Shown here piece after piece: positions 1 through 64,000 of a stretch of DNA of 64,000 nucleotides. The notes under the pieces are model-generated. The model was not told where the DNA came from. It did not search any database and saw only the letters and a list, made by a program, of their open reading frames with translations. A program made the position numbers and the translations under genes. Origin of the DNA: Stagnihabitans tardus (lineage in GTDB: Bacteria > Pseudomonadota > Alphaproteobacteria > Rhodobacterales > Rhodobacteraceae); assembly GCF_009925085.1 (NCBI RefSeq), contig NZ_JAABNR010000002.1:1-64000 (forward strand). Reading direction: 5' to 3'. Positions within the stretch are counted from its first letter, which is position 1; each line of letters opens with the position of its first letter.

Positions 1-50
1 GATAACTCTCTATCCGATCCACAACCCCACCGATCCTGGAACAAAACCGT

Positions 51-127
<77 letters not shown>

Positions 128-155
128 GTTTTATGCAGCGATATCAAAGACACCC

Positions 156-180
156 GCCCCGCAGCAACGCGGGGCTTTTT
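156..180 (+). terminator. intrinsic terminator of the tRNA
   Basis: A perfect 7-bp stem (GCCCCGC and GCGGGGC) with a 6-base loop AGCAAC is followed directly by five T residues. It lies 29 bases after the tRNA 3' end and is a textbook rho-independent terminator. Confidence 0.9.
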
Positions 181-199
181 GCTGTCCGCATGGCTGGCG

Positions 200-950
200 C
201 TACGAAAGTGCGGCAAGCGTCTGGTCTGACCGCGACGCCTTCGACGTCCAAGGCAATAGGTCATCGACCTTGTTGATCTTGCAGTCGGGCAAGCGCGCGA
301 GGGTATTGGCGCGCCATGCAAGGGGATCGCCGGCGTTGAGCTTGGCCGTTTCGATCAGGGGGCAGGCCTTGCCGTCGGCCTCGGAGCCCAGGAAGGGGTG
401 GATATTCCGCCCGAATACTATGGCGTGCATGCCGCGTCCGGCGAGATTGCCGTCCAGCGCCAGGATGCCGTGGTCGAGAGGTGGCGCAGGCGCTCCATGC
501 GGGTCAGGGCCTAGCGGATGGCTGCGGCGAGGCGGGATTTTCAAGGGATCGCCGTCAGTTGCATGGCCAGCCATCGCTCCCGGTCGTTGAAGACCGTGCG
601 GCTTTTGTGCTTCGTCGTTCGGCGCGGCGAACTGGCGGTGACCCTTTGGCCTCCTTCTCGACGGAGTGGAGCTTGGCGATCCGGCCGATGGCTCCCTCGG
701 CGAGGGAGGGCCCTGCGAGCGGTGAATGTCGACGAACTTGCGCCTGACATGAGCCATGCAGGCAACCCCGCGGATGGCCCACGTGCGACAGAGGTCCTCG
801 AAGCCGGACAGGACATGGCGGCCCATGGCATCGGCCAACGGTTCGAGCAAAACGGTGGACTTGCCGACCCGATCGGCCAGCATGGAAAGGTCGGGCCTGT
901 GTTTTGGCGCCCCCCTGATGATCTGGCGGACCGTTCGCTGTCAGGCAGCG
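200..950 (-). pseudogene. IS66-family transposase remnant
   Basis: Pieces of an IS66 TnpC-type transposase are recognisable on the minus strand but fall in at least three frames. They include a segment with LADRVGKSTVLLEPLADAMG near 830-890, the conserved HVRRKFVDIH block near 720-770, AIGRIAKLHSVEKEAKG near 640-700, WLAMQLTAIP near 545-590, and the C-terminal signature INKVDDLLPW near 230-260. Several frameshifts separate them and the N-terminal half is missing or unrecognisable, so no functional protein can be made. I did not find terminal inverted repeats. Confidence 0.75.
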
Positions 951-963
951 GACGCAGGGGGAG

Positions 964-1090
964 TTGACGCGGGTGGACATGAACGCGCGGGTTCGACTGG
1001 CCCTTCATGTCAAGGGCTGGTCGGTGAGGAAGATCGCTCGTGAACTGCATGTTTCGCGCATCGAAGCCAATGCGCCATTGGTCCGAGGAA
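964..1090 (+). pseudogene. IS21 IstA-like N-terminal fragment
   Basis: A short reading frame begins with a helix-turn-helix segment (VRLALHVKGWSVRKIARELH) typical of the N-terminus of IstA transposases. It loses similarity after about 35 residues. The IstB remnant follows about 350 bases downstream on the same strand, the normal IS21 gene order, which supports the assignment. The region 1090-1420 between them shows nothing I can attribute. It is presumably the decayed body of istA, but the DDE domain is not visible. Confidence 0.45.
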
Positions 1091-1422
1091 AGCCCCGACG
1101 GCGCGGCCTGGGCTACCAGGGCGGACATGATGCCCTCTGCCGGTTCGGCCCATGACCTGGCCGCAGAACCGGGGCGCGGCGAGGGCCGAGGCCAACCCGT
1201 TCGATTGGGAGCCACGAGATCGGCGGGCCCATGCCCGGGCCTTCGGCCGAGGCCAGACGGTCGATGATCCTTGGCCTCCCTGCTCTGGCTCGCAAACCTG
1301 GAGCCATGGGCACGCCGTCGCCATTGGTGCTCGCATCGGGGGCGCATCACTGGCAGCTCCGAGCGCGCAAGGCCCCCTTCAAGGACTGGGTCCTGGCGCC
1401 TCCCATGGCCGCCGGGATCAAG

Positions 1423-1836
1423 CGCCGGCACGAACCGCCTCGCATCGTCGGTGACCTCTCGCAGTCGGAGATCGCCGAGAAGCAGGCGCGATCCATCCGC
1501 TGCCAGATGACCATCGCCAAGCCGCCCCTTGCCAAGGACATCGAACAGTTCGACGTCACCGGCGGCCGATCAATGAAGGCCTGGTCAAGGACCTGGAAAC
1601 CGGCAATTTCGCGGCCTGTCCGCGCAATGTCGTTCTGAACGGCGGCACCGGGCCCGGCAAGACCCGCCTCGCCCGCGCCCTCATCCGCTGCGGCACGCGC
1701 GGTGTCGGGCTCCGCGCTCGGACCAATGGCGCTTGCGCCTCCATCTTCAACGTCGATCTGGTCAACCGCTAGGAGACCGAGACCCGGGCCGGCAAGCAGG
1801 GCCGCATGGCCGACTTTCTGACCCGCCTCCACGCTG
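1423..1836 (+). pseudogene. IS21 IstB-like ATPase remnant
   Basis: IstB (the IS21 helper ATPase) sequence blocks are visible in different frames. SEIAEKQARSIRCQMTIAKP lies near 1460-1520, the Walker A loop GGTGPGKTRLA near 1640-1680, then VDLVNR, an in-frame TAG stop near 1770, and ETETRAGKQGRMADFLTRL near 1774-1830. The frameshifts and the stop show that it is dead. The blocks are colinear with intact IstB proteins. Confidence 0.75.
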
Positions 1837-1909
1837 TGATCAGTTCCATCGGCTCAGGCCCAGATCTCCACGCCCGGCAAAGGGGTCAAGATTGCGCGCC
1901 GATTGGCAT

Positions 1910-2168
1910 GCGTCTTCACCAGCCACCCATGCACGGCCCAGGTCCGCAGCCATGGCCTGAAGCAGGAGTTCATCACCCAGCATTGCCCCCAAGCCAAGAC
2001 GCCATGGTCGAGCCCGTGATCCGGACCATCAAGGCGCAGGGCATTCACCGCCAGCGCTTGGACAGCATCCAAGCCATGGGCGAGGGGATCAGCTTTTGCA
2101 ATACCCGGCGCCCGCATCAGGCGCTGGACATGAAGACCCCTGCCGAGGCATTCGCATCGGAAGCTTAA
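1910..2168 (+). pseudogene. IS3-family transposase OrfB C-terminal remnant
   Basis: The end of an IS3-type integrase-core transposase is recognisable. EFITQHCPQ lies near 1968-1995 in one frame. VIRTIKAQGIHRQRLDS and NTRRPHQALDMKTPAEAFA follow from 2019 to 2157 in another. The last block is the typical C-terminal end of IS3 OrfB, where RRPHQAL is highly conserved. Only about 80 residues remain and they follow the IstB remnant directly, so one element was probably broken by the other or by a deletion. Confidence 0.75.
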
Positions 2169-2224
2169 CCCTGCGCCGATTCCGCCCGGTCGATACAGGG
2201 GGGCCTGCGGCCATCGCCCTTGTC

Positions 2225-2520
2225 ATGCTGCCTCTGCGGCGCGTGGGGCGGCAGCCGTCATTCCCCTCCGCAAGAACGGCAAACCCTGGAAGGAACCGAG
2301 CGCAGGGGGCGAGGCGCACCGCCGTTGCCTCGGTCGGGCGGCCTGGAAAGGCTGGGCAGACTGTCACCGTCGAAGTCTGGTCGTGGCTAGGACGCGCTGT
2401 TTCAAACGGCTCGGTCAGCGCGTCCTCTCCCGCGACTTCGGTCGCCAGGTTGCCGAACTTCGAAACAGAGCCGCCACCCTGAACCGCCTCACCGCCTTCG
2501 GAACGCGGCTCGTGGCGCGC
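2225..2520 (+). pseudogene. IS5-family transposase C-terminal remnant
   Basis: The reading frame from 2383 contains RCFKRLGQRVLSRDFGRQVA followed by ELRNRAATLNRLTAFG. This matches the C-terminal end of IS5-group transposases of alphaproteobacteria. A preceding block in another frame (AVIPLRKNGKPWKEPS, near 2255-2300) is the upstream part of the same protein. The DDE core is not intact. From 2520 to 2743 I see no gene, only an imperfect hairpin (TGGCGTC and GACGCCA at 2685-2703) beyond the 3' end of the next gene. Confidence 0.7.
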
Positions 2521-2743
2521 AGGACAGGTCTGTCCCGGGAAAGGGGAACCCTCGAACCCAGCGGAGTTGCACAACACAGCCGTCTTGAGGGAAAACCCTT
2601 GAAACCGTCAGCTTCATGGCCCTGCGCCCTTCTTGCCGAACCTGGTGCAACGCGCGAAAGGCCCCAGGCATCCGCCTTGGCCCATGGCGTCCAGAAGACG
2701 CCACAGGTCGCTGTCCGTGACTTCCTGCGCGTCCTGACGGGCG

Positions 2744-4831
2744 CTAAAGCGAAGCGGTCTGCACCTTGCCGCCGACCCTGACATTGCGCCCGATCACGCT
2801 GGTGGTCTGGACCTTGATGTCCTCGGCCGAGGCCGCCTTGTCAGGGAAATGCGTCAGGCTCTTCCACGGGCTCGAGACGTTGTCGCGCTGCAGGACAACG
2901 CGGACATAGGGCACCATGGCGATGGTGCCGTCCTTCATCAGGTATTCCACGCCCAGCCGGGTCAGCATCTGCTTTTCCGTGATCTTGCCGGTTTCGAAGA
3001 GGTCCAGCACCTGGTTGGCGAAGTTCAGGCTGGCAAGGCCGGCCTCCTTGCGCGACAGGGAATAGCCCCAGCCCTTGTAGGGCTTGCCATAGTCCTTGGG
3101 CGGGCCGAGGAAGACCGCAACCGAGGTCAGATCCTGCCAGCCGTTGATATGGACCTGGGTCCAGGCCTTGTCCGTCATCCGCTTGATCGCCGTATCCACC
3201 GCCAGCTTCTCCAGCACCGGATTGGCAAAGACCGAGCTGGAATTGTCGCTGGGCAGGTTGGTCCAGTTCGCGACCTCGCCCAGGATGGCCTTCTGCACCA
3301 CCTTGCGGGACTTCACGACCTTCTTGCCGTCGACCTCTTCGTATTCGATGTCGATTTCCTTCCAGCGGGTGGTTCGGATCGTGACGCCCGTTCCGCGCAG
3401 GCGGTCCGTCTGGCCGTTGTCGCCGTAGCCGTCCGGCGCGACGCCCCCCGTGGCCGCGCGCCGGGCCTGGCGCTCGATGCCGGTCTGGGCGCCGTGGCGG
3501 CTGGAGCCATGGCCCTCTCCTTCCGCATTGCGCCGCACCTCGCCGCCCTCGCCGTCCTTGCCCTCGCGCCATTCCATCGCCTCGGCCTGTTCGCGGATCG
3601 TCTCTTCCAGCGCGGCATGGATCTCCTTGAAGGGCATCTCAGGCACGGACTGGACCAGCTTTTCGATCCGGTCGTCCAGCGCCTTCATCTTTTCGGCGAC
3701 CTCCTTCAGGGCAGTGTCGCGCGACTCTTGCGCCTGAAGGATCAGGGGTTGCAGCTCCAGCCGCTTGGCCTCGATCTCGCCCTTCTTGGTCTTGATCTCC
3801 TTCTCCAGCTTGACGACATCGGATTGCGCTTTGCTGCGCGCCTCGCCGGTCAGGACGAATTTCTTCTTGTTGTTCTTCTGCTTCTGGTTCAACGAGCCGC
3901 GCAGGGTGCTCAGCTGCTTGTTGGCCTTGGTGATCTGGCTCTCCAGCGCGGTCACGTCCTTGGACAGGGCGGTGATTTCCTTGGTGGCCTTGTCCTTGAT
4001 CGCCTTTTCGTCCAGCGCAAGACCCTCTTTGGCGCCCTGCACCTTGCCCTTGTCCGTCTTGACCGCCACGGCCAGGGCCTTGATCAGCTTCGCGACCGCC
4101 GCCTCGATATCGGCCGGAGGCTTGGTGCCGACGAGGTCGGTCACCCCCTCTTTCAGGGCCTGGGTCAGGGTCTTCTGGCTTTCCTCGGAGAGGCCCGCCT
4201 TGACCTCGTCATAGGCCTTCGAGAACTTCTGCGCCAAGGCCGTGCCATGCGCCTTCAGGGCCTTGTCGAAATCGGCCGTCACCTTCTCCAGCGACTTGAA
4301 AGCCGCCGTGTAGTCGCGCTCTTCGGCCGAGGCGAGGGCGAAATCCCGGGTGGCGCGCAGGGTCGGCCCCTCGCTCAGGCGCGAGACCGAGACGTCGAAG
4401 AGCTTGGCCAGCTCGGCGGCGGCCTTGTCGAACTTGGCCTTGTCGGGATGGGCGCCGGTGTCGACGCCGCTGGCGCCTTTCTTCGGGGCAAGCGCCTGTC
4501 CATCGCCCTCCTTGGCCAGCACGATCGTCAGGCTCAGGCCATGAGTCTTCAGGGCGACCTGCAGCGCCTTGGCGAGGCCCGAGGGCGCCTTGACTTCGCA
4601 GGTCAGGGTCAGGGTCTTGCCCGCCAGCGCGGCCGAGCCGAAGCAGGTCTGCGTCGTGCCCACCGCCTTTTTCGCCAGCTCGGCCAGGGCCTTGCCATCC
4701 TTCTGACGGTTCAGGATCAGGACGGTCTCCGCAGCCTCCTTGCCAAGGCAGAGGCCGAAATTGACCGGGCGCTTGGTGGCGACGGCCAGCATGGCCTTCA
4801 CTTCCTTGACCTCTTCGCTACTCATCGGCAT
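2744..4831 (-). CDS. orphan 695-residue coiled-coil protein of unknown function
   Basis: I do not recognise a family. Three parts can be seen. Residues 1-110 form a compact N-terminal domain containing RPVNFGLCLGKEAAETVLIL. Residues 130-430 are an Ala/Lys/Glu-rich helical region with strong coiled-coil character, for example near residues 280-320. A Gly/Arg-rich low-complexity linker follows near residues 430-480. The C-terminal 200 residues look globular, with aromatic-rich stretches such as GYSLSRKEAGLASLNF. No signal peptide or membrane segment is visible. The start at 4831 is preceded by AGGGGGGAA. It stands alone between the IS remnants and the sugar-acid genes, so it may be part of a mobile region. 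The N-domain, coiled coil and C-domain layout would suit a delivered effector or a structural protein, but this is speculation. Confidence 0.7.
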   Translation of the reverse strand: MPMSSEEVKEVKAMLAVATKRPVNFGLCLGKEAAETVLILNRQKDGKALAELAKKAVGTTQTCFGSAALAGKTLTLTCEVKAPSGLAKALQVALKTHGLSLTIVLAKEGDGQALAPKKGASGVDTGAHPDKAKFDKAAAELAKLFDVSVSRLSEGPTLRATRDFALASAEERDYTAAFKSLEKVTADFDKALKAHGTALAQKFSKAYDEVKAGLSEESQKTLTQALKEGVTDLVGTKPPADIEAAVAKLIKALAVAVKTDKGKVQGAKEGLALDEKAIKDKATKEITALSKDVTALESQITKANKQLSTLRGSLNQKQKNNKKKFVLTGEARSKAQSDVVKLEKEIKTKKGEIEAKRLELQPLILQAQESRDTALKEVAEKMKALDDRIEKLVQSVPEMPFKEIHAALEETIREQAEAMEWREGKDGEGGEVRRNAEGEGHGSSRHGAQTGIERQARRAATGGVAPDGYGDNGQTDRLRGTGVTIRTTRWKEIDIEYEEVDGKKVVKSRKVVQKAILGEVANWTNLPSDNSSSVFANPVLEKLAVDTAIKRMTDKAWTQVHINGWQDLTSVAVFLGPPKDYGKPYKGWGYSLSRKEAGLASLNFANQVLDLFETGKITEKQMLTRLGVEYLMKDGTIAMVPYVRVVLQRDNVSSPWKSLTHFPDKAASAEDIKVQTTSVIGRNVRVGGKVQTASL

Positions 4832-4955
4832 GGCGATTCCCCCCCTGGATCGTGCGGACTTTCGAGGAAGGCTAACAGATTTTTGCTTCGGCGCTACATC
4901 GGCGCATCCGGTCGAGAAAGAGGCGGTCCAGCGGCTAACCGGACCCTTTGCGGGC

Positions 4956-5672
4956 CTAGATCGCCAGGCGGACCTCGCCGATGTTCTCGACTGTCGCCAC
5001 CAGTTCTTGACCCGGCTCCAGCACCAGGGGGCCGATGCGGGCGCCGGTGATGACGAACTGACCCGCCCGCATCCCGACCCCCAGCCGCGCGGCGTGGTTG
5101 GCCAGGACCGTCAGCGCCGTCACCGTCTGCTGCCGCGTGGCAGGGCCCCGCACCTCGGCCAGGGGCGCCTGGCCCGCCAGCGTCACGGACAGCTCTTCAA
5201 AGGCCAGGTCGCGCCAGGCCTCGGTCCCGCTGCCGATCACCACGCCGCCACAGCTCAGCCCATCCGCCAGGGCCGTCAGCCCCGAGACCGCCTTGCGGTT
5301 CACAAAGCGCGAGCGCACAAGCTCCAGGGCCGCATGGGCGGGGCCAAGGGCGGCCAGAACCTCGGCCTCGTCATAGGGCGCGGCGCGGGCGGGGAGGTCG
5401 CGGGCCAGGATCAGGGCGATCTCGACCTCGACTTCGGCAGGGGCCAGATGGGCGGGCAGGGCGCCCGTCAGGACCCGCGCCGCACCGATGGCGCCATGGG
5501 TCGGCGGCCGGGGCCCTGGGACGGCGCCGGTCTTCCAGCCTGCGATCTGCCCGACTCCCGCCATCTGGATCGCATAGGCCTCGGCCTCGGTCAGCGGCGC
5601 CAGGGCCTCGGGCAGATCGGCCAGCCAAGGGCCCCTCTCGGCCTGGGCCAGAAGGCGGGCGGCATCGGACAT
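4956..5672 (-). CDS. fumarylacetoacetate hydrolase-family hydratase
   Basis: This 238-residue protein belongs to the FAH superfamily, closest to the 2-keto-4-pentenoate hydratase (MhpD) branch by length and by motifs. Family features seen are a metal-binding acidic stretch (VEVEIALIL), the central ELVRSRF, GVVIGSG, VLANHAARLG, and the C-terminal GQFVITGARIGPLV block. Members hydrate or cleave 2-oxo acids using Mg2+ in the cytoplasm. It is transcribed divergently from the acid-sugar kinase, so it probably acts on a 2-oxo acid intermediate of the same pathway. The exact substrate cannot be read from the sequence. A weak GGTCC/GGACC hairpin at about 4915-4940 may end its transcript. Confidence 0.8.
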   Translation of the reverse strand: MSDAARLLAQAERGPWLADLPEALAPLTEAEAYAIQMAGVGQIAGWKTGAVPGPRPPTHGAIGAARVLTGALPAHLAPAEVEVEIALILARDLPARAAPYDEAEVLAALGPAHAALELVRSRFVNRKAVSGLTALADGLSCGGVVIGSGTEAWRDLAFEELSVTLAGQAPLAEVRGPATRQQTVTALTVLANHAARLGVGMRAGQFVITGARIGPLVLEPGQELVATVENIGEVRLAI

Positions 5673-5753
5673 GGGCGGACCTCGGGGCTTTACAATTCAG
5701 TTGCAAGTTTACATGTAGCCGGATTAGGTTCGGCGTCAAGAAGAGGTTGGGGC
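5673..5753. promoter_or_regulatory. divergent promoter region of FAH gene and kinase
   Basis: These 81 bases separate two divergent genes. The centre is AT-rich for this genome and contains the perfect 8-bp palindrome TACATGTA at 5710-5717. Read on the minus strand the adjacent bases include AAACTTGCAAC, which shares AACTTG with the two motifs in front of the importer operon and the sialidase-like gene. A site for the GntR protein encoded at 6790 is plausible but unproven. Confidence 0.4.
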
Positions 5754-6797
5754 ATGACGGGCACCAGACTGGCTGTGATCGCCGACGACTTGACCGGGGC
5801 GCTGGATTCCGCGGCGCCCTTTGCGCTGGCGGGGCTGCGGACGCTGGTGGCCACCTCGGTCGCGCAGATTGCCCCCTGCCTGGCGCTGAAGCCCGAGGTC
5901 CTGGCCATCAACCTTGGCTCGCGTGAGGTGCCTGTGTCCAGGGCAGAGGGCTTGGCGATCGAGGCGGCGGAGGCCGTGGCCGACGTGCCCCAGCTGTTCA
6001 AGAAGATCGACAGCCGGATGAAAGGCCATATCGTGGCCGAGGTCCGGGCGATCCTGGCCCGGCGCGGCGGGACGGCGATCCTGTGTCCCGCCATTCCCGA
6101 GCTGGGGCGGGTGGTGGTCGGCGGCCATCTGACGGGGGCGGGCGTCGCGCAACCGCTGCCCGTCGCGCGGGAGGATTGGGCGGCCCCCGACGCCGCGACC
6201 GAGGCTGACCTTGACCGGATCGTGGCCTCGGCCGAGGGGGCGCTTCTGGTCGGCGCCCGGGGCCTCGCGGCGGCCCTGGCGCGCACCATGGGCCGCCAGG
6301 CGCCCAGCCCGCCCGTCTTGCAGCGCCCCCTGGCCTTCGTCGTGGGCTCACGCGATCCGATCAGCCTGGCGCAGGTCGCCCGCCTGGCCGAGGCCCTGCC
6401 GCCGCTCCCCTGCCCCGATGGCGAGGTCCCGCCTGTGCCCCACGCGCTTTTCTTCCAGGCGACCCCCGGTCCCGGCGCCGATGGCGGCACGGTCGCCACC
6501 CGCCTGGCCTTGGGCGCGCTGCCGCATCTGCGCGCCTGCCGCAGCATGGTCCTGACCGGTGGAGAGACCGCCGCAGCCGTTCTGCAGGCCCTGGGCGTCG
6601 GCAGGCTGGAGCTCTTGGGCGAGGTCGCCACCGGCCTGCCGCTCTCCCGGGCGCTTGACGTGCCGGGCCAGCCGCTGATCGTCACCAAGTCTGGCGGTTT
6701 CGGCGCCGAGGATTGCCTGCTGACCCTCTTTCGCGCCAGTGCCGAAGCGCCTATGCAGCCTGCTGAAATCTTGATCCCCGAGCTCCCCCATGTCTGA
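5754..6797 (+). CDS. four-carbon acid sugar kinase (DUF1537 family)
   Basis: This 347-residue cytoplasmic enzyme is expected to phosphorylate a C4 aldonate such as threonate or erythronate at O4. The N-terminal signature IADDLTGALDSA (residues 9-20) and the motif KKIDSRMKGH (near 84-93) match the sugar-binding domain. The C-terminal ATP domain shows VLTGGETAAAVLQALGV and KSGGFGAEDCL. It is shorter than the usual 400-430 residues, the loss lying in the middle of the protein. The partner PdxA2-type dehydrogenase is encoded at 9652-10602, the pairing known for D-threonate and D-erythronate breakdown to dihydroxyacetone phosphate. The start ATG at 5754 follows GAGGTTGGGGC. The stop overlaps the start of the GntR gene by 8 bases. 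Confidence 0.85.
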   Translation: MTGTRLAVIADDLTGALDSAAPFALAGLRTLVATSVAQIAPCLALKPEVLAINLGSREVPVSRAEGLAIEAAEAVADVPQLFKKIDSRMKGHIVAEVRAILARRGGTAILCPAIPELGRVVVGGHLTGAGVAQPLPVAREDWAAPDAATEADLDRIVASAEGALLVGARGLAAALARTMGRQAPSPPVLQRPLAFVVGSRDPISLAQVARLAEALPPLPCPDGEVPPVPHALFFQATPGPGADGGTVATRLALGALPHLRACRSMVLTGGETAAAVLQALGVGRLELLGEVATGLPLSRALDVPGQPLIVTKSGGFGAEDCLLTLFRASAEAPMQPAEILIPELPHV

Positions 6798-7509
6798 TCG
6801 GCCCAAATCCATGCTCTTGGCGGATGTCGTCCTGGACCGCCTGCGCCGCGCGATCCTGAACGGCGACTTTGCCCCGGACGAACGCCTGCCCGGTGAAAAT
6901 GCCCTGGCCGAAAGCCATGGCGTCTCGCGTCCGGTGATCCGTGCGGCCCTGGCGCGGTTGCGCGACGAGGGGCTGGTGACCTCGCGCCAGGGGGCGGGCA
7001 GTTTCGTCAGCGCGCCCGGGGCGCCCAAGCCCCTGGCCTTTCAGCCGCTGGAGACCATCGCCGACCTGCAACGCTGTTATGAATTCCGCCTGACGATCGA
7101 ACCCGCCGCCGCCGCCATGGCCGCCAGCCGCCGTGGCGACAAGCACCTGGCCGAGATCGGCACCTGCCTTCAGATCATGCGCGACGCGACCGAAAGGCGC
7201 AGCCACCGCGAGGATGCCGATTTCGACTTTCACCTCTCGATCACGGCGGCGGCGAACAACCAGTATTTCGAGACCTCGATGCGCGCCCTGAAAGAGCATA
7301 TCGCGGTGGGGATGAAGTTCCATGGCCTGTCCTTGCAGACGGTGCGCGGCGGGCTGGACCATGTGCTGGAAGAACATGCGGCGATCTTCGACGCGATCTC
7401 GAAGGGCGAGGCGGAGCGCGCCCGCGAGGCCATGCTGAAACACGTCACCGGATCGCGCGACCGGCTCTTCGAGGGGCGACTTCTGGACCTCTCCTCCCGG
7501 GGGGGCTGA
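6790..7509 (+). CDS. GntR/FadR-type regulator of the sugar-acid genes
   Basis: This 239-residue protein has an N-terminal winged helix-turn-helix (residues about 10-75, with LPGENALAESHGVSRPVIRA typical of GntR proteins). A C-terminal all-helical FCD ligand domain follows, containing a metal-binding-type arrangement: the FHLSITAAANN segment, a later HAAIFDAI, and MLKHVTGS. Such regulators bind the consensus TNGTNNNACNA and leave DNA on binding a small organic acid. A perfect match occurs at 16241-16251 in front of the importer operon. It is translationally coupled to the kinase, so it is probably the local repressor. Confidence 0.9.
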   Translation: MSDRPKSMLLADVVLDRLRRAILNGDFAPDERLPGENALAESHGVSRPVIRAALARLRDEGLVTSRQGAGSFVSAPGAPKPLAFQPLETIADLQRCYEFRLTIEPAAAAMAASRRGDKHLAEIGTCLQIMRDATERRSHREDADFDFHLSITAAANNQYFETSMRALKEHIAVGMKFHGLSLQTVRGGLDHVLEEHAAIFDAISKGEAERAREAMLKHVTGSRDRLFEGRLLDLSSRGG

Positions 7510-7570
7510 GGCGCGGAGGGACAGGTCTGCCTGACGCCAAGGCCCCAGACACTTTCGTTCCGCCGCGTAG

Positions 7571-7588
7571 CCCGGGGTATACCCCGGG
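7571..7588. terminator. perfect 18-bp palindrome between convergent genes
   Basis: CCCGGGGTATACCCCGGG is a perfect palindrome that can fold into a 7-bp GC stem with a TATA loop. It lies in the 111-base gap between the 3' ends of the GntR gene and the alcohol dehydrogenase gene. The position suits a bidirectional terminator, although only a short T run follows on either strand. A protein-binding site is the alternative. Confidence 0.45.
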
Positions 7589-7620
7589 TTTGCCTCCCTT
7601 GTTGTCGTAAGCGGTTCGGG

Positions 7621-8736
7621 TCAGAAGGCCGCCTCGTAGATCGCCTGGACCTCGGCCACCGACATGTCGCGCGGGTTGTTGTCCATCAGGCGGCGGATCG
7701 CATGGGCCTCGGCCGCCCAGGGGGCCAGGTGGTCACGGCTGGCGCCCAACCGGGAAAGCCGCATCTCGACCCCAAGCCCCGCGCACCAGGCAGAGGCCTC
7801 GGCCAAGAGGTCGCGGCCGGACAGGCCCAGGGCGCGCGCGATCTCGGCGGTCTTGTCAGGCGCGGCGGGCTGGTTGAAGGCCAGGACATGCGGGAAGATC
7901 ACCGCATTGGCCAGCCCATGCGCCAGCTTCAGCCGCGTGCCCAAGGGATAGGCCAGGGCATGGCCAGCGGCGGTGTTGACCGGGCCAAGGCAGATGCCCC
8001 CGTAATAGGCCGCCAGCAACAGAGCCGCCCGCGCCTCGGCATCCGAGCCATCCTGCACCGCCCGGGGCAGATAGCGGGCGACGAGGCCAAAGCCCAGCCG
8101 CGCGTAATTGTCGATCAGGGGATGGGCTTTACGGTTGGTAAAGGCCTCGACGCAATGGGCCATGGCGTCGATCCCCGTGGCCGCCGTCACGGCGGGCGGA
8201 ACCCCCATGGTCAGGTCAGGGTCCAGGGCCACCATGTCGGCCATCAGGAAGCGGCTTTCGACCGCCACCTTGTTCAAGCTCGCCGCATCGGTGACCAAGG
8301 CCCGGATCCCCGCCTCGGACCCCGTGCCGGCGGTCGTCGGCACCAGGGCCAGCGCGTTCTGCCGCCCCGCGACCTTGTTCGGCCCGATGACCTCGGCGAG
8401 GCCCTGGCCTCCGCGCAGCACGGACACCAGCTTGGCCACATCCATCACCGACCCGCCCCCGAAACCCACGACGAGGTCTGGCTTTGCGGCCTCGGCGGCC
8501 TCGATCGCGGCGGCAAGGTTCACCGTATCCGGCTCCGGCTTCACGCCGTCAAAGATGCTGACCTGGCCCGGCAGGCCCAGGCGGTCGATCATGGGCACCA
8601 GGACCGGCTGGGTGAGGACCAGCACGCGGGCGAAACCCTGTCCCCGCGCCCAGGCCCCCACCTGCGCCGCGCTGCCCGCGCCGTAGTCGAACTGTCCCGG
8701 CTGATGCAGGCGAAGGGGCGAGGCATAGTCGGTCAT
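7621..8736 (-). CDS. iron-containing alcohol dehydrogenase family protein
   Basis: This 371-residue protein has the group III (Fe-dependent) alcohol dehydrogenase fold. GFGGGSVMDVAKLV (near residues 88-101) binds NAD(P), TTAGTGSEA follows, and the metal-ligand segment AMAHCVEAFTNRKAHPLID is present, with further His residues in AAGHALAYPLG and LAHGLANAVIFPHV. It would reversibly oxidise a hydroxy acid or polyol or reduce an aldehyde. The ATG at 8736 overlaps the stop of the upstream DapA-type gene by four bases, and it is the last gene of the importer operon. The product of the neighbouring aldolase is the likely substrate. This is inference. Confidence 0.88.
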   Translation of the reverse strand: MTDYASPLRLHQPGQFDYGAGSAAQVGAWARGQGFARVLVLTQPVLVPMIDRLGLPGQVSIFDGVKPEPDTVNLAAAIEAAEAAKPDLVVGFGGGSVMDVAKLVSVLRGGQGLAEVIGPNKVAGRQNALALVPTTAGTGSEAGIRALVTDAASLNKVAVESRFLMADMVALDPDLTMGVPPAVTAATGIDAMAHCVEAFTNRKAHPLIDNYARLGFGLVARYLPRAVQDGSDAEARAALLLAAYYGGICLGPVNTAAGHALAYPLGTRLKLAHGLANAVIFPHVLAFNQPAAPDKTAEIARALGLSGRDLLAEASAWCAGLGVEMRLSRLGASRDHLAPWAAEAHAIRRLMDNNPRDMSVAEVQAIYEAAF

Positions 8737-9650
8737 GCGATCTCTCCGGCTTGGATATGGGCGATTTTCTCGGCGAGGGCGGCGTATTCGCCCGGGCTCA
8801 GTCCGACCAGGGGCGGAAGGGTCCGACACCAGCCGGAATCGCCGGTGCGATGGGCGATCATCGCCTTGATCGCGGGGATCTGGACATAAGAGTTCGACAG
8901 GTCGCGATAAGCGTTGATCCGGGCCTGGGCCGCGGCCACCTGCGCCGCGCGCGCGGGGTCCCGGGCGCCGTCGTAGACCACCCGCAACTGGGCCGCCACC
9001 AGGTTCGAGGTCGCGGTGATGCATCCCGCGCCCCCCGCCTGCATCAGCGGCAACAAGAGCGGATCGGCCCCGGCCAGCACCGAAAAGCCGGGGAAGCGCG
9101 CAAGCATCGCCGTCATGTTCTCGATTCTGCCTGCGCTGTCCTTGATGCCGACCACGACGCCGGGGAAGGCGGCAATCAGGCGCTCGATCAGGTCATGGCC
9201 CAGGGGCAGGCCGGACATCTGGGGGATGTGATAGAGCACCACTTTCAAGCGGTCGTCACCTACGGCTTCGATCACGCGGGCATAGGCATGGAACAGGCCC
9301 TCATCGCTGACGCCCTTGTAATAGAAGGGCGGCAGCATCACGACGCGCGTCACGCCCACCGACAGCGCATGGCGTGTCAGCTCCACCGTCTCGGGGATAT
9401 TCGCGACGCCGGTCCCCGGCATCAGCTGATCGCCCGACAGGCCCGCCCCAAGCGCGGCTTCCAGGATGGTGCGGCGCTGGGCGCTGGAAAGGGAATTGGC
9501 CTCTCCGGTCGTGCCCAGAAGAGCCACGCCGTGGCAGCCCTGGTCGATCAGCCAGCGGCATTGCGCGGCGAAGGCGGGCAGGTTGGGCGAAAGGTCGGCG
9601 TTCACCGGGGTGGCAGAGGCGCTGTAGACGCCAGTGATTGCAAGGGTCAT
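8733..9650 (-). CDS. dihydrodipicolinate synthase-family aldolase/lyase
   Basis: This 305-residue TIM-barrel protein belongs to the DapA/NanA superfamily. The Schiff-base lysine is in VVGIKDSAG (near residue 160) and the catalytic tyrosine is in VVLYHIPQMSG (near residue 133). The phosphate/carboxylate-binding GTTGEANSL motif is at residues 47-55. A role in lysine synthesis is unlikely because the gene sits inside a sugar-acid catabolic operon. Family members here usually cleave or dehydrate 2-keto-3-deoxy sugar acids to pyruvate and an aldehyde, which the adjacent iron dehydrogenase could then process. It begins one base after the stop of the PdxA2 gene. Confidence 0.88.
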   Translation of the reverse strand: MTLAITGVYSASATPVNADLSPNLPAFAAQCRWLIDQGCHGVALLGTTGEANSLSSAQRRTILEAALGAGLSGDQLMPGTGVANIPETVELTRHALSVGVTRVVMLPPFYYKGVSDEGLFHAYARVIEAVGDDRLKVVLYHIPQMSGLPLGHDLIERLIAAFPGVVVGIKDSAGRIENMTAMLARFPGFSVLAGADPLLLPLMQAGGAGCITATSNLVAAQLRVVYDGARDPARAAQVAAAQARINAYRDLSNSYVQIPAIKAMIAHRTGDSGWCRTLPPLVGLSPGEYAALAEKIAHIQAGEIA

Positions 9651-9651
9651 G

Positions 9652-10602
9652 TCAGGCCTTTGGATGGGCGGCCAGGCCCCGGGCATAGGCCAGGGCGTGG
9701 TCGAGATTGACGTTCTTGGCGATCCCCTTGCCCGCGATGTCGAAGGCCGTGCCGTGGTCGACCGAGCAGCGGTCGATGGGCAGGCCGACGGACACATTCA
9801 CGGCGGTATCGAAAGCCACCAGCTTGATCGGGATATGGCCCTGGTCGTGATACTGGGCGATCACCAGGTCGAAGGCGCCCATATAGGCGCGGTGATAGAC
9901 CGTGTCGGCGGGGACGGGGCCGGTGACATTGATCCCCTCGGCCCGGGCCTGGGCGACGGCGGGGGCGATGTGGTCGTCATCCTCGGAGCCGAAAAGCCCG
10001 CCCTCGCCGCAATGCGGGTTCAGGCCCGCCACCGCGATGCGGGGCGCCTGTCCAAGGCGGCGGAAATGCGCATCCCCGGCGCGGATCGTGGCGAGGATCC
10101 GCTCGGGGCGGGCGCGCTGGATGGCGGTCTGCAAGGAGACATGGGTCGAGACATGGATGACGTTCAGCCGTTCGGAGGCCAGCAGCATGAACGAAGATTT
10201 CGACCCGGTCAGCGCGGCCAGCATCCCCGTGTGGCCGTCGTAGTGATGCCCCGCCGCGTTCAGCGCCGCCTTGTTGATCGGCGCGGTCACGATGCACGAG
10301 ACCTGACCGGCCTCGGCCTGGCGCACCGCCGCCTCGATGAAGCGGAAACACGCCTCGCCGCAGCGCGTGTCGATCTGGCCGAAGGCGGGGGTGCCGCCCG
10401 GGATCCCGGTGTGGTGGATGTCGAGGCTGTCGAGGTTCAGGCCGGTTTTCAGCACGGCTTCGGCGGCGGCCAGGCTGCCGCGGTTGCCGAAGACGCGGTA
10501 GCCGGCCCGCGCCTCTGGCGACAGGGAGGCCAGCGACTTGACGATGATCTCGGGGCCGACGCCGGCGGGGTCTCCCATGGTGATGGCGATGGGGGCGGTC
10601 AT
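9652..10602 (-). CDS. pdxA2: PdxA2-type 4-phospho-threonate/erythronate dehydrogenase
   Basis: This 316-residue protein is of the PdxA family. Seen motifs are [13 protein letters not shown] at the N-terminus, TAPINKAAL, the metal-binding histidines in [10 protein letters not shown] (near residues 130-140) and [11 protein letters not shown] (near 245-255), and [13 protein letters not shown]. PdxA proper makes pyridoxal precursors. The paralogue PdxA2, found with DUF1537 kinases, oxidises 4-phospho-D-threonate or 4-phospho-D-erythronate with NAD, and the product decarboxylates to dihydroxyacetone phosphate. The kinase at 5754 and the operon with an importer favour PdxA2 over vitamin B6 synthesis. 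Its ATG overlaps the stop of the upstream ATPase gene by four bases. Confidence 0.85.
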
Positions 10603-11593
10603 GGGGTCTCCCAGTTGGTCTGGTCTTTGCCGGTCACCGCATGGCAGGCGACGCGGTGATCGGGGGCGACCTCGCGCCAGGCGGGCACCTTGGTCTTGCA
10701 AGGGTCGCGGGCGAGGGGGCAGCGGGTGTGGAAGCGGCAGCCTTGCGGCGGGTTCAGCGGGCTTGGCACCTCGCCCTCGAGGCGCTGGCGACTGCGCGCG
10801 GCGCGGGGGTCGGGTTCGGGGACGGCGGACAGAAGCGCCCGGGTATAGGGGTGCAGCGGTCGGGCGAAAAGGTCGCGGGCGGGCGCCAGTTCCGCAAGGC
10901 GGCCCAGATACATGACCCCCACCCGGTCGCTGATATGGCGCACCACGGCCAGGTCATGGGCGATGAAGAGATAGGTCAGGCCGTATTTATCCTGCAGGTC
11001 CAGAAGCAGGTTCAGGATCTGCGCCTGGACGGATACATCCAGGGCCGAGATCGCCTCGTCGCAGACGATGAAGCGGGGCTGGCAGGCGAGGGCGCGGGCA
11101 ATGGCGACGCGCTGGCGTTGGCCGCCCGACAGCTCGTGCGGATAACGGCGGGCAAAGGCCGGCGTCAGGCCCACATCGGCGAGAAGCTGGGCCAGGCGGG
11201 CGGGAAGTTCGGCCTTGGTGGCCAGCTTGTGAAAGAGGATCGGCTCGGAGAGCGCCTCGCCGATGGTCATGCGGGGGTTCAGCGTGGAATAGGGGTCCTG
11301 GAAGACGATTTGCAGGTCGCGGCGGAAGGGGCGCATGGCGTCTTCGTCCAGGCCCGCGATGTCCTGGCCGTCATAGATCACGCTGCCGCCCGAGGGCCTG
11401 TGCAGGTTCAGAAGGCAAAAGCCGGTCGTCGACTTGCCGCAGCCGCTTTCGCCCACCAGGCTCAGCGTCTCGCCCGCGCGGATATCGGCGGTGAAATCGT
11501 CCAGGGCATGGACGGTGATGGCGGTCTGGCCAAAGGCCCCGGCGCGCAGGTCGAAGCGTTTGGACAGGCCCTTGATGGACAGAAGCGTCTGGG

Positions 11594-11597
<4 letters not shown>
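10599..11597 (-). CDS. Dpp/Opp-type ABC importer ATPase, second subunit (DppF-like)
   Basis: This 332-residue ATP-binding subunit powers uptake through the membrane pair encoded upstream. Walker A is GESGCGKST (near residues 49-57), the signature motif is [15 protein letters not shown], and Walker B is [15 protein letters not shown]. The C-terminal oligopeptide/dipeptide extension has the cysteine-bearing [14 protein letters not shown] segment, which in this family can hold an iron-sulfur cluster. It overlaps both neighbours by four bases, so transporter and catabolic enzymes are made from one transcript. Confidence 0.93.
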
Positions 11598-12573
<976 letters not shown>

Positions 12574-12577
<4 letters not shown>

Positions 12578-13497
12578 TTCTGCCCCTTGGGATTGAGGGC
12601 GTCGTTCAAACCGTCGCCGAGGAAGTTGAAGGCCACCGTCACCACCGCCAGCACGGCGGCGGGCGCCACCAGCAGGTGGGGCGAGTTGGTCCAGACCCTG
12701 AGGCCGTCCGAGATCATGTTGCCCCAGGAGGGGGTGGGCGGCGTGACGCCGACGCCGAGGAAGGAAAAGGCGCTCTCCAGCACCATGGCGGTGCCAAGGC
12801 CGGCCGAGACGGCGACGACCAGCGGCCCCATGGCATTGGGCAGGACATAGCGCGCCAGGATGATGCGGTTGGTCAGGCCCAGGGCGCGTGCGGCGGTGAC
12901 ATAGGGCCGCGAGCGGATCGACAGGACCTGGGCCCGCACAAGGCGCGCATAGGGCGGCCAGGAGATCAGCGCCATCGACCCGAAGACCAGCACGAAGTCA
13001 GCCAGCATCGTGTTGCGCCAGATCGGGTTCAGGCTGGCCAGGTATTGCGTCTCCATCCAGGTGCTGATCGGCTGTTTCAACGAGGCGTTGATGACGACGA
13101 CCAGCAGCAGTTGCGGGACCGACATGGTCATGTCGGTGAACCACATGACGAAACGGTCGAAGGTGCCGCCGTAAAAGCCCGCGATGGCGCCGAGGATCAC
13201 ACCGATCCCCACCGCGATCAGGGTCACCGCGACGGCAACCAGAAAGGCGGTGCGCGCGCCATAGATCAGCCGCGACAGCACGTCCCGGCCGAGGTCATCG
13301 GTGCCGAACCAATGCGCGGCCTGCGGCGGCACGCTGCGCAGGTCCAGGTTCTGCGACAGGTAGTCATGGGGCGCAAGCCAGGGTCCGAAGGCCGCCACGA
13401 AGACCAGGAAGGCCACCACCGCCAGCCCTGCCAGGGCCAGCTTGTTGCGCCTCAGCCGCTTCCAGGCGTCGCGCCAGAGATTGGTCGGTTGCTCCAT
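12574..13497 (-). CDS. Dpp/Opp-type ABC importer permease (DppC-like)
   Basis: This 307-residue inner-membrane protein starts with a basic N-terminus and a first membrane helix (LALAGLAVVAFLVFVAAFG). A periplasmic segment follows with the DppC hallmark HWFGTDDLGRDVLSRLIYG, then five more helices. The EAA loop that contacts the ATPases is TAARALGLTNRIILARYVLP (near residues 200-219). It forms the translocation channel together with the next gene product, whose stop abuts this start. Confidence 0.93.
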
Positions 13498-14453
13498 CAG
13501 CGCCCCCCTTTCACGTCAGAGGCCCTGGGGTCCAGGAGAGGATACAAGAGGTCCACCAGCAGGTTCGACGCCATCACGAGGAAGGACCCGATGAAGGTGA
13601 TCGCCAGGATCACGGGGAAGTCCGAATTGGTCAGGGCGCTGACCGTCAGGCGGCCCAGACCCGGAAGGCCGAAGACCAGCTCGACGAACATGGCGCCGTT
13701 GACGATGGTGATCATGATCAGGCCAAGCTGGGTGACGACCGGGGTCAGGACGGGGCGCAGGATGTGGCGCAGCGCCACGACCAGCTCGGGCACGCCCTTG
13801 GCGCGGGCGGTGCGGACGTAATCCTCGGTCATGACCTCGATCACCGCCGCCCGGGTCTGGCGCAGGATCAGCGCGATGGGCTGGAAGGACAAAACGATCA
13901 AGGGCAGGATCAGCTTGACGCTGAAGAGCCCACCCCAGCCGTAAGGAACCGCCTCGCCGGGCAGGACCATCAACAGAAGCACCATCAAAAGCGGCCCCGC
14001 GACATAGGCCGGGATGGCCCAAAGCGCCACGGCCGTGCCGAGGATCACGTAATCCGTGCGCGAATTCTGCTTCAGCCCGGCGACCATGCCCAGGGGGATC
14101 GCAATCACCGCCGTCAGAAGGATCGCCGTGACCCCCAGCGTGAAGGAGACGGGCGCGGCCGCCTTGATCATGGCCCAGACCGACCGGCCCGAGGTCAGGG
14201 AATTGCCGAAGTTGCCCTGCACCAGGTTGCCGACATAGGAGGCGAACTGCACCAGGAAGGGCCGGTTCAGCCCGGCCTGGTCGCGGATCGCCTCGATCTT
14301 GACCGGGTCATAGGCCACATCGCCTGGCGCGCGCAGGAAGATCAGCTTGATCGGGTCCCCGGCGCCGTAAAAGGCCAGGGCATAGACCGCCAGCATCACC
14401 AAAAGGACCGACGGCACCCAAAGGAGAAGCCGACGCAGGATATATGTCAACAT
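13497..14453 (-). CDS. Dpp/Opp-type ABC importer permease (DppB-like)
   Basis: This 318-residue inner-membrane permease begins with MLTYILRRLLLWVPSVLLVM, the usual DppB N-terminus. That is why I use the ATG at 14453 rather than an in-frame ATG at 14486, which would add 11 unconserved residues. It shows six predicted helices, the periplasmic DQAGLNRPFLVQFASYV segment, and the EAA loop TARAKGVPELVVALRHILRP. It is the second gene of the operon, 51 bases after the binding-protein gene. Confidence 0.92.
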   Translation of the reverse strand: MLTYILRRLLLWVPSVLLVMLAVYALAFYGAGDPIKLIFLRAPGDVAYDPVKIEAIRDQAGLNRPFLVQFASYVGNLVQGNFGNSLTSGRSVWAMIKAAAPVSFTLGVTAILLTAVIAIPLGMVAGLKQNSRTDYVILGTAVALWAIPAYVAGPLLMVLLLMVLPGEAVPYGWGGLFSVKLILPLIVLSFQPIALILRQTRAAVIEVMTEDYVRTARAKGVPELVVALRHILRPVLTPVVTQLGLIMITIVNGAMFVELVFGLPGLGRLTVSALTNSDFPVILAITFIGSFLVMASNLLVDLLYPLLDPRASDVKGGR

Positions 14454-14504
14454 GGGCCCTGGGTCCGGAAAGGGGCGGCGGGTCATCCCCGCCGCCGTTC
14501 AGTT

Positions 14505-16136
14505 TCAGGCGATGGTGATCGCCCAGGGCGCCACGATCTGCCAGTCGAGGTTCTTTTCCATTCCCGCGACATTGGCATTCGCCCAGCGGGACATGGTCTG
14601 CTTGTACCAGGGGATGAAGCAGAAGTCGTCGCGGAAGAGCCTTTGCGCCTCTTGCGCCAGCGCCACGCGGGCCGGATCGTCGGCGGGCTTGGTCAGGGCC
14701 TCGGCGATCAGGGCATCGACCTTGTCGTTCTTGTAGCCGCCCATCTTGCCCTGGGCATTGCCCGAGGTCGAGGCGATGGACCCCGCAAGGTAGCTCGCCC
14801 CATCCGGAACCCGGGTGCCGACGTCATCGCGGAAGATCTGCACCGCGTTCTGGTCGGGGCCGGCATACTGGTCCTGCTGCGGCTTCATGTCGACCGCCGT
14901 GATCCCCAGGTTCTGGCGCCACTGTTCGGCGATATACTGCGCCGCCGCCTCGTTGGCGGGCGAGGAGATCCCCACGAACATCAGCTTCGGCAGCTTTTCC
15001 GGCCCGCCATAGCTGGAGGCCGCCAGCAGCTCCTTGGCCTTGGCCGGGTCATGCGGATAGGGCACGAAAGCCGCATCCTCTTCACCCGGGACCGAGTTCA
15101 TCACCGTGTCGGTCTTTTGGTGCGGACCATCGGGGAACGAGGCCTTGATCAGCCCGTCGCGGTCGATGGCCAGGATCAGCGCCTCGCGCACCTTGGGGTC
15201 GTCCATCGGCGCGCGGGTGGTGTTGAACCAGAAATGCTGGCTGGTCGGGATCGTCGGCCCGGCGGCGAAATCGGCGCCGAGGTCCTGGATCATGGTCGAG
15301 GTCACAAGCTCGGTATGGGCCTGGAACTCGCCCGACTTCAGCATCTGGGTGGCCGTCACATTGTCTTCGACCGAGGTCAGTTCGATGCGGGCGAGCTTGG
15401 GCGCCTCGCCGAAGAAATTCGGGTTGGGAACCCAGGTGATCAGGCCGGTGTCCAGGTCGGCCGCCTCCATCATGAAGGGCCCCGAGGTCGCGCCATTGGC
15501 ACCGAGGAACCAGTCAGGCACCTCGTTGCCATCGGCGCCACGGGCGACCGAGACCTTGACGATGGGCGCGATGTGGTTGGCGAGGCGCTGGAAGAAGATC
15601 GGATCGGGACCCGAGAGGGTGACGGTCAGCGTGGCGTCATCGGTGACCACGATGCCCGAGATATCGGTGGCCGTGCCGTCCTTGACCGCAGCGTAACCCG
15701 CGACGCCCGCAAGCACCTGGTCGACGCGCTGGTTCTTGGTGGCGGGCATGGCGGACAGTTCCCACGAGCCCTTGACGTCCGCCGCCGTGATGGCGGAGCC
15801 ATCGGCGAACTTGGCGGCGGGGTTCACCTTGAGCGTCCAGGAGGTGAAGTCGGCCGAGGGGGTCCATTCGGTCAGGACATAGGGCTGGATTTCCCCTTTG
15901 TCGTTGAAATACATGGCGCTGCCATTCCAGACCGAGTTCCAGCGATAGGGCACGCCGCCGCCGCGCAGGGGTGACCAGTCCTGGCTGAAGGCCGGGCTGA
16001 TGGCCTTGAGCACCTGGCCCTCCTGGGCCATGGCAATATGCGCGCCCGGCCCGAAGGCGGCCACGGCGACGACCGAGCCCAGGCCAAGCCGCAAGGCACC
16101 ACGCCGGGTCAGGCCCGGTTGCATTCCGTCTTTCAT
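14505..16136 (-). CDS. periplasmic solute-binding protein, family 5 (DppA/OppA type)
   Basis: This 543-residue protein is the substrate receptor of the importer. The N-terminus has TRRGALRLGLG followed by a hydrophobic stretch ending AMA-QE. This resembles a twin-arginine signal with cleavage near residue 37. Typical family-5 features follow: YVLTEWTPSADFTSWTLKVN, KFADGSAITAADVKGSWE and VREALILAIDRDGLI. Family-5 proteins bind peptides but also oligosaccharides and sugar acids, and the operon enzymes point to a sugar-acid ligand here. The ATG at 16136 follows GGGAGGAATGC, a good ribosome binding site. A sigma-70-like promoter and a GntR operator lie upstream. Confidence 0.93.
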   Translation of the reverse strand: MKDGMQPGLTRRGALRLGLGSVVAVAAFGPGAHIAMAQEGQVLKAISPAFSQDWSPLRGGGVPYRWNSVWNGSAMYFNDKGEIQPYVLTEWTPSADFTSWTLKVNPAAKFADGSAITAADVKGSWELSAMPATKNQRVDQVLAGVAGYAAVKDGTATDISGIVVTDDATLTVTLSGPDPIFFQRLANHIAPIVKVSVARGADGNEVPDWFLGANGATSGPFMMEAADLDTGLITWVPNPNFFGEAPKLARIELTSVEDNVTATQMLKSGEFQAHTELVTSTMIQDLGADFAAGPTIPTSQHFWFNTTRAPMDDPKVREALILAIDRDGLIKASFPDGPHQKTDTVMNSVPGEEDAAFVPYPHDPAKAKELLAASSYGGPEKLPKLMFVGISSPANEAAAQYIAEQWRQNLGITAVDMKPQQDQYAGPDQNAVQIFRDDVGTRVPDGASYLAGSIASTSGNAQGKMGGYKNDKVDALIAEALTKPADDPARVALAQEAQRLFRDDFCFIPWYKQTMSRWANANVAGMEKNLDWQIVAPWAITIA

Positions 16137-16210
16137 GCATTCCTCCCATGTTGTGAGCGGCCCGGCCGCGCCACTGGATGGCGCCTCCTCGGCTCGTGCC
16201 TGCTGCTGAT

Positions 16211-16251
16211 GATTAACAACTCCGGGCGAAGTCTGTCAACTTGTTATACAA
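16211..16251 (-). promoter_or_regulatory. importer operon promoter with GntR operator
   Basis: Reading on the minus strand, TTGACA (16234-16239), a 17-base spacer and TTAATC (16211-16216) form a good promoter about 75 bases before the binding-protein start. Next to the -35 box lies TTGTTATACAA (16241-16251), a perfect match to the GntR/FadR consensus TNGTNNNACNA. The regulator encoded at 6790 is the obvious candidate to bind it. Confidence 0.6.
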
Positions 16252-16360
16252 ACTCGGCGGATTTTGGCGACTTGGGTGGAGGTAGTGTGCCGGAAAGAAA
16301 TAAATAATACGATAAAACAATTATTTGTGCGAGTTCCTCACGGAAAATCCTGGACTCCGC

Positions 16361-16375
16361 ATTTTGACAACTTGT
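16361..16375 (+). promoter_or_regulatory. second CAACTTGT motif before the sialidase-like gene
   Basis: The octamer CAACTTGT at 16368-16375 repeats the octamer at 16237-16244 that overlaps the operator of the divergent operon. It overlaps TTGACA (16364-16369), a possible -35 box for the gene starting at 16445, but no convincing -10 box follows. The remaining part of the 308-base gap (16137-16444) is AT-rich and otherwise holds nothing I recognise. Confidence 0.35.
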
Positions 16376-16444
16376 AATTTTTTGCACGATCTGCTTGCTT
16401 CTGTCCCTGTCGCGCCCGACTCGCGGGCTTTCGTGGAGACTGCG

Positions 16445-17611
16445 ATGGACCTCATGCCCCCGGGCGAACTTGCCCGCCCCCAGATCGAAGCCAGGATGGA
16501 CGGGGTCCTGCACCGCCATGCCACCGAGACCGACCGGATCGAGGCTTTCCTGCCCTCGCCCTGCGTGCAGAACCATGCGGCTTTCCTGGCCCTGCTGCCG
16601 GGGGGCGCCCTGGCCTGCGCCTGGTTCGGTGGCACGATGGAGGGAAAAAGCGACATCTCGATCTGGCTCTCGCGGCTGGCCCCCTGCGCCTCGCGGTGGA
16701 GCCCGGCCGAGCGGCTGAGCCATGCGCCCGATCGGTCCGAACAGAACCCCGTGCTCTGGGTCGCGCCGGGCGGAGAAGTCTGGCTGTTCCACACCTCGCA
16801 GCCCGGCGGGCGGCAGGATGAATGCGAGATCCATGTCCGCCGCTCGCCCGATGGCATGCGCTTCGGGCCGGTGCAAAGGCTGGGCGATTTCCGCGGAGTC
16901 TTTGTCCGGCAGCCGCCCATCCTTGGCCCGGGGGGGGAGTGGATCCTGCCGGGTTTTCGCTGCGTCACCCCGCCCGAGGGGCGCTGGACCGGGGGGCTCG
17001 ATACCGCCGTCACCCTGGTCTCGCGCGATCAGGGGGCGAGCTGGGCGGCGGTCGAGGTGCCGGGCAGCCTTGGCGCGGTGCATATGAACCCGGTGCCGGG
17101 TTCGGTGCCGATGCCGGCCTTCTATCGCGACCGCTTTGCCCAGGCGGTGCGGCGCAGCCTGTCGACCGATGGCGGCCTGACCTGGGGCCCGGCCGATCCG
17201 GTGGACCTGCCCAACAACAATTCCTCGATCCAGGTGGTGCGCCTGGCCGATGGCCGCCTGGCCCTGGTGGGCAATCCGACCAATGCCCTCATGTCCGACC
17301 AGCGCCGCGCCTCGCTTTATGACGAGATCGAAGAGGGCGACGCGGGGGGCCCCATGGGCACGGCCGTCTGGGGCGTGCCGCGCGCGCCCCTGGTGCTGGC
17401 GCTTTCGGCCGACGGGGGTGGGACCTTTCCGCTTCGCCGCAGCCTCGAGCAGGGCAGCGGCTATTGCCTGTCGAACAACTCGGAAGAGGGGTTGAACAAG
17501 GAATATTCCTATCCCTCGATCCTCCAGGGCCCCGATGGCGCCCTGCACATCGCCTATACCTATCACCGCAGGGCGATCAAATACCTGCGGCTTGACGCGC
17601 CTCCGGCTTGA
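16445..17611 (+). CDS. sialidase-like six-bladed propeller protein, cytosolic
   Basis: This 388-residue protein is of the predicted neuraminidase (BNR/Asp-box) family. Family blocks are AWFGGTMEGKSDISIWLSR (near residues 59-77), RQPPILGPGG, HMNPVPGSVP, LPNNNSSIQVVRLADGRLAL, and EYSYPSILQGPDGALHIAYT near the C-terminus. Asp-box-like repeats are SRDQGASWA (near 193), STDGGLTWG (near 240) and SADGGGTFP (near 321). No signal peptide is seen, so it should act in the cytoplasm on an imported compound. Family members are usually not true sialidases and the substrate is unknown. The ATG at 16445 follows GGAGACTGCG. Further upstream in-frame codons exist but lack a ribosome site. It is divergent from the importer operon. 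Confidence 0.8.
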   Translation: MDLMPPGELARPQIEARMDGVLHRHATETDRIEAFLPSPCVQNHAAFLALLPGGALACAWFGGTMEGKSDISIWLSRLAPCASRWSPAERLSHAPDRSEQNPVLWVAPGGEVWLFHTSQPGGRQDECEIHVRRSPDGMRFGPVQRLGDFRGVFVRQPPILGPGGEWILPGFRCVTPPEGRWTGGLDTAVTLVSRDQGASWAAVEVPGSLGAVHMNPVPGSVPMPAFYRDRFAQAVRRSLSTDGGLTWGPADPVDLPNNNSSIQVVRLADGRLALVGNPTNALMSDQRRASLYDEIEEGDAGGPMGTAVWGVPRAPLVLALSADGGGTFPLRRSLEQGSGYCLSNNSEEGLNKEYSYPSILQGPDGALHIAYTYHRRAIKYLRLDAPPA

Positions 17612-17631
17612 GGCCCTCGGGGTCAGGGTGG

Positions 17632-17757
17632 CAAAGCGCCTTGACCCCAAGATCGCCTGACGGGTCGAGCGCCCTTCTCGGTCTCAAGGTCGCGCATCCG
17701 CTTGCCCGGTGCCGGCGGTCATGGAACTGGACCAGGGGGGGCGCGCAAGGCGCTTTG
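17632..17757. repeat. 126-bp segment bounded by 12-bp inverted repeats
   Basis: CAAAGCGCCTTG (17632-17643) recurs as its exact reverse complement at 17746-17757. The pair frames 102 bases in the 212-base gap between the sialidase-like gene and the LacI gene. No gene is seen inside. The structure could be a miniature mobile element, a long hairpin or chance. I could not identify a flanking duplication. Confidence 0.4.
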
Positions 17758-17791
17758 AAGTCGTGGTTTCTTGGCCGCCTGAACCCGTATA

Positions 17792-17804
17792 GTCTTGCCA
17801 AGAC
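17792..17804. promoter_or_regulatory. inverted repeat just upstream of the LacI-type gene
   Basis: GTCTTGcCAAGAC has perfect 6-base arms around one base, 20 bases before the start codon of the regulator. It contains TTG/CAA half-sites like those in the operator at 21956, so autoregulation by the LacI-type protein is possible. Confidence 0.35.
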
Positions 17805-17823
17805 AGTGGTGGGCGGAGATCTG

Positions 17824-18795
17824 ATGGCAGTAACCCTCAAGGACGTGGCGGCCAGGGCCGGTGTCTCGCGCTCGGCCGTGTCGCGGACCTTTACCGATGG
17901 CGCCTCGGTCTCGGCCAAGACCCGCGCCAAGGTCGAGGCGGCGGCGGCTGAGCTTGGCTATGCGCCCAATGCGCTCGCCTCAAGCCTGACGACGGGGCGC
18001 ACGAAGCTGATCGGGCTGATCGCCAACAACTTCCACAACCCCCTGATCTTGGAGGTCTTCGACCTTTTCACCCGGGGCTTGCAGGATCGCGGGCTCAGGC
18101 CCTTGCTGGTGAACCTCAGCCAGGCAAGCGACACCGATGGCGCAGTCCGCATGTTGCGGCAATATTCGGTGGATGGGGTGATCGTCGCCTCCTCGACCCT
18201 TCCGCCCAGCTTTGCCCTGGCCTGCAAGGCGGCGGGTCTGCCGGTGGTCCATGCCTTTGGCCGGGCCTCGCCGGATGTGCATGTGGTGGGGATCGACAAC
18301 AGGGCCTGCGGGCGCATGGCGGCCGAGGTCCTGCTGGCCCATGGCTATCGCAGCTTCGGCTTCCTGGGTGGGCCAGAGCGGGCGAGTTCGACCCAGGACC
18401 GGGCGGCAGGCTTCGTCCAGGGGCTGGCGGGGCAGGGCGTGGCGCTGTCCTATGCTGCCGATTACACCTTCGACGCCGGGCGCAGGGCGATGCAGGTGCT
18501 TTTGGCCTCCCCGGCCGAGGCCTATTTCTGCGGCGACGATCTTCTGGCCGTGGGGGCGATGACCGCGATCCAGGACGCGGGGCTTTCGGTGCCGGGCGAC
18601 ATCGGTCTGATCGGGCTCAATGACATGGAGATGTCGCGCTGGCAGAACATCGGCCTGACGACCATCCGCCAGCCGGTGGCCGCGATCATCGACGCGGCCA
18701 TCGAGCTTGTGGTGGCGACCATCGCAAACCCCGGGATGGCGCCGGAAACCCGGCTTTTCCCTTGCGAGGTGATCGAGCGTCAGACCCTGCGCTAG
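17824..18795 (+). CDS. LacI-family regulator of the inositol-type genes
   Basis: This 323-residue protein has the LacI helix-turn-helix at residues 3-25 (TLKDVAARAGVSRSAVSRTF) with the hinge helix near residues 50-58. The periplasmic-binding-protein-like sugar domain runs from about residue 60 to the end (LIGLIANNFHNPLILEVFDL, GVIVASSTLP, CGDDLLAVGAM, IGLIGLNDMEM). It converges on the Gfo/Idh/MocA gene at 18792, overlapping by four bases. The palindrome at 21956-21971 is the best candidate operator. The effector is presumably an inositol-derived compound, by context only. Confidence 0.88.
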   Translation: MAVTLKDVAARAGVSRSAVSRTFTDGASVSAKTRAKVEAAAAELGYAPNALASSLTTGRTKLIGLIANNFHNPLILEVFDLFTRGLQDRGLRPLLVNLSQASDTDGAVRMLRQYSVDGVIVASSTLPPSFALACKAAGLPVVHAFGRASPDVHVVGIDNRACGRMAAEVLLAHGYRSFGFLGGPERASSTQDRAAGFVQGLAGQGVALSYAADYTFDAGRRAMQVLLASPAEAYFCGDDLLAVGAMTAIQDAGLSVPGDIGLIGLNDMEMSRWQNIGLTTIRQPVAAIIDAAIELVVATIANPGMAPETRLFPCEVIERQTLR

Positions 18796-19925
18796 CGGAA
18801 CATCGGCGGGCGGGCGTCGACCCATTGGCCTGCCGCCCGGGCCGAGGCCACCGCCGCATGGACCGCCGCCATCGACCTGAGCCCCGCCGCGGCGCGGGGC
18901 AGGCCCGGGCGCGGCTCTCCGCGGATCGCATCGGCCAGGTCGCAGTAGATGTTCGCCACCGCCAGCGGGAAACCCTCGGGATGGGCAATCGCCACGCGGG
19001 AGAGACGCCTTGCGTCCTCGCAAAGCCCGGCCTCGCCCTTCTCCATGATCTGCGTGCGGCCCCCCAGGGGCGTATAGATCAACTGGTTGGGCTGTTCCGA
19101 GGCCCAGCGAAAGCCCCCCGTCTCGCCAAAGACCTGGATGTCGAAGCCATGCTGCCGCCCGATGGCCACCGAAGAGGTCCAAAGCCGCCCCACCGTGCCC
19201 TTGCCCATGCGGAAGTTGACCATGGCGTCATCCTCCAGCTGGCGCGAGGGAATCGTCGAGGCGAAATCGGCGGAGAGCGTGGTGACTTCGTCGTTGCAGA
19301 TGAAGGAGGCCATATGCAGCGCATGGATGCCGCAATCGGCGAACTGGCCCGAGACGCCCGCCATGGCCGGGTCATAGCGCCAGCGGACGCGGGGGTTATC
19401 GGCGTCGGTGGCGTCTCCGTGGTGGCCGTGGCTGAAGCTGGTGACGACAAGGCGGATCCGGCCCAGGTCCCCGGCTTGCACCATGGCGCGGGCCTGGCGG
19501 ACCATCGGATAGGCCGAGTAACAATAGTTGACCGCGCAGATCTTGCCGGTCTTCTCGGCGACACGGACGATCTCTTCGCCCTCTTCGACCGTGAGCGTCA
19601 TGGGCTTTTCGCACAGCACGTTGAAGCCCGCCTCGAGGAAGGCCTTGGTGATTTCGAAATGGGTGGAGTTCGGCGTGGCGACCGTCACCAGGTCGGGGCG
19701 GTCATCCCGGCCCCGCTCTCCGGCCAGCATCTCGGTCCAGTCGCCATAGGCGCGGGAGGCCACGACGCCCAAGCGTTGCGCATAGGCGCGGCCCTGTTCG
19801 GGGCGGTGGTCCAAGGCCCCCGCCACCAGCCGGAAATGCCCGTCCGCCAAGGCGCCCAGGCGATGCGCCGGGCCGATCTGGCTGCCCTCACCCCCGCCGA
19901 TCATGCCCCAGTTGAGTTGTGCCAT
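18792..19925 (-). CDS. Gfo/Idh/MocA-family NAD(P)-dependent oxidoreductase
   Basis: This 377-residue protein has an N-terminal Rossmann domain (WGMIGGGEGSQIG at residues 6-18). The conserved CEKPMT motif (near 109-114) carries the catalytic lysine, and a C-terminal alpha/beta substrate domain contains DCGIHALHMASF with the usual Asp and His. Such enzymes oxidise or epimerise inositols and other polyols at a ring hydroxyl. It is the third gene in a minus-strand group with the IolE-like isomerase and a second dehydrogenase, divergent from iolD. A role as an inositol dehydrogenase (IolG or IolX/IolW type) is inferred from context. Confidence 0.88.
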   Translation of the reverse strand: MAQLNWGMIGGGEGSQIGPAHRLGALADGHFRLVAGALDHRPEQGRAYAQRLGVVASRAYGDWTEMLAGERGRDDRPDLVTVATPNSTHFEITKAFLEAGFNVLCEKPMTLTVEEGEEIVRVAEKTGKICAVNYCYSAYPMVRQARAMVQAGDLGRIRLVVTSFSHGHHGDATDADNPRVRWRYDPAMAGVSGQFADCGIHALHMASFICNDEVTTLSADFASTIPSRQLEDDAMVNFRMGKGTVGRLWTSSVAIGRQHGFDIQVFGETGGFRWASEQPNQLIYTPLGGRTQIMEKGEAGLCEDARRLSRVAIAHPEGFPLAVANIYCDLADAIRGEPRPGLPRAAAGLRSMAAVHAAVASARAAGQWVDARPPMFR

Positions 19926-19937
19926 CTCCGGCTCCTT

Positions 19938-20828
19938 TCAAAATCCGATCGAGGTCAGGTAGTCGCGGTTCCTCCGCGCGTCGTCGATGGGGCTGACATC
20001 CAGGGTCGGGTCGCAGTCCTGTTCGACCGTGCACCAGCCCTGGAAATTCGCCTCCAGCAGGATCTGGCGGACGGTGGGGAAGTCCACGTCGCCTTGCCCG
20101 AGGTTGCAGAAGATGCCCTGCCCGCAGGCCTCGTAGAAGCCGGTGGAGGCAGCGATGGCGCGGGCCTTGACCCTGGGGTCGATGTCCTTGAAATGCATAT
20201 AGGAAATCCGGCCTATATGGCGGCGCATGAAGGCCACGGGGTCGAAACCGGCATAGGAGTGGTGGCCGGTGTCGAAGCAGATTTTCAGGATGGCGGGGTC
20301 GACCTCATCCAAGAGCCGCTCAAGCTCGGGTTCAAAGTCGATGAAGCCCGCCGCATGGGCATGGATGCCGACGGTGAGGCCATAGTCCTCGGCCCCCATC
20401 CGCGCCACGGTGGCGATGCGGTCGCGGAAGGCCGACCATTCGGCCGGGCCCATCTGCTCGGCATCAGCCGCCCGACCCGCCGTTGGCGCCCTGCGCGGCG
20501 AGATCGAGTCGATCAGCACGAGGTGGCGCGCGCCATGGGCCACCAGCGCCTTGCAGGTGCGGGTGGCGGCGTCCAGGACCTCCTCCCACTTCGAGGGATC
20601 ATGGAAGGGGCGGAAGACCACGCCGCCGATCAGCTCCAGGTCGTTTTGCGCCAGGGTCGCGCCCAGGATGGCCGGGTCCTCGGGCATGAAGCCGATGGGG
20701 CCAAGCTCGATGCCCTTGTAGCCCGCCGCCGCGCAGTCCGACAGCACCTGGGTCCAGGGCGGGTTGCGGGGGTCGCCTGCGAATTCGACGCCCCAGGAAC
20801 AGGGCGCATTGCCGATGCGGATGGTCAT
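19938..20828 (-). CDS. IolE-like sugar phosphate isomerase/epimerase TIM barrel
   Basis: This 296-residue protein belongs to the xylose isomerase-like TIM-barrel superfamily that includes inosose dehydratase IolE and isomerase IolI. The start RIGNAPCSWGVEFAGDP and the metal-ligand positions in HAHAAGFIDFEPE, FDTGHHSYAG, HFKDIDP and CTVEQD agree with it. In the inositol pathway IolE removes water from 2-keto-myo-inositol to give the substrate of IolD. Its ATG overlaps the upstream dehydrogenase stop by four bases, and the next gene follows after 12 bases. Dehydratase versus isomerase activity cannot be settled by reading. Confidence 0.82.
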   Translation of the reverse strand: MTIRIGNAPCSWGVEFAGDPRNPPWTQVLSDCAAAGYKGIELGPIGFMPEDPAILGATLAQNDLELIGGVVFRPFHDPSKWEEVLDAATRTCKALVAHGARHLVLIDSISPRRAPTAGRAADAEQMGPAEWSAFRDRIATVARMGAEDYGLTVGIHAHAAGFIDFEPELERLLDEVDPAILKICFDTGHHSYAGFDPVAFMRRHIGRISYMHFKDIDPRVKARAIAASTGFYEACGQGIFCNLGQGDVDFPTVRQILLEANFQGWCTVEQDCDPTLDVSPIDDARRNRDYLTSIGF

Positions 20829-21937
20829 GGGGTCGCTCCTTGGGGGACGGGGTGCCATTGGCCGCTGTCCGAGGCCTGGAAGGCGGTCTCGATGATCTGA
20901 CTGACCGCGAGACCGTCGCGGAAGGTGGGCCAGACGGGCTGGCCGGAGTGGATGGCCTGCAGGAAATCCCGCGCCTCGATGATGATCTGATCCTGATAGC
21001 CCGTGCCATGCCCCGGCCCCTGGCAAAAGGCGCCGAAGTCGGGATGGGCGGGGCCGGTCAGGATGCGGGTGAAGCCGCGCGTCGCCTCCGGCCCCTCGGC
21101 GCGGTAGAGGTGGAGGGCGTTCTGATCCTCCTGGTCAAAGCGGATCGAGCCCTTTGTGCCATGGATTTCATAGGCATAGCCCATCTTGCGCCCCGTCGCC
21201 ACCCGGCTGACGTAAAGATGCCCCATGGCGCCGGAGACAAAGCGCAGCATCAGCTGCCCGTGGTCGTCATTGGTGACAGCGCCTCCGGGGCGCTGGCCAT
21301 GGACCGTCTCGATCCGCGCCGAAAGCTGGGCCACGGGGCCCATCAGGGCCAGCATGCAGTTGATCGGATGGGGCGCCAGGTCGCCCATGCAGCCATTGGC
21401 GCGGCCCCTGGTGCGCCAGGTTGCGGGGGCCTGGGGATCGGCCAGGAAATCTTCGGTATGTTCCCCGCGAAACCAGGTGACCTGGCCGATCACCCTATCG
21501 GCCAGAAGCTGGCGGACGAATTGCGTCGCAGGCGTGCGCACATAGTTGAAGCCGATCATATTGGCCTGGCCCGAGGCCTCTGCCGCAAGGGTCATGGCCT
21601 GGGCATCCTCCAGCGAGGCTCCCAAAGGCTTCTCGCAGAACACCGGCTTTCCCGCCGCAAAGGCCGCCAGCGCGATCTCCCGGTGGGTCTCTTGCGGCGA
21701 GGCGATGACGACCGCCCCCACCTTGGGATCGGCCACCAGGTCGCGCCAATCCGCCGTCGCCCGCGCAAAGCCATAGGTCGTGGCATAGCGCGCCGCCGAA
21801 GCCTCGGTCGTCGCCGCGATCACCTCCAGCCTGGGGCGCAAGGGCGTGTCGAAGACCGCCGCCACTGCTGACAGGGCCACGGCATGGGCCTTGCCCATGT
21901 AACCGCCGCCGACCAGGCCTATTCCGATCTCTGCCAT
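20825..21937 (-). CDS. Gfo/Idh/MocA-family oxidoreductase, second copy
   Basis: This 370-residue protein has the Rossmann motif GLVGGGYMGKAHA at residues 7-19, FCEKPLGASL near residues 101-110 and the catalytic-region DLAPHPINCMLAL. It is only distantly related to its neighbour at 18792. I place the start at the ATG at 21937 (MAEIGIG), with GGTGGCGAG just before it, rather than an in-frame ATG at 21961 that lies inside the operator palindrome. It is the first gene of the minus-strand inositol group and probably catalyses another ring oxidation or the scyllo-inositol step. Confidence 0.87.
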   Translation of the reverse strand: MAEIGIGLVGGGYMGKAHAVALSAVAAVFDTPLRPRLEVIAATTEASAARYATTYGFARATADWRDLVADPKVGAVVIASPQETHREIALAAFAAGKPVFCEKPLGASLEDAQAMTLAAEASGQANMIGFNYVRTPATQFVRQLLADRVIGQVTWFRGEHTEDFLADPQAPATWRTRGRANGCMGDLAPHPINCMLALMGPVAQLSARIETVHGQRPGGAVTNDDHGQLMLRFVSGAMGHLYVSRVATGRKMGYAYEIHGTKGSIRFDQEDQNALHLYRAEGPEATRGFTRILTGPAHPDFGAFCQGPGHGTGYQDQIIIEARDFLQAIHSGQPVWPTFRDGLAVSQIIETAFQASDSGQWHPVPQGATP

Positions 21938-21955
21938 CTCGCCACCCGACCGATA

Positions 21956-21971
21956 TTGCAACCGGTTGCAA
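21956..21971. promoter_or_regulatory. LacI-type operator between divergent inositol operons
   Basis: TTGCAACCGGTTGCAA is a perfect 16-bp palindrome centred in the 86-base gap between the dehydrogenase gene and iolD. The length, symmetry and central CCGG are characteristic of LacI-family operators. One repressor bound here could control both directions. Confidence 0.7.
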
Positions 21972-22023
21972 AATGGGTATCCTGAGCCGAGTTCCCGCGC
22001 AAGCCCCTTCGAAAGGTCAGACC

Positions 22024-23886
22024 ATGCCCCAGACGATCCGGTTGACCGTCGCCCAGGCCATCGCCCGCTGGCTGGCGGCGCAATTCATCCAGATCGAGGG
22101 CGCCGAGGTCCGCATCTGCGGCGGCGGTTTCGGCATCTTTGGCCATGGCAATGTGCCCTGCCTGGGGGAGGCTCTGTATCCGCTGCGCGATGCCCTGCCC
22201 TTGTATCGCGGCCAGAACGAGCAAAGCATGGGTTTCGCGGCGGCGGCCTATGCGAAATACCACCTGCGGCGGCGCTTCATGTTCTGCACGGCCTCCGCCG
22301 GGCCGGGGACGGCGAATCTTCTGACGGCGGCGGCCTTGGCCCATGCCAACCGCCTGCCGATGCTGATGCTCTGCGGCGACACTTTCCTGACGCGGCTGCC
22401 TGATCCGGTGCTGCAACAGCTGGAGCATTTCGGCAATCCGACCCTTGGGGTGAACGACGCCTTCAAGGCGGTGAGCCGCTATTGGGACCGCATCACCCAT
22501 CCGGCGCAGATCCTGCAATCGCTGCCCGCAGCGCTGGCCACGATGCTCGACCCCGCCGATTGCGGCCCGGCCTTCATCGGCCTGCCGCAGGACCTGCAGG
22601 GCTGGGCCTGGGACTATCCGGTTGATTTCTTTGCCCGCCGCCTCCACCGCATCCGCCGCCAATCCCCGGATGCCCTGGAGATCGCCGAGGCCGCCGCCCT
22701 GCTCGGCCAGGCCAGGCGGCCCCTCATCATCGCGGGCGGCGGGGTGCAGTATTCCGGCGCGGTCGAAGCCCTGACCACCTTTGCCGAGGTCCACGGCATC
22801 CCGGTGGTCGAGACGATCGCGGGGCGGGCGAATCTCCTGGCCACCCACCCGCTGAACATCGGACCCCTGGGCGTGACGGGGTCGGACAGCGCCAATGCCG
22901 TGGCGAAAGAGGCCGATGTGATCCTTGCCGTCGGCACGCGGTTGCAGGATTTCACGACCGGCTCCTGGACGGTCTTTGCCCCTGACGCGCGGTTGATCGG
23001 GCTGAACGTCGGACGCCATGACGCCGCCAAGCACCAGTCCCTTGCCGTGGTGGGCGACGCGCGCCTGGGTCTCGAAGTCCTGTCCGAGGCGCTTCTGGAC
23101 CACTCCGCCCCGGCAGAGTGGGTGACCAAGGCCCAGGCGCATCGCAAGACCTGGGATGCCTATGTCGCCGCCAATGTGGCCCATGGCAACCGGCCCAATT
23201 CCTATGCCCAGGCCATCGGGGTGGTGAACGCTCTCGCCCACCCGCGCGACCGCATCGTGACTGCCGCCGGAGGTCTTCCCGCCGAGGTCACCGCCAATTG
23301 GCGCACGCTTGGCATCGGCACGGTGGATGTCGAATTCGGCTTCTCCTGCATGGGCTATGAGATCGCCGGCGGCTGGGGCGCGCGCATCGCGCAGTCGGAA
23401 GCCGAGCCGGACCGAGACACCGTGGTCCTGGTCGGCGATGGCAGTTACCTCTTGATGAACTCCGACATTTACTCCTCGGTCCTGACGCAGAAAAAGCTGA
23501 TCGTGCTGGTCCTGGACAACGGCGGTTTTGCGGTCATCAACAAGCTGCAAGGCAACACCGGCCAGCCCGGCTTCAACAACCTGATCGCCGATTGCCCGAC
23601 CGTCCCCGACCCCTTTGCCGTGGATTTCGAGGCCCATGCCCGCGCGATGGGGGCTCTGGCCGAGACCGTGGCGGGGCCTGCCGAGCTTGGCGCCGCCTTC
23701 CAGCGTGCCAAGGCGGCGCCCAAGACCAGCGTGATCGTCATGCAGGTTGACCCGCACGAAGGCTGGACCACCCAGGGCCACGCCTGGTGGGAGATCGGGA
23801 CTCCGCAAGTCTCGGCCTCGGACCGGGTCCGCGAGAAACATGCCGAGGTCGAGGCCGGGCGCGCCGCGCAAAGGGCGGGCCTGTGA
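22024..23886 (+). CDS. iolD: 3D-(3,5/4)-trihydroxycyclohexane-1,2-dione hydrolase
   Basis: This 620-residue thiamine diphosphate enzyme opens the inositol-derived ring to 5-deoxyglucuronic acid. The N-terminal ThDP half has GGGFGIFGHGNVPCLGEAL and the FMFCTASAGPGTANLLTAAA block. The C-terminal half has the cofactor motif GDGSYLLMNSDIYS followed by LVLDNGGFAVINKLQ, then GFNNL and VDFEAHARAMGA as in IolD. The length matches the family. I use the ATG at 22024 (MPQTIRL), 53 bases after the operator. The stop overlaps the iolC start by one base, so the genes are coupled. Confidence 0.94.
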   Translation: MPQTIRLTVAQAIARWLAAQFIQIEGAEVRICGGGFGIFGHGNVPCLGEALYPLRDALPLYRGQNEQSMGFAAAAYAKYHLRRRFMFCTASAGPGTANLLTAAALAHANRLPMLMLCGDTFLTRLPDPVLQQLEHFGNPTLGVNDAFKAVSRYWDRITHPAQILQSLPAALATMLDPADCGPAFIGLPQDLQGWAWDYPVDFFARRLHRIRRQSPDALEIAEAAALLGQARRPLIIAGGGVQYSGAVEALTTFAEVHGIPVVETIAGRANLLATHPLNIGPLGVTGSDSANAVAKEADVILAVGTRLQDFTTGSWTVFAPDARLIGLNVGRHDAAKHQSLAVVGDARLGLEVLSEALLDHSAPAEWVTKAQAHRKTWDAYVAANVAHGNRPNSYAQAIGVVNALAHPRDRIVTAAGGLPAEVTANWRTLGIGTVDVEFGFSCMGYEIAGGWGARIAQSEAEPDRDTVVLVGDGSYLLMNSDIYSSVLTQKKLIVLVLDNGGFAVINKLQGNTGQPGFNNLIADCPTVPDPFAVDFEAHARAMGALAETVAGPAELGAAFQRAKAAPKTSVIVMQVDPHEGWTTQGHAWWEIGTPQVSASDRVREKHAEVEAGRAAQRAGL

Positions 23887-24854
23887 TGGCCGATCTGTCG
23901 CGCCTTGGGCGCTTGCCCTGCCTGATCATCGGCCGCGCCGGGATGGACCTTTACGCCGACCCGCCCGGCACGCCGATCGAGGCCGCGACACGCTTCACCT
24001 CGGCCCTTGGGGGATCGTCTGCCAATATCGCGGTGGCCCTGACCCGGGCGGGGGGGCGGGCCGCGCTTTTGACCTGCGTATCGGATGATGCCGTGGGGCG
24101 GTTTTGCCTTGCGCAACTCGATGCCTACGGCGTGGACCGCAGCCTTGTGCGCTCTGCCGGGGGCGAGGCGCGCAACTCGCTCGCCGTGGTGGAGACGCGG
24201 ATGGAGAATTGCCAATCGGTCATCTACCGCAACCACGCCGCCGATTTCCAGATGAGCCTGAAGGATGTGGAAGCCGTCGACTACGCCCGCTTCGGTGCCC
24301 TGGTCACCACGGGAACGGTCCTGGCGTCAGAACCCTCGCGCGCGGCCTGCTTCCGCGCCTTCGACCTCGCCCGGGCGGCGGGGCTGCCCTTGATCTTCGA
24401 CGTCGATTACCGCCCCTATTCCTGGGCCTCGGCCGAGGAGGCGGCAGAGGTCTATTCCCGCGCGGCGAGCCTTTGTGACGTGATCGTGGGCAACGACGTG
24501 GAGTTCGACTTCATGTCCGGGGCCAAGGGCCAGGGCCTGGCCAAGGCCCGCAGCCTGACGGCGCAAATCACCGTCTACAAGATGGGCGAGAAGGGGGCGA
24601 TCACCTTTGCCCAGGGCCAGGAGATCCGCACCGGCATCTTCCAGACCGCGACGCTGAAACCCACCGGCGCCGGCGACGCCTTCCTTGGAAACCTTATCGC
24701 AAGCCTCGCACAGGGCGCCCCGGTGAAAGAGGCCGTCCTGCGCGGATCGGCGGCGGCGGCCATCGTCGTCTCGCGCGTGGGATGCGCCCCGGCCATGCCC
24801 ACCTCGCAAGAGCTGGACCGCTTCATCACCTTCCACAGCGGCCCCACGGCCTGA
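23886..24854 (+). CDS. iolC: 5-dehydro-2-deoxygluconokinase
   Basis: This 322-residue PfkB-family kinase phosphorylates 2-deoxy-5-keto-gluconate in inositol breakdown. It begins with IIGRAGMDLYADPPGTPIE, as IolC does. It has GGSSANIAVALTRAGG (near residues 43-58), DVDYRPYSWAS (near 176-186), GNDVEFDFMSG, and the catalytic PTGAGDAFLGNLI motif (near 259-271) with the general base Asp. Many alphaproteobacterial IolC proteins carry a C-terminal DUF2090 domain, which is absent here. It sits between iolD and iolB. Confidence 0.93.
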   Translation: MADLSRLGRLPCLIIGRAGMDLYADPPGTPIEAATRFTSALGGSSANIAVALTRAGGRAALLTCVSDDAVGRFCLAQLDAYGVDRSLVRSAGGEARNSLAVVETRMENCQSVIYRNHAADFQMSLKDVEAVDYARFGALVTTGTVLASEPSRAACFRAFDLARAAGLPLIFDVDYRPYSWASAEEAAEVYSRAASLCDVIVGNDVEFDFMSGAKGQGLAKARSLTAQITVYKMGEKGAITFAQGQEIRTGIFQTATLKPTGAGDAFLGNLIASLAQGAPVKEAVLRGSAAAAIVVSRVGCAPAMPTSQELDRFITFHSGPTA

Positions 24855-24865
24855 GAGGACAAGCC

Positions 24866-25705
24866 ATGCACATCGCCCCCCATGACAACCAGAACCGCCC
24901 CATCGTCGATATGGGCAACCCCCTGGTCCCCCTGGTCTATTTCAACATCCTGCGCCTGGCGGCGGGCCAGCATTTCGACTACCGAACCCCGGGCTACGAG
25001 ACCTGCGTGGTCCCCGCCACAGGCACGGTAACGGTCGAGACCCAGGGCGAGACCTTTGCCGATATCGGCCACCGGGGCGTCGATGTCTGGGACGGCGAGC
25101 CCGAGGGTGTCTATGTCCCCTCGGGCGCCGGGGCGCGGATCACTGCCCGGACCGAGACGGAGGTCTTCGTCGCGGGCGCGGCCTTTGCCGAGACGCTCCG
25201 CCCCTTTGCCGTGCGCGCCGCCGATATCGACCGGGTGCAATATGGCTCGGACGACACGAAAACCCACCGCAAGATCAAGCACATCCTGGGCGCGGCCTAT
25301 CATGACCGGGTGGGGCGGCTTCTGGTCTCTGAGCTTTTCACTGTCGGCGCGGGCGGCTGGTCGGGCTTCCCGAGCCACAAGCACGACACCGACCGCCTGC
25401 CGGAAGAGACCCGCCACGACGAATGCTACAACTTCCGCTTCCGCCCCGACTACGGGTCAGGGATGCAGATGCTGCAACGCGTCGACAACGAGCCGGGCGA
25501 GGCCTATCACATCATGAACCGGTCAACCGTGCTGATCGACAAGGGCTATCACCCCTGCTGCGTCCTGCCGGGCTACGAGATGTATTACTTCACCATCCTC
25601 GGCGGCCAAAGCCAGCGCAGCCTGAAGCAATTCTTCCAGCCGACCCATGCGGCGCAGCTTCACACGATCCCGGGGATCATGGACATGGTGGCAAAGTTCA
25701 AATGA
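24866..25705 (+). CDS. iolB: 5-deoxy-glucuronate isomerase
   Basis: This 279-residue bicupin converts 5-deoxyglucuronate to 2-deoxy-5-keto-gluconate, between IolD and IolC. The metal site is in SHKHDTDRLPEETRHDECYN (near residues 170-190), with the His, His, Glu and later His (KGYHPCCVLPGYEMYYFTIL) typical of the family. The ATG at 24866 follows GAGAGGACAAGCC. Its stop overlaps the aldolase start by four bases. Confidence 0.95.
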   Translation: MHIAPHDNQNRPIVDMGNPLVPLVYFNILRLAAGQHFDYRTPGYETCVVPATGTVTVETQGETFADIGHRGVDVWDGEPEGVYVPSGAGARITARTETEVFVAGAAFAETLRPFAVRAADIDRVQYGSDDTKTHRKIKHILGAAYHDRVGRLLVSELFTVGAGGWSGFPSHKHDTDRLPEETRHDECYNFRFRPDYGSGMQMLQRVDNEPGEAYHIMNRSTVLIDKGYHPCCVLPGYEMYYFTILGGQSQRSLKQFFQPTHAAQLHTIPGIMDMVAKFK

Positions 25706-26544
25706 CCCTGGCGACCCTGGCCCAGGTCCTGCAACCGGCGCTGCGGGACGGTTACGCCGTCCCCGGCCTCGTCTGCCTCGGTTGGGAGGACATGCGGGCC
25801 TATGTCGCCGCCGCCGAGGCCGAGCGCGCTCCGGTCATCCTGCAAGCCGGGCCGGGCTGTCGCGCCCATACGCCGCTGGCCGTGTTGGGGGCCATGTTCC
25901 GCCACCTGGCCGAAGCCGCCTCGGTTCCCGTCGTGGCGCATCTGGACCATGGCTATACGGCCCAGGACTGCCGGGCGGCGCTGGAGGCAGGCTTCACCTC
26001 GGTCATGGTCGATGGGTCGAGCCTGCCCTTGCAAGCCAATATCGACCTGACGGCCCTTGTGGCCGAGATGGCCCATGCGCAGGGCGCCTCTTGCGAAGGC
26101 GAGATCGGCTTCGTCGGCTACGCCGGGGGCGCCGAGTCCCGGGGGACCGACCCGGAAGAGGCCGCCCGCTTTGCGCGCGAAACCGGCATCGACGCCATGG
26201 CGATTTCGGTCGGCAATGTCCACCTGCAACAGGCGCCCGGCATGGGCCTTGACCTTGCCCGCCTGCGCGCGATCGAGGCCCTGACCTCGGTGCCCCTGGT
26301 GTTGCACGGCGGTTCCGGCATCTCGTCGGCAGAGCGGAGCGCCCTGGCCCAGGGCAGCCGCATCGCCAAGGTCAACATCGGCACGGAACTGCGCCTGGCT
26401 TTCGGCCGGGCCCTGCGCGAGGGGCTGATGCGCGACCCCGACCAATTCGACCGCCTGGCGATCCTGAAGGCCACCGAAGCCCCGGTGACCGAGGCCGCAA
26501 GGGCCGCGATCCGCAGCCTTGGGGCCTCGGGCCGGGTCCGATGA
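25702..26544 (+). CDS. class II fructose-bisphosphate aldolase-family protein (IolJ-like)
   Basis: This 280-residue zinc-dependent aldolase probably cleaves 2-deoxy-5-keto-gluconate 6-phosphate to dihydroxyacetone phosphate and malonate semialdehyde. Zinc and phosphate positions are seen in VVAHLDHGYTA (near residue 80), EGEIGFVGYAGG, VLHGGSGIS (near 200) and KVNIGTELRLAF. The N-terminal segment RDGYAVPGLVCLGWEDM replaces the usual GAFNVNNLE-type motif, so the substrate pocket may differ. It is the last gene of the iol operon. No iolA (methylmalonate semialdehyde dehydrogenase) follows. Confidence 0.85.
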   Translation: MTLATLAQVLQPALRDGYAVPGLVCLGWEDMRAYVAAAEAERAPVILQAGPGCRAHTPLAVLGAMFRHLAEAASVPVVAHLDHGYTAQDCRAALEAGFTSVMVDGSSLPLQANIDLTALVAEMAHAQGASCEGEIGFVGYAGGAESRGTDPEEAARFARETGIDAMAISVGNVHLQQAPGMGLDLARLRAIEALTSVPLVLHGGSGISSAERSALAQGSRIAKVNIGTELRLAFGRALREGLMRDPDQFDRLAILKATEAPVTEAARAAIRSLGASGRVR

Positions 26545-26657
26545 CCCAGGCCGGCGACGCGTGAGCCTTGCCACCATCGCGGCTCTCGCGGATAGTTGAC
26601 GCAAAGGCAGCCGCCGCCCCGCAAGCCCGCCGTCTTCGGACCATGGAGATCGGACCA

Positions 26658-27974
26658 ATGAGCGACCAGCCCGACCATCCCCAAGAGCTGGAACGCCATT
26701 TCCGCGTGGAATATGGCGATCGCCGCGAGGTCTTCGCGCGGATCCTGGGGACGATTCTCGGCGCGGGCATTCTTTACGGCTATACGGGCTGGCTCAGCGC
26801 CTGGGCCTGGATGGCGGGCTTCCTTTTGGCGCAGGTGGCCTATTTCGCCTTCCTGAAGCTGCGCAAGGCCCGGGCCACGGCGCGGGACGAGGTCATATCC
26901 GGGCTCCTGTTCCTGCAGCTTCTGGCGTCTTTCCTGTGGATGCCCGCCGTGATGATCTGCGAAGAGGACCGCGCGCTGTCGATCTGCGGTGCCGCACTCG
27001 TCGGGTGCAACCTGGTCTTCCTGGTCCGGCGTTCGGACAATTCCAAGGTCATGATCTATGGCGAGGTCGTTGTCGTCGCCTCGGTCATCGTCTCGGTCTT
27101 CGTGACCTTGATCCCGCAGTTCAGCGACCCCTTGGCCCGGGCCGGCCTTCTGCTCAGCGGCTCTGCGCTGCTGTATTACTTCATCGAGGCCGCCGCCGCC
27201 GCCCGCCGTCTGCGGCGCGAGGCGCTGGAGGCCAACCAGCGCAGCCTTCAGGCCGAGAAAATGGCCGCCATCGGGCGCCTGGCGGGCGGGGTGGCGCATG
27301 ATTTCAACAACAACCTGACCGCGATCCTGGGTCATATCGAGCTCTTGGGGCTGTTGGAGGATGGCGAAGAACGCCGCGCCTCTTTGGAGGAAGCCACCGT
27401 GGCGGCGCGTCAGGCGGCCCGGACGGTCAAGCAGCTTCTGGCCTTTGCGCGCAAGGAGCGGATGGTGCTGGCCCCGCAAGAGGGCGGTGAAATCCTCGAG
27501 GGCCTGGTCGTCCTGACGCGGCGGCTGATCCCGGTCTCGGTGGCGCTGAAGGTCGAGGCGGGGGCAGGGCGGCAGGGCTTCGTCGCCGACCGGGCGCAGC
27601 TCTTGTCGGCGCTGATCAACCTGGTCGTCAATGCGGTGGATGCGATGCCCGGGGGCGGCACGGTCACGCTGTCCAGCAGCAGGGTCCAACTGGCCGAGCC
27701 CCTGGTTCTGGCGGATGGCGCACAGATCGAGCCCGGGGCCTATGTCCGCCTTTCGGTCCGCGACGAGGGCGGCGGCATCCCGGCCCATGTGCTGCCCAAG
27801 GTTCTGGAGCCCTTCTTCACCACCAAGCCGGCCGGCAAGGGCACGGGGCTTGGCCTGCCCATGGCCTTCGGCGTCTCGCGTGAGTTCGGCGGCGGGCTGA
27901 CCATCGCCACGGCGCCGCAGGGGACGACCGTCTCGATGTTCCTGCCCTTGTCGGAGGCACCGGTGGCCACCTAG
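26658..27974 (+). CDS. orphan membrane sensor histidine kinase
   Basis: This 438-residue protein has about six hydrophobic helices in its first 185 residues, with short loops and no periplasmic sensor domain, so a ligand would be sensed within the membrane. A linker leads to the H-box GGVAHDFNNNLTAI with His at residue 214. The N-box is LVVNAVDAMPGGG, and RDEGGGIP, EPFFTTKPAGKGTGLGLPM form the ATP lid. I choose the ATG at 26658 because GGAG lies nine bases before it. An in-frame ATG at 26643 is possible. No response regulator is nearby. It ends at a strong terminator, so it is an independent unit after the iol operon. Confidence 0.88.
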   Translation: MSDQPDHPQELERHFRVEYGDRREVFARILGTILGAGILYGYTGWLSAWAWMAGFLLAQVAYFAFLKLRKARATARDEVISGLLFLQLLASFLWMPAVMICEEDRALSICGAALVGCNLVFLVRRSDNSKVMIYGEVVVVASVIVSVFVTLIPQFSDPLARAGLLLSGSALLYYFIEAAAAARRLRREALEANQRSLQAEKMAAIGRLAGGVAHDFNNNLTAILGHIELLGLLEDGEERRASLEEATVAARQAARTVKQLLAFARKERMVLAPQEGGEILEGLVVLTRRLIPVSVALKVEAGAGRQGFVADRAQLLSALINLVVNAVDAMPGGGTVTLSSSRVQLAEPLVLADGAQIEPGAYVRLSVRDEGGGIPAHVLPKVLEPFFTTKPAGKGTGLGLPMAFGVSREFGGGLTIATAPQGTTVSMFLPLSEAPVAT

Positions 27975-27994
27975 TCCGCAATAGGACCCAGGGC

Positions 27995-28034
27995 CCCGCC
28001 GCGCCAGGGAAACCCCCGGCGCGGCGGGTCTTTT
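27995..28034 (+). terminator. strong intrinsic terminator after the histidine kinase
   Basis: A perfect 11-bp GC-rich stem (CCCGCCGCGCC at 27995-28005 and GGCGCGGCGGG at 28018-28028) is followed by TCTTTT. It touches the stop codon of the convergent gene at 28034. Confidence 0.88.
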
Positions 28035-29020
28035 CAGGCGGCCTGGATGTCCATGCGGACCAGGGTCTGGTTCAACAGGACATAGGCGATCTCGCCGAAG
28101 GTGACGGGGCCGGTAAAGGCGCCGGTGCGCTTGCCCGTCATGTCGCCGTAAAGATAGTTCAGGATGCAGTTGCACGAGAACTGACCCGCGCCCGAGGTGC
28201 CGACCTTGTCCGAGAAAGCCTCGGCATAGTTCCCCAAGGCCTCGGCCTGGCGGTATTCGACGCCAGCCAGAACTGGCGCATAGAGCGTCACCTGGCCCTT
28301 GGCCAGGTCGACCTCCTGGATCGAGACATTGATCAGCGCCCCGGCATAATTGGCGACCAGGGGCAGCTTGGTGTCCATCCCGGTGCGGGTCACATACTCG
28401 GCCAGGTTGACGCGTTGACCGGCGACCAGCGCCTCGGTCACCGTGAAGCCCGAGGTCTCGAACAGGATCGGCGGGTTGGCCTCGCCGCCGCGTTCGAAGA
28501 TGTTCAGGATGTCGAGATCAGCCGACAGTTCCCCCGGCAATTCGACATGCAGAAGCGCCGCGCCATCCTCGTGGGACGAGCCGTCCGAGCCGATGAAGAC
28601 CTTGGGCTTGCGCTTGCCGATCTCGTCCAGGCCGACGCCGGTCACCCAGCCGAAGAGCGGCTGTTCGAAGAGCCCGGGGAAGCTGGCGCCGTGCAGGGCG
28701 AATTCGGAATGGGTGGTCGAAAAGGCCGGAACCAGGATCAGCGAGAAGCCATGCGTGGTATATCCCTCGCTGATTTGCGGCAGGTCCTTGGTCGCAACCA
28801 GCCGAGGCCGCGCATCGGTGCCCATCGGAAAGGTCGTGCAGAACAGCTTGTCGCGCCGCTCTTCCCCGCCGGTTTCGGTGATGAAATAGACGGTGGTGCC
28901 ACCGATCCAGCGCCCCTTGGGCAGTTGCGACAAAAGCGCCTCGTCCCCGGCAAGGACCATGATGCGTCCCTCGGCAATCCGTGCGGCGGCTTCGGCGACG
29001 GTCAGAAACTCGTTTTCCAT
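28034..29020 (-). CDS. conserved protein of unknown function, possibly DUF6976-like
   Basis: I recognise this 328-residue protein only loosely. It resembles a family I remember under the label DUF6976 and has a distant flavour of FIST ligand-binding proteins, but I cannot confirm either. Features seen are GDEALLSQLPKGRWIGGTTV near the N-terminus, a conserved-looking GQFSCNCILNYLYGDM segment with two cysteines near residue 285, and no signal or membrane segment. It follows a 69-residue gene after 11 bases on the same strand. Both lie downstream of the flavin reductase and monooxygenase genes, suggesting a shared function, perhaps sensing or binding a substrate. Confidence 0.65.
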   Translation of the reverse strand: MENEFLTVAEAAARIAEGRIMVLAGDEALLSQLPKGRWIGGTTVYFITETGGEERRDKLFCTTFPMGTDARPRLVATKDLPQISEGYTTHGFSLILVPAFSTTHSEFALHGASFPGLFEQPLFGWVTGVGLDEIGKRKPKVFIGSDGSSHEDGAALLHVELPGELSADLDILNIFERGGEANPPILFETSGFTVTEALVAGQRVNLAEYVTRTGMDTKLPLVANYAGALINVSIQEVDLAKGQVTLYAPVLAGVEYRQAEALGNYAEAFSDKVGTSGAGQFSCNCILNYLYGDMTGKRTGAFTGPVTFGEIAYVLLNQTLVRMDIQAA

Positions 29021-29031
29021 GTCGGTACCTT

Positions 29032-29241
29032 TCAGAAACAGGCCAGGTCTTTTTCGGCGAAACTGTGCTTTGCGAAGTAGGCCGAGAACTCTTGCAGCTT
29101 GCCGGGCAGCGACGCGGGGGCATCGCGCACCTCTTGTCGCAGGCGCGCCAGCAGGATTCGGGTGGCGAGAGAGGCCTTGGACACATCGGTGGTGGACAAG
29201 ATCGCTCGTTTCAGTCGGGGGTCGTTCGGATCAACAGCCAT
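29032..29241 (-). CDS. small protein of unknown function
   Basis: This is a 69-residue protein with a charged, helix-forming middle (ILLARLRQEVRDAPASLPGK) and a C-terminal end HSFAEKDLACF. It has no signal peptide and matches no family known to me. The start ATG at 29241 follows CAAGAGGAAACC, a fair ribosome site. It is kept as a gene because it sits tightly between the flavin reductase gene (54 bases upstream) and the 328-residue gene (11 bases downstream) with the same codon character. It may be a partner subunit of the next protein. Confidence 0.6.
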   Translation of the reverse strand: MAVDPNDPRLKRAILSTTDVSKASLATRILLARLRQEVRDAPASLPGKLQEFSAYFAKHSFAEKDLACF

Positions 29242-29295
29242 GGTTTCCTCTTGAGCGCGGTGGCGGCAACTTGCGCCCCGCGTCTTAAGAAAAAC

Positions 29296-29796
29296 CTAAG
29301 ACGTCATGGACTGCGTCTCGGCCAGGGGGCGGTAGGCGCCCTGCCAATAGGTCAGCGCACCGGCGTTCGGCGTCGAACGGACCGCCTCGACGCGGCCGAT
29401 GACGATGGAATGGGTGGCGCGGTCGGTCATCTCTTCGACCGTGCAGTCAAAGGCCGCCGGGGCGCCGCGCAGAAGCCTTGCCCCGGTCACCGCCACCTCC
29501 CACTCTGCCCCCTCGAACCGGGCGGCGCCCTTGGCCCCGCCCGCGAATCTTTCGGCCAGGGCCTGGTGGCCGGCCCCCAGGGAGGACCAGCCAAAGCAGC
29601 CGTATTCGGCCAAAAGCGGATGGGCCGAGGCCGTCCGGTTGATGCAGAACAGGACCAGCGCGGGTTCGACCGAAAGCGACACGGCCGAGGTCACGACCAG
29701 CCCCGAGGCCCGCGCGCCCTGTCCCACCGTGATGATGCTGACATTGCCCACAAGGGCCCGCATTGCCTTGCGAAAATCGCCTGCGCTGGCCCCCAT
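29296..29796 (-). CDS. flavin reductase, small component of a two-component monooxygenase
   Basis: This 166-residue protein belongs to the flavin reductase-like (HpaC/RutF) FMN-binding family. Family features are the N-terminal FRKAMRALVGNVSIIT, the SAVSLSVEPALVLFCINR flavin-binding block, and the late HSIVIGRVEAVRSTPNAGAL with its conserved His. It reduces FMN with NAD(P)H and passes it to the adjacent LLM monooxygenase, whose stop lies one base before this start. A 6-bp inverted repeat GTCTTA/TAAGAC straddles its stop codon. Confidence 0.9.
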   Translation of the reverse strand: MGASAGDFRKAMRALVGNVSIITVGQGARASGLVVTSAVSLSVEPALVLFCINRTASAHPLLAEYGCFGWSSLGAGHQALAERFAGGAKGAARFEGAEWEVAVTGARLLRGAPAAFDCTVEEMTDRATHSIVIGRVEAVRSTPNAGALTYWQGAYRPLAETQSMTS

Positions 29797-29797
29797 C

Positions 29798-30892
29798 TCA
29801 GCGGATGCCCGCCTTCTCCAGACGCGGCAGAACCTCGTCGCGGAAGTAGGGGAACTCCTTGACGTAATCGACGAAGGACAGGGTCGTTCCGGCGAAGCCC
29901 GTCTCGTGCAGCTTGATCAAGCCCGCCGCAACCTGGTCGGGCGTGCCGATCAGGGGGAAGCCTCCGTGACCCAGGGCAAAGCCATAGCGGATCTGGGTCA
30001 GAAGATCATGCGGGAAGCTCAGCGCATGGGCCAGTTGCAGGCGGATCAGGTTGTCGGTCGCCTCCCAGTCGGCGTTTTCATCGACGATGTAGCGGACGTA
30101 ATCCTGCGCTTCCTTCTCGGTCGGGCGGCAGACGACATGGCTGAAGGTCAACACGCCGACCTTGCGCTTTTTTGCCGCAGCCTGGGCCTTGAGCGCGGCG
30201 ATCTCCTCTTTCGACCGCGCGAGGTCGATGGCCGGGGTAAAGAGGAAATCGGCATTGTCGGTGGCAAATTCGCGGCCCTGGGGCGAGCCCGCGGCGTTGA
30301 TCACCGGGACAGACCCACGCAGGGGCGAAGGGTCGCCCTTGAGCCCCCTGATGTTCTTGAACCAGGTGCCATCCCAGTCGAAATGCTTGTCCGAAGCCCA
30401 GACCTTGCGGATCAGGTCATACCATTCCTGCGCATAGCCATAGCGCGTCTCGTGGTCGTCGGGCAGGGTCAGACCCAGGGCCTGATACTCCGGCTTGTTC
30501 CAGCCTGCCACGATGTTCAACCCGGCGCGGCCCTTGCCGATCTGGTCGATGGTGGCGATCTGCTTGGCCACGACCACCGGGTGATTGGCCGAGGTGTGGA
30601 TGGTCGCGAAGACCGTGATGTTCCTGGTCGAGGCCAGGAGCCCCGCCGCCCAGGTCATCGTCTCCAGCACGCCGCCGTGGAAGTCGGTCGGCCCGCCGTA
30701 GCCGATCCAGCGCGCGATGGGCAGCATGAAGTCGATCCCTGCCTCGTCCAGCATCTTGGCCAAGGTCAGGTTGTTCTCCCAGGAGTTCACCCAGCGGTCC
30801 GCCGCCTGGGTCGGGGTCATCCCCGAAGAGCAATTGGTCGAAAAGGTGCCCAAGCGAAAGCGGTCGCCCGACAGCATCGGTGCGTCATTCAT
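29798..30892 (-). CDS. LLM-class FMN-dependent monooxygenase
   Basis: This 364-residue luciferase-like TIM barrel is of the group that includes RutA and alkanesulfonate or dimethylsulfone monooxygenases. Visible features are FSTNCSSGMTP at the N-terminus, ARWIGYGGPTDFHGGVLETM, the flavin-site ATIHTSANHPVVVAKQIATI, GRAGLNIVAGWNKPEYQALG and the later INAAGSPQGREFA. It uses reduced FMN from the neighbouring reductase to oxidise a small molecule. RutA-type pyrimidine opening, C-S bond cleavage or amine oxidation are all possible, and no other gene decides. It is divergent from the winged-helix regulator gene at 31002, with a 109-base AT-rich region between. Confidence 0.88.
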   Translation of the reverse strand: MNDAPMLSGDRFRLGTFSTNCSSGMTPTQAADRWVNSWENNLTLAKMLDEAGIDFMLPIARWIGYGGPTDFHGGVLETMTWAAGLLASTRNITVFATIHTSANHPVVVAKQIATIDQIGKGRAGLNIVAGWNKPEYQALGLTLPDDHETRYGYAQEWYDLIRKVWASDKHFDWDGTWFKNIRGLKGDPSPLRGSVPVINAAGSPQGREFATDNADFLFTPAIDLARSKEEIAALKAQAAAKKRKVGVLTFSHVVCRPTEKEAQDYVRYIVDENADWEATDNLIRLQLAHALSFPHDLLTQIRYGFALGHGGFPLIGTPDQVAAGLIKLHETGFAGTTLSFVDYVKEFPYFRDEVLPRLEKAGIR

Positions 30893-30951
30893 GGTTGCAG
30901 TCCCTGTTCAGATTTATTTTATGTTTGAAAGTCTATCGTAAATTCTCATTG

Positions 30952-30968
30952 CGTCAACGGGTTTGACG
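30952..30968. promoter_or_regulatory. inverted repeat in the monooxygenase/regulator promoter region
   Basis: CGTCAA-N5-TTGACG forms a 17-bp inverted repeat 33 bases before the regulator start and inside the divergent region 30893-31001. The rest of that gap is unusually AT-rich, consistent with back-to-back promoters. It is the best operator candidate for the regulator at 31002. Confidence 0.45.
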
Positions 30969-31001
30969 GGCAAGGATGGCGCGGTTCCAAAGAGGCGCGC
31001 C

Positions 31002-31547
31002 ATGGCGAAGAAACCGCAACAGGGTCAAGCAGATACCGGGCTGGATTACCGCTGGCACCTGGCCCATGGCGCGGCAGAGGTCGATCTGACCGAGCTGGAA
31101 TTTGCGCTGATGCGGGCCAACGAGGGATTCGAGCGCTGGCAGTCGGAATGCCTGGCCTCGGTTTGTGACCTGTCCGCGACCGGGCCCGAGAATGCGCTCT
31201 TGCACATCATCCGCATGAACGACCGGCCCAAGACGATCAAGGACCTGGCGCGGCTGACCAATCGCGACGACGTGCCGAACATCCAGTATTCGCTGCGCAA
31301 GCTTCTGGGCGCCGGGCTGATCCTGCGCAAGGGCTCGGGGCGCAGCGGTGTGACCTACGAAGTCACGCCCGAGGGCCACCGGGTGACCGAGGATTACGGC
31401 GCGCTGCGGCGGCGGCTTCTGCTGGCGGCGCTCGACAACTTGCCGGGCTTTGCCGCAAGGCTGACCGAGGCGACACGGACCTTGAACCTGCTGAGCGGCA
31501 TCTATGAAGAGGTCGCCCGCACCGCCGCCACCCACCGCCCGGGCTGA
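31002..31547 (+). CDS. winged-helix (MarR-like) regulator
   Basis: This 181-residue protein has a central winged helix (near residues 60-120) in which ENALLHIIRMNDRPKTIKDL and YSLRKLLGAGLILRKGSG give the recognition helix and wing. The flanking helices look suited to dimer formation. It fits predicted MarR-like regulators that neighbour flavin monooxygenase genes. The start ATG at 31002 follows AGAGGCGCGCC. An in-frame ATG at 30963 would overlap the inverted repeat and is less likely. It is divergent from the monooxygenase gene and probably controls it. Confidence 0.8.
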   Translation: MAKKPQQGQADTGLDYRWHLAHGAAEVDLTELEFALMRANEGFERWQSECLASVCDLSATGPENALLHIIRMNDRPKTIKDLARLTNRDDVPNIQYSLRKLLGAGLILRKGSGRSGVTYEVTPEGHRVTEDYGALRRRLLLAALDNLPGFAARLTEATRTLNLLSGIYEEVARTAATHRPG

Positions 31548-31732
31548 ACCGTGCTCGGGGTGGCGAACCGGCATATCCTTAACAATTCCTTGCCAGACTT
31601 GGGTGCGCGCGGTTAGCCTTGTTTACCAAGCCGTGACATTCCAGCTTCTGCCTCGACCCTGCGCCGCAGACCGAATTCCCGCGCAGGCCTGCCCTTCTCC
31701 GTGAACTTCATCTGCTTTCAAGGGATTGCGCC
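31548..31732 (+). promoter_or_regulatory. upstream region of the giant RTX gene
   Basis: This 185-base gap holds no gene. It contains CTTAACAATTCCTTGCC near 31577-31593, which partly resembles a CtrA box (TTAA-N7-TTAA) with the second half degenerate, and an AT-richer stretch just downstream. Control by the cell-cycle regulator CtrA is only a suggestion. Confidence 0.25.
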
Positions 31733-34700
31733 ATGGCCGTTTCGACCACGCTTTTGTCTTTTGCGACGACGGACCAGAACCTTTGGGCCCCGGGTGCGGC
31801 CATCGAGCTTGGGATCGACACGGGCGATTCGCTGATCTGGGACCCCGATGAGCTGACCTATGACCTGGAGATCGGCGGATCCTTCCTTGGCGTCTCGGCC
31901 CAGGTCTATCTGGATGCCAAGATCGGGCTGGTGGCCTATGCCTCCATCGGCGAGGCGGGGCGCTTTGGCGGCGGCATCGACATCGCGCTGGAGGTCGGCC
32001 ATTCGGCCGTCGTGCTGGGCGGCCAGCAGATGCATTTCGACTTCTCGAACTATTCGATCACCCAGGCCGACCTGGACTCCACCGGCTTCAGCGTCGGGCC
32101 CAAGGCAGGGATCGACCTGGTCCTGGGCTTCCAGTTCGGCCTGCGCGACATCTCTTATTCGGTCTTCGGGATCAAAGGCTCGGCAGGCGATATCTCGATC
32201 GTCAACGTGGACGAGAACATCACCCTGTTTTCGGTCGGGCCCGGGGACCTGGAGCTGCCCTTCGACCTGGGCTACGGGCTGGAGCTGACCCTGCGCGTGC
32301 CCTCGGGCGCCGATACCACGGGCACTTCGACCAAGCCCATCGTCACCTCGGACGGGTTCTCGGACAGCCCCTTCCTGGACCTGTCCGCCGACCTGGACGA
32401 GCTCTTGACCTCGCTCTTGAAGAAGATCCCCTTCCCGCCTGCCGCCGCCGTGGCCAATGTGCTGGAACAGACCATCTTCGCGACCTTCGAATTCGACCTG
32501 AACGACTATGTCCCGGGCATCGACAAGGGCATCTTCGGGATCGAGGCGACGGTGCTGGACATCGGCGCGACGATCGGCGCGACGGTGTCCGAACAGCTGA
32601 GCCTTGATTTCTCGAATGGCGACGGGGTCACGCCGGATGTCGATATCACCCTGCGGTCCGACAATGGCACCGTGGGCGACCTGACCGACGACGTGATCAC
32701 GACGGCCAAGCTGGGCGACAATGACGTGACCTTGCAGGGTCCGGGCTATGAGGGCTTTGGCCCGGTCACCGTGACGGCAACCTACGAGCTGGGCGACCCG
32801 CGCTTCACCCACAACATCGGCATCGACCTTGTGGGCTCCTTCACCATCGAGGCGCTCAAGGCTGCCACGACCGGCATGATCGGCGAGAAGCTGGGCGTGA
32901 AGTTCGGCCCCCTTCTGTCGCTGGAGTTCCCCGAGGGCGGCTTCCGCCTGAATGTCATCCCCTCGGTCTATTCCAACAGTTTCAACCTCGCGCCCGGGGC
33001 CTTCAACACGATCACCGACAGCTACCAGATCTTCTATTCCTCGACCGCGCCGCAGGGGATCGTCGATTTCGACAAGCCGGGCGTCGTGCAGGAACTGATC
33101 GCCTACAACGAGGTGCGCCAGATCAACATCGCGGCCTCGAACGCGACCTTCGCGGCCGTGAACGGCTCGCGGGTGGCGGCGACCTATGACTTCACCAACG
33201 GCTTCTTCATCAACACGGCATCGGCGCAATTCGCCACCTTCCGTTTCGACGTGGCCCCCGCCTTCCCCGGAGGCCCCCGCGTCGGAAATGCCGACATGCA
33301 GGGCAACTTGTCGGTGACGACCCGCGACGTCGTCAACATCGACGCCTTCAACAATGTGGGCGTGCCGCTCGGCCAGCTGTCGGCGAGCTATACGATCAAC
33401 GGCCTGTTCAACCCCTTCCCGCTCTCGGGGACCCTCGACGCCTCGACCGCGCATTCCGCCTCGGGCTATATCTTCCTGAACTCTTTGCCCTTCCCGGGCG
33501 ACATGTTCGTGGGCGGCCCGGGGGGGATCGCGGAAGGCACGGTGCTGACCTATCGCTATTCCGGGGTGGATTTCCGGACCGAGAATTCGGTCAATATCCT
33601 TGGCAATTCCCGGGACGACCTCCTGGTCTATTGGGGCAACGAGGCGCAGCTGATCAACGGCGGTGGCCAGCAGGCCGGAAGCGCCACTGGCGACGTGCTG
33701 GTCGCGAACTTCGCCCGCAGCCACCCGCTTGATGCCATCGAATGGGACCTGCGCCCGACCGCAGGCGGCGCGCAGGCCGTGGGCGGCGATGGGGTCAAGC
33801 TGAAGCTGACCCGGGGGGCGGCGCTTTACGATGTCGCCGGGACGGGCCTTCTGTCCTCGGGCTACCAGGCCGTCGCGGGCGTGCCGGGCGCCATCGAGAT
33901 CGCGCCCTCGGACCCCGATGGTGTGGCGCTGGTGCGCACCGGGGTCCTGAACATCGCGGGGACCTTCATCCTGCGCGTGACGGCCGAGGACACGGCCAAT
34001 GGCGCCTCGAGCTTCGAGGTTCGGGTGGTCAACGCCGCCAATACTCCGGTGCGCACCATCGGCACCTATCTGACCAACCAGACCCGCCCGGGCGAGATCG
34101 GCGGCTACTCCGACCTGGTCATCAAGGATATCGTCCTGAACGTGGGCGAGAAGATCGAGATCATCACCTATCGCGGCGGCGCCACCGGGGCCGAGGCCGA
34201 GGCCGCCCGCATCTCGCGCCTGCAACTGCACGAGCAGCACGAGGTCAATTTCGTCAACATCGAAAGCTTCATGCTGGCCACCTCGAACAAGGCCGACCTG
34301 ATCTTCACCTCGACCTATCGCGACGGGATCACCTTCAACGGCGGCGACGACACGCTGTTCCTGACCGCCGATGCCCATTCCGAAGAGATGGACATGGGGA
34401 TAGGTTCCGATATCGCGCTGATCGAGATGAAGACCCCGGCCCAGACCGGGGGGACGGGCGCACAGGACCGCATCTTCGGCCAGCTTGGCGGGGATGAGGC
34501 CATCGTGCGCAACCTGTCGGATGTCGGCATGACCTGGGTTCTGCGCACCCCCGACCCGGCCCTGGGAACCGGACAGTTCCTGACCGGCGTCCTGGGCTTT
34601 GCCACCTCGGCCTTCGAGCTTTCGACCGCGCTGCGCGGGCTGAATTGGGTCTGGAAGGACCCTTTCTCGACCTCACGCGAGGTCAGCTTGCCGAATTCGA

Positions 34701-37700
34701 CCCTGCCCGGCTCCTTCATCGAGGCCCGCCTGACCTCGGGCGGCTTCACCAATTCGGCCGTCCTTTTGAACTTCGAGGCGGTCAGCTTCGAGGGCTCGGA
34801 CACGGCCAACGACCTGGCCTTTTTCTTTGGCGGCGCGATCTATGACGGCGGGGATTCCGAGATCGACACTTTCGTCGGGGACTTTTCGCAATACAGGCAG
34901 GTGGTGGGCCAGGAACGCGGCGTCGTCATCTCGGGCTACAACGCCGACTTTGGGCTGGAGGAATCGCCCTTCGGCGAGATCCGCACGACCTTTACCTATG
35001 ACGAGGGCATCACCTTTGCGGGCGGCCACCGGGTCCGGACCTCGGAGATCAAGGGCTTCGAGCGGCTGATCGTCACCGGCACGTCGCTTGGAGACGTCCT
35101 GGTGGGCGGGGCCTATGCCGATCAGTTCGAGGGCGGAGCGGGCAATGACATCCTGGTGGGCGGCGGCTCCTTCCTGCCCACGCTGGCCTCGGGCACCTTC
35201 GCGCTTGGCGGGGTCAACGAGTTTTACGGCGGATTGGGGGATGACACGTTCCACGTCACCGGCGCCGAGCGGAGCCTGATCCGGCCCGACCTGGTGAACA
35301 ACCTGGGCGATCAGCTCAACTTTGGCCCCGGGCTTCTGGCCATCCCGGAATTCGCCACCTTCTACGGCACCACCCTGACGGGCTTGCGGCAGGTCTTCCA
35401 TCCCTATGACTCGGGTGGAACCGTCATCACCTTTGGCGCGCTTGACAGCGCCGCGACGCTTCTGGCGGCGACGGGGTTGATCACCACCTCCAACCGCGAT
35501 TTCATCTTTGAGACCACCCTTGGCCTCGGGGCCTTCGTCTCGGGCCAGGTGCGCACCAACCTGACCGGCCTGGATGCCACCGACGACCTCTTCTTTGCCG
35601 ATGGCGGGGCGACCTATGTCGGCGGAGAGCGCGTGGGCGACCGCGACACTTTCGTGGCCGATTTCTCGGGGCAGAGCATCGCCTTGACCTGGAATGTCGA
35701 GCAGGACGTGGCGGGCGTGACGCTGGCCAATGGCGTCCACGTGGCCGAGATGGACCGCGTTGTCCTGAAGCTGGGCAGTGGCGGGGACATGGTCACCGGC
35801 GGAAAGCTGGACGACCTGATCTACGCGGGCCAAGGGTCCGACGTTCTGCGCGGCGGAGGGGCAGAGACCGGCGACACGATCTATGGCGGCGCGGGGGCGG
35901 ACCTCTTCGGCTGGAACGCCGATGACGGCAATGCCTGGCTCGACGGGGGCTCCGATGCCGGCGACACGGCCAATGCGGTCACCGACCGGCTTCTGGTTTC
36001 GGCCGTGGGGCAGAATGGCCTGGCGCTGATGGGGGTCGGGCTTTCGGCCAACTTCCACGACGGCACCTTTGCCGCGATGGCGGCTCCGGTCACCGCCGAC
36101 GACGCCACGAATCTCTTGGAGACCATGTTCTTCCTGCAAGATGACGGCTATGAGCTGCGCATCTTCTCGGGCGGGAATTTCGTCACCACGACCGGGATCG
36201 AGGCCGTGGATGTCCAGGGCTCGAACGAGCACAATGACCTGATCCTCCATCACGGCGGCAATTTCTACGACGGCGGCGACAAGCTGGGCGATGCCGATAT
36301 CTTCATGGCCGATTTCGGGTCGGAAACCCGGAGTCTGACGATCACCGCGCGTGCGGGCGATGACCGCCTGGCCGATGCGGTCGGGATGCAGGACATCGGC
36401 AACGGCGTCTCGATCGGCAATTTCGAGCGGCTCTTCGTGCGGACGGGATCGGGCGCCGACCAGGTCACCGGCGGCGACTTCGGCGACCTGATCGAGTCGG
36501 GCGACGGCGAAGACCTGGTGGACGGTGGCGCGGGCGACGACACGCTGGATGGCGGCGCGGGCAAGGATATCCTGTTCTACTCCAGCGGGACCGACGTCAT
36601 CCGGGGCGGCGCGGACAGCGATATCCTCGAGATGGGCAACATCCCCGGTGGCACCCTCACGGTGCTGGGCTTCCAGGCCAATGGCGCGCTGCTCTTCGAT
36701 GCCTCGGTCCATGACATCAACTCTGCCGCCCAGGCGCGCAGCGAGCTGACTGCGCTGTTTTCGAACGTCGCATCTGTCGAGAGCTTTACAGCGCTGGGCA
36801 GCAGCGGGAACCTGGTGACCTATTCGGGCATCGAAAAGGTCATCGTCTCGGCCGAAGAGGACCGTGACATGCTGGTCTCGGGCACCGGTGGTGGCATCCT
36901 GTCGGGCGATGGCGGGGATGACGTGCTGGTGGGCCTGGGCGGCAACGACCTCCTGGTCGGCGGGGCGGGCTTTGACCGCTATGCCGTGTCGGGCGCCTGG
37001 GGCAAGGATGTGATCGGCGGCGAATATGCGGGCAGCGGAGAGATCCATTTCTTCGGCTGGACGCGGGCGCAGGTCACTTTCAGCGTCCAGGGCGGCGATG
37101 ACCTCCTGATGCGGGTCGGGGCGAACACGCTTCTGTTCCTTGACTATTTCGCCAATGGGGCCAATGGCCTGGCCTATACTTTCGCCTTCGACGACCAGAC
37201 CGTCGCCTTGAACCTGACGGCGCTGGGCGCGGTTTCCAATGGCGCCATCACCACGGGCGAGGTCTATTTCGGCACCGCGGACCGCGACGAGATCTTCGAC
37301 GGCACCGCAGGCTCGGACAGCTATTTCATGCGCGAGGGCAATGACCTGATCGCAGGCAGCGCCGGGCCCGACATCATCAGCGGCGGGCTTGGTCTGGATG
37401 CGGTGATCTACCAGGGCATGGTGGTCGCGGGCCCCGAGGCGCTGGGCGTCACGGTCAACCTGGCCACCGGCTTCGGTCAGGGCGGAGATGCGGCGGGCGA
37501 TATCCTGATCTCGATCGAGGATATCCTCGGCTCGGATGGACGCGACAATCTCACCGGTTCGGACCGGCGCAATGCGCTGGCGGGCGGCGAGGGGCGCGAT
37601 ACGATCAACGGCGGCGGCGGCAACGATTTCCTTTCGGGAGACGCGGGCAACGACCGGCTGGATGGCGGGGCGGATGACGACCTGATCCTGGGCGGCAGCG

Positions 37701-40700
37701 GGCTGGACACGCTGAACGGCGGCACGGGCAACGATTACCTGAACGGCGGGGCGGACAACGACAGCTTCAGCGGCGATGACGGCGACGACACGGCGGTCGG
37801 CGGCGAGGGGTCGGACACGGCCGACCTTGGCGCGGGCAACGACGTCTGGATGGTCCTGGCCCCGGAAGGCGGGGTCGACACGGTCGAGGGCAACACCGGC
37901 AGCGATACGATCGAGCTTTCGGCCCTGACCACCGGCGGCGTGGTGACGCTGGGCGGTCCCTTTGACCAGGCGCAGCAGCTCTTCATCGACGGCGTGCTCC
38001 GGGCCAACCTGACCGGCTTCGAGAATGCCGTGGGCTCGGGCTATGACGATGCGCTGGTGGGCAATTCGCTGGACAACCGGATCATGGGCCTGGGCGGCAG
38101 CGACCGCATCCTGGGCCATGGCGGCAACGACATGCTGGACGGCGGCGCGGGCTTCGACCGGCTGGACTACAGCTCGGAGGGCGGCGGCGGGCGGGTCATC
38201 GTCGACCTGGCGCTTGGCACGGCCACGGATACCTATGGCAATACCGATACGATCGCGAATTTCGAACATGTGATCGGGTCGAATTTCGTCGCCTCGGGGC
38301 TGAAGGGAGACGATCTCTTCGGCGATGCGGGCAACAACACCTTCACCGGCAACAAGGGCATCGACTACGACCTGATCGACGGGCGGGCGGGCATCGACAC
38401 GGTGGATTACAGCGCCGAGTCCGATACGCAGAACTACCTGCCCGGCGGCGGCTTTGTCCCCGGTCCGGTGGGCCAGGGCATCGTCGTCGACCTGTCGATC
38501 CTGGCCAATCTCGTCCTGCCCAATGCCACCGACACCTCGGGCCATGGCGACATCCTGATCAACATCGAGAACATCATCGGCTCGATCCGGGGCGACCTGA
38601 TCAAGGGCAACGCGGCCGACAACCTCTTCGTCGGCGGCGACGGGGAGGACACGCTGGAGGGCGGCGGAGGCTTCGACACGCTGGATTACGGCGCCGAGAC
38701 CGGCTTCCAGGGCGTGGTCATCGACGAGATCGACCCGCAGTTCACCCGCGACACCTTCGGCAAGCTGGACGTGCAGTCGGGCTTCGAGCGCATCATCGGC
38801 ACCGCGCGCGGCGACCAGTTCTTCGTCTGGGACTACTTCGTGCGCGAGATCATCGCGGGCGATGGCGACGACCTGATCCAGATGCTGGGCGGGGCCACCA
38901 CGGTCCACAACAGCCGGCTTTTCGGCGGCGATGGCAACGATGCGATCTATGGCTCGGACAGCTCGGATTTCCTCTTTGGCGGCACGGGCAATAACTTTGC
39001 GGCGGCGGCGGGGGGCGACGATGTCTATATGTCCTCCGGCGGCAATGACACTTTCGAGGGCGGCGCGGGCTTCAACCTGGTGAACTTCGAACTGGTGACC
39101 CAGGGCGTGAACGTCGACCTGACGACCGCCCTGGCCTTTGCGGGCCTGACGCAGATCCTGACCTTTACCGGGGTCCAGGGCGTGAAGGGCTCTCACCAGG
39201 GCGACTTGCTGACGGGCGATGCGGGCGCCAACCTGATCGACGGGTCCGAGGGCGATGACGGGCTGACCGGGGGCGATGGGGCCGACACGATCTATGGCGG
39301 CGCCGGGCGCGACCTGTTGAACTATGGCGAAGGCACCCAGGGCGTGAGGATCGACCTGACCCTGGCCTCGGGCAATGCGACCGACGGTTTCGGCAATACC
39401 GAGACCCTGCGCGACATCGAGGTCTTCGACACCACGGTCTTCGCCGACACGCTGAAGGGCAACGACGCGGCCCAGACCTTCGTCCTGCGCGGCGGGGCGG
39501 ACCAGGTGGACGGTGGCGGCGGCTTCGACACGGCTGACTTCTCGCAGCTGGCGGCCAATCTGGCCGTGCAGATGGCCTTCGACAGTGTCACCGGGGTCCT
39601 GTCCGGCACGGTCGTGACCTCTGCGGGCACCGTGGTCCTGACCGGGGTCGAGCATGTCATTGGCACAAACAGCGCCTTCGACGACCTGTTCGGCAGCGAT
39701 GGAAACGAGGTCTTCACCGGCAATGCGGGCAGCGCTGTCGATGTCATCGACGGGCGCGGGGGCATCGACACGGTGGACTATGGCTCCGAGACCGGGACGC
39801 TGGGGGTCACGGTCAACCTGGGCATTCTGTCGGCGGGGGCTGGCAGCCCCAATGCCACCGACACCTATGGACACGGCGATGCGCTGCAGGGCATCGAGGT
39901 CGTGATCGGCAGCGCCCTTGGCGACAGCCTTGCAGGCGGGGACCAGGCCGAGACGCTTTATGGCCAGGACGGCAACGACACCCTGGCAGGCTTCGTCGGC
40001 AATGACCTGCTGCATGGCGGCGATGGCATCGACACGGCCACCTATGCGATCGAGACCGGGGTCCTGGGCATCCTCAGCGACTGGCGCGACGGGTCCTGGT
40101 GGGTGCTGGACACCTTCGGCGGGCTTGACCGGCTGGTGGGGGTCGAGAACCTGACCGGCACGGCGCGGGCCGACACGATGACCGGAAGCGATGCGGACAA
40201 CCTCTTGCTGGCGGGGCTGGGCAATGACCAGCTGGACGGCGGCAAGGGCGATGACCTGCTGAACGGCCAGGGCGGCAACGACAGTCTCCTGGGCTTTGTC
40301 GGCAACGACAGCCTGATCGGCGGCACGGGGGTCGACACGCTGCGCGGCGAGGCCGGGGTGGACACGTTGCGTGGTGGCGTCGGGGCCGATGTGATCGACG
40401 GCGGCGAGGGCCAGGACGCGGCCAGCTACTCCGACAGCACGACGGCGGTGCGCATCACCCTGGTCGATGGCGCGGCCACGGGGCTTGGCGGCGATGCGGC
40501 GGGCGATGTGCTGACCGGGATCGAGGACCTGATCGGCTCGGCGCATGCCGACAGCCTGACGGGTGACGACTTCGCCAACGTGCTGACCGGCGGGGCAGGG
40601 ATCGACACGCTGACCGGCGGGCGCGGCAATGACGTCTATGTCACCGACGGGCTGGACGTGCTGGTCGAGGCCTCGGGCGGCGGGCGCGACCAGGTGCGCT

Positions 40701-41650
40701 CGACGGTCGCGATCACGCTTCTGGCCAATTTCGAGGACGCGGTCCTGACCGGCAATGCTGCGGTCAACCTGACGGGCAATACGGTCGGCAACGGGCTCTT
40801 CGGCAACGCGGGCGCCAACCAGTTGCAGGGCCTTGGCGGGGCGGACACGATGGGCGGCGGGGCTGGATCGGATGTCTATATCGCCGATGTGACCGATACG
40901 CTGATCGAAGAGGCCGACCAGGGCATCGACCGCGTCAATATCGCGGCCAACTACACCCTGGCCGAGAATTTCGAGAACCTGACCCTGACCGGCACGGGCC
41001 ATTTCTCGGGCACGGGGAATGCGGCCAACAACCAGATCAACGGCAATGGCGGCCACAACACCCTGGACGGCACGACGGGGGCGGACACGCTGCGGGGCGG
41101 GGCAGGGAACGACACCCTTGTCACCGACGGCGGCGATGTCCTGATCGAGGCGCTGGACAGCGGCACCGACCTGGTGCTGTCCTCGGTCAGCCTGACGCTT
41201 GGCGCGAATTTGGAGAACCTGACCCTGACGGGGACGACGGCGGTGGCCGCCCGTGGCAATGGCCTGGCCAATGTGCTGATCGGCAATGCGGTGGGCAACC
41301 AGATCAACGGCGGCGCGGGGATCGACACGCTGACCGGGGGCGCGGGCCTCGACGACTTCGTCTTCGATCTGGCCCCGGGGGCGGCAGATGCCGATGTGAT
41401 CACCGACTTCACCCTGGGCGAGGACAGGTTGCGGCTGGACGATGCCGACTTCCTGGGCCTGGCCCGCGGGGTGCTGGCGGCGGGGGCCTTCAGCAATGGC
41501 GCCGTCACTTCTCAGACCCGCATCATCCACGACACGGCGACCGGGGTGCTTTACTTCGACGCCGATGGCTCGGCTGCGGGGCTGCGGCTGGAGTTCGCCC
41601 GGGTCTCGATCGGGGTGGCCCTGACGGCGGCGGACTTCGTCATCTTCTGA
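31733..41650 (+). CDS. giant RTX-type calcium-binding secreted protein (3305 residues)
   Basis: Residues 1-430 form a beta-rich N-terminal domain unlike any I know, and no Sec signal is present. Residues 430-1000 hold further beta-domains. From about residue 1030 to 1650 three related modules recur, each with a G-Y-D/V-GGD/E-G-D-DTF-ADF pattern followed by RTX nonapeptides. From about 1860 to 2920 many GGxGxDxLx repeats alternate with longer modules of the type VDYxxETG...ATDTYGHGD. Residues 2960-3210 are three roughly 80-residue tandem modules (VLVEASGGGRDQVRS type). The end resembles serralysin-type C-termini (DADVITDFTLGEDRLRLDD) that direct type I secretion. The RTX repeats should fold on Ca2+ binding outside the cell. 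No type I transporter, protease or lipase motif was seen, so a surface or adhesin role is likelier. AAGGGATTGCGCC precedes the ATG. Confidence 0.92.
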   Translation: MAVSTTLLSFATTDQNLWAPGAAIELGIDTGDSLIWDPDELTYDLEIGGSFLGVSAQVYLDAKIGLVAYASIGEAGRFGGGIDIALEVGHSAVVLGGQQMHFDFSNYSITQADLDSTGFSVGPKAGIDLVLGFQFGLRDISYSVFGIKGSAGDISIVNVDENITLFSVGPGDLELPFDLGYGLELTLRVPSGADTTGTSTKPIVTSDGFSDSPFLDLSADLDELLTSLLKKIPFPPAAAVANVLEQTIFATFEFDLNDYVPGIDKGIFGIEATVLDIGATIGATVSEQLSLDFSNGDGVTPDVDITLRSDNGTVGDLTDDVITTAKLGDNDVTLQGPGYEGFGPVTVTATYELGDPRFTHNIGIDLVGSFTIEALKAATTGMIGEKLGVKFGPLLSLEFPEGGFRLNVIPSVYSNSFNLAPGAFNTITDSYQIFYSSTAPQGIVDFDKPGVVQELIAYNEVRQINIAASNATFAAVNGSRVAATYDFTNGFFINTASAQFATFRFDVAPAFPGGPRVGNADMQGNLSVTTRDVVNIDAFNNVGVPLGQLSASYTINGLFNPFPLSGTLDASTAHSASGYIFLNSLPFPGDMFVGGPGGIAEGTVLTYRYSGVDFRTENSVNILGNSRDDLLVYWGNEAQLINGGGQQAGSATGDVLVANFARSHPLDAIEWDLRPTAGGAQAVGGDGVKLKLTRGAALYDVAGTGLLSSGYQAVAGVPGAIEIAPSDPDGVALVRTGVLNIAGTFILRVTAEDTANGASSFEVRVVNAANTPVRTIGTYLTNQTRPGEIGGYSDLVIKDIVLNVGEKIEIITYRGGATGAEAEAARISRLQLHEQHEVNFVNIESFMLATSNKADLIFTSTYRDGITFNGGDDTLFLTADAHSEEMDMGIGSDIALIEMKTPAQTGGTGAQDRIFGQLGGDEAIVRNLSDVGMTWVLRTPDPALGTGQFLTGVLGFATSAFELSTALRGLNWVWKDPFSTSREVSLPNSTLPGSFIEARLTSGGFTNSAVLLNFEAVSFEGSDTANDLAFFFGGAIYDGGDSEIDTFVGDFSQYRQVVGQERGVVISGYNADFGLEESPFGEIRTTFTYDEGITFAGGHRVRTSEIKGFERLIVTGTSLGDVLVGGAYADQFEGGAGNDILVGGGSFLPTLASGTFALGGVNEFYGGLGDDTFHVTGAERSLIRPDLVNNLGDQLNFGPGLLAIPEFATFYGTTLTGLRQVFHPYDSGGTVITFGALDSAATLLAATGLITTSNRDFIFETTLGLGAFVSGQVRTNLTGLDATDDLFFADGGATYVGGERVGDRDTFVADFSGQSIALTWNVEQDVAGVTLANGVHVAEMDRVVLKLGSGGDMVTGGKLDDLIYAGQGSDVLRGGGAETGDTIYGGAGADLFGWNADDGNAWLDGGSDAGDTANAVTDRLLVSAVGQNGLALMGVGLSANFHDGTFAAMAAPVTADDATNLLETMFFLQDDGYELRIFSGGNFVTTTGIEAVDVQGSNEHNDLILHHGGNFYDGGDKLGDADIFMADFGSETRSLTITARAGDDRLADAVGMQDIGNGVSIGNFERLFVRTGSGADQVTGGDFGDLIESGDGEDLVDGGAGDDTLDGGAGKDILFYSSGTDVIRGGADSDILEMGNIPGGTLTVLGFQANGALLFDASVHDINSAAQARSELTALFSNVASVESFTALGSSGNLVTYSGIEKVIVSAEEDRDMLVSGTGGGILSGDGGDDVLVGLGGNDLLVGGAGFDRYAVSGAWGKDVIGGEYAGSGEIHFFGWTRAQVTFSVQGGDDLLMRVGANTLLFLDYFANGANGLAYTFAFDDQTVALNLTALGAVSNGAITTGEVYFGTADRDEIFDGTAGSDSYFMREGNDLIAGSAGPDIISGGLGLDAVIYQGMVVAGPEALGVTVNLATGFGQGGDAAGDILISIEDILGSDGRDNLTGSDRRNALAGGEGRDTINGGGGNDFLSGDAGNDRLDGGADDDLILGGSGLDTLNGGTGNDYLNGGADNDSFSGDDGDDTAVGGEGSDTADLGAGNDVWMVLAPEGGVDTVEGNTGSDTIELSALTTGGVVTLGGPFDQAQQLFIDGVLRANLTGFENAVGSGYDDALVGNSLDNRIMGLGGSDRILGHGGNDMLDGGAGFDRLDYSSEGGGGRVIVDLALGTATDTYGNTDTIANFEHVIGSNFVASGLKGDDLFGDAGNNTFTGNKGIDYDLIDGRAGIDTVDYSAESDTQNYLPGGGFVPGPVGQGIVVDLSILANLVLPNATDTSGHGDILINIENIIGSIRGDLIKGNAADNLFVGGDGEDTLEGGGGFDTLDYGAETGFQGVVIDEIDPQFTRDTFGKLDVQSGFERIIGTARGDQFFVWDYFVREIIAGDGDDLIQMLGGATTVHNSRLFGGDGNDAIYGSDSSDFLFGGTGNNFAAAAGGDDVYMSSGGNDTFEGGAGFNLVNFELVTQGVNVDLTTALAFAGLTQILTFTGVQGVKGSHQGDLLTGDAGANLIDGSEGDDGLTGGDGADTIYGGAGRDLLNYGEGTQGVRIDLTLASGNATDGFGNTETLRDIEVFDTTVFADTLKGNDAAQTFVLRGGADQVDGGGGFDTADFSQLAANLAVQMAFDSVTGVLSGTVVTSAGTVVLTGVEHVIGTNSAFDDLFGSDGNEVFTGNAGSAVDVIDGRGGIDTVDYGSETGTLGVTVNLGILSAGAGSPNATDTYGHGDALQGIEVVIGSALGDSLAGGDQAETLYGQDGNDTLAGFVGNDLLHGGDGIDTATYAIETGVLGILSDWRDGSWWVLDTFGGLDRLVGVENLTGTARADTMTGSDADNLLLAGLGNDQLDGGKGDDLLNGQGGNDSLLGFVGNDSLIGGTGVDTLRGEAGVDTLRGGVGADVIDGGEGQDAASYSDSTTAVRITLVDGAATGLGGDAAGDVLTGIEDLIGSAHADSLTGDDFANVLTGGAGIDTLTGGRGNDVYVTDGLDVLVEASGGGRDQVRSTVAITLLANFEDAVLTGNAAVNLTGNTVGNGLFGNAGANQLQGLGGADTMGGGAGSDVYIADVTDTLIEEADQGIDRVNIAANYTLAENFENLTLTGTGHFSGTGNAANNQINGNGGHNTLDGTTGADTLRGGAGNDTLVTDGGDVLIEALDSGTDLVLSSVSLTLGANLENLTLTGTTAVAARGNGLANVLIGNAVGNQINGGAGIDTLTGGAGLDDFVFDLAPGAADADVITDFTLGEDRLRLDDADFLGLARGVLAAGAFSNGAVTSQTRIIHDTATGVLYFDADGSAAGLRLEFARVSIGVALTAADFVIF
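40620..41350 (+). repeat. three tandem ~80-residue modules near the RTX C-terminus
   Basis: Three consecutive modules start near 40633, 40873 and 41115. Each follows the order short RTX repeat, V-T/A-D..D-LIE.....D-V, then F/LEN-LTLTGT...GN, then N-N-x-I-NG. They have diverged at the protein level but keep the same length and order, showing tandem duplication inside the gene. Confidence 0.7.
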
Positions 41651-41679
41651 TCGGCGGCCCTCGGCTTAGCGGCCCCTGC

Positions 41680-42678
41680 TCAGCGGACGACGAAACCATG
41701 GGCAAAGGGGTCGCGGTCGTCGATGAAGATCGTGTTGAGCCCCGTCATCCGCGCCCATCCGGCGATGGAGGGCACGATGGCGGCGCGGTCGGCCACGGTC
41801 GTCGCGGCCTCGACCCGGCCCTTGAAGAGGCTGCCGATGATGCTTTCATGGATGAAGTCATCGCCCGGCTTCAGCACGCCCTTGGCCGCCAGCTGCGCCA
41901 TCCGCGCCGAGGTCCCGGTGCCGCAGGGGCTGCGGTCGATGGCCTTGTCGCCGTAAAACACCGCGTTGCGCGCATGGGCCTGGGGGTCGCGCGCCTTGCC
42001 GGTCCAGAGGATATGGCTCAGCCCCTTGATCGCCGGATGCTCGGGATGGGTGAAGTCGTATTTCGCGTTCAGCGCCGCCCGCAGGCGCGGCGACCAGGCG
42101 ATCAGATCGCCCGCTGTATGGTCGGCAATGTCGCGGAAGGCCTTCTGCGGCTCGACGATGGCATAGAAATTCCCGCCATAGGCCACATCGACCACGACCT
42201 CTCCCAGGCCTTCGACCTGGGCGGTCAGACCCTCCGCGTGCAGGAAGGAGGCGACATTGGTCAGCCGCACCTCCTCGACGTAATCGCCGTTCTGGACATA
42301 GGCGATATCGACCTTTCCGGCGGGGGCGTCGATGGAAAGCCGCCCCGGGCTGCGCGGCGTGATCAGGCCGTTCTCGATCCCCATGGTGATCGTGCCGATC
42401 GTGCCATGGCCGCACATCGGCAGGCAGCCCGAGGTCTCGATGAACAGGACCCCCACGTCGCAATCCTCCCGCGTGGGCGGGTAGAGGATCGAGCCCGACA
42501 TCATGTCATGGCCGCGCGGTTCGAACATCAGCCCGGTGCGGATCCAGTCGAAGCGGGCCAGGAAATCGGCGCGGCGTTCCAGCATCGTGGCGCCCTCCAG
42601 CCGGGGCGCGCCTCCGGCGACCAGGCGCACGGGGTTGCCACAGGTATGGCCGTCGATGCAGGAGAAGGTGTGGCGCAT
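41680..42678 (-). CDS. 4-hydroxyproline 2-epimerase (proline racemase family)
   Basis: This 332-residue protein has both catalytic cysteines of the family: Cys89 in MCGHGTIG and Cys252 in SPCGTGTSARM. The pair with two cysteines distinguishes the epimerases from the Thr-containing dehydratases. The enzyme interconverts trans-4-hydroxy-L-proline and cis-4-hydroxy-D-proline in the cytoplasm. The substrate call rests on the two downstream-pathway genes next to it, a D-amino acid dehydrogenase-like protein and a DapA-type deaminase. It is the last gene of the minus-strand operon, one base after the dehydrogenase gene. Confidence 0.92.
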   Translation of the reverse strand: MRHTFSCIDGHTCGNPVRLVAGGAPRLEGATMLERRADFLARFDWIRTGLMFEPRGHDMMSGSILYPPTREDCDVGVLFIETSGCLPMCGHGTIGTITMGIENGLITPRSPGRLSIDAPAGKVDIAYVQNGDYVEEVRLTNVASFLHAEGLTAQVEGLGEVVVDVAYGGNFYAIVEPQKAFRDIADHTAGDLIAWSPRLRAALNAKYDFTHPEHPAIKGLSHILWTGKARDPQAHARNAVFYGDKAIDRSPCGTGTSARMAQLAAKGVLKPGDDFIHESIIGSLFKGRVEAATTVADRAAIVPSIAGWARMTGLNTIFIDDRDPFAHGFVVR

Positions 42679-42679
42679 G

Positions 42680-43906
42680 TCAGAACCTTTGCGGGCTGAA
42701 GGGGGAAAGGTCCAGGGGCGGCGCGGCCCCGGTGAGGAGATCGGCCACGACCCGCGCCGTGCCGGGCGATTGCGTCAGGCCAAGGTGGCCATGGCCAAAG
42801 GCATAGAGGATATTCCCGGAGGCCCTGGCCCGCCCGATGGCCGGGAGACTATCGGGCAGCGAGGGCCGAAAGCCCATCCACTGCCGTCCACCCTCGGTCT
42901 TCAGCCCGGGCAGGAAGCTCTTGGCCTTCTTCAGCATCGCTTCTGACCGCTTGAAGTTCGGCGGCAGTTCGAGCCCGCCAAGCTCGACGGCTCCGCCGAC
43001 CCTGATGCCGGTCGTCAGGCGAGAGACGACGAAGCCATGGCCGCCGAAAGTGACCTGACAGCGCAGGTCCAGCGCGTCCTCCGGCAGGGTCGTGTTGTAG
43101 CCGCGCTCGGTCTCGAGCGGGATCTTCTCGCCCAGGGTCGCGGCGATGCGGTGCGAGAAAGCCCCGGCCGCGACGACGACCTTGTCGGCGGTCATCTCTG
43201 CGCCGTCGGTATGGATCGTAACCTTGTCGCCCGGGGTCAGGGCCCGGACCTCGGCGCGCAAGAGCTTGCCGCCGCGCGCCTGGAAAAGCTGGGCCAGGGC
43301 CTCGGTGTAGAGCTTGGGGTCGGCGATGGAATACCAGCCCGGGGTAAAGGTGCCATGGGTGAAGCGCGGCGACAGTCCCGGTTGCAGCCCCGCCATCTCC
43401 TCGGCCTTCATGTGCTGGAAGGCGATGCCATGCGCCTCGCGCGCAGCCCAGCCCGGGAGAGAGGCGCGGAACTCCGCCTCGCCCTCATAGACCTGCAGGT
43501 TGCCGCGTTTGTATAGCATCCCCAGAAGGCCGAGGTCGTCCAGAAAGGGCTCCAGCGTTGCGCGGGACAGGTCCATGAGCCCGGTCTGCGCCTTGGTCGA
43601 GGCCGCAACGGCCCTCGGCCTGCAGGCCCGGGCAAAGCGCCAAAGCCAGGGCGCGATCTGCAAGGCATAGGCCGGAGGGATGGTCAGCGGCCCGAGGGGG
43701 TCAAACAGCCAGCCCGGCGCTTTCCGCATCAGCCCCGGGGAGGCCAGGGGCAGGATGTCGGTGAAGGCAAAGGCCCCGGCATTGCCGGCCGAGGCCCCCG
43801 CCGCCGGGCCTTCGCGGTCGATGACGGTCACGTCGAGGCCCCGCGCCTGCGCCATCAGCGCAGACGACAGGCCCACGACCCCTGCCCCGATGACGGTGAC
43901 CGTCAT
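42680..43906 (-). CDS. FAD-dependent D-hydroxyproline (D-amino acid) dehydrogenase
   Basis: This 408-residue protein is of the DadA/glycine oxidase superfamily. The N-terminal dinucleotide motif is VIGAGVVGLSSALMAQARG (residues 5-23). The C-terminal FAD contact is YAFGHGHLGLTQSPGTARVV. It would oxidise cis-4-hydroxy-D-proline from the adjacent epimerase to 1-pyrroline-4-hydroxy-2-carboxylate, passing electrons to the respiratory chain. General D-amino acid dehydrogenase activity is the alternative, but the operon makes hydroxyproline the likely substrate. Gaps of one base separate it from both neighbours. Confidence 0.88.
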   Translation of the reverse strand: MTVTVIGAGVVGLSSALMAQARGLDVTVIDREGPAAGASAGNAGAFAFTDILPLASPGLMRKAPGWLFDPLGPLTIPPAYALQIAPWLWRFARACRPRAVAASTKAQTGLMDLSRATLEPFLDDLGLLGMLYKRGNLQVYEGEAEFRASLPGWAAREAHGIAFQHMKAEEMAGLQPGLSPRFTHGTFTPGWYSIADPKLYTEALAQLFQARGGKLLRAEVRALTPGDKVTIHTDGAEMTADKVVVAAGAFSHRIAATLGEKIPLETERGYNTTLPEDALDLRCQVTFGGHGFVVSRLTTGIRVGGAVELGGLELPPNFKRSEAMLKKAKSFLPGLKTEGGRQWMGFRPSLPDSLPAIGRARASGNILYAFGHGHLGLTQSPGTARVVADLLTGAAPPLDLSPFSPQRF

Positions 43907-43907
43907 C

Positions 43908-44867
43908 TCAGGCGGCGTATTTCATGGCCACAGGCTGGCGCGACCAATCGGCATACCAGGCGTTGAACAGCGCGAACTGCTTCGCGATGAAGCCAGCCTG
44001 GGCGGGCGAGAGCGCATCGCTTTCGTTGAAATGCAGCCGGAAGCTCTCGTCGCCCTGCAGGACAAGCATGTGTTTGAAGAAGAGCACCAGGTCGGGCCCG
44101 GCATCGACTTCCGACAGGACCTGCATGGCCTGGTCGAGCTCATAGGCCAGCCGCCGCGCCTCGGCATCGCCCGCCATGGCGGCCTTGCAAAGCGCGGTGA
44201 GGTGCAGGACCTCACGGGGCAAGACATTGCCGATCCCGGTGATGGCGCCATCGGCGTTGCAGTTGACATAGCCGTGGTAGACGGCGGTATCGACGCCGAT
44301 CATCAGCTTGATGTCGTCGGAGCCCGAGGTGATCATCTCGCCCGCATAGGACAGGTCCTTGAAGCCGCCGAACTCCTTGAAGCCCACCAGGTTCGGATGC
44401 TCGGCGCGGATCTGGAAGAAGAGGTCCGCCTTGGTCGAATAGCCGTAATAGGGCGAATTGTAGATCACGGCGGGAAGGGAGGGCGCCGCCGCCAGAACCG
44501 CCTTGAAATGGGCCTTCTGCGCAGCGGGAACCGTGCCGCGCGAGAGGAGGCGGGGAATGACCATCAGGCCATGGGCGCCGACTTTCTCCGAATGGGCGGC
44601 AATCGCTACGGCGGTCGCGGTGTTGACCGCCCCGGTGCCCACGACGACCTTGATGCCCGCCTTCACCAGCCGCTCGACCCCCTCCATCCGCCAGGCGTCG
44701 GTCAGAAGCGGCCAATCCCCCATCGAGCCGCAATAGACCACCGCCGACATGCCAAGCGAGACCAGCTCGCGCGCCTTGGCGACCAGGCGGTCGAAGTCGG
44801 GCGTCCGGTCGGGTTTGCAGGGCGTCATCAGGGCGGGAATCGTGCCGGAGAAGATATCGGGATTCAT
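43908..44867 (-). CDS. 1-pyrroline-4-hydroxy-2-carboxylate deaminase (DapA family)
   Basis: This 319-residue TIM barrel of the dihydrodipicolinate synthase superfamily has the Schiff-base lysine in LVGFKEFGG (near residue 165) and the catalytic tyrosine in AVIYNSPYYGYST (near 137). The CGSMGDWPLL motif replaces the GTTGE motif of DapA proper, as in hydroxyproline-pathway deaminases. It releases ammonia and forms alpha-ketoglutarate semialdehyde. The ATG at 44867 has AAGGAGGCTCCC before it, one of the strongest ribosome sites in the window. The dehydrogenase that would finish the pathway is not in the window. Confidence 0.9.
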   Translation of the reverse strand: MNPDIFSGTIPALMTPCKPDRTPDFDRLVAKARELVSLGMSAVVYCGSMGDWPLLTDAWRMEGVERLVKAGIKVVVGTGAVNTATAVAIAAHSEKVGAHGLMVIPRLLSRGTVPAAQKAHFKAVLAAAPSLPAVIYNSPYYGYSTKADLFFQIRAEHPNLVGFKEFGGFKDLSYAGEMITSGSDDIKLMIGVDTAVYHGYVNCNADGAITGIGNVLPREVLHLTALCKAAMAGDAEARRLAYELDQAMQVLSEVDAGPDLVLFFKHMLVLQGDESFRLHFNESDALSPAQAGFIAKQFALFNAWYADWSRQPVAMKYAA

Positions 44868-44910
44868 GGGAGCCTCCTTGGTTGCGCCCAGCCTATGACT
44901 TTGCATTTTA

Positions 44911-44920
44911 TTTGTCGACA
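44911..44920. promoter_or_regulatory. TGTCGACA palindrome before the hydroxyproline operon
   Basis: In the 58-base gap between the GntR gene and the deaminase gene, TTTGTCGACA contains the 8-bp palindrome TGTCGACA (44913-44920) next to an AT-rich stretch. It is a candidate site for the GntR-type regulator, though it does not fit the full TNGTNNNACNA spacing. Confidence 0.35.
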
Positions 44921-44925
44921 GGAAA

Positions 44926-45624
44926 CTACAGGCGGATGTCCTGCCGTCGGTCCCGCGCGATCATGTCGCGGATCTGGTGGACGATCTGATCGGCATGGGC
45001 CTTGGCGAGGTGGTCGCAGAGCATAACGTCCCGGGCCTCGATGGCGGAGATCAGGGCCTCGTGTTCGGTGATATAGGGATGCGGCGCCTGCGCCTCGAAG
45101 GTCGGGTAGTAATAGAGACGCAGGATGCGGCGGCCATCGTCCAAAAGCCGGGCGAAGAGCTGCAGGTAATAGGGGTTGCGCGCTGTCTCGGCAATGGCGA
45201 CGTGGAAATCGCGGTTGCGCAGGATCATGGCCTGGGCATCGCCCGAAGCGACCGCCTCAGCAAAGACCGCCTGGCGCGCGCGGATCAGGTCGAGGTCGCC
45301 CGGACCATGGAACTCCGCCGCCAGCCGGGTCGTGACGCGGTACATCAGGGTCAAGGCGTCGAAAAAGGCGTTCAGGTTGGCGAAGTCGATCTGGCTGACC
45401 ACAGAGGAGCGGTTGGGCAGCGTGGTGATCAGCCCCTCGGCCTCGAGCTTGACCAGGGCCTCGCGGATCGGCGTGCGCGACATGGCGAAGCGGTCGGCCA
45501 GGGCCACCTCGTCCACCGAAGAGCCCGGCGGCAGGGTCAGGTCCAGGATCTCGTCGCGCAGCGTGTCATAGACCAGGCGGACGCCGGAACCGCGCTTGCG
45601 TTCGGGGAGGGGAGTGTCTTGCAT
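44926..45624 (-). CDS. GntR-family (FCD) regulator of the hydroxyproline operon
   Basis: This 232-residue protein has a GntR winged helix at residues 15-75 (GSSVDEVALADRFAMSRTPI followed by REALVKLEAEGLI) and an FCD effector domain. The latter contains NRDFHVAIAETARNPY and YITEHEALISAIEARD, whose Asp and His residues usually bind a metal. It lies upstream of and on the same strand as the hydroxyproline genes, 58 bases away, so it is very probably their regulator. The inducer would be a hydroxyproline-derived acid. Confidence 0.9.
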   Translation of the reverse strand: MQDTPLPERKRGSGVRLVYDTLRDEILDLTLPPGSSVDEVALADRFAMSRTPIREALVKLEAEGLITTLPNRSSVVSQIDFANLNAFFDALTLMYRVTTRLAAEFHGPGDLDLIRARQAVFAEAVASGDAQAMILRNRDFHVAIAETARNPYYLQLFARLLDDGRRILRLYYYPTFEAQAPHPYITEHEALISAIEARDVMLCDHLAKAHADQIVHQIRDMIARDRRQDIRL

Positions 45625-45756
45625 GGGGCGGCCTTTTCCTTGGTCTAGGCGTATGACGCCTGCGGGGCAAGTTTTTCGCCCCGGCCGGGGGCCCGTATCA
45701 CGATATCAGACCTGCGTCATCGGTCAGGGCCGCTGCGCAGGGTGAAAGGAAGGCCG

Positions 45757-45800
45757 TTGACAGAATCGACGCGGAGGGGTGGAATATGGAAACGTTTCCA
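45757..45800 (+). promoter_or_regulatory. promoter with LacI-type operator for the sugar operon
   Basis: TTGACA (45757-45762), a 17-18 base spacer and TGGAAT/GGAATA (45780-45786) make a sigma-70-like promoter. The perfect 14-bp palindrome TGGAAACGTTTCCA (45787-45800), a classic LacI-family operator with central CG, covers the expected start site 15 bases before the aldolase ATG. The LacI-type protein at 49458 is the natural ligand. The rest of the gap 45625-45756 holds only a weak GCGGGGC-type hairpin. Confidence 0.65.
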
Positions 45801-45814
45801 CATCGAGGTCCCCC

Positions 45815-46642
45815 ATGAAAGCCGCCCGCCTGAACCGCCTTTTCGCGCCCTCGGGCAATTGTTTCGACGTGGCCATCGACCATGGCATGTTCAACGAGGC
45901 CTCGTTCCTGGGCGGGATCGAGGATATGCGGAAGTCGATCCATACGGTGGCGGCGGCGGCGCCCGATGCGATCCAGCTGCCGCCGGGGACGGCGAAGATC
46001 CTGCAGGCGATCCCGGGCAAGACCCGGCCCGCCTTGGTCCTGCGCACCGATATCGCCAATGTCTATGGCACGCCCTTGCCTTCGGCCTTGTTCTCCGAGG
46101 TGATCGACCGCCCGGTCGAACAGGGGCTGGTGCTGGATGCGGCTTGCGTCGTGGTCAACCTTCTGATGCTGCCCGGCCAGCCGGAGGTCTACCGCGCCTG
46201 CGTGCGCAACGTGAATGCGCTGAAACGGGAATGCGAGATCATGGGGATGCCGCTGATGGTGGAACCCCTGGTGATGCAGGACAATGCCAAGGGCGGTTAC
46301 ATGGTGGATGGCGATATCACCAAGATCCTGCCGCTGGTGCGCCAGGCGGCGGAGCTGGGCGCCGATATCATCAAGGCCGATCCGTGCTCCAACGTGCAGG
46401 AATACCACCGCGTCATCGAGATCGCCCAGGGCCTGCCGGTGCTGGTGCGGGGCGGGGGTCGGGTCTCGGACGCGGAAATCCTGTCGCGGACCTCGGAGCT
46501 GATGGCCCAAGGCGCGCGGGGCATCGTCTATGGGCGCAATGTCGTGCAGCATCCGAACCCGGGTGGCATGACGCGGGCGCTCATGGCGATTGTCCATGAC
46601 GGGGCCTCGCCGGAAGCGGCGCTGCAGATGGTGCAGGCATGA
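45815..46642 (+). CDS. class I (DeoC/LsrF-type) aldolase family protein
   Basis: This 275-residue TIM barrel resembles the DeoC/LacD/FbaB-type aldolases that work through a Schiff base. FDVAIDHGMFNEASFLG lies near the N-terminus, EIMGMPLMVEPLV in the middle, and ELGADIIKADPCSNVQEYHR (near residues 183-202) carries the probable lysine. LVRGGGRVSDAEIL is the phosphate-binding region. The substrate is probably a phosphorylated ketose made by the kinase of the same operon. The operator palindrome lies just upstream, and the stop overlaps the next start by four bases. Confidence 0.83.
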   Translation: MKAARLNRLFAPSGNCFDVAIDHGMFNEASFLGGIEDMRKSIHTVAAAAPDAIQLPPGTAKILQAIPGKTRPALVLRTDIANVYGTPLPSALFSEVIDRPVEQGLVLDAACVVVNLLMLPGQPEVYRACVRNVNALKRECEIMGMPLMVEPLVMQDNAKGGYMVDGDITKILPLVRQAAELGADIIKADPCSNVQEYHRVIEIAQGLPVLVRGGGRVSDAEILSRTSELMAQGARGIVYGRNVVQHPNPGGMTRALMAIVHDGASPEAALQMVQA

Positions 46643-47778
46643 AGGAGATCCGCTTCGGCATCATCGGCTGCGGGCTGATGGGGCGTGAATTCGCCTCGGC
46701 CGCCGCGCGCTGGCTGCATCTGACGGGGATGCGCGCCAGGCCCCGCATCGTCTCGGTCTGCGACACCAACCCCGCGCTGATGGCTTTCTTCACCGAGAAC
46801 CTCGGCCCCATTCAGGCCACGAGTGACTACCGCGCGCTTCTGGCCAACCCGGAGGTGGACGCCGTCTATTGCGCCGTGCCCCATGTGCTGCATGCCGAGA
46901 TCTATCCGGCGATCCTGGCCGCCGGGAAGCATCTCTTTGGCGAGAAGCCCTTCGGCATGGACGCGGCCCAGAACCGGGCGATCCAGGAGGCCATCGACGC
47001 CCATCCGGGGCTGGTGGTCCGCTGCTCCTCGGAAATGCCCTTCTACCCCGGGGCGCAGAAGGTCATCGACTTTGTCCGCAGCGGTGCGGTGGGGGATATC
47101 CTCGAGGTCGAAGCCGCTTTCCTGCATTCCTCCGACATCAACCCGATGAAGCCGATCAACTGGAAGCGGATGGAGGCGGTGAACGGGGAATATGGTTGCA
47201 TGGGTGACCTGGGCATGCATGTGCTGCATGTGCCCCTGCGGTTGGGCTGGCGGCCGGAGACGGTGCAGGCCTCGCTGGTCAAACGGGTGACCCAGCGCCC
47301 GGATGGCAAGGGCAACATGGTGCCTTGCGAGACCTGGGACAATGCCACGATCACCGCGAGGGTGCCGCATGACGGCGGGCATTTCCCCATGGTGCTGAAA
47401 ACCTGGCGGATCGCGCCCGGTGAGGCGAATACCTGGAGCCTGCGGGTTCTGGGCATGAAGGGCTCGGCCTTCTTCACGACGAAAAGCCCCCGTCAGTGGC
47501 AGTTCATGCGCTATGACGGGACGCAAGCTTGGCAGACGGAAGACCTCGGCTATACGCCGCTTTTCCCCGGCATAACGGGGGGGATCTTCGAGTTCGGCTT
47601 CACCGATGCGATCCAGCAGATGTGGGCGGCCTTCGTCGATGAGCTGGCGGGAGGGGATGCCAAGGGCTTCCCCTGCGCCTCGCCGCGGGAGGCTGCCGAT
47701 CACCACGCGGTTCTGACGGCAGCCCTGACGGCGGGCCGCGAGAACCGGACGGTCGAGGTGACCTATGCGACGCTCTGA
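46639..47778 (+). CDS. Gfo/Idh/MocA-family oxidoreductase of the sugar operon
   Basis: This 379-residue protein has the Rossmann motif GIIGCGLMGREFA (residues 7-19), the FGEKPFGMD lysine motif near residues 99-107 and GDLGMHVLHVPLRLGW with the usual His. It is expected to oxidise a sugar or polyol with NAD(P). It overlaps the start of the lyxose isomerase-like gene by 14 bases and the aldolase stop by four, showing strong translational coupling. No more specific function can be read. Confidence 0.86.
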   Translation: MKEIRFGIIGCGLMGREFASAAARWLHLTGMRARPRIVSVCDTNPALMAFFTENLGPIQATSDYRALLANPEVDAVYCAVPHVLHAEIYPAILAAGKHLFGEKPFGMDAAQNRAIQEAIDAHPGLVVRCSSEMPFYPGAQKVIDFVRSGAVGDILEVEAAFLHSSDINPMKPINWKRMEAVNGEYGCMGDLGMHVLHVPLRLGWRPETVQASLVKRVTQRPDGKGNMVPCETWDNATITARVPHDGGHFPMVLKTWRIAPGEANTWSLRVLGMKGSAFFTTKSPRQWQFMRYDGTQAWQTEDLGYTPLFPGITGGIFEFGFTDAIQQMWAAFVDELAGGDAKGFPCASPREAADHHAVLTAALTAGRENRTVEVTYATL

Positions 47779-48421
47779 GATCAACGCGGCCTTGCGCGCG
47801 GCGCGGGCGCTTTGCGACGCTTACCGCTTCGCCCTGCCCGACTGGGCGGAGTGGAGCCTGGCCGATCACCAGGCCAACCCGGCGCAGTCGCGCTTTCTGG
47901 CCGGGCGGCAGATCGGCTGGGATTGCACCGACTTCGGCAGCGGAGACTTCGCGCGGCGGGGCCTGACTCTGCTGTGCCTGCGCAATGGGGTGCAGGGGGA
48001 TGCGACAGAGCGGCCCTATGCCGAGAAGCTGCTCTTTGTCGGCGAGGACCAGGAGACCCCCTTCCACGCCCATAAGGTCAAGCTCGAAGACATCATCGTG
48101 CGCGGTGGCGGCAACCTGATGGTGGAGTTTACCCGCGAGGGCTCTTTCGCCGCTGACACGATGGCCCGGGTCGATGGCGCCGAGGTCGCGGCCTTTGACG
48201 GGCCGATAAGGCTGACCGCCGGGGCCTCGATCACCATTCCGCGCGGGCTGCAGCACCGCTTCTGGGGCGAGCGCGGTTATGGGCCGGTCTTCGTGGCGGA
48301 AGTGAGCCAGTGCAATGACGACCGGGGGGACAACTTCTTCCTGGAGCCCCTGGGCAGGTTCTCGACCGTCGAGGAGGACGAGGCGCCGCTTTACCCCCTG
48401 TGGAACGAGGTTTCGGTGTGA
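47765..48421 (+). CDS. D-lyxose ketol-isomerase-like cupin protein
   Basis: This 218-residue protein belongs to the D-lyxose/D-mannose isomerase cupin family. The metal-binding motif TPFHAHKVKLEDIIVRGGG (near residues 97-115) keeps both histidines and the glutamate, and a third histidine sits in PRGLQHRFWGE. These enzymes interconvert D-lyxose and D-xylulose or D-mannose and D-fructose. With a sugar kinase and an aldolase in the same operon this suggests a rare-sugar route, with the exact sugar unknown. Its stop overlaps the GTG start of the kinase gene. Confidence 0.82.
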   Translation: MRRSEINAALRAARALCDAYRFALPDWAEWSLADHQANPAQSRFLAGRQIGWDCTDFGSGDFARRGLTLLCLRNGVQGDATERPYAEKLLFVGEDQETPFHAHKVKLEDIIVRGGGNLMVEFTREGSFAADTMARVDGAEVAAFDGPIRLTAGASITIPRGLQHRFWGERGYGPVFVAEVSQCNDDRGDNFFLEPLGRFSTVEEDEAPLYPLWNEVSV

Positions 48422-49398
48422 GCAGTCTTAAGGACAAGGCCATCGCCTGCGCGGGCAACTGGATCGTGGATATCGTCCAGACCATCGACACCTGGCCGCA
48501 GAAAAGCGACTTGGTCCATATAAGGCACGAGGTCATGGGAGTGGGCGGCGGGGCGGCCAACGTGGTGCTGGACCTCGCGGCCTTTGACGCGGGCCTGCGG
48601 CTTTATGCCGTGGGGCTGGTGGGGGGGGACGCCCATGCGGGGCTCTGCCGCAGCGCCTGCGATGCGGCAGGGGTGGATCGGCGCTGGCTGAAGACCAGTG
48701 CCACCGCGATGACCGCCCATACCCAGGTGATGAATGTGCCGGGCGACAGCCGGACGTTTTTCTATCACCCCGGCTGCAACGATGCCCTGACCGAAGCCGA
48801 TATCCCGGTCGAAGAGATGGCCGCAGAAGGGGTGGGGATCTTTTACCTCGGTTACATCAATCTGCTGGGGGCCTTGGACGCGCTGGAAGGGGGCACGACC
48901 GGGGCGGCGCGGATTCTCTCCCGGGCAAGGGCTTGCGGGATGGTGACGGTGGTGGACCTCGTCTCTGCCGACACGTCGACCTTTGCGGCCACGGTGATGG
49001 CGGCCCTGCCGACTGTGGATTATCTCTTTCTGAACGAAGTGGAGGCGGCGCGGACACTGGGTCGGCCGCCGATCCCGGCCGGGGATCGGGCGGGGCTGGA
49101 GGCTGCGGCGCGGGCATTGCAGGCGGCGGGGGCGGGGCGGGTTGTTCTGCACACCGGCCAGGGGGCGCTGTGGTTCGACGGGGCGCCGCTTTGGGCCGAG
49201 CCCTGTGCCGTGGCGCCTGGGGATATCGTCAGCCCGGTCGGCGCGGGCGATGCCTTTTGCGCAGGCGCGCTTTACGGGATCCACCAGGGTTGGGATGCGG
49301 GGCGCTGCCTGTCGCTGGCGCATCGGGCGGCGGCGGCCTCGTTGAAGGGGGCGACGGCGACGGAGGGGATACCTCCCTTGCGGGTTCTCCTGGGCTGA
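48418..49398 (+). CDS. PfkB-family carbohydrate kinase
   Basis: This 326-residue ribokinase-type enzyme has MGVGGGAANVVLDLAAF near residues 41-57, DLVSADTSTF near residue 180, NEVEAARTLG near residue 205, and the catalytic SPVGAGDAFCAGALYGI motif near residue 271 with its Asp base. It would phosphorylate the ketose made by the isomerase. I choose GTG at 48418 because it gives the usual GTGA overlap with the previous stop and has GAGG six bases before it. An in-frame GTG at 48400 is possible. It ends the operon, followed by a hairpin. Confidence 0.87.
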   Translation: MSSLKDKAIACAGNWIVDIVQTIDTWPQKSDLVHIRHEVMGVGGGAANVVLDLAAFDAGLRLYAVGLVGGDAHAGLCRSACDAAGVDRRWLKTSATAMTAHTQVMNVPGDSRTFFYHPGCNDALTEADIPVEEMAAEGVGIFYLGYINLLGALDALEGGTTGAARILSRARACGMVTVVDLVSADTSTFAATVMAALPTVDYLFLNEVEAARTLGRPPIPAGDRAGLEAAARALQAAGAGRVVLHTGQGALWFDGAPLWAEPCAVAPGDIVSPVGAGDAFCAGALYGIHQGWDAGRCLSLAHRAAAASLKGATATEGIPPLRVLLG

Positions 49399-49404
49399 GG
49401 GCGC

Positions 49405-49438
49405 TTGGGGGCGCTGCCCCCAAACCCCCGGGATATTT
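49405..49438 (+). terminator. Rhodobacterales-type GC hairpin with GGGATATTT tail
   Basis: TTGGGGGC (49405-49412) pairs with GCCCCCAA (49416-49423) around a 3-base loop and is followed by ACCCCCGGGATATTT. It sits between the convergent kinase and LacI genes and probably ends transcription. The same arrangement (AAATATCCC next to a GGGGGT hairpin) recurs at 59561-59598. Confidence 0.6.
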
Positions 49439-49457
49439 GGGCCAGTGTGAAAGGGGC

Positions 49458-50429
49458 TCAGGTCGTCTCGCGCCGGACCAGGCGCAGGGCGAAGGGGGCG
49501 GGCGGGGGGAGGGGCGCTCCGGTCATCAGGCCGATGAGCTGGGCCGTGGCGGCCGCGGCGATCTCTCGCAGGGGTTGAGAGATGGTGGTCAGCGCGGGCA
49601 GGACATAGGCCGCCGCCGGAAGGTCGTCGAAGCCGATGACGGCAAGGTCGGCGGGCACCCGGAGCCCGCGTCCGATCGCGGCATGGATGGCACCGATGGC
49701 CGCGATATCGGTCGTGCCGATCAGCGCGGTGGGGGAGGTCTCCAGCACGTCCTCGGCCAGGGCGCGGCAGGCGTCGAAGTCATGGACCGGGCCAAGCGCC
49801 ACGGCAACCGGCGAGTGGCCCGCCTCGGCCAGGCGCTCCAGCGCGCCGGCCAGCCTGGCCTGGATCGGGGCGCTATGGGCGGGGGCTCCGATCACCGCGA
49901 TGCGGCTGTGGCCCTGGTCGAGGAGATGGCCCGCCATCAGCCGCCCCCCCGCATGGTGATCGGCCCCGACCTTGACCGCCGCGAGCCCCGGCAGGTCGCG
50001 GTCCAGCGCCACGACGGGCACTCCGGCCAGACGCCCGTATTGGTCGCCATCCGCCAGGACCGAGGCCGCGATGACGCCGTCCACCCCTTGGGAGAGGAGG
50101 GTGGAGATATAGCGCTCTTCGGCCGCAGCGCTTTCATCGGTGCAGCAGATCAGCGCCTGGTAGCCGGCCTGGAACAGGGCCTGTTCGATGACATGGGCCA
50201 AGATGGCGAAGAAGGGCACGTCCAGCGCCGGAAGAAGGACGCCTACCATGCGGCTTTCGCCCGACCGCAGGCGCCGCGCGCCCGCGTTGGGCAGGAAGCC
50301 CAGTTCGGCGATGGCCTCTTGCACCCGGGCGCGGGAGGCCTCGCTGACATAGCCTGAGCCGTTGATCACCCGGCTGACCGTGGCGGGCGAGGTGCCCGAG
50401 CGCCGCGCGATGTCCTTGATGCTGGCCAT
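49458..50429 (-). CDS. LacI-family regulator of the sugar operon
   Basis: This 323-residue protein has the helix-turn-helix SIKDIARRSGTSPATVSRVI (residues 3-22), the hinge near residues 50-57 (ARRLRSGES), and the sugar-binding domain (VGVLLPALDVPFFAILAHVI, GTTDIAAIGAIHAA, DLAVIGFDDLP). It converges with the sugar operon and is the probable repressor acting at 45787-45800. Its start codon directly abuts the stop of nrsF with no good ribosome site between. It may therefore also be read through from the sigma-F promoter. Confidence 0.9.
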   Translation of the reverse strand: MASIKDIARRSGTSPATVSRVINGSGYVSEASRARVQEAIAELGFLPNAGARRLRSGESRMVGVLLPALDVPFFAILAHVIEQALFQAGYQALICCTDESAAAEERYISTLLSQGVDGVIAASVLADGDQYGRLAGVPVVALDRDLPGLAAVKVGADHHAGGRLMAGHLLDQGHSRIAVIGAPAHSAPIQARLAGALERLAEAGHSPVAVALGPVHDFDACRALAEDVLETSPTALIGTTDIAAIGAIHAAIGRGLRVPADLAVIGFDDLPAAAYVLPALTTISQPLREIAAAATAQLIGLMTGAPLPPPAPFALRLVRRETT

Positions 50430-51059
50430 CTACCAGCGCGCCAGCCGGGGGGCGAGAAGCGCGCCCAGTGCGGCGAGGCCGAGGACCGCCGCGTTATACC
50501 AGACCGCGACGAAAAGCGGGGAGTCGTCGGTGCAATGCAGGGCGTATAGCGTGGCCGCGATGCCGCCAGAGGCCAGGCCCGCCAGGGCTCCGGCCCGGGG
50601 CAGGTCGGTGGGGGCAGCGCGGCGCAGGAAGCCCAGGAAGACCGCGAGGGGGGCCAGGCCGATCAGCGTGACCAGGGCCAGGCAGGCCCAGTTGTGCTGG
50701 CCCATCAGGGCGGGGAACCTTGCCTCGGGCGGCAGGGTCAGTCCCTCGGCCAGGGCGCCCGCCATGAGCGCCAGGGCGACGAGCCAGAGCGCCCGCCCCG
50801 CACGACCTCCGGGCCGCGACAGGGCGCGCAAGAGGGGCAGCGCGGTCAGGGCGACCAAAAGCGCCATGCCCATCTTGAAGCCGAAACGCCATTGACCCAT
50901 GGCCGCGCCCAGATCGGCGCGCGGTGACAGAAGCGCCGCGAAGACCGTGAGCGCCAGGGCAATCCCGAGGCCAAGCGCCAGGGCCCAGCGGGCGCCGAAG
51001 CCCGGGCCCCGGGGGGCTGCATCCTCGGCCAATGCCTTGATCAGAGAGCGCGTCTCCAT
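50430..51059 (-). CDS. nrsF: NrsF-type membrane anti-sigma factor (DUF1109)
   Basis: This 209-residue protein has six hydrophobic helices and belongs to the DUF1109/NrsF family. In Caulobacter, NrsF holds the sigma factor SigF inactive at the inner membrane until metal stress. A short cytoplasmic N-terminus (METRSLIKALAEDAAPR) should hold the sigma factor. Cys residues sit in loops (QHNWACLALV and LYALHCTDDSPLF), and in the family cysteines are thought to matter for sensing. It starts three bases after the sigF stop. The adjacent promoters and the divergent bufferin operon agree with this role. Confidence 0.9.
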   Translation of the reverse strand: METRSLIKALAEDAAPRGPGFGARWALALGLGIALALTVFAALLSPRADLGAAMGQWRFGFKMGMALLVALTALPLLRALSRPGGRAGRALWLVALALMAGALAEGLTLPPEARFPALMGQHNWACLALVTLIGLAPLAVFLGFLRRAAPTDLPRAGALAGLASGGIAATLYALHCTDDSPLFVAVWYNAAVLGLAALGALLAPRLARW

Positions 51060-51062
51060 CGC

Positions 51063-51590
51063 CTAACCCCTTGCAAAATGGCGCGAAATCGCGGCCAGTC
51101 CCCGGTGCAGCGCCACCCGCACCGCCGTCTCCGTCATGCCCAGCACGCTGGCGGTTTCCGATATCGTCCGCCCCTCGACCGAGATCGAGGCGACCACCGC
51201 CTTCTGCCCCGGCCCCAAAAGCCCCAGGGCCCGGCCGATCTCGCGGTCCGACACCGTCTCGGCCTCGGGCTGCGGCAGGGTCTCGATGAAATCGCCGATG
51301 TCGAGCTCGACCCGGCGCCCCTTGCGGCGGAAAGCGTCGATCATCTTGTAACGCGCGATGGCATGGACCCAGGGCAGCACGGGTTGCCCCGCATCCCATG
51401 TGTCGCGCTTCAGATGGATGGCCAGCAAAGTCTCTTGCACGATATCCTCGGCCTCGGTCCCGATCTTGCGCCACAATGTCCCGCGCAATCGCCCGGCGAC
51501 GCGCTCCAGGAAATCGGCATAGGCCCGCTGGTCCCCGGCGATGGCAGCGCGCAGGGAGTGCGACAGGCTTTCTTCCAGGCCGTCCGACAT
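51063..51590 (-). CDS. sigF: extracytoplasmic-function sigma factor, SigF type
   Basis: This 175-residue ECF sigma factor has region 2 (RKIGTEAEDIVQETLLAIHL, then WVHAIARYKMIDAFRRKGRR, which melts the -10 box) and region 4 (GRTISETASVLGMTETAVRVALHRGLAAI, split here for clarity into HTH and tail). The pair with NrsF and the divergent DUF2282 operon identify it as SigF-like. I use the ATG at 51590 because AGGAGGG lies six bases before it. A promoter resembling the bufferin promoter lies just upstream, so it probably activates its own gene. Confidence 0.92.
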   Translation of the reverse strand: MSDGLEESLSHSLRAAIAGDQRAYADFLERVAGRLRGTLWRKIGTEAEDIVQETLLAIHLKRDTWDAGQPVLPWVHAIARYKMIDAFRRKGRRVELDIGDFIETLPQPEAETVSDREIGRALGLLGPGQKAVVASISVEGRTISETASVLGMTETAVRVALHRGLAAISRHFARG

Positions 51591-51611
51591 GCAGGCCCTC
51601 CTGTAACCCAA

Positions 51612-51636
51612 TACGAGGCGCAGGGGCGATTGTTAC
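51612..51636 (-). promoter_or_regulatory. ECF-type promoter of sigF
   Basis: On the minus strand GTAACA (51631-51636), a 15-base spacer and CGTA (51612-51615) form an ECF-type promoter about 22 bases before the sigF start. It resembles the SigF consensus GTAACC-N16-CGAA that I recall from Caulobacter. Confidence 0.6.
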
Positions 51637-51694
51637 ATCCCGCCCGCAGAAAAAGCCATGACGGTCACGACCGCGTGACAGCGCTGAAACCGGC

Positions 51695-51720
51695 GTAACG
51701 AAAGGGGCCCGGGCCGCGAA
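51695..51720 (+). promoter_or_regulatory. SigF-type promoter of the bufferin operon
   Basis: GTAACG (51695-51700), exactly 16 bases and CGAA (51717-51720) match the recalled SigF promoter GTAACC-N16-CGAA with one mismatch. It lies 50 bases before the BufA start codon, leaving an untranslated leader of roughly 45 bases with the ribosome site GGAGG at its end. Confidence 0.75.
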
Positions 51721-51770
51721 GTGGTTTGCAAGCGACCCACGACGGGCCGCTGATAACCGGAGGATACCAG

Positions 51771-52052
51771 ATGAACCGTTCGATCCTGACCCTGTCGCTT
51801 GCCGCTTCCCTGGCCGGGGCCCTTGCCGCCCAGGCCGCTCCGATGACCGAGGACCAGATGATGGGCATGGAGAAGTGCTATGGCATCGCGCTGAAGGGGC
51901 AGAACGACTGCGCCGCCGGGGCAGGGACGACCTGCGCGGGGACCTCGACCAAGGATTACGACGCCGCCGCCTGGAAGGCCGTGCCCGCGGGCACCTGCAC
52001 GACGATGAACGTCGAGGGCCACATGGGCATGCTGGAGCCGATGAAGAGCTGA
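51771..52052 (+). CDS. bufA: bufferin precursor peptide (DUF2282)
   Basis: This 93-residue protein has a Sec-type signal peptide ([20 protein letters not shown], cleavage near AQA-AP at residue 23) and four cysteines: Cys36, Cys47, Cys55 and Cys76. These lie in the DUF2282 pattern [22 protein letters not shown] and VPAGTC. Bufferins are exported peptides in which the BufB enzyme converts cysteines to heterocycles, and they chelate copper and help cells survive metal stress. The C-terminal tail is rich in Met with one His ([12 protein letters not shown]), which may add soft-metal ligands. GGAGGATACCAG precedes the ATG. It is the first gene of a SigF-type operon. Confidence 0.92.
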
Positions 52053-52058
52053 GGCCCT

Positions 52059-52084
52059 GGGGAGGCCCTGCCCCGGGCCTCCCC
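52059..52084 (+). terminator. stable hairpin between bufA and bufB
   Basis: A perfect 10-bp stem (GGGGAGGCCC and GGGCCTCCCC) with loop TGCCCC lies six bases after the bufA stop and 57 before the bufB start. No T run follows, so it is probably a partial attenuator or an RNA-stabilising stem that lets the peptide outnumber its enzyme. Confidence 0.6.
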
Positions 52085-52140
52085 CCTTCGCGCCGCAGAG
52101 GCTGCCCCGCCTCGACCCTTCCGACAAAGCCGGAGAGATC

Positions 52141-52959
52141 ATGTCCCTGCCCCCCGCCATCGGCCTTGGCCTGAAGCCCGCCCATTACGAGGTCATCCTC
52201 GAGACCCGCCCCGACCTTGGTTTCTTCGAAATCCATGCCGAGAACTATATGGGCGCGGGCGGTCCGCCCCATGCCTGGCTGGAACGGATCGCCGCGCTTT
52301 ATCCCCTGTCGCTGCATGGCGTCGGCCTCTCGATCGGGGGGGAGAGCCTGGACCCGGCGCATCTGGCCCGGCTGCGGCGGCTCGTCGACCGCTACAAGCC
52401 GGCGGAGTTCTCGGAACACTTGGCCTGGTCCAGCCATGGCGTCTTCTTCAACGACCTTCTGCCCTTGCCCTATACCGAGGCGACGCTTGCCCGTATCTGC
52501 AGCCATATCGACCAGGTGCAGGACGCCCTGGGGCGGCGGATGCTGCTGGAGAACCCCTCGACCTATGTGACCTTTGCGGAAAGCCGCATCGAAGAGACCG
52601 ATTTCCTGCGCGAGATCGTCAGGCGGACGGGCTGCGGGCTGCTTCTGGATGTCAACAACGTCATGGTGTCCTGCACCAACCAGGAGATCGACCCTTGGGC
52701 CTATCTCGACCGCTTCCCGATGGAGGCGGTGGGGGAGCTGCATATGGCCGGCCATGACGAGGATGACGGCGTGCTGATCGACGCCCATGCCAGCCCGGCC
52801 ACCCCCGGCGTGCTGGCGCTTTATGACCGGGTGCTGGCGCAGACCGGCCCCATGGCCACGCTGATCGAATGGGACAATGACGTGCCTGATTTCCCGACCC
52901 TGATGGCCGAGGCCGCGCGGGTGGCGCGTCACCTCGGCGCCCACGCGGAGGCGGCCTGA
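52141..52959 (+). CDS. bufB: BufB, multinuclear iron-dependent oxidase (MNIO, DUF692)
   Basis: This 272-residue TIM barrel is of the DUF692 family that modifies cysteines in metallophore precursor peptides. Expected metal-ligand segments are present in order: [10 protein letters not shown] (near residue 28), [19 protein letters not shown] (near 95), [14 protein letters not shown] (near 136), [20 protein letters not shown] (near 202), [10 protein letters not shown] and LIEWDNDVP. It should convert Cys residues of BufA using iron and oxygen. The BufC gene starts on the next base after its stop, the usual pairing. Confidence 0.93.
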
Positions 52960-53667
52960 ATGGATCACGCCTCTTTCGCGGCGGGGCTTCTGGGCGGCGC
53001 GGCGCCTGTGGGGATCTCTGACCCCGCGCGCTTTGCGATCTACCGCAACAATGTCCATGTTGGCCTTTTGGCCGCCCTCTCCGCGCGCTTTCCGGTGACC
53101 GAGGCAGTGCTGGGGCCCGCCTTCTTCCGCGAGGCCGCCCGGGCGTTTCTGCGGCAAAGCCCGCCCCTGACCCCGGTGCTCGCCGATTGGGGCGAGGACT
53201 TCCCGGACCACCTCTCCCACCTGGCCGAGGTGCCCGCCTATGTCCCAGACCTCGCCCGCCTGGAGGCCGCCTGGACCCGCGCCTATCACGCCGCCGATGC
53301 GGCGCCCCTGACGCTGGAGGGCCTCGCCAGCCTCGACCTCGACCGGGGGATGGCGCTGCATCCGGCGGCGCAGGTCCTGGCCTCGGCCTGGCCCGTGGGG
53401 CGCATCTGGGCGGCGCATCAGGGCAACACGGCGCAAGAACGGTTCAGCGGAGCCGATGCGGTGCTGGTGACGCGGCCTGCGCTTGCAGTCGGCGTCCATA
53501 TCCTGCCGCCTGCCGACCTCGCCTTCCTGGCCGCGCTGCAAAGGGGGCAATCGCTGGCCGATGCCGTCCCCGATGACCCCGGTTTCGACTTCGGCCGCGC
53601 GCTGATCGGACTGACCGCGCTGGGCGCTTTTGCCCAGGGCCCGCACCTTCAAGGAGACCCAAGATGA
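52960..53667 (+). CDS. bufC: BufC, partner protein of the MNIO enzyme (DUF2063)
   Basis: This 235-residue protein is of the DUF2063/HvfC-BufC family. The N-terminal domain shows RFAIYRNNVHVGLLAALSAR (near residues 24-43) and PVTEAVLGPAFFREAARAFL. The second half includes PAYVPDLARLEAAWTRAYHA (near residue 90) and a beta-rich C-terminal domain. It is thought to bring the leader or core of the BufA peptide to BufB. Its stop overlaps the DoxX start by four bases. Confidence 0.92.
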   Translation: MDHASFAAGLLGGAAPVGISDPARFAIYRNNVHVGLLAALSARFPVTEAVLGPAFFREAARAFLRQSPPLTPVLADWGEDFPDHLSHLAEVPAYVPDLARLEAAWTRAYHAADAAPLTLEGLASLDLDRGMALHPAAQVLASAWPVGRIWAAHQGNTAQERFSGADAVLVTRPALAVGVHILPPADLAFLAALQRGQSLADAVPDDPGFDFGRALIGLTALGAFAQGPHLQGDPR

Positions 53668-54104
53668 TGACCCGCGCCGCCCCCGTGCTGGAGCCCCTCG
53701 TGCCCCTCGGCCTGCGCCTGGCCCTGGCCTTCCCCTTCTTCTTCTCCGGCCTGACGAAATGGGACGGTTTCCTGACCCTCTCCGGCGGAGCGCGGTTCCT
53801 TTTTGCCTCGGAGTTCCGCCTGCATATCCTGGGGACGGAATATCCCTATCCCTTCCCGATCCTCGCCGCCCATGCGGCAGGGGTGGCCGAGATCCTGCTG
53901 CCCGTGCTCCTCGTCCTCGGCCTCGGGACGCGTCTGGCGGCGCTCGGGATCCTTGCCATGACGGCGGTGATCCAGTTGACCGTGCCGGAGGGTTGGGCCA
54001 ATTTCCACCTGCCCTGGGCGGCCATGGCCCTGGCGCTGGTCCACTTGGGCGCGGGGCCTCTCAGCCTGGACCGGCTGCGCGCGGGCCTTGCGCGCACCGC
54101 ATAA
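53664..54104 (+). CDS. DoxX-family membrane protein
   Basis: This 146-residue protein has four hydrophobic helices with the DoxX pattern LRLALAFPFFFSGLTKWDGF at its start and AHAAGVAEILLPVLLVLGLG in the middle. DoxX proteins occur as the last gene of many bufferin-type operons, and the function there is unclear, perhaps in thiol redox balance or quinone chemistry. The start could be 53664 or the next ATG at 53667. AAGGAG lies a few bases upstream. It ends the probable operon. Confidence 0.9.
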   Translation: MMTRAAPVLEPLVPLGLRLALAFPFFFSGLTKWDGFLTLSGGARFLFASEFRLHILGTEYPYPFPILAAHAAGVAEILLPVLLVLGLGTRLAALGILAMTAVIQLTVPEGWANFHLPWAAMALALVHLGAGPLSLDRLRAGLARTA

Positions 54105-54142
54105 AGCGTCACCTTGGACGCGTTCAGCCCAAGGGAGCCAGG

Positions 54143-54910
54143 ATGTCAGACCGCGATTCGCTCGATCGGGCCTATGCAAATTCCGCCCATATCCCCGGTG
54201 GCGCGGACTATCCCGCCCGCTGGGACCGCGAGGCCCGCGCCTTCCGCGCCACGGCTCGAAGCGAGCTTGGCCTGGCCTATGGCAGCGGCGAAGGTCAGGC
54301 TCTGGACCTCTTCCTGCCCGCACAGGCGCCCCGGGGCCTGGTCGTCTTTATCCATGGCGGCTACTGGATCGAGGGCGGGCGGGAGTATTGGTCGCACCTT
54401 GCGGCGGGAGCGGTCGCGCGGGGCTGGGCCATGGCGCTGCCCTCCTACACGCTCGCACCCAAGGCCCGGATCGCCCAGATGACGGCAGAGGTCGCGCAGG
54501 CCGTGGCCACCGCCCGGGCGCGCGTGCCTGGCCCGGTCGTCGTCACGGGCCATTCCGCCGGAGGCCACCTGGCCGCGCGGATGGCCTGCCTTTCGGCGCT
54601 GGAGCGTGTGGTCCCGATCTCTCCGCTGGCCGATCTTGGCCCCATCGCCGGGACCTCGATGAACGACCTTCTGCATCTGGACGCCGCCGAGATCGCCGCC
54701 GAGAGCCCCTGCCTGTCACGCCCCCTGGCCCCCGCCCACGTCTGGGTCGGCGCCCAAGAGCGGCCTGCCTTCCTCTGGCAGGCGCGGCTTCTGTCCGAGG
54801 CCTGGGCCTGCCCCTGGACGCCCGAGCCCGGGCGCCACCATTTCGACATCGTCGAGGGGCTTTGCGATCCCGCATCGCCCCTGATGCAGACCCTTATCCC
54901 CGCAGCTTGA
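54143..54910 (+). CDS. kynB: alpha/beta hydrolase, probable kynurenine formamidase
   Basis: This 255-residue alpha/beta hydrolase has the HGGYW oxyanion motif (VVFIHGGYWIEGGREYW, near residues 66-82) of arylformamidases, the nucleophile serine in VVTGHSAGGHLAARMA (near 137) and the final histidine in EPGRHHFDIVEGL (near 233). It would hydrolyse N-formylkynurenine to kynurenine, the step after tryptophan dioxygenase, whose gene lies at 56572. It lies 38 bases after the DoxX gene on the same strand, so it could be part of the bufferin transcript, but the function fits the aromatic cluster. Its end overlaps the CoA ligase end by 17 bases. The symbol is functional only, because the KynB proper family is different. 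Confidence 0.72.
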   Translation: MSDRDSLDRAYANSAHIPGGADYPARWDREARAFRATARSELGLAYGSGEGQALDLFLPAQAPRGLVVFIHGGYWIEGGREYWSHLAAGAVARGWAMALPSYTLAPKARIAQMTAEVAQAVATARARVPGPVVVTGHSAGGHLAARMACLSALERVVPISPLADLGPIAGTSMNDLLHLDAAEIAAESPCLSRPLAPAHVWVGAQERPAFLWQARLLSEAWACPWTPEPGRHHFDIVEGLCDPASPLMQTLIPAA

Positions 54911-56522
54911 AGCGCTGGATCTTGCCGGTCTGGGTCTTGGGCAGGGCCCGGACAAAGACCACGCGGCGGGGGTATTTATAAGGCGCGATGGTCATTTTCA
55001 CATGGTCTTGCAAGAGCTTGACCATCAGCGCATCGGGCTCGCGACCCTCGGCCAGCACGACATGGGCCTCGACGATCATGCCGCGCTCCTCGTCGGGCGC
55101 GCCGATCACCGCACATTCCACCACATCGGGATGCGACAAAAGCGCGGCCTCGACCTCCGGCCCCGCGATGTTATAGCCCGCGCTGATGATCATGTCGTCG
55201 GACCGCGCGGCGAAGTGGAAGCGGCCCTCTTCGTCCTGCCAGAAGCTGTCGCCCGTCAGGTTCCAGCCGTCACGCACATATTTCCCCTGCCGGTCGTCGG
55301 CCAGGTAACGGCAGCCCGTCGGGCCCCGCACCGCCAGCCGCCCGACCTCGCCGCGCGGCAGCTCGGCCATGTCCTCCCCAACGATCCGCGCCTCATAGCC
55401 GGTCACGGGGCGCCCGGTGCAGGCGGGGCGGTGGTCGTCGAAGCGGTTGGTCAGGAAGATATGCAGCATCTCTGTCGCGCCGATCCCGTCAAGCATCGGT
55501 TTCCCCGTCTTCGCCATCCATTCCTCGTAGACCGGCGCCGGGAGGGTCTCACCGGCCGAGACCGCCGCGCGGAGCGAGCTCAGGTCCGCCCCCTCCTCCA
55601 TCGCCTTCATCATGGCGCGGTAGGCGGTGGGCGCGGTGAAGCAGACCGTGGCGCGGTGCTCCTGGATGAGCGAGATCATGTTGGCGGGCGAGGCCTGTTC
55701 CAGCAAAGCCGCCGCCGCCCCGAAGCGCAGGGGGAAGACGGCCAGCCCGCCGAGGCCGAAGGTGAAGGCCAAAGGCGGCGAGCCCACGAAGACATCCTCG
55801 GGCGTCACCCCCAGAACCTCGCGCGCATAGCCATCCGCGATGATGAGAAGGTCGCGGTGAAAGGCCAGCGCGCCCTTGGGCGTGCCGGTCGTGCCAGAGG
55901 TGAACCCGATCAGGGCCACATCGTCGCGGCCGGTCTGCACCGCCTGAAACCGCACTGACTTCTTCAGGGCCGCCCGGTCGAGTTCCGCGTCGTGGTTGGC
56001 CGTGCCGTCAAAGCCCACCACGGTCTTGAGAAAGGCCGAGTGCTTGGCGCAGGTGACGAGTTCCTCCATCAGACGCGTGTCGCAAAGCGCAAAAGCGATC
56101 TCGGCCTTGTCGACGATCGCCGCAAGCTCTCCGGCCCGCAGCATAGGCATGGTGTTGACCACCACCGCCCCCGCCTTGGTGGCGGCCAGCCAAGCCGCCA
56201 CCATGGCCGGGTTGTTGGCCGACCGGATCAGCACGCGGTTGCCGGGCTTGATGCCGTAATCCTCGACCAGCACATGCGCCAGGCGGTTGGTCCAATCCGC
56301 CAGCTCCTTGTAGGTCCGCATCCGCCCATTGCCGATCAGGGCGGTATGGTCGCCGAAGCCCTTCTCGACCATGCGGTCGGTGAGTTCGACGGCGGCGTTC
56401 ATATACTCCGGGTAGTCGAAGCCCTGAAGCGGGATCTCCGGCCATTGGTCGGCAGGCGGCAGGCGGTCGCGGGTGAAAGTGTCGGTGTGACCTGATGGTC
56501 CGAGTCCGGGAAAATCGGGCAT
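54894..56522 (-). CDS. 2-aminobenzoate (anthranilate)-CoA ligase
   Basis: This 542-residue AMP-forming ligase has IGFTSGTTGTPKGALAFHRD (near residues 200-219), IGATEMLHIF and GWNLTGDSFWQDEEGRFHF. The end YKYPRRVVFVRALPKTQTGK carries the catalytic lysine. It resembles aryl-CoA ligases of the benzoate and 2-aminobenzoate type. With the 2-aminobenzoyl-CoA monooxygenase/reductase gene at 61560 the substrate is very probably anthranilate. AGGAGG lies nine bases before the ATG at 56522. A GC hairpin separates it from the dioxygenase gene. Confidence 0.88.
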   Translation of the reverse strand: MPDFPGLGPSGHTDTFTRDRLPPADQWPEIPLQGFDYPEYMNAAVELTDRMVEKGFGDHTALIGNGRMRTYKELADWTNRLAHVLVEDYGIKPGNRVLIRSANNPAMVAAWLAATKAGAVVVNTMPMLRAGELAAIVDKAEIAFALCDTRLMEELVTCAKHSAFLKTVVGFDGTANHDAELDRAALKKSVRFQAVQTGRDDVALIGFTSGTTGTPKGALAFHRDLLIIADGYAREVLGVTPEDVFVGSPPLAFTFGLGGLAVFPLRFGAAAALLEQASPANMISLIQEHRATVCFTAPTAYRAMMKAMEEGADLSSLRAAVSAGETLPAPVYEEWMAKTGKPMLDGIGATEMLHIFLTNRFDDHRPACTGRPVTGYEARIVGEDMAELPRGEVGRLAVRGPTGCRYLADDRQGKYVRDGWNLTGDSFWQDEEGRFHFAARSDDMIISAGYNIAGPEVEAALLSHPDVVECAVIGAPDEERGMIVEAHVVLAEGREPDALMVKLLQDHVKMTIAPYKYPRRVVFVRALPKTQTGKIQRFKLRG

Positions 56523-56545
56523 GGGGGTTCCTCCTGTTGGGGATG

Positions 56546-56567
56546 CCGGGGGGTCATCGCCCCCCGG
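56546..56567 (-). other. intercistronic GC hairpin between dioxygenase and CoA ligase genes
   Basis: CCGGGGGG and CCCCCCGG form a perfect 8-bp stem with a 6-base loop in the 49-base gap of the minus-strand operon. It lacks a T run and may tune or protect the mRNA. Confidence 0.5.
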
Positions 56568-56571
56568 TCGT

Positions 56572-57444
56572 TCAAAGAATGGTGCGCACGCGCCAAAGCT
56601 CGGGGAAGAGCTCGACCTCGAGCATCCGGCGGAGATAGCTGATCCCCGCCGTCCCCCCGGTGCCGCGCTTGAAGCCGATGACGCGTTCGACCGTCGTGAC
56701 GTGGTTGAAGCGCCAGCGGCGGAAATAGTCCTCGAAGTCGACCAGCTTTTCGGCCAGCTCATAGGCCTCCCAATGCGCCGAGGGGTCGCGGTAGACCTGC
56801 GCCCAGGCCTCTGTCACCCCCTCGTTCACCGTCCAGGGCTCGGAGACATCGCGGGTCAGGACCTCCGGGGGCACCGGCAATCCGAGCCGGGCCAGGCGCC
56901 GCAGCGCCTCGTCGTAAAGCGAGGGTCGCGCCAGTTCCGCCGTGAGCCGTTCCATCAGGTCGGGCCGGTGTTCATGCGGCCGCAGCATGGCCTTGTTGCG
57001 GTTGCCGACCGCATATTCGATCAGCCGGTATTGCCAGGACTGAAAGCCGGAACTTTGCCCGAGGTCATCGCGGAAGGCGGTGTATTCCGAGGGCGTCATG
57101 GTGCGCAGAACGTCCCAGGCGGAATTGAGCTGTTCGAAGATCCGCGCCACCCGGGCCAGCATTTTGCTGGCCTCGGCCGTATGGTCGCCCGCAATCGCCT
57201 GACGCGCCGCCGACAGCTCATAAAGCGCCAGCTTCATCCACAGCTCCGATGTCTGGTGCTGGATGATGAAGAGCATCTCGTCATGGGCCGTGCTCAGCGG
57301 GTGCTGGGCCGAGAGGATCGCATCGATGCCCAGGTAATCGCCATAGGACATGCGCGCCTTGAAATCCATCTGCGCGCCCTCTTTCGAAGGGTCATAGGCC
57401 TTGCCGGGATCATGGGCCGGGCACCCCGTGGTCTTGTCTGTCAT
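56572..57444 (-). CDS. kynA: tryptophan 2,3-dioxygenase
   Basis: This 290-residue heme enzyme opens the indole ring of tryptophan to N-formylkynurenine. Family motifs are [20 protein letters not shown] (residues 32-51), [20 protein letters not shown] (near 56-75, including the active-site His and Phe region), [20 protein letters not shown] with the substrate-binding Arg, the axial-heme [20 protein letters not shown] and [16 protein letters not shown] at the end. The length matches the family. It lies 30 bases after the 35-residue mini-ORF at 57475-57582. Confidence 0.95.
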
Positions 57445-57474
57445 GATCGTGCTTTCTCTGAAAGGGGAAGGGTT

Positions 57475-57582
57475 TCAGGAAAGCGCGCCCTTTTGACTGA
57501 GCACCGAGGCCATGCCGATCTTGCGCCAATCGGCGATCCAGCCCGAGGGGCGGCAGTCACTGGGCAGGGTCGTCAGCGTCAT
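57475..57582 (-). CDS. 35-residue mini-ORF upstream of the dioxygenase gene
   Basis: This short open frame has GAGG six bases before its ATG (57582) and a TGA at 57475, 30 bases before the kynA start. It encodes a peptide with two tryptophans close together (SGWIADWRKIG, Trp15 and Trp19). It matches no protein family I know. A leader peptide that senses tryptophan (as TnaC does for tryptophanase) is one idea, a small functional protein another. It could also be a chance frame within a decayed gene. Confidence 0.4.
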   Translation of the reverse strand: MTLTTLPSDCRPSGWIADWRKIGMASVLSQKGALS

Positions 57583-57624
57583 GTGACCTCGCTTTTGCGC
57601 AGGATACCCCGTCCGGGGAAGATT

Positions 57625-58038
57625 TCAAACCGGGATGACGGCAGTGGCCTCGATCTCGACCTTGGCGCGGTCTTCGACCAGCGCCACGACCTGCACCAGG
57701 GCCATGGCGGGGAAATGCTTGCCGATGGTGGCACGATAGGCGCGGCCAAGCTCTTTCAGCGACCCAAGGTATTCCTTCTTGTCCGTCACATACCAGGTCA
57801 GCCGCACCAGATGTTCCGGCTTGGCCCCCGCACAGGCCAGGACCTCGACGATCGACCGCAGGGCCTGTTCGACCTGGCCGACGAAATCGTCGGTCTCGAA
57901 GACCTGGTCCGCGTTCCAGCCGATGATCCCGCCGGTAAAGACCATGCGACCAGAGGCCGCCACGCCGTTCGAATAGCCCAGGGCCGGTTTCCAGTGCGCG
58001 GGATGAAGGAACTCCAGTCTTGCGGCGTCAGGTTGCAT
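57625..58038 (-). CDS. RidA-family imine/enamine deaminase
   Basis: This 137-residue protein has the RidA/YjgF fold signature: GRMVFTGGIIGWNADQVFET, GQVEQALRSIVEVLACAGAK and the C-terminal VQVVALVEDRAKVEIEATAV. RidA proteins hydrolyse reactive enamines. In 2-aminobenzoyl-CoA breakdown, the dearomatised product carries an amino group that must leave as ammonia, so this protein probably speeds that step. The N-terminus overlaps the end of the thioesterase gene by 11 bases. The 42-base gap downstream leads to the mini-ORF. Confidence 0.88.
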   Translation of the reverse strand: MQPDAARLEFLHPAHWKPALGYSNGVAASGRMVFTGGIIGWNADQVFETDDFVGQVEQALRSIVEVLACAGAKPEHLVRLTWYVTDKKEYLGSLKELGRAYRATIGKHFPAMALVQVVALVEDRAKVEIEATAVIPV

Positions 58039-58429
58039 CGGGGGTCTCCAGGTGGGCGGCCAAGGCGGCGCGCAGGGGGGCGGTCCAGGGCGCGGGTTTC
58101 AGGTTGGGCGCGTAGACAAGCGTCAGACGGATGGTCAGCCGACCCGGAACCTCGGCGCGGAAGGTCACCGAGGAGCCGCCGATGCGCTCGACCACCAGAA
58201 CCCAGGTCAAAAGCTCGCCCAGCCGCGAGGGCGCCTTGAACTCCGCCTCCAGGCGCACGGTCGGCACCCCGGTGTTCTCGGCCATCATCGCCTCGTAAGG
58301 CAGGCCCAGCTCGTCGCGGAAGAAGTTCTCGCACAGCGAGTTGGTCATCTCGAAGTAACGCGGGTAAAAGACGATCCCCGCCGGATCGCAGTGGTTGAAC
58401 TCGACGCGGATCTGACGGCGATAGGTCAT
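58028..58429 (-). CDS. hotdog-fold acyl-CoA thioesterase
   Basis: This 133-residue protein belongs to the 4-hydroxybenzoyl-CoA thioesterase branch of the hotdog superfamily. The start [20 protein letters not shown] (residues 9-28) holds the catalytic Asp in the [14 protein letters not shown] motif. It would hydrolyse an aryl- or acyl-CoA intermediate, perhaps to rescue CoA from dead-end products of the pathway. It is coupled by four overlapping bases to the acyl-CoA dehydrogenase gene upstream. Confidence 0.9.
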
Positions 58430-59544
58430 AGGCTCCTCGCAATGACGATGCGCTGCACGTCCGAGGCGCCCTCATAGATGCGCAGCGCCCGGATTTCGCG
58501 GTAAAGACCCTCGACGACGGAGCCATGGCGCACGCCCTCGCCGCCATGAAGCTGAACGGCCATGTCGATGACCTCCTGGGCCGCTTCGGTGGCGTAAAGC
58601 TTGGCCATGGCGGCCTCGCGGGTGACCCGCGCCGCGCCCTGATCCTTGACCCATGCCGCGCGGTAGACGAGCAGGGCCGCGGCATCCACTTTAAGCGCCA
58701 TATCCGCCATGTGCCCCTGGACCATCTGCATCTCGGCCAAGGCCAGGCCCTGGATCTTCCGCGACCGGACACGGTGCAAGGTCTCGTCCAGCGCCCGCCG
58801 CGCCATGCCCAGGGCCGCCGCCCCAACGGTCGACCGGAAGACATCCAGCACCGACATGGCGATCTTGAACCCCGCCCCCGCCTCGCCGATCAGCGCATCT
58901 TCTGGAAGCGTCACCCCCTCCAGCGCCAAAGTCGCCAGGGGATGCGGCGCGATGACCTCCTGCCGCTCCACGACCCGCAGTCCCGCCACATCGGCAGGCA
59001 TCAGAAAGGCCGAGAGCCCACGCGCCCCCGGCGCCTCGCCGGTCCGGGCAAAAATCACATAGACATCGGCGATCCCGCCGTTCGAGATCCAGGTCTTGAC
59101 CCCATCGAGCCTCCAGCCCCCCGGCACCCGGACCGCCGTGGTCGAGGTCGCGGCCACATCCGACCCCGAGCCCGGCTCGGTCAAAGCAAAGGCCGAGATC
59201 GCCTCTCCGGAGGTCGTCTTCCCCAGCCATTCCCGCTGCGACGCCGTCCCGAACAGCGAAACCGCCCCCATCCCAAGCCCCTGCATGGCAAAGGCGAAAT
59301 CGGCCAGCGCATCGTGCCGCGCCAGGGTCTCGCGGATCAGGCAGAGCGTCCGCACATCCAGGCTCCCGCCCGAATGTCTGAGCCAGCCCCCCGCGCCCAA
59401 GGCCGCCACCAGACCCCGGCACGCCGCATCGACATCGCCATGATCCACCGGCAGATGAGCGCCACACCAGTCCTCCAGCGCCGCCGCCATCTCCCGATGC
59501 CGCGCCTCGAAGAAGGGCCAATCCAGGTAAGTTCGATCGCTCAT
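58426..59544 (-). CDS. acyl-CoA dehydrogenase
   Basis: This 372-residue FAD enzyme has the usual order of an N-terminal helical domain, the FAD-binding [20 protein letters not shown] (near residues 114-133) followed by [20 protein letters not shown], and a C-terminal helical domain with [19 protein letters not shown] at its end. It oxidises a ring-opened or ring-reduced CoA thioester from the anthraniloyl-CoA route. The ribosome site is weak (GATGAAACG). A hairpin lies just upstream, so expression may be lower than that of the enoyl-CoA hydratase. Confidence 0.9.
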
Positions 59545-59560
59545 CGTTTCATCTTTTCAT

Positions 59561-59598
59561 AAATATCCCACGGGGGTCCGGGGGTGTGAAACCCCCGG
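59561..59598 (-). repeat. Rhodobacterales-type hairpin, second copy
   Basis: On the plus strand AAATATCCC (59561-59569) and ACGGGGGT precede CCGGGGGT (59578-59585), which pairs with ACCCCCGG (59591-59598). The order and bases mirror the element at 49405-49438 in reverse orientation. It fills the 59-base gap between the enoyl-CoA hydratase and acyl-CoA dehydrogenase genes and may act as a partial terminator. Confidence 0.6.
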
Positions 59599-59603
59599 GC
59601 AGC

Positions 59604-60407
59604 TCAGTCGCCCGCGAAAACCGGAGTCTCCTTGGCGACAAAGGCGTGATAGGCCCGCTCGAAATCCTTGGTCTGCATGCAGATCGCCTGGGCCTGGGCC
59701 TCGGCCTCGATGGCCTGTTCCAGCCCCATGTTCCATTCCTGGTTCAACTGGGTCTTGGTGATGCCATGGGCAAAGACCGGGCCGGAGGCCAGTTGAGCGG
59801 CCAGCGCCAAGGCCGCGGCCTCGGCATCCTCGGTGACCGAGTTCCAGAAGCCCCATCTTTCGCCCTCTTCGGCCCGCATCACCCGGCCGGTATACAGAAG
59901 CTCCGCCGCCCGCCCCTGGCCCACGATCCTGGGCAGCATGGCGCAGGCCCCCATGTCGCAGCCCGCGAGCCCCACACGGGTAAACAGGAAGGCGCATTTG
60001 GCCGAAGGTGCCGCCACCCGCAGGTCCGACGCCATGGCCATGATCGCCCCCGCCCCCACGCAAATCCCCTCGACCGAGGCCACGATGGGCTTGCCACAGC
60101 CGATCATCGCCTTGACGAGATCCCCGGTCATCCGGGTAAAGGCCAGAAGCTCCTTCATCTCCATGCCGACCAGCGGCCCGATGATGTCATGCACATCCCC
60201 GCCCGAGCAGAAATTCCCGCCGTTCGAGGCCAGGACCACCACATCGACATCCGTCGCATAGACCAGGTTGCGGAAGGTGTCGCGCAACTCGGCGTAGCTT
60301 TCGAAGGTCAGGGGGTTCTTGCGTTCCGGCCGGTTCAGGCGGATCACCGCGACCCTTCCCTTCATCTCCCACAGGAAATGCTGCGGTTTCAGTCCTGCCA
60401 TTTCCAT
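59604..60407 (-). CDS. enoyl-CoA hydratase/isomerase family protein
   Basis: This 267-residue crotonase-fold protein has the oxyanion-hole segments [19 protein letters not shown] (near residues 60-78) and [20 protein letters not shown] (near 115-134). The glutamate/aspartate positions lie near residue 140 ([19 protein letters not shown]). It hydrates or cleaves an unsaturated CoA ester in the anthraniloyl-CoA pathway. I use the ATG at 60407, which overlaps the MarR stop as TGATG. A GTG three bases earlier is possible. The hairpin at 59561 follows the stop. Confidence 0.9.
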
Positions 60408-60838
60408 CACGACCCCACCCGTTTCAAGATATCCGTCATCGCGTCCAGATCGGCCTCCGAGAGGCCAGCAAAGACCCGCGCCACTTCCGCCTCATGCTCC
60501 GCCGCCAGCCCCTCGAACTGCGCGAAGCCCTCGGGCGTCAGCGCCACGAAGACCGTCCGTCGGTCGGTCTCGGAGGGCGTGCGGCGCACCAGGCCATCAG
60601 CCTCCAGCCGGTCCACCACCGTCGTCGCATTGCCGTTGGACACCAAAAGCATGCGGGAAAGCTCCGACATCGTCACCCCCTCGCGCTTGCGGTAAAGCGC
60701 GGCCATGACGTCAAAGCGCGGCAGGGTGGTCGCATGTTTCACCCGCAGGAATTCGCGCAGTTCACCCTCCGCTGCCCTTGTCACGCCCAGGAGCCTGATC
60801 CACATCTTCAACCGGCGCTTCGAGAGGGGATCGCTCAT
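60407..60838 (-). CDS. MarR-family regulator of the aromatic cluster
   Basis: This 143-residue protein has a MarR winged helix with [40 protein letters not shown] (recognition helix) and [20 protein letters not shown] (wing). MarR proteins of this kind bind 16-20 bp palindromes and release DNA on binding an aromatic or its CoA ester. The palindromes at 63886-63915, in front of the first gene of the operon, are the likely site, with 2-aminobenzoyl-CoA or anthranilate as likely inducer. It overlaps both neighbours by a few bases. Confidence 0.9.
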
Positions 60839-61563
60839 ACTTCGCCCCCCGCGATCGGAAGTCCCACCCCATTCACCCCATCGGCCTGACACAGGTAAAG
60901 CGCCGCCGAGGTCACCTCGTCGGGGCGGTAAAGCCGGTTCTGGGGGGAGAGGCCCTCCAGGGCGGCGCGGGCCTCGGCCTCGCTGCGCCCGGTCTTTTCC
61001 ATGATGACCTTGATCGAATGGGCGGTCATGTCGGTATCCAGGAACCCCGGGCAGATTGCATTGACGGTGACCGGGGTCCTCGCCACCTCCAGCGCGAGCG
61101 AGCGCACCAGCCCCATCACCCCGTGCTTCGCCGCCGCATAGGGCGCGACCTTGGCGTAGCCCTTGAGCCCGGCGGTGGAGCAAATCGCGATCAAACGCCC
61201 CCAGCCGTCGAATTGCCTGAGGCCCTCGCGAAAGGTCAGGAAGACGCCGGTCAGGTTGACGGAGAGCATGGCGTTCCATTGCTCCAGCGTCGTGCGCGAC
61301 AGGGGCGCCGAATCCGCCTGGCCCGCATTGGCGATCACCACATCGCAGCGGCCAGCTTGCGCGAACAGCGCCTGGACCGAGGCCTCATCCGTCACATCGC
61401 AGGCCAGGGCGCGGATCGCGGGATGCTGCGCAGCAACGCCCTCCAGCGCCGAGAGCCTGCGGCCGCAGATCACGACCTCCGCCCCCTGGGCCGCGAAGCC
61501 CAGGGCGAGGTCGGCCCCTGCGCCCGAGCCGCCACCCGTCACAAGAACCCGCTTGCCAATCAT
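60835..61563 (-). CDS. short-chain dehydrogenase/reductase
   Basis: This 242-residue SDR has the cofactor motif [17 protein letters not shown] (residues 8-24), the DVTDEASV and NAG (near residue 79) segments, and the catalytic set Ser (CSTAGLKG, near 133), Tyr and Lys (YAAAKHG, near 146-150). In this operon it probably oxidises a 3-hydroxyacyl-CoA intermediate with NAD. The gene overlaps the monooxygenase stop by four bases. Confidence 0.9.
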
Positions 61564-63839
61564 ACCCTTATCGCCTCGACCTGTTTTTGCATCAGCCGCC
61601 GCGCCTGGTCGCGGCCCGCGAGATAGGGCAGCGGCCAACCGGCATCTTGGCCGACCGCAAGGCCCGCGTGAAGGGTCCAATAGGGGTCGGTCAGATGCGG
61701 ACGGGCGAGGCACACAAGGTCGGCGCGTCCGGCCAGGAGGATCTGGTTCACCTGCTCGGCCTCGGTGATATTGCCGACCGCCATGGTCGCCAGCCCCGCC
61801 TCGTTGCGGATGCGATCCGAGAAGGGGGTCTGGAACATCCGGCCATAGATCGGACGCGCCTCTGTCGTGGTCTGGCCCGCCGAGACGTCGATGATATCGG
61901 CGCCAGCGGCGGCGAAGAGACGGGCGATCTCCACCGCCTCGGAAGGGGTCACGCCACCCTCGACCCAGTCATGGGCGCTGATGCGCACCGACATGGGCTT
62001 GGCCCCCGGCCATTCGGCGCGCATGGCCGCAAAGACCTCCAAGGGGAAGCGCATGCGGTTTTCCAGGGACCCGCCGTATTCGTCCGTCCGCTGGTTCGAG
62101 ACCGGCGAGATGAAGCTGCTGATCAGGTAGCCATGGGCGGCATGCAGCTCGATCATGTCAAAGCCGCAGGTCCGCGCCATCTCGGTGGCCTTGGTGAACT
62201 GGATCACCACTTTGTCCATATCGGCGCGGTCCATCTCTTTCGGGACCTGGTTCGCAGGCCCCCAGGGGATCGCCGAGGCGGAGATCAGCGGCCAGTTGCC
62301 CCGCGGCAAAGGCGCGTCGCCCTCCTCCCAGCCCACCTGGGTCGAGCCCTTGCGGCCCGCATGCCCGATCTGGCAGCAGATCTTGGCATCGGTCTCGGCA
62401 TGGATGAAATCGACGATGCGCTTCCAACCGGCCTCGTGCTTGGGGGTATAGAGCCCCGGGCAGCCGGGGGTGATGCGGCCCTGGGCCGACACACAGGTCA
62501 TCTCGGTATAGACGAGCCCGGCGCCGCCCTTGGCGCGCTCGGCATAGTGGACCAGGTGCCAGTCGCCCGGCGTGCCATCCACCGCCATGTACTGCGCCAT
62601 GGGCGAGACCACGATGCGGTTCTTCAAGGCCATGTCCCGCAGGCGGAAGGGGGCGAACATGGGCTTTTGCCCGGGCTGGCCGCCCGCCTGTTCCTGGAAC
62701 CAATCCTCCGTCTGGGCGAGCCATTTCGGATCGCGCAGGCGCAGGTTCTCATGCCCGATGCGCTGGCTGCGCGTCAGCAGGGAATAGGCGAATTGCTGGG
62801 GGGGGAGGTCGAGGTAACGCTCGACCTCCTCGAACCACTCCAGCGAATTGCGGGCGGCGCTCTGCAGGCGCAGAACCTCGACCCGGCGCTCGGCCTGGTA
62901 GCGCTCGAAGGCCGCCTGCATATTGGGTTCGGAATGCAGGTATTCGGCCAGGGCAATCGCGGAGTCGAAGGCCAGCCTGGACCCCGAGCCGATCGAGAAA
63001 TGACCGGTCGCCGCCGCATCCCCCATCAGGACGACGTTCTCGTGATACCACTGGCCGCAGATCACGCGGGGGAACTGCATCCAGACCGCCGATCCGCGCA
63101 GATGGGCCGCGTTGGACATCAGCTCATGCCCGCCGAGATGCGCGGCGAAGATCTTGCGGCAGGTCTCGACGGTTTCCTCCTTGGACATGGCCTCGAAGCC
63201 CCAGGCGTCCCAAGTGTCGGGCAGGCATTCGACGATGAAAGTCGCGGTATTGGCGTCGAACTGGTAGACATGGGCCCAGACCCAGCCATGTTCGGTCTTC
63301 TCGAAGATGAAGGTGAAGGCGTCGTCGAACTTGGCATGCGTCCCCAGCCAGACGAACTTGCACTTGCGCAGGTCGATATCGGGCTGGAAGACGTCCGCAT
63401 ATTCGCGGCGCACGGCGGAGTTGATGCCGTCGGTCGCCACCACAAGATCATAGTCGCGGCGATAGTCCTCGGCCGATTTGAACTCGGTCTCGAAGCGCAT
63501 ATCGACGCCGAGTTCCCGCGCGCGGGCCTGCAACAGGATCAGCATCTGCTTGCGCCCGATCCCGGCAAAGCCATGCCCGCCCGAGACCGTGCGCACCCCG
63601 TCATGCACCACCGCGATATCGTCCCAATAGGCGAAGTGGTCGCGGATCGCCTGGGCCGAGACCGGGTCGTTTTTCGTCATCCGGCTCAGCGCGTCATCGG
63701 ACAGCACCACGCCCCAGCCGAAAGTGTCATTGGCCCGGTTGCGCTCCAGCACCGTCACCTCATGCGCCGGATCGCGCAGCTTCATCGAGATGGCAAAGTA
63801 AAGTCCGGCAGGACCGCCGCCGAGGCAAAGAATCTTCAT
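61560..63839 (-). CDS. 2-aminobenzoyl-CoA monooxygenase/reductase (bifunctional)
   Basis: This 759-residue fusion has an N-terminal FAD aromatic hydroxylase domain (residues 1-390) and a C-terminal Old Yellow Enzyme-type FMN reductase domain (residues 400-759). The first domain starts [20 protein letters not shown] and has [18 protein letters not shown] (near residue 285). The second shows [51 protein letters not shown] and [18 protein letters not shown]. Together the domains hydroxylate and reduce the ring of 2-aminobenzoyl-CoA without aromatic ring cleavage. Salicylyl-CoA 5-hydroxylase has similar architecture and is the alternative. AAGGAGAG lies eight bases before the ATG. It is the first gene of the minus-strand operon. 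Confidence 0.92.
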
Positions 63840-63885
63840 GAGCCGCTCTCCTTCGATTGGGGTCAGGCTCTCACCCCCGCAAAAC

Positions 63886-63915
63886 AATTTCAAGCTTGAA
63901 ATTTCAGACTTGAAA
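63886..63915. promoter_or_regulatory. double MarR-type operator before the aromatic operon
   Basis: AATTTCAAGCTTGAAATT (63886-63903) is a perfect 18-bp palindrome, and TTTCAGACTTGAAA (63902-63915) is an imperfect second copy whose centre is 14 bp away. They lie between the divergent monooxygenase gene and the enoyl-CoA hydratase gene at the window edge, so one MarR protein could control both directions. Confidence 0.7.
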
Positions 63916-63943
63916 AATTTTGCGGATGGGGGATGATCGGACC

Positions 63944-64000
63944 ATGGACCTGATCATCACAAAACATGACGGCTGGACGGCGCTGACCTTGAACCGCCCG
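63944..64000 (+). CDS. enoyl-CoA hydratase-family protein, 5' end only
   Basis: The 19 residues inside the window ([19 protein letters not shown]) match the start of a crotonase-family enzyme, where LTLNRP is the conserved first beta-strand end. The gene runs off the window. It is divergent from the monooxygenase gene and shares the MarR-type operator region, so it belongs to the aromatic CoA pathway. GGGGGATGATCGGACC precedes the ATG. Confidence 0.75.

Follow-up and report, generated by a model that had tools for sequence, protein, structure and literature searches.

The SigF-NrsF pair of Caulobacter crescentus (CC3253-CC3252) controls the bufferin 1 operon CC3254-CC3257 through GTAACC-N16-CGAA promoters, and NrsF holds the regulon at its basal level through two cysteines (PMC3511200). 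The regulon is induced by Cr and Cd (PMC3511200). Copper also induces it, and mutation of sigF renders cells sensitive to Cu, although not to Cr or Cd (PMC8224329). In Sinorhizobium meliloti, the RpoE7-EcfR7 pair faces SMb20530-SMb20527, for which a table names DUF692 and DUF2063, and overexpression of RpoE7 induces the operon that encodes it as well as the four-gene homologue on the opposite side (PMC6180224). The promoters listed for these operons contain GTAACATCGCTCCCGGTGGCTGCGAA on the buf side and GTAACAAGTAGCGAAACTCGGCGAA on the sigma side; Cd, Cr and H2O2 elicited no response from them, and no inducer was found (PMC6180224). Sigma and NrsF genes are listed among the components of Buf1 clusters (PMC12452194), and bufferin 1 binds Cu. 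The GIG operons of Cupriavidus and Legionella respond to gold and copper.

The locus analyzed here belongs to Stagnihabitans tardus, and the window is the whole 64,000-nucleotide stretch of DNA in which it lies. It shares its genes, its promoter consensus and the two NrsF cysteines with the Caulobacter system. However, the Caulobacter regulon adds a second buf operon and msrPQ, whereas the genome here has one DUF2282 gene, one NrsF gene and one MNIO gene, so that the system can be tested in it without paralogues. The locus resembles the S. meliloti RpoE7-EcfR7 (ECF16) locus in its divergent six-gene layout, in the presence of both motifs and in the spacers of 15 (sigma) and 16 (buf) bases, but the sigma promoter carries CGTA here and CGAA in S. 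meliloti. The GIG operon is, by its description, of the same general kind. The sequence-only reading had given as background that SigF-NrsF controls DUF2282/DUF692/DUF2063 genes in Caulobacter and that bufferins are copper-binding modified peptides; the former was upheld by the published regulon (PMC3511200) and the latter by published bufferin chemistry. Control of a bufferin operon and of sigF itself by SigF is thus well supported by homology and is not new, having been published for close homologues, and the locus leaves the existing view of bufferin control unchanged.

Gene content and layout

A sigF-nrsF pair had been proposed to face a BufA-BufB-BufC-DoxX operon, and this was borne out by the open reading frames and Pfam domains of all six genes (Table 1). 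The genes are arranged in two operons that point away from each other, with nrsF and sigF read from the minus strand and bufA-bufB-bufC-doxX from the plus strand. The sigF and nrsF genes are 3 bases apart. On the plus strand 88 bases separate bufA from bufB, bufB and bufC are 0 bases apart, and the last 4 bases of bufC are shared with doxX.

Table 1. Features of the sigF-nrsF and bufferin operons (positions in the window)
Feature	Position	Strand	Predicted product or description	Evidence
nrsF	50430..51059	-	anti-sigma membrane protein; cysteines at 126 and 176	Pfam NrsF 2.5e-49
sigF	51063..51590	- (ATG at 51590)	ECF sigma factor, ECF16-type by homology	Pfam Sigma70_r2 and Sigma70_r4_2; NF009165 above cut-off
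SigF-type promoter of sigF-nrsF	51612..51636	-	GTAACA-N15-CGTA	read directly; equivalent site at 108/132 loci
SigF-type promoter of buf operon	51695..51720	+	GTAACG-N16-CGAA	read directly; equivalent site at 53/64 loci
bufA	51771..52052	+	DUF2282 (Buf1) bufferin precursor with Cys 36, 47, 55 and 76	Pfam DUF2282 8e-25
hairpin	52059..52084	+	10-bp GC-rich RNA hairpin right after the bufA stop	fold z -2.1; stems of at least 8 bp at 48/63 loci
bufB	52141..52959	+	MNIO bufferin maturase	Pfam MbnB_TglH_ChrH 4e-102; NCBIfam MNIO_BufB above cut-off
bufC	52960..53667	+	DUF2063 partner protein	Pfam DUF2063 1e-21
doxX	53664..54104	+	DoxX-family membrane protein	Pfam DoxX 1e-15

The regulatory genes were assigned to the SigF-NrsF (ECF16) type, in that an ECF sigma factor with regions 2 and 4 is followed by an NrsF-family membrane protein with two conserved cysteines, and GTAAC-type promoters precede sigF as well as the target operon. 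The NrsF protein scored far above the Pfam cut-off, but its score of 91 bits was below the 300-bit cut-off of a narrow NCBIfam equivalog. The target operon was assigned to the Buf1 type, with the MNIO maturase BufB, the DUF2063 partner and DoxX encoded together on one strand and with all four cysteines of BufA invariant in 14 relatives. The 24 N-terminal residues of BufA resemble a Sec signal peptide, a putative assignment judged from the sequence. BufB was related to PDB 3bww and to MbnB, while a single-sequence search found no PDB match for BufC.

The hairpin that follows bufA recurs in related loci: stems of at least 8 bp were present there in 48 of 63, as opposed to only 9.6% of random stretches from the same loci (controls not matched for G+C). 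A clear T-run is usually missing beside these hairpins. Their likely role is partial termination or protection of the mRNA, either of which would give an excess of precursor over enzyme.

An alpha/beta hydrolase gene (54143-54910) starts 38 bases past doxX on the same strand, and its co-transcription with the operon is possible. Its orthologues within the genus have different neighbours.

Conservation of the two promoter motifs

Both promoter motifs lie exactly, to the base, where the sequence-only reading had placed them. Across the whole genome (4.59 Mb), 20 sites match GTAACN{15,17}CGWA, and half of these (10/20) have spacers of 15 or 16 bases. Two of the 10 fall in the gap between sigF and bufA, each pointing at the right gene; from the other 8 genomic sites, about 1.6e-4 sites per strand would be expected in this 180-base gap.

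The motifs were then followed in related loci. The sample consisted of NrsF-bearing loci of the same family and of SigF relatives found in named genomes, most of which were Hyphomicrobiales; a query with NrsF alone found no relatives in the named genomes, and SigF alignment was used instead. The loci were annotated by means of profiles derived from the proteins of the window together with their relatives in the family, and a motif was counted when it had a spacer of 15 or 16 bases and lay at most 220 bases upstream of the start. By this count the SigF motif preceded sigF at 108 of 132 loci and bufA at 53 of 64, while its density elsewhere in the same DNA was 0.0105 per kb per strand, a background in which some sites resemble real extra targets. 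Among the 56 loci with divergent sigF and bufA, 41 had both motifs, 15 had one and none lacked both. These loci share ancestry, and the counts are not independent events, although the sample spans many genera and several orders. The comparison confirms, over more than 100 loci, that bufferin operons keep a SigF code of two promoters. A rival explanation, in which both motifs arose by chance and a housekeeping or another sigma factor drives the operons, is highly improbable, because the motif is rare in the genome and is kept at both genes in the relatives; the conservation across the 132 loci already contradicts it.

The form of the sigF promoter seen here was common elsewhere, with CGTA in 18 and a 15-base spacer in 27 of the 108 sigF promoters, and both features are therefore ordinary variants. 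On the other hand, 11 of the 64 bufA loci had no strict upstream match, which counts against the proposed switch and indicates that the motif definition is incomplete. The sixth base of the -35 element differed between the two genes, being A in 87/108 sigF promoters and G in 32/53 bufA promoters, a difference of uncertain significance given that the rows are related. Here this base is A on the sigF side and G on the bufA side.

The proposed switch, its inducer and its targets

We consider it highly likely that the locus encodes a self-amplifying SigF-NrsF (ECF16) switch that controls a Buf1 bufferin copper operon. It is very probable that SigF activates its own gene as well as the bufferin operon, since relatives keep the motif in both places and the same arrangement was demonstrated in S. 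meliloti and Caulobacter. By analogy with homologues, from which the sigma and anti-sigma action, the inducer, the chemistry, the copper binding and any role of DoxX are taken, the switch would work as follows. Without stress, membrane-bound NrsF would retain SigF; such sequestration and its release by metal stress have been demonstrated in Caulobacter only. A metal, most likely copper, with Cr, Cd or some other thiol-seeking ion as possible alternatives, would act at or near the two NrsF cysteines and free SigF. Free SigF would then transcribe sigF-nrsF from GTAACA-N15-CGTA and bufA-bufB-bufC-doxX from GTAACG-N16-CGAA. The MNIO enzyme BufB, together with BufC, would convert the two central cysteines of BufA to thiooxazoles, and the modified BufA would be exported by Sec and bind copper in the periplasm.

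Inducers vary among homologues, as the unresponsive S. meliloti promoters illustrate, and this variation counts against the copper switch. The locus might instead be a metal or redox stress module whose main inducer is not copper but a different agent such as gold, chromate, hypochlorous stress or thiol stress of another kind, with copper binding by BufA being secondary. The induction of the Caulobacter regulon by Cr and Cd, the response of the GIG operons to gold as well as copper, and the S. meliloti homologue for which no inducer was found all favour such a module. Against it stand the sensitivity of Caulobacter sigF mutants, which extends to Cu and to neither Cr nor Cd, and the binding of Cu by bufferin 1; we regard a non-copper inducer as unlikely.

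The locus had also been read as a self-contained module. The part in which SigF drives the bufferin operon and itself stood, with the motif conserved at both promoters and with precedents in S. meliloti and Caulobacter, whereas the closure of the regulon was a possible and weakly supported claim. A search of the genome for further GTAAC sites with spacers of 15 or 16 bases, which that reading had proposed, returned 8 outside the gap, none of them shown to be conserved; this search used the strict motif only. Given that extra targets occur in a relative and in Caulobacter, a regulon confined to this one locus is no more than a possibility. The regulon might be open as in Caulobacter, with SigF also acting here on genes elsewhere through weaker or variant motifs, and we give this somewhat less than an even chance. 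Caulobacter SigF also governs genes beyond the adjacent operon, the motif stands before an MsrB-like gene at a locus of the same genus (L085), and the 24 of 132 sigF loci without a strict motif suggest that variants may exist. In this genome the strongest of the other motif sites, an exact GTAACC-N16-CGAA, lies 17 bases upstream of an HODM-like gene. However, the motif was absent at 12 orthologue loci, and this gene was rejected as an extra target. An msrP-like gene was likewise rejected, near matches at its locus being no commoner than chance. The single copies of the DUF2282, NrsF and MNIO genes also argue against an open regulon.

Of the remaining genomic sites, one lies 133 bases upstream of a Ppx/GppA gene, and several fall within long open frames.

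Origin of the switch and SigF-linked genes in relatives

SigF of the window was 60-66% identical to many proteins of the Mesorhizobium lineage, compared with 37-52% to SigF proteins of its own family. In the SigF tree it grouped with Hyphomicrobiales, outside the supported family clade, and NrsF likewise fell outside the family clade in its own tree. Concatenation of SigF and NrsF also placed the pair outside this clade (SH-aLRT 100), and an AU test against joining the family gave p = 0.043, for a group that was chosen after the trees were seen. A family-type SigF was present in four genomes of the same genus (L085, L107, L108 and L109). It is likely that the switch was either transferred or survives as an old second lineage, and acquisition of SigF and NrsF by transfer is possible, on moderate evidence from the trees. 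The position of the window's BufB was poorly supported, and transfer of the whole module therefore cannot be claimed. The flanking genes showed no synteny across 12 loci of the same genus, so an empty insertion site could not be demonstrated.

A broader reading, which we put forward tentatively and think rather doubtful, is that SigF-NrsF is a portable switch that takes its own promoter code from one alphaproteobacterial order to another and is joined to varied metal-binding exported peptides, namely bufferins here and NPCAA- or MXKDX-repeat peptides in relatives. The present locus would then combine a Hyphomicrobiales-type source with a one-locus regulon.

In three loci of the same family, the SigF motif lies upstream of Cys-rich exported peptides with NPCAA repeats (L096, 6352-6378; L098, 792-818; L099, 3120-3146). 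These are sigF-nrsF loci without bufferin genes, and the DNA retrieved around them yielded no BufB homologue. Two of the NPCAA-repeat peptides were tested and gave no NCBIfam match. They may represent a further class of metal-binding peptide under SigF control.

Many Mesorhizobium genomes (L112-L125 and similar loci) keep sigF-nrsF and its own promoter, with neither bufferin genes nor a second motif nearby. In two Mesorhizobium loci (L149, 4857; L130, 4850), a motif divergent to sigF precedes Met/Lys/Asp-rich, apparently exported proteins with a few cysteines; the L149 protein, a match to TIGR02953 (MXKDX pentapeptide repeats), occupies the bufA position. These SigF-linked Cys- and Met-rich peptides of relatives are little studied and were brought to attention by the comparison of loci. 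In other loci (L085, 4273, and L086, 4274; L067, 6235, and L068, 4290), of which L085 belongs to the window's genus, the motif adjacent to sigF precedes either an MsrB-like protein that is apparently exported or a CcdA/DsbD-like membrane protein, both judged by sequence alone.
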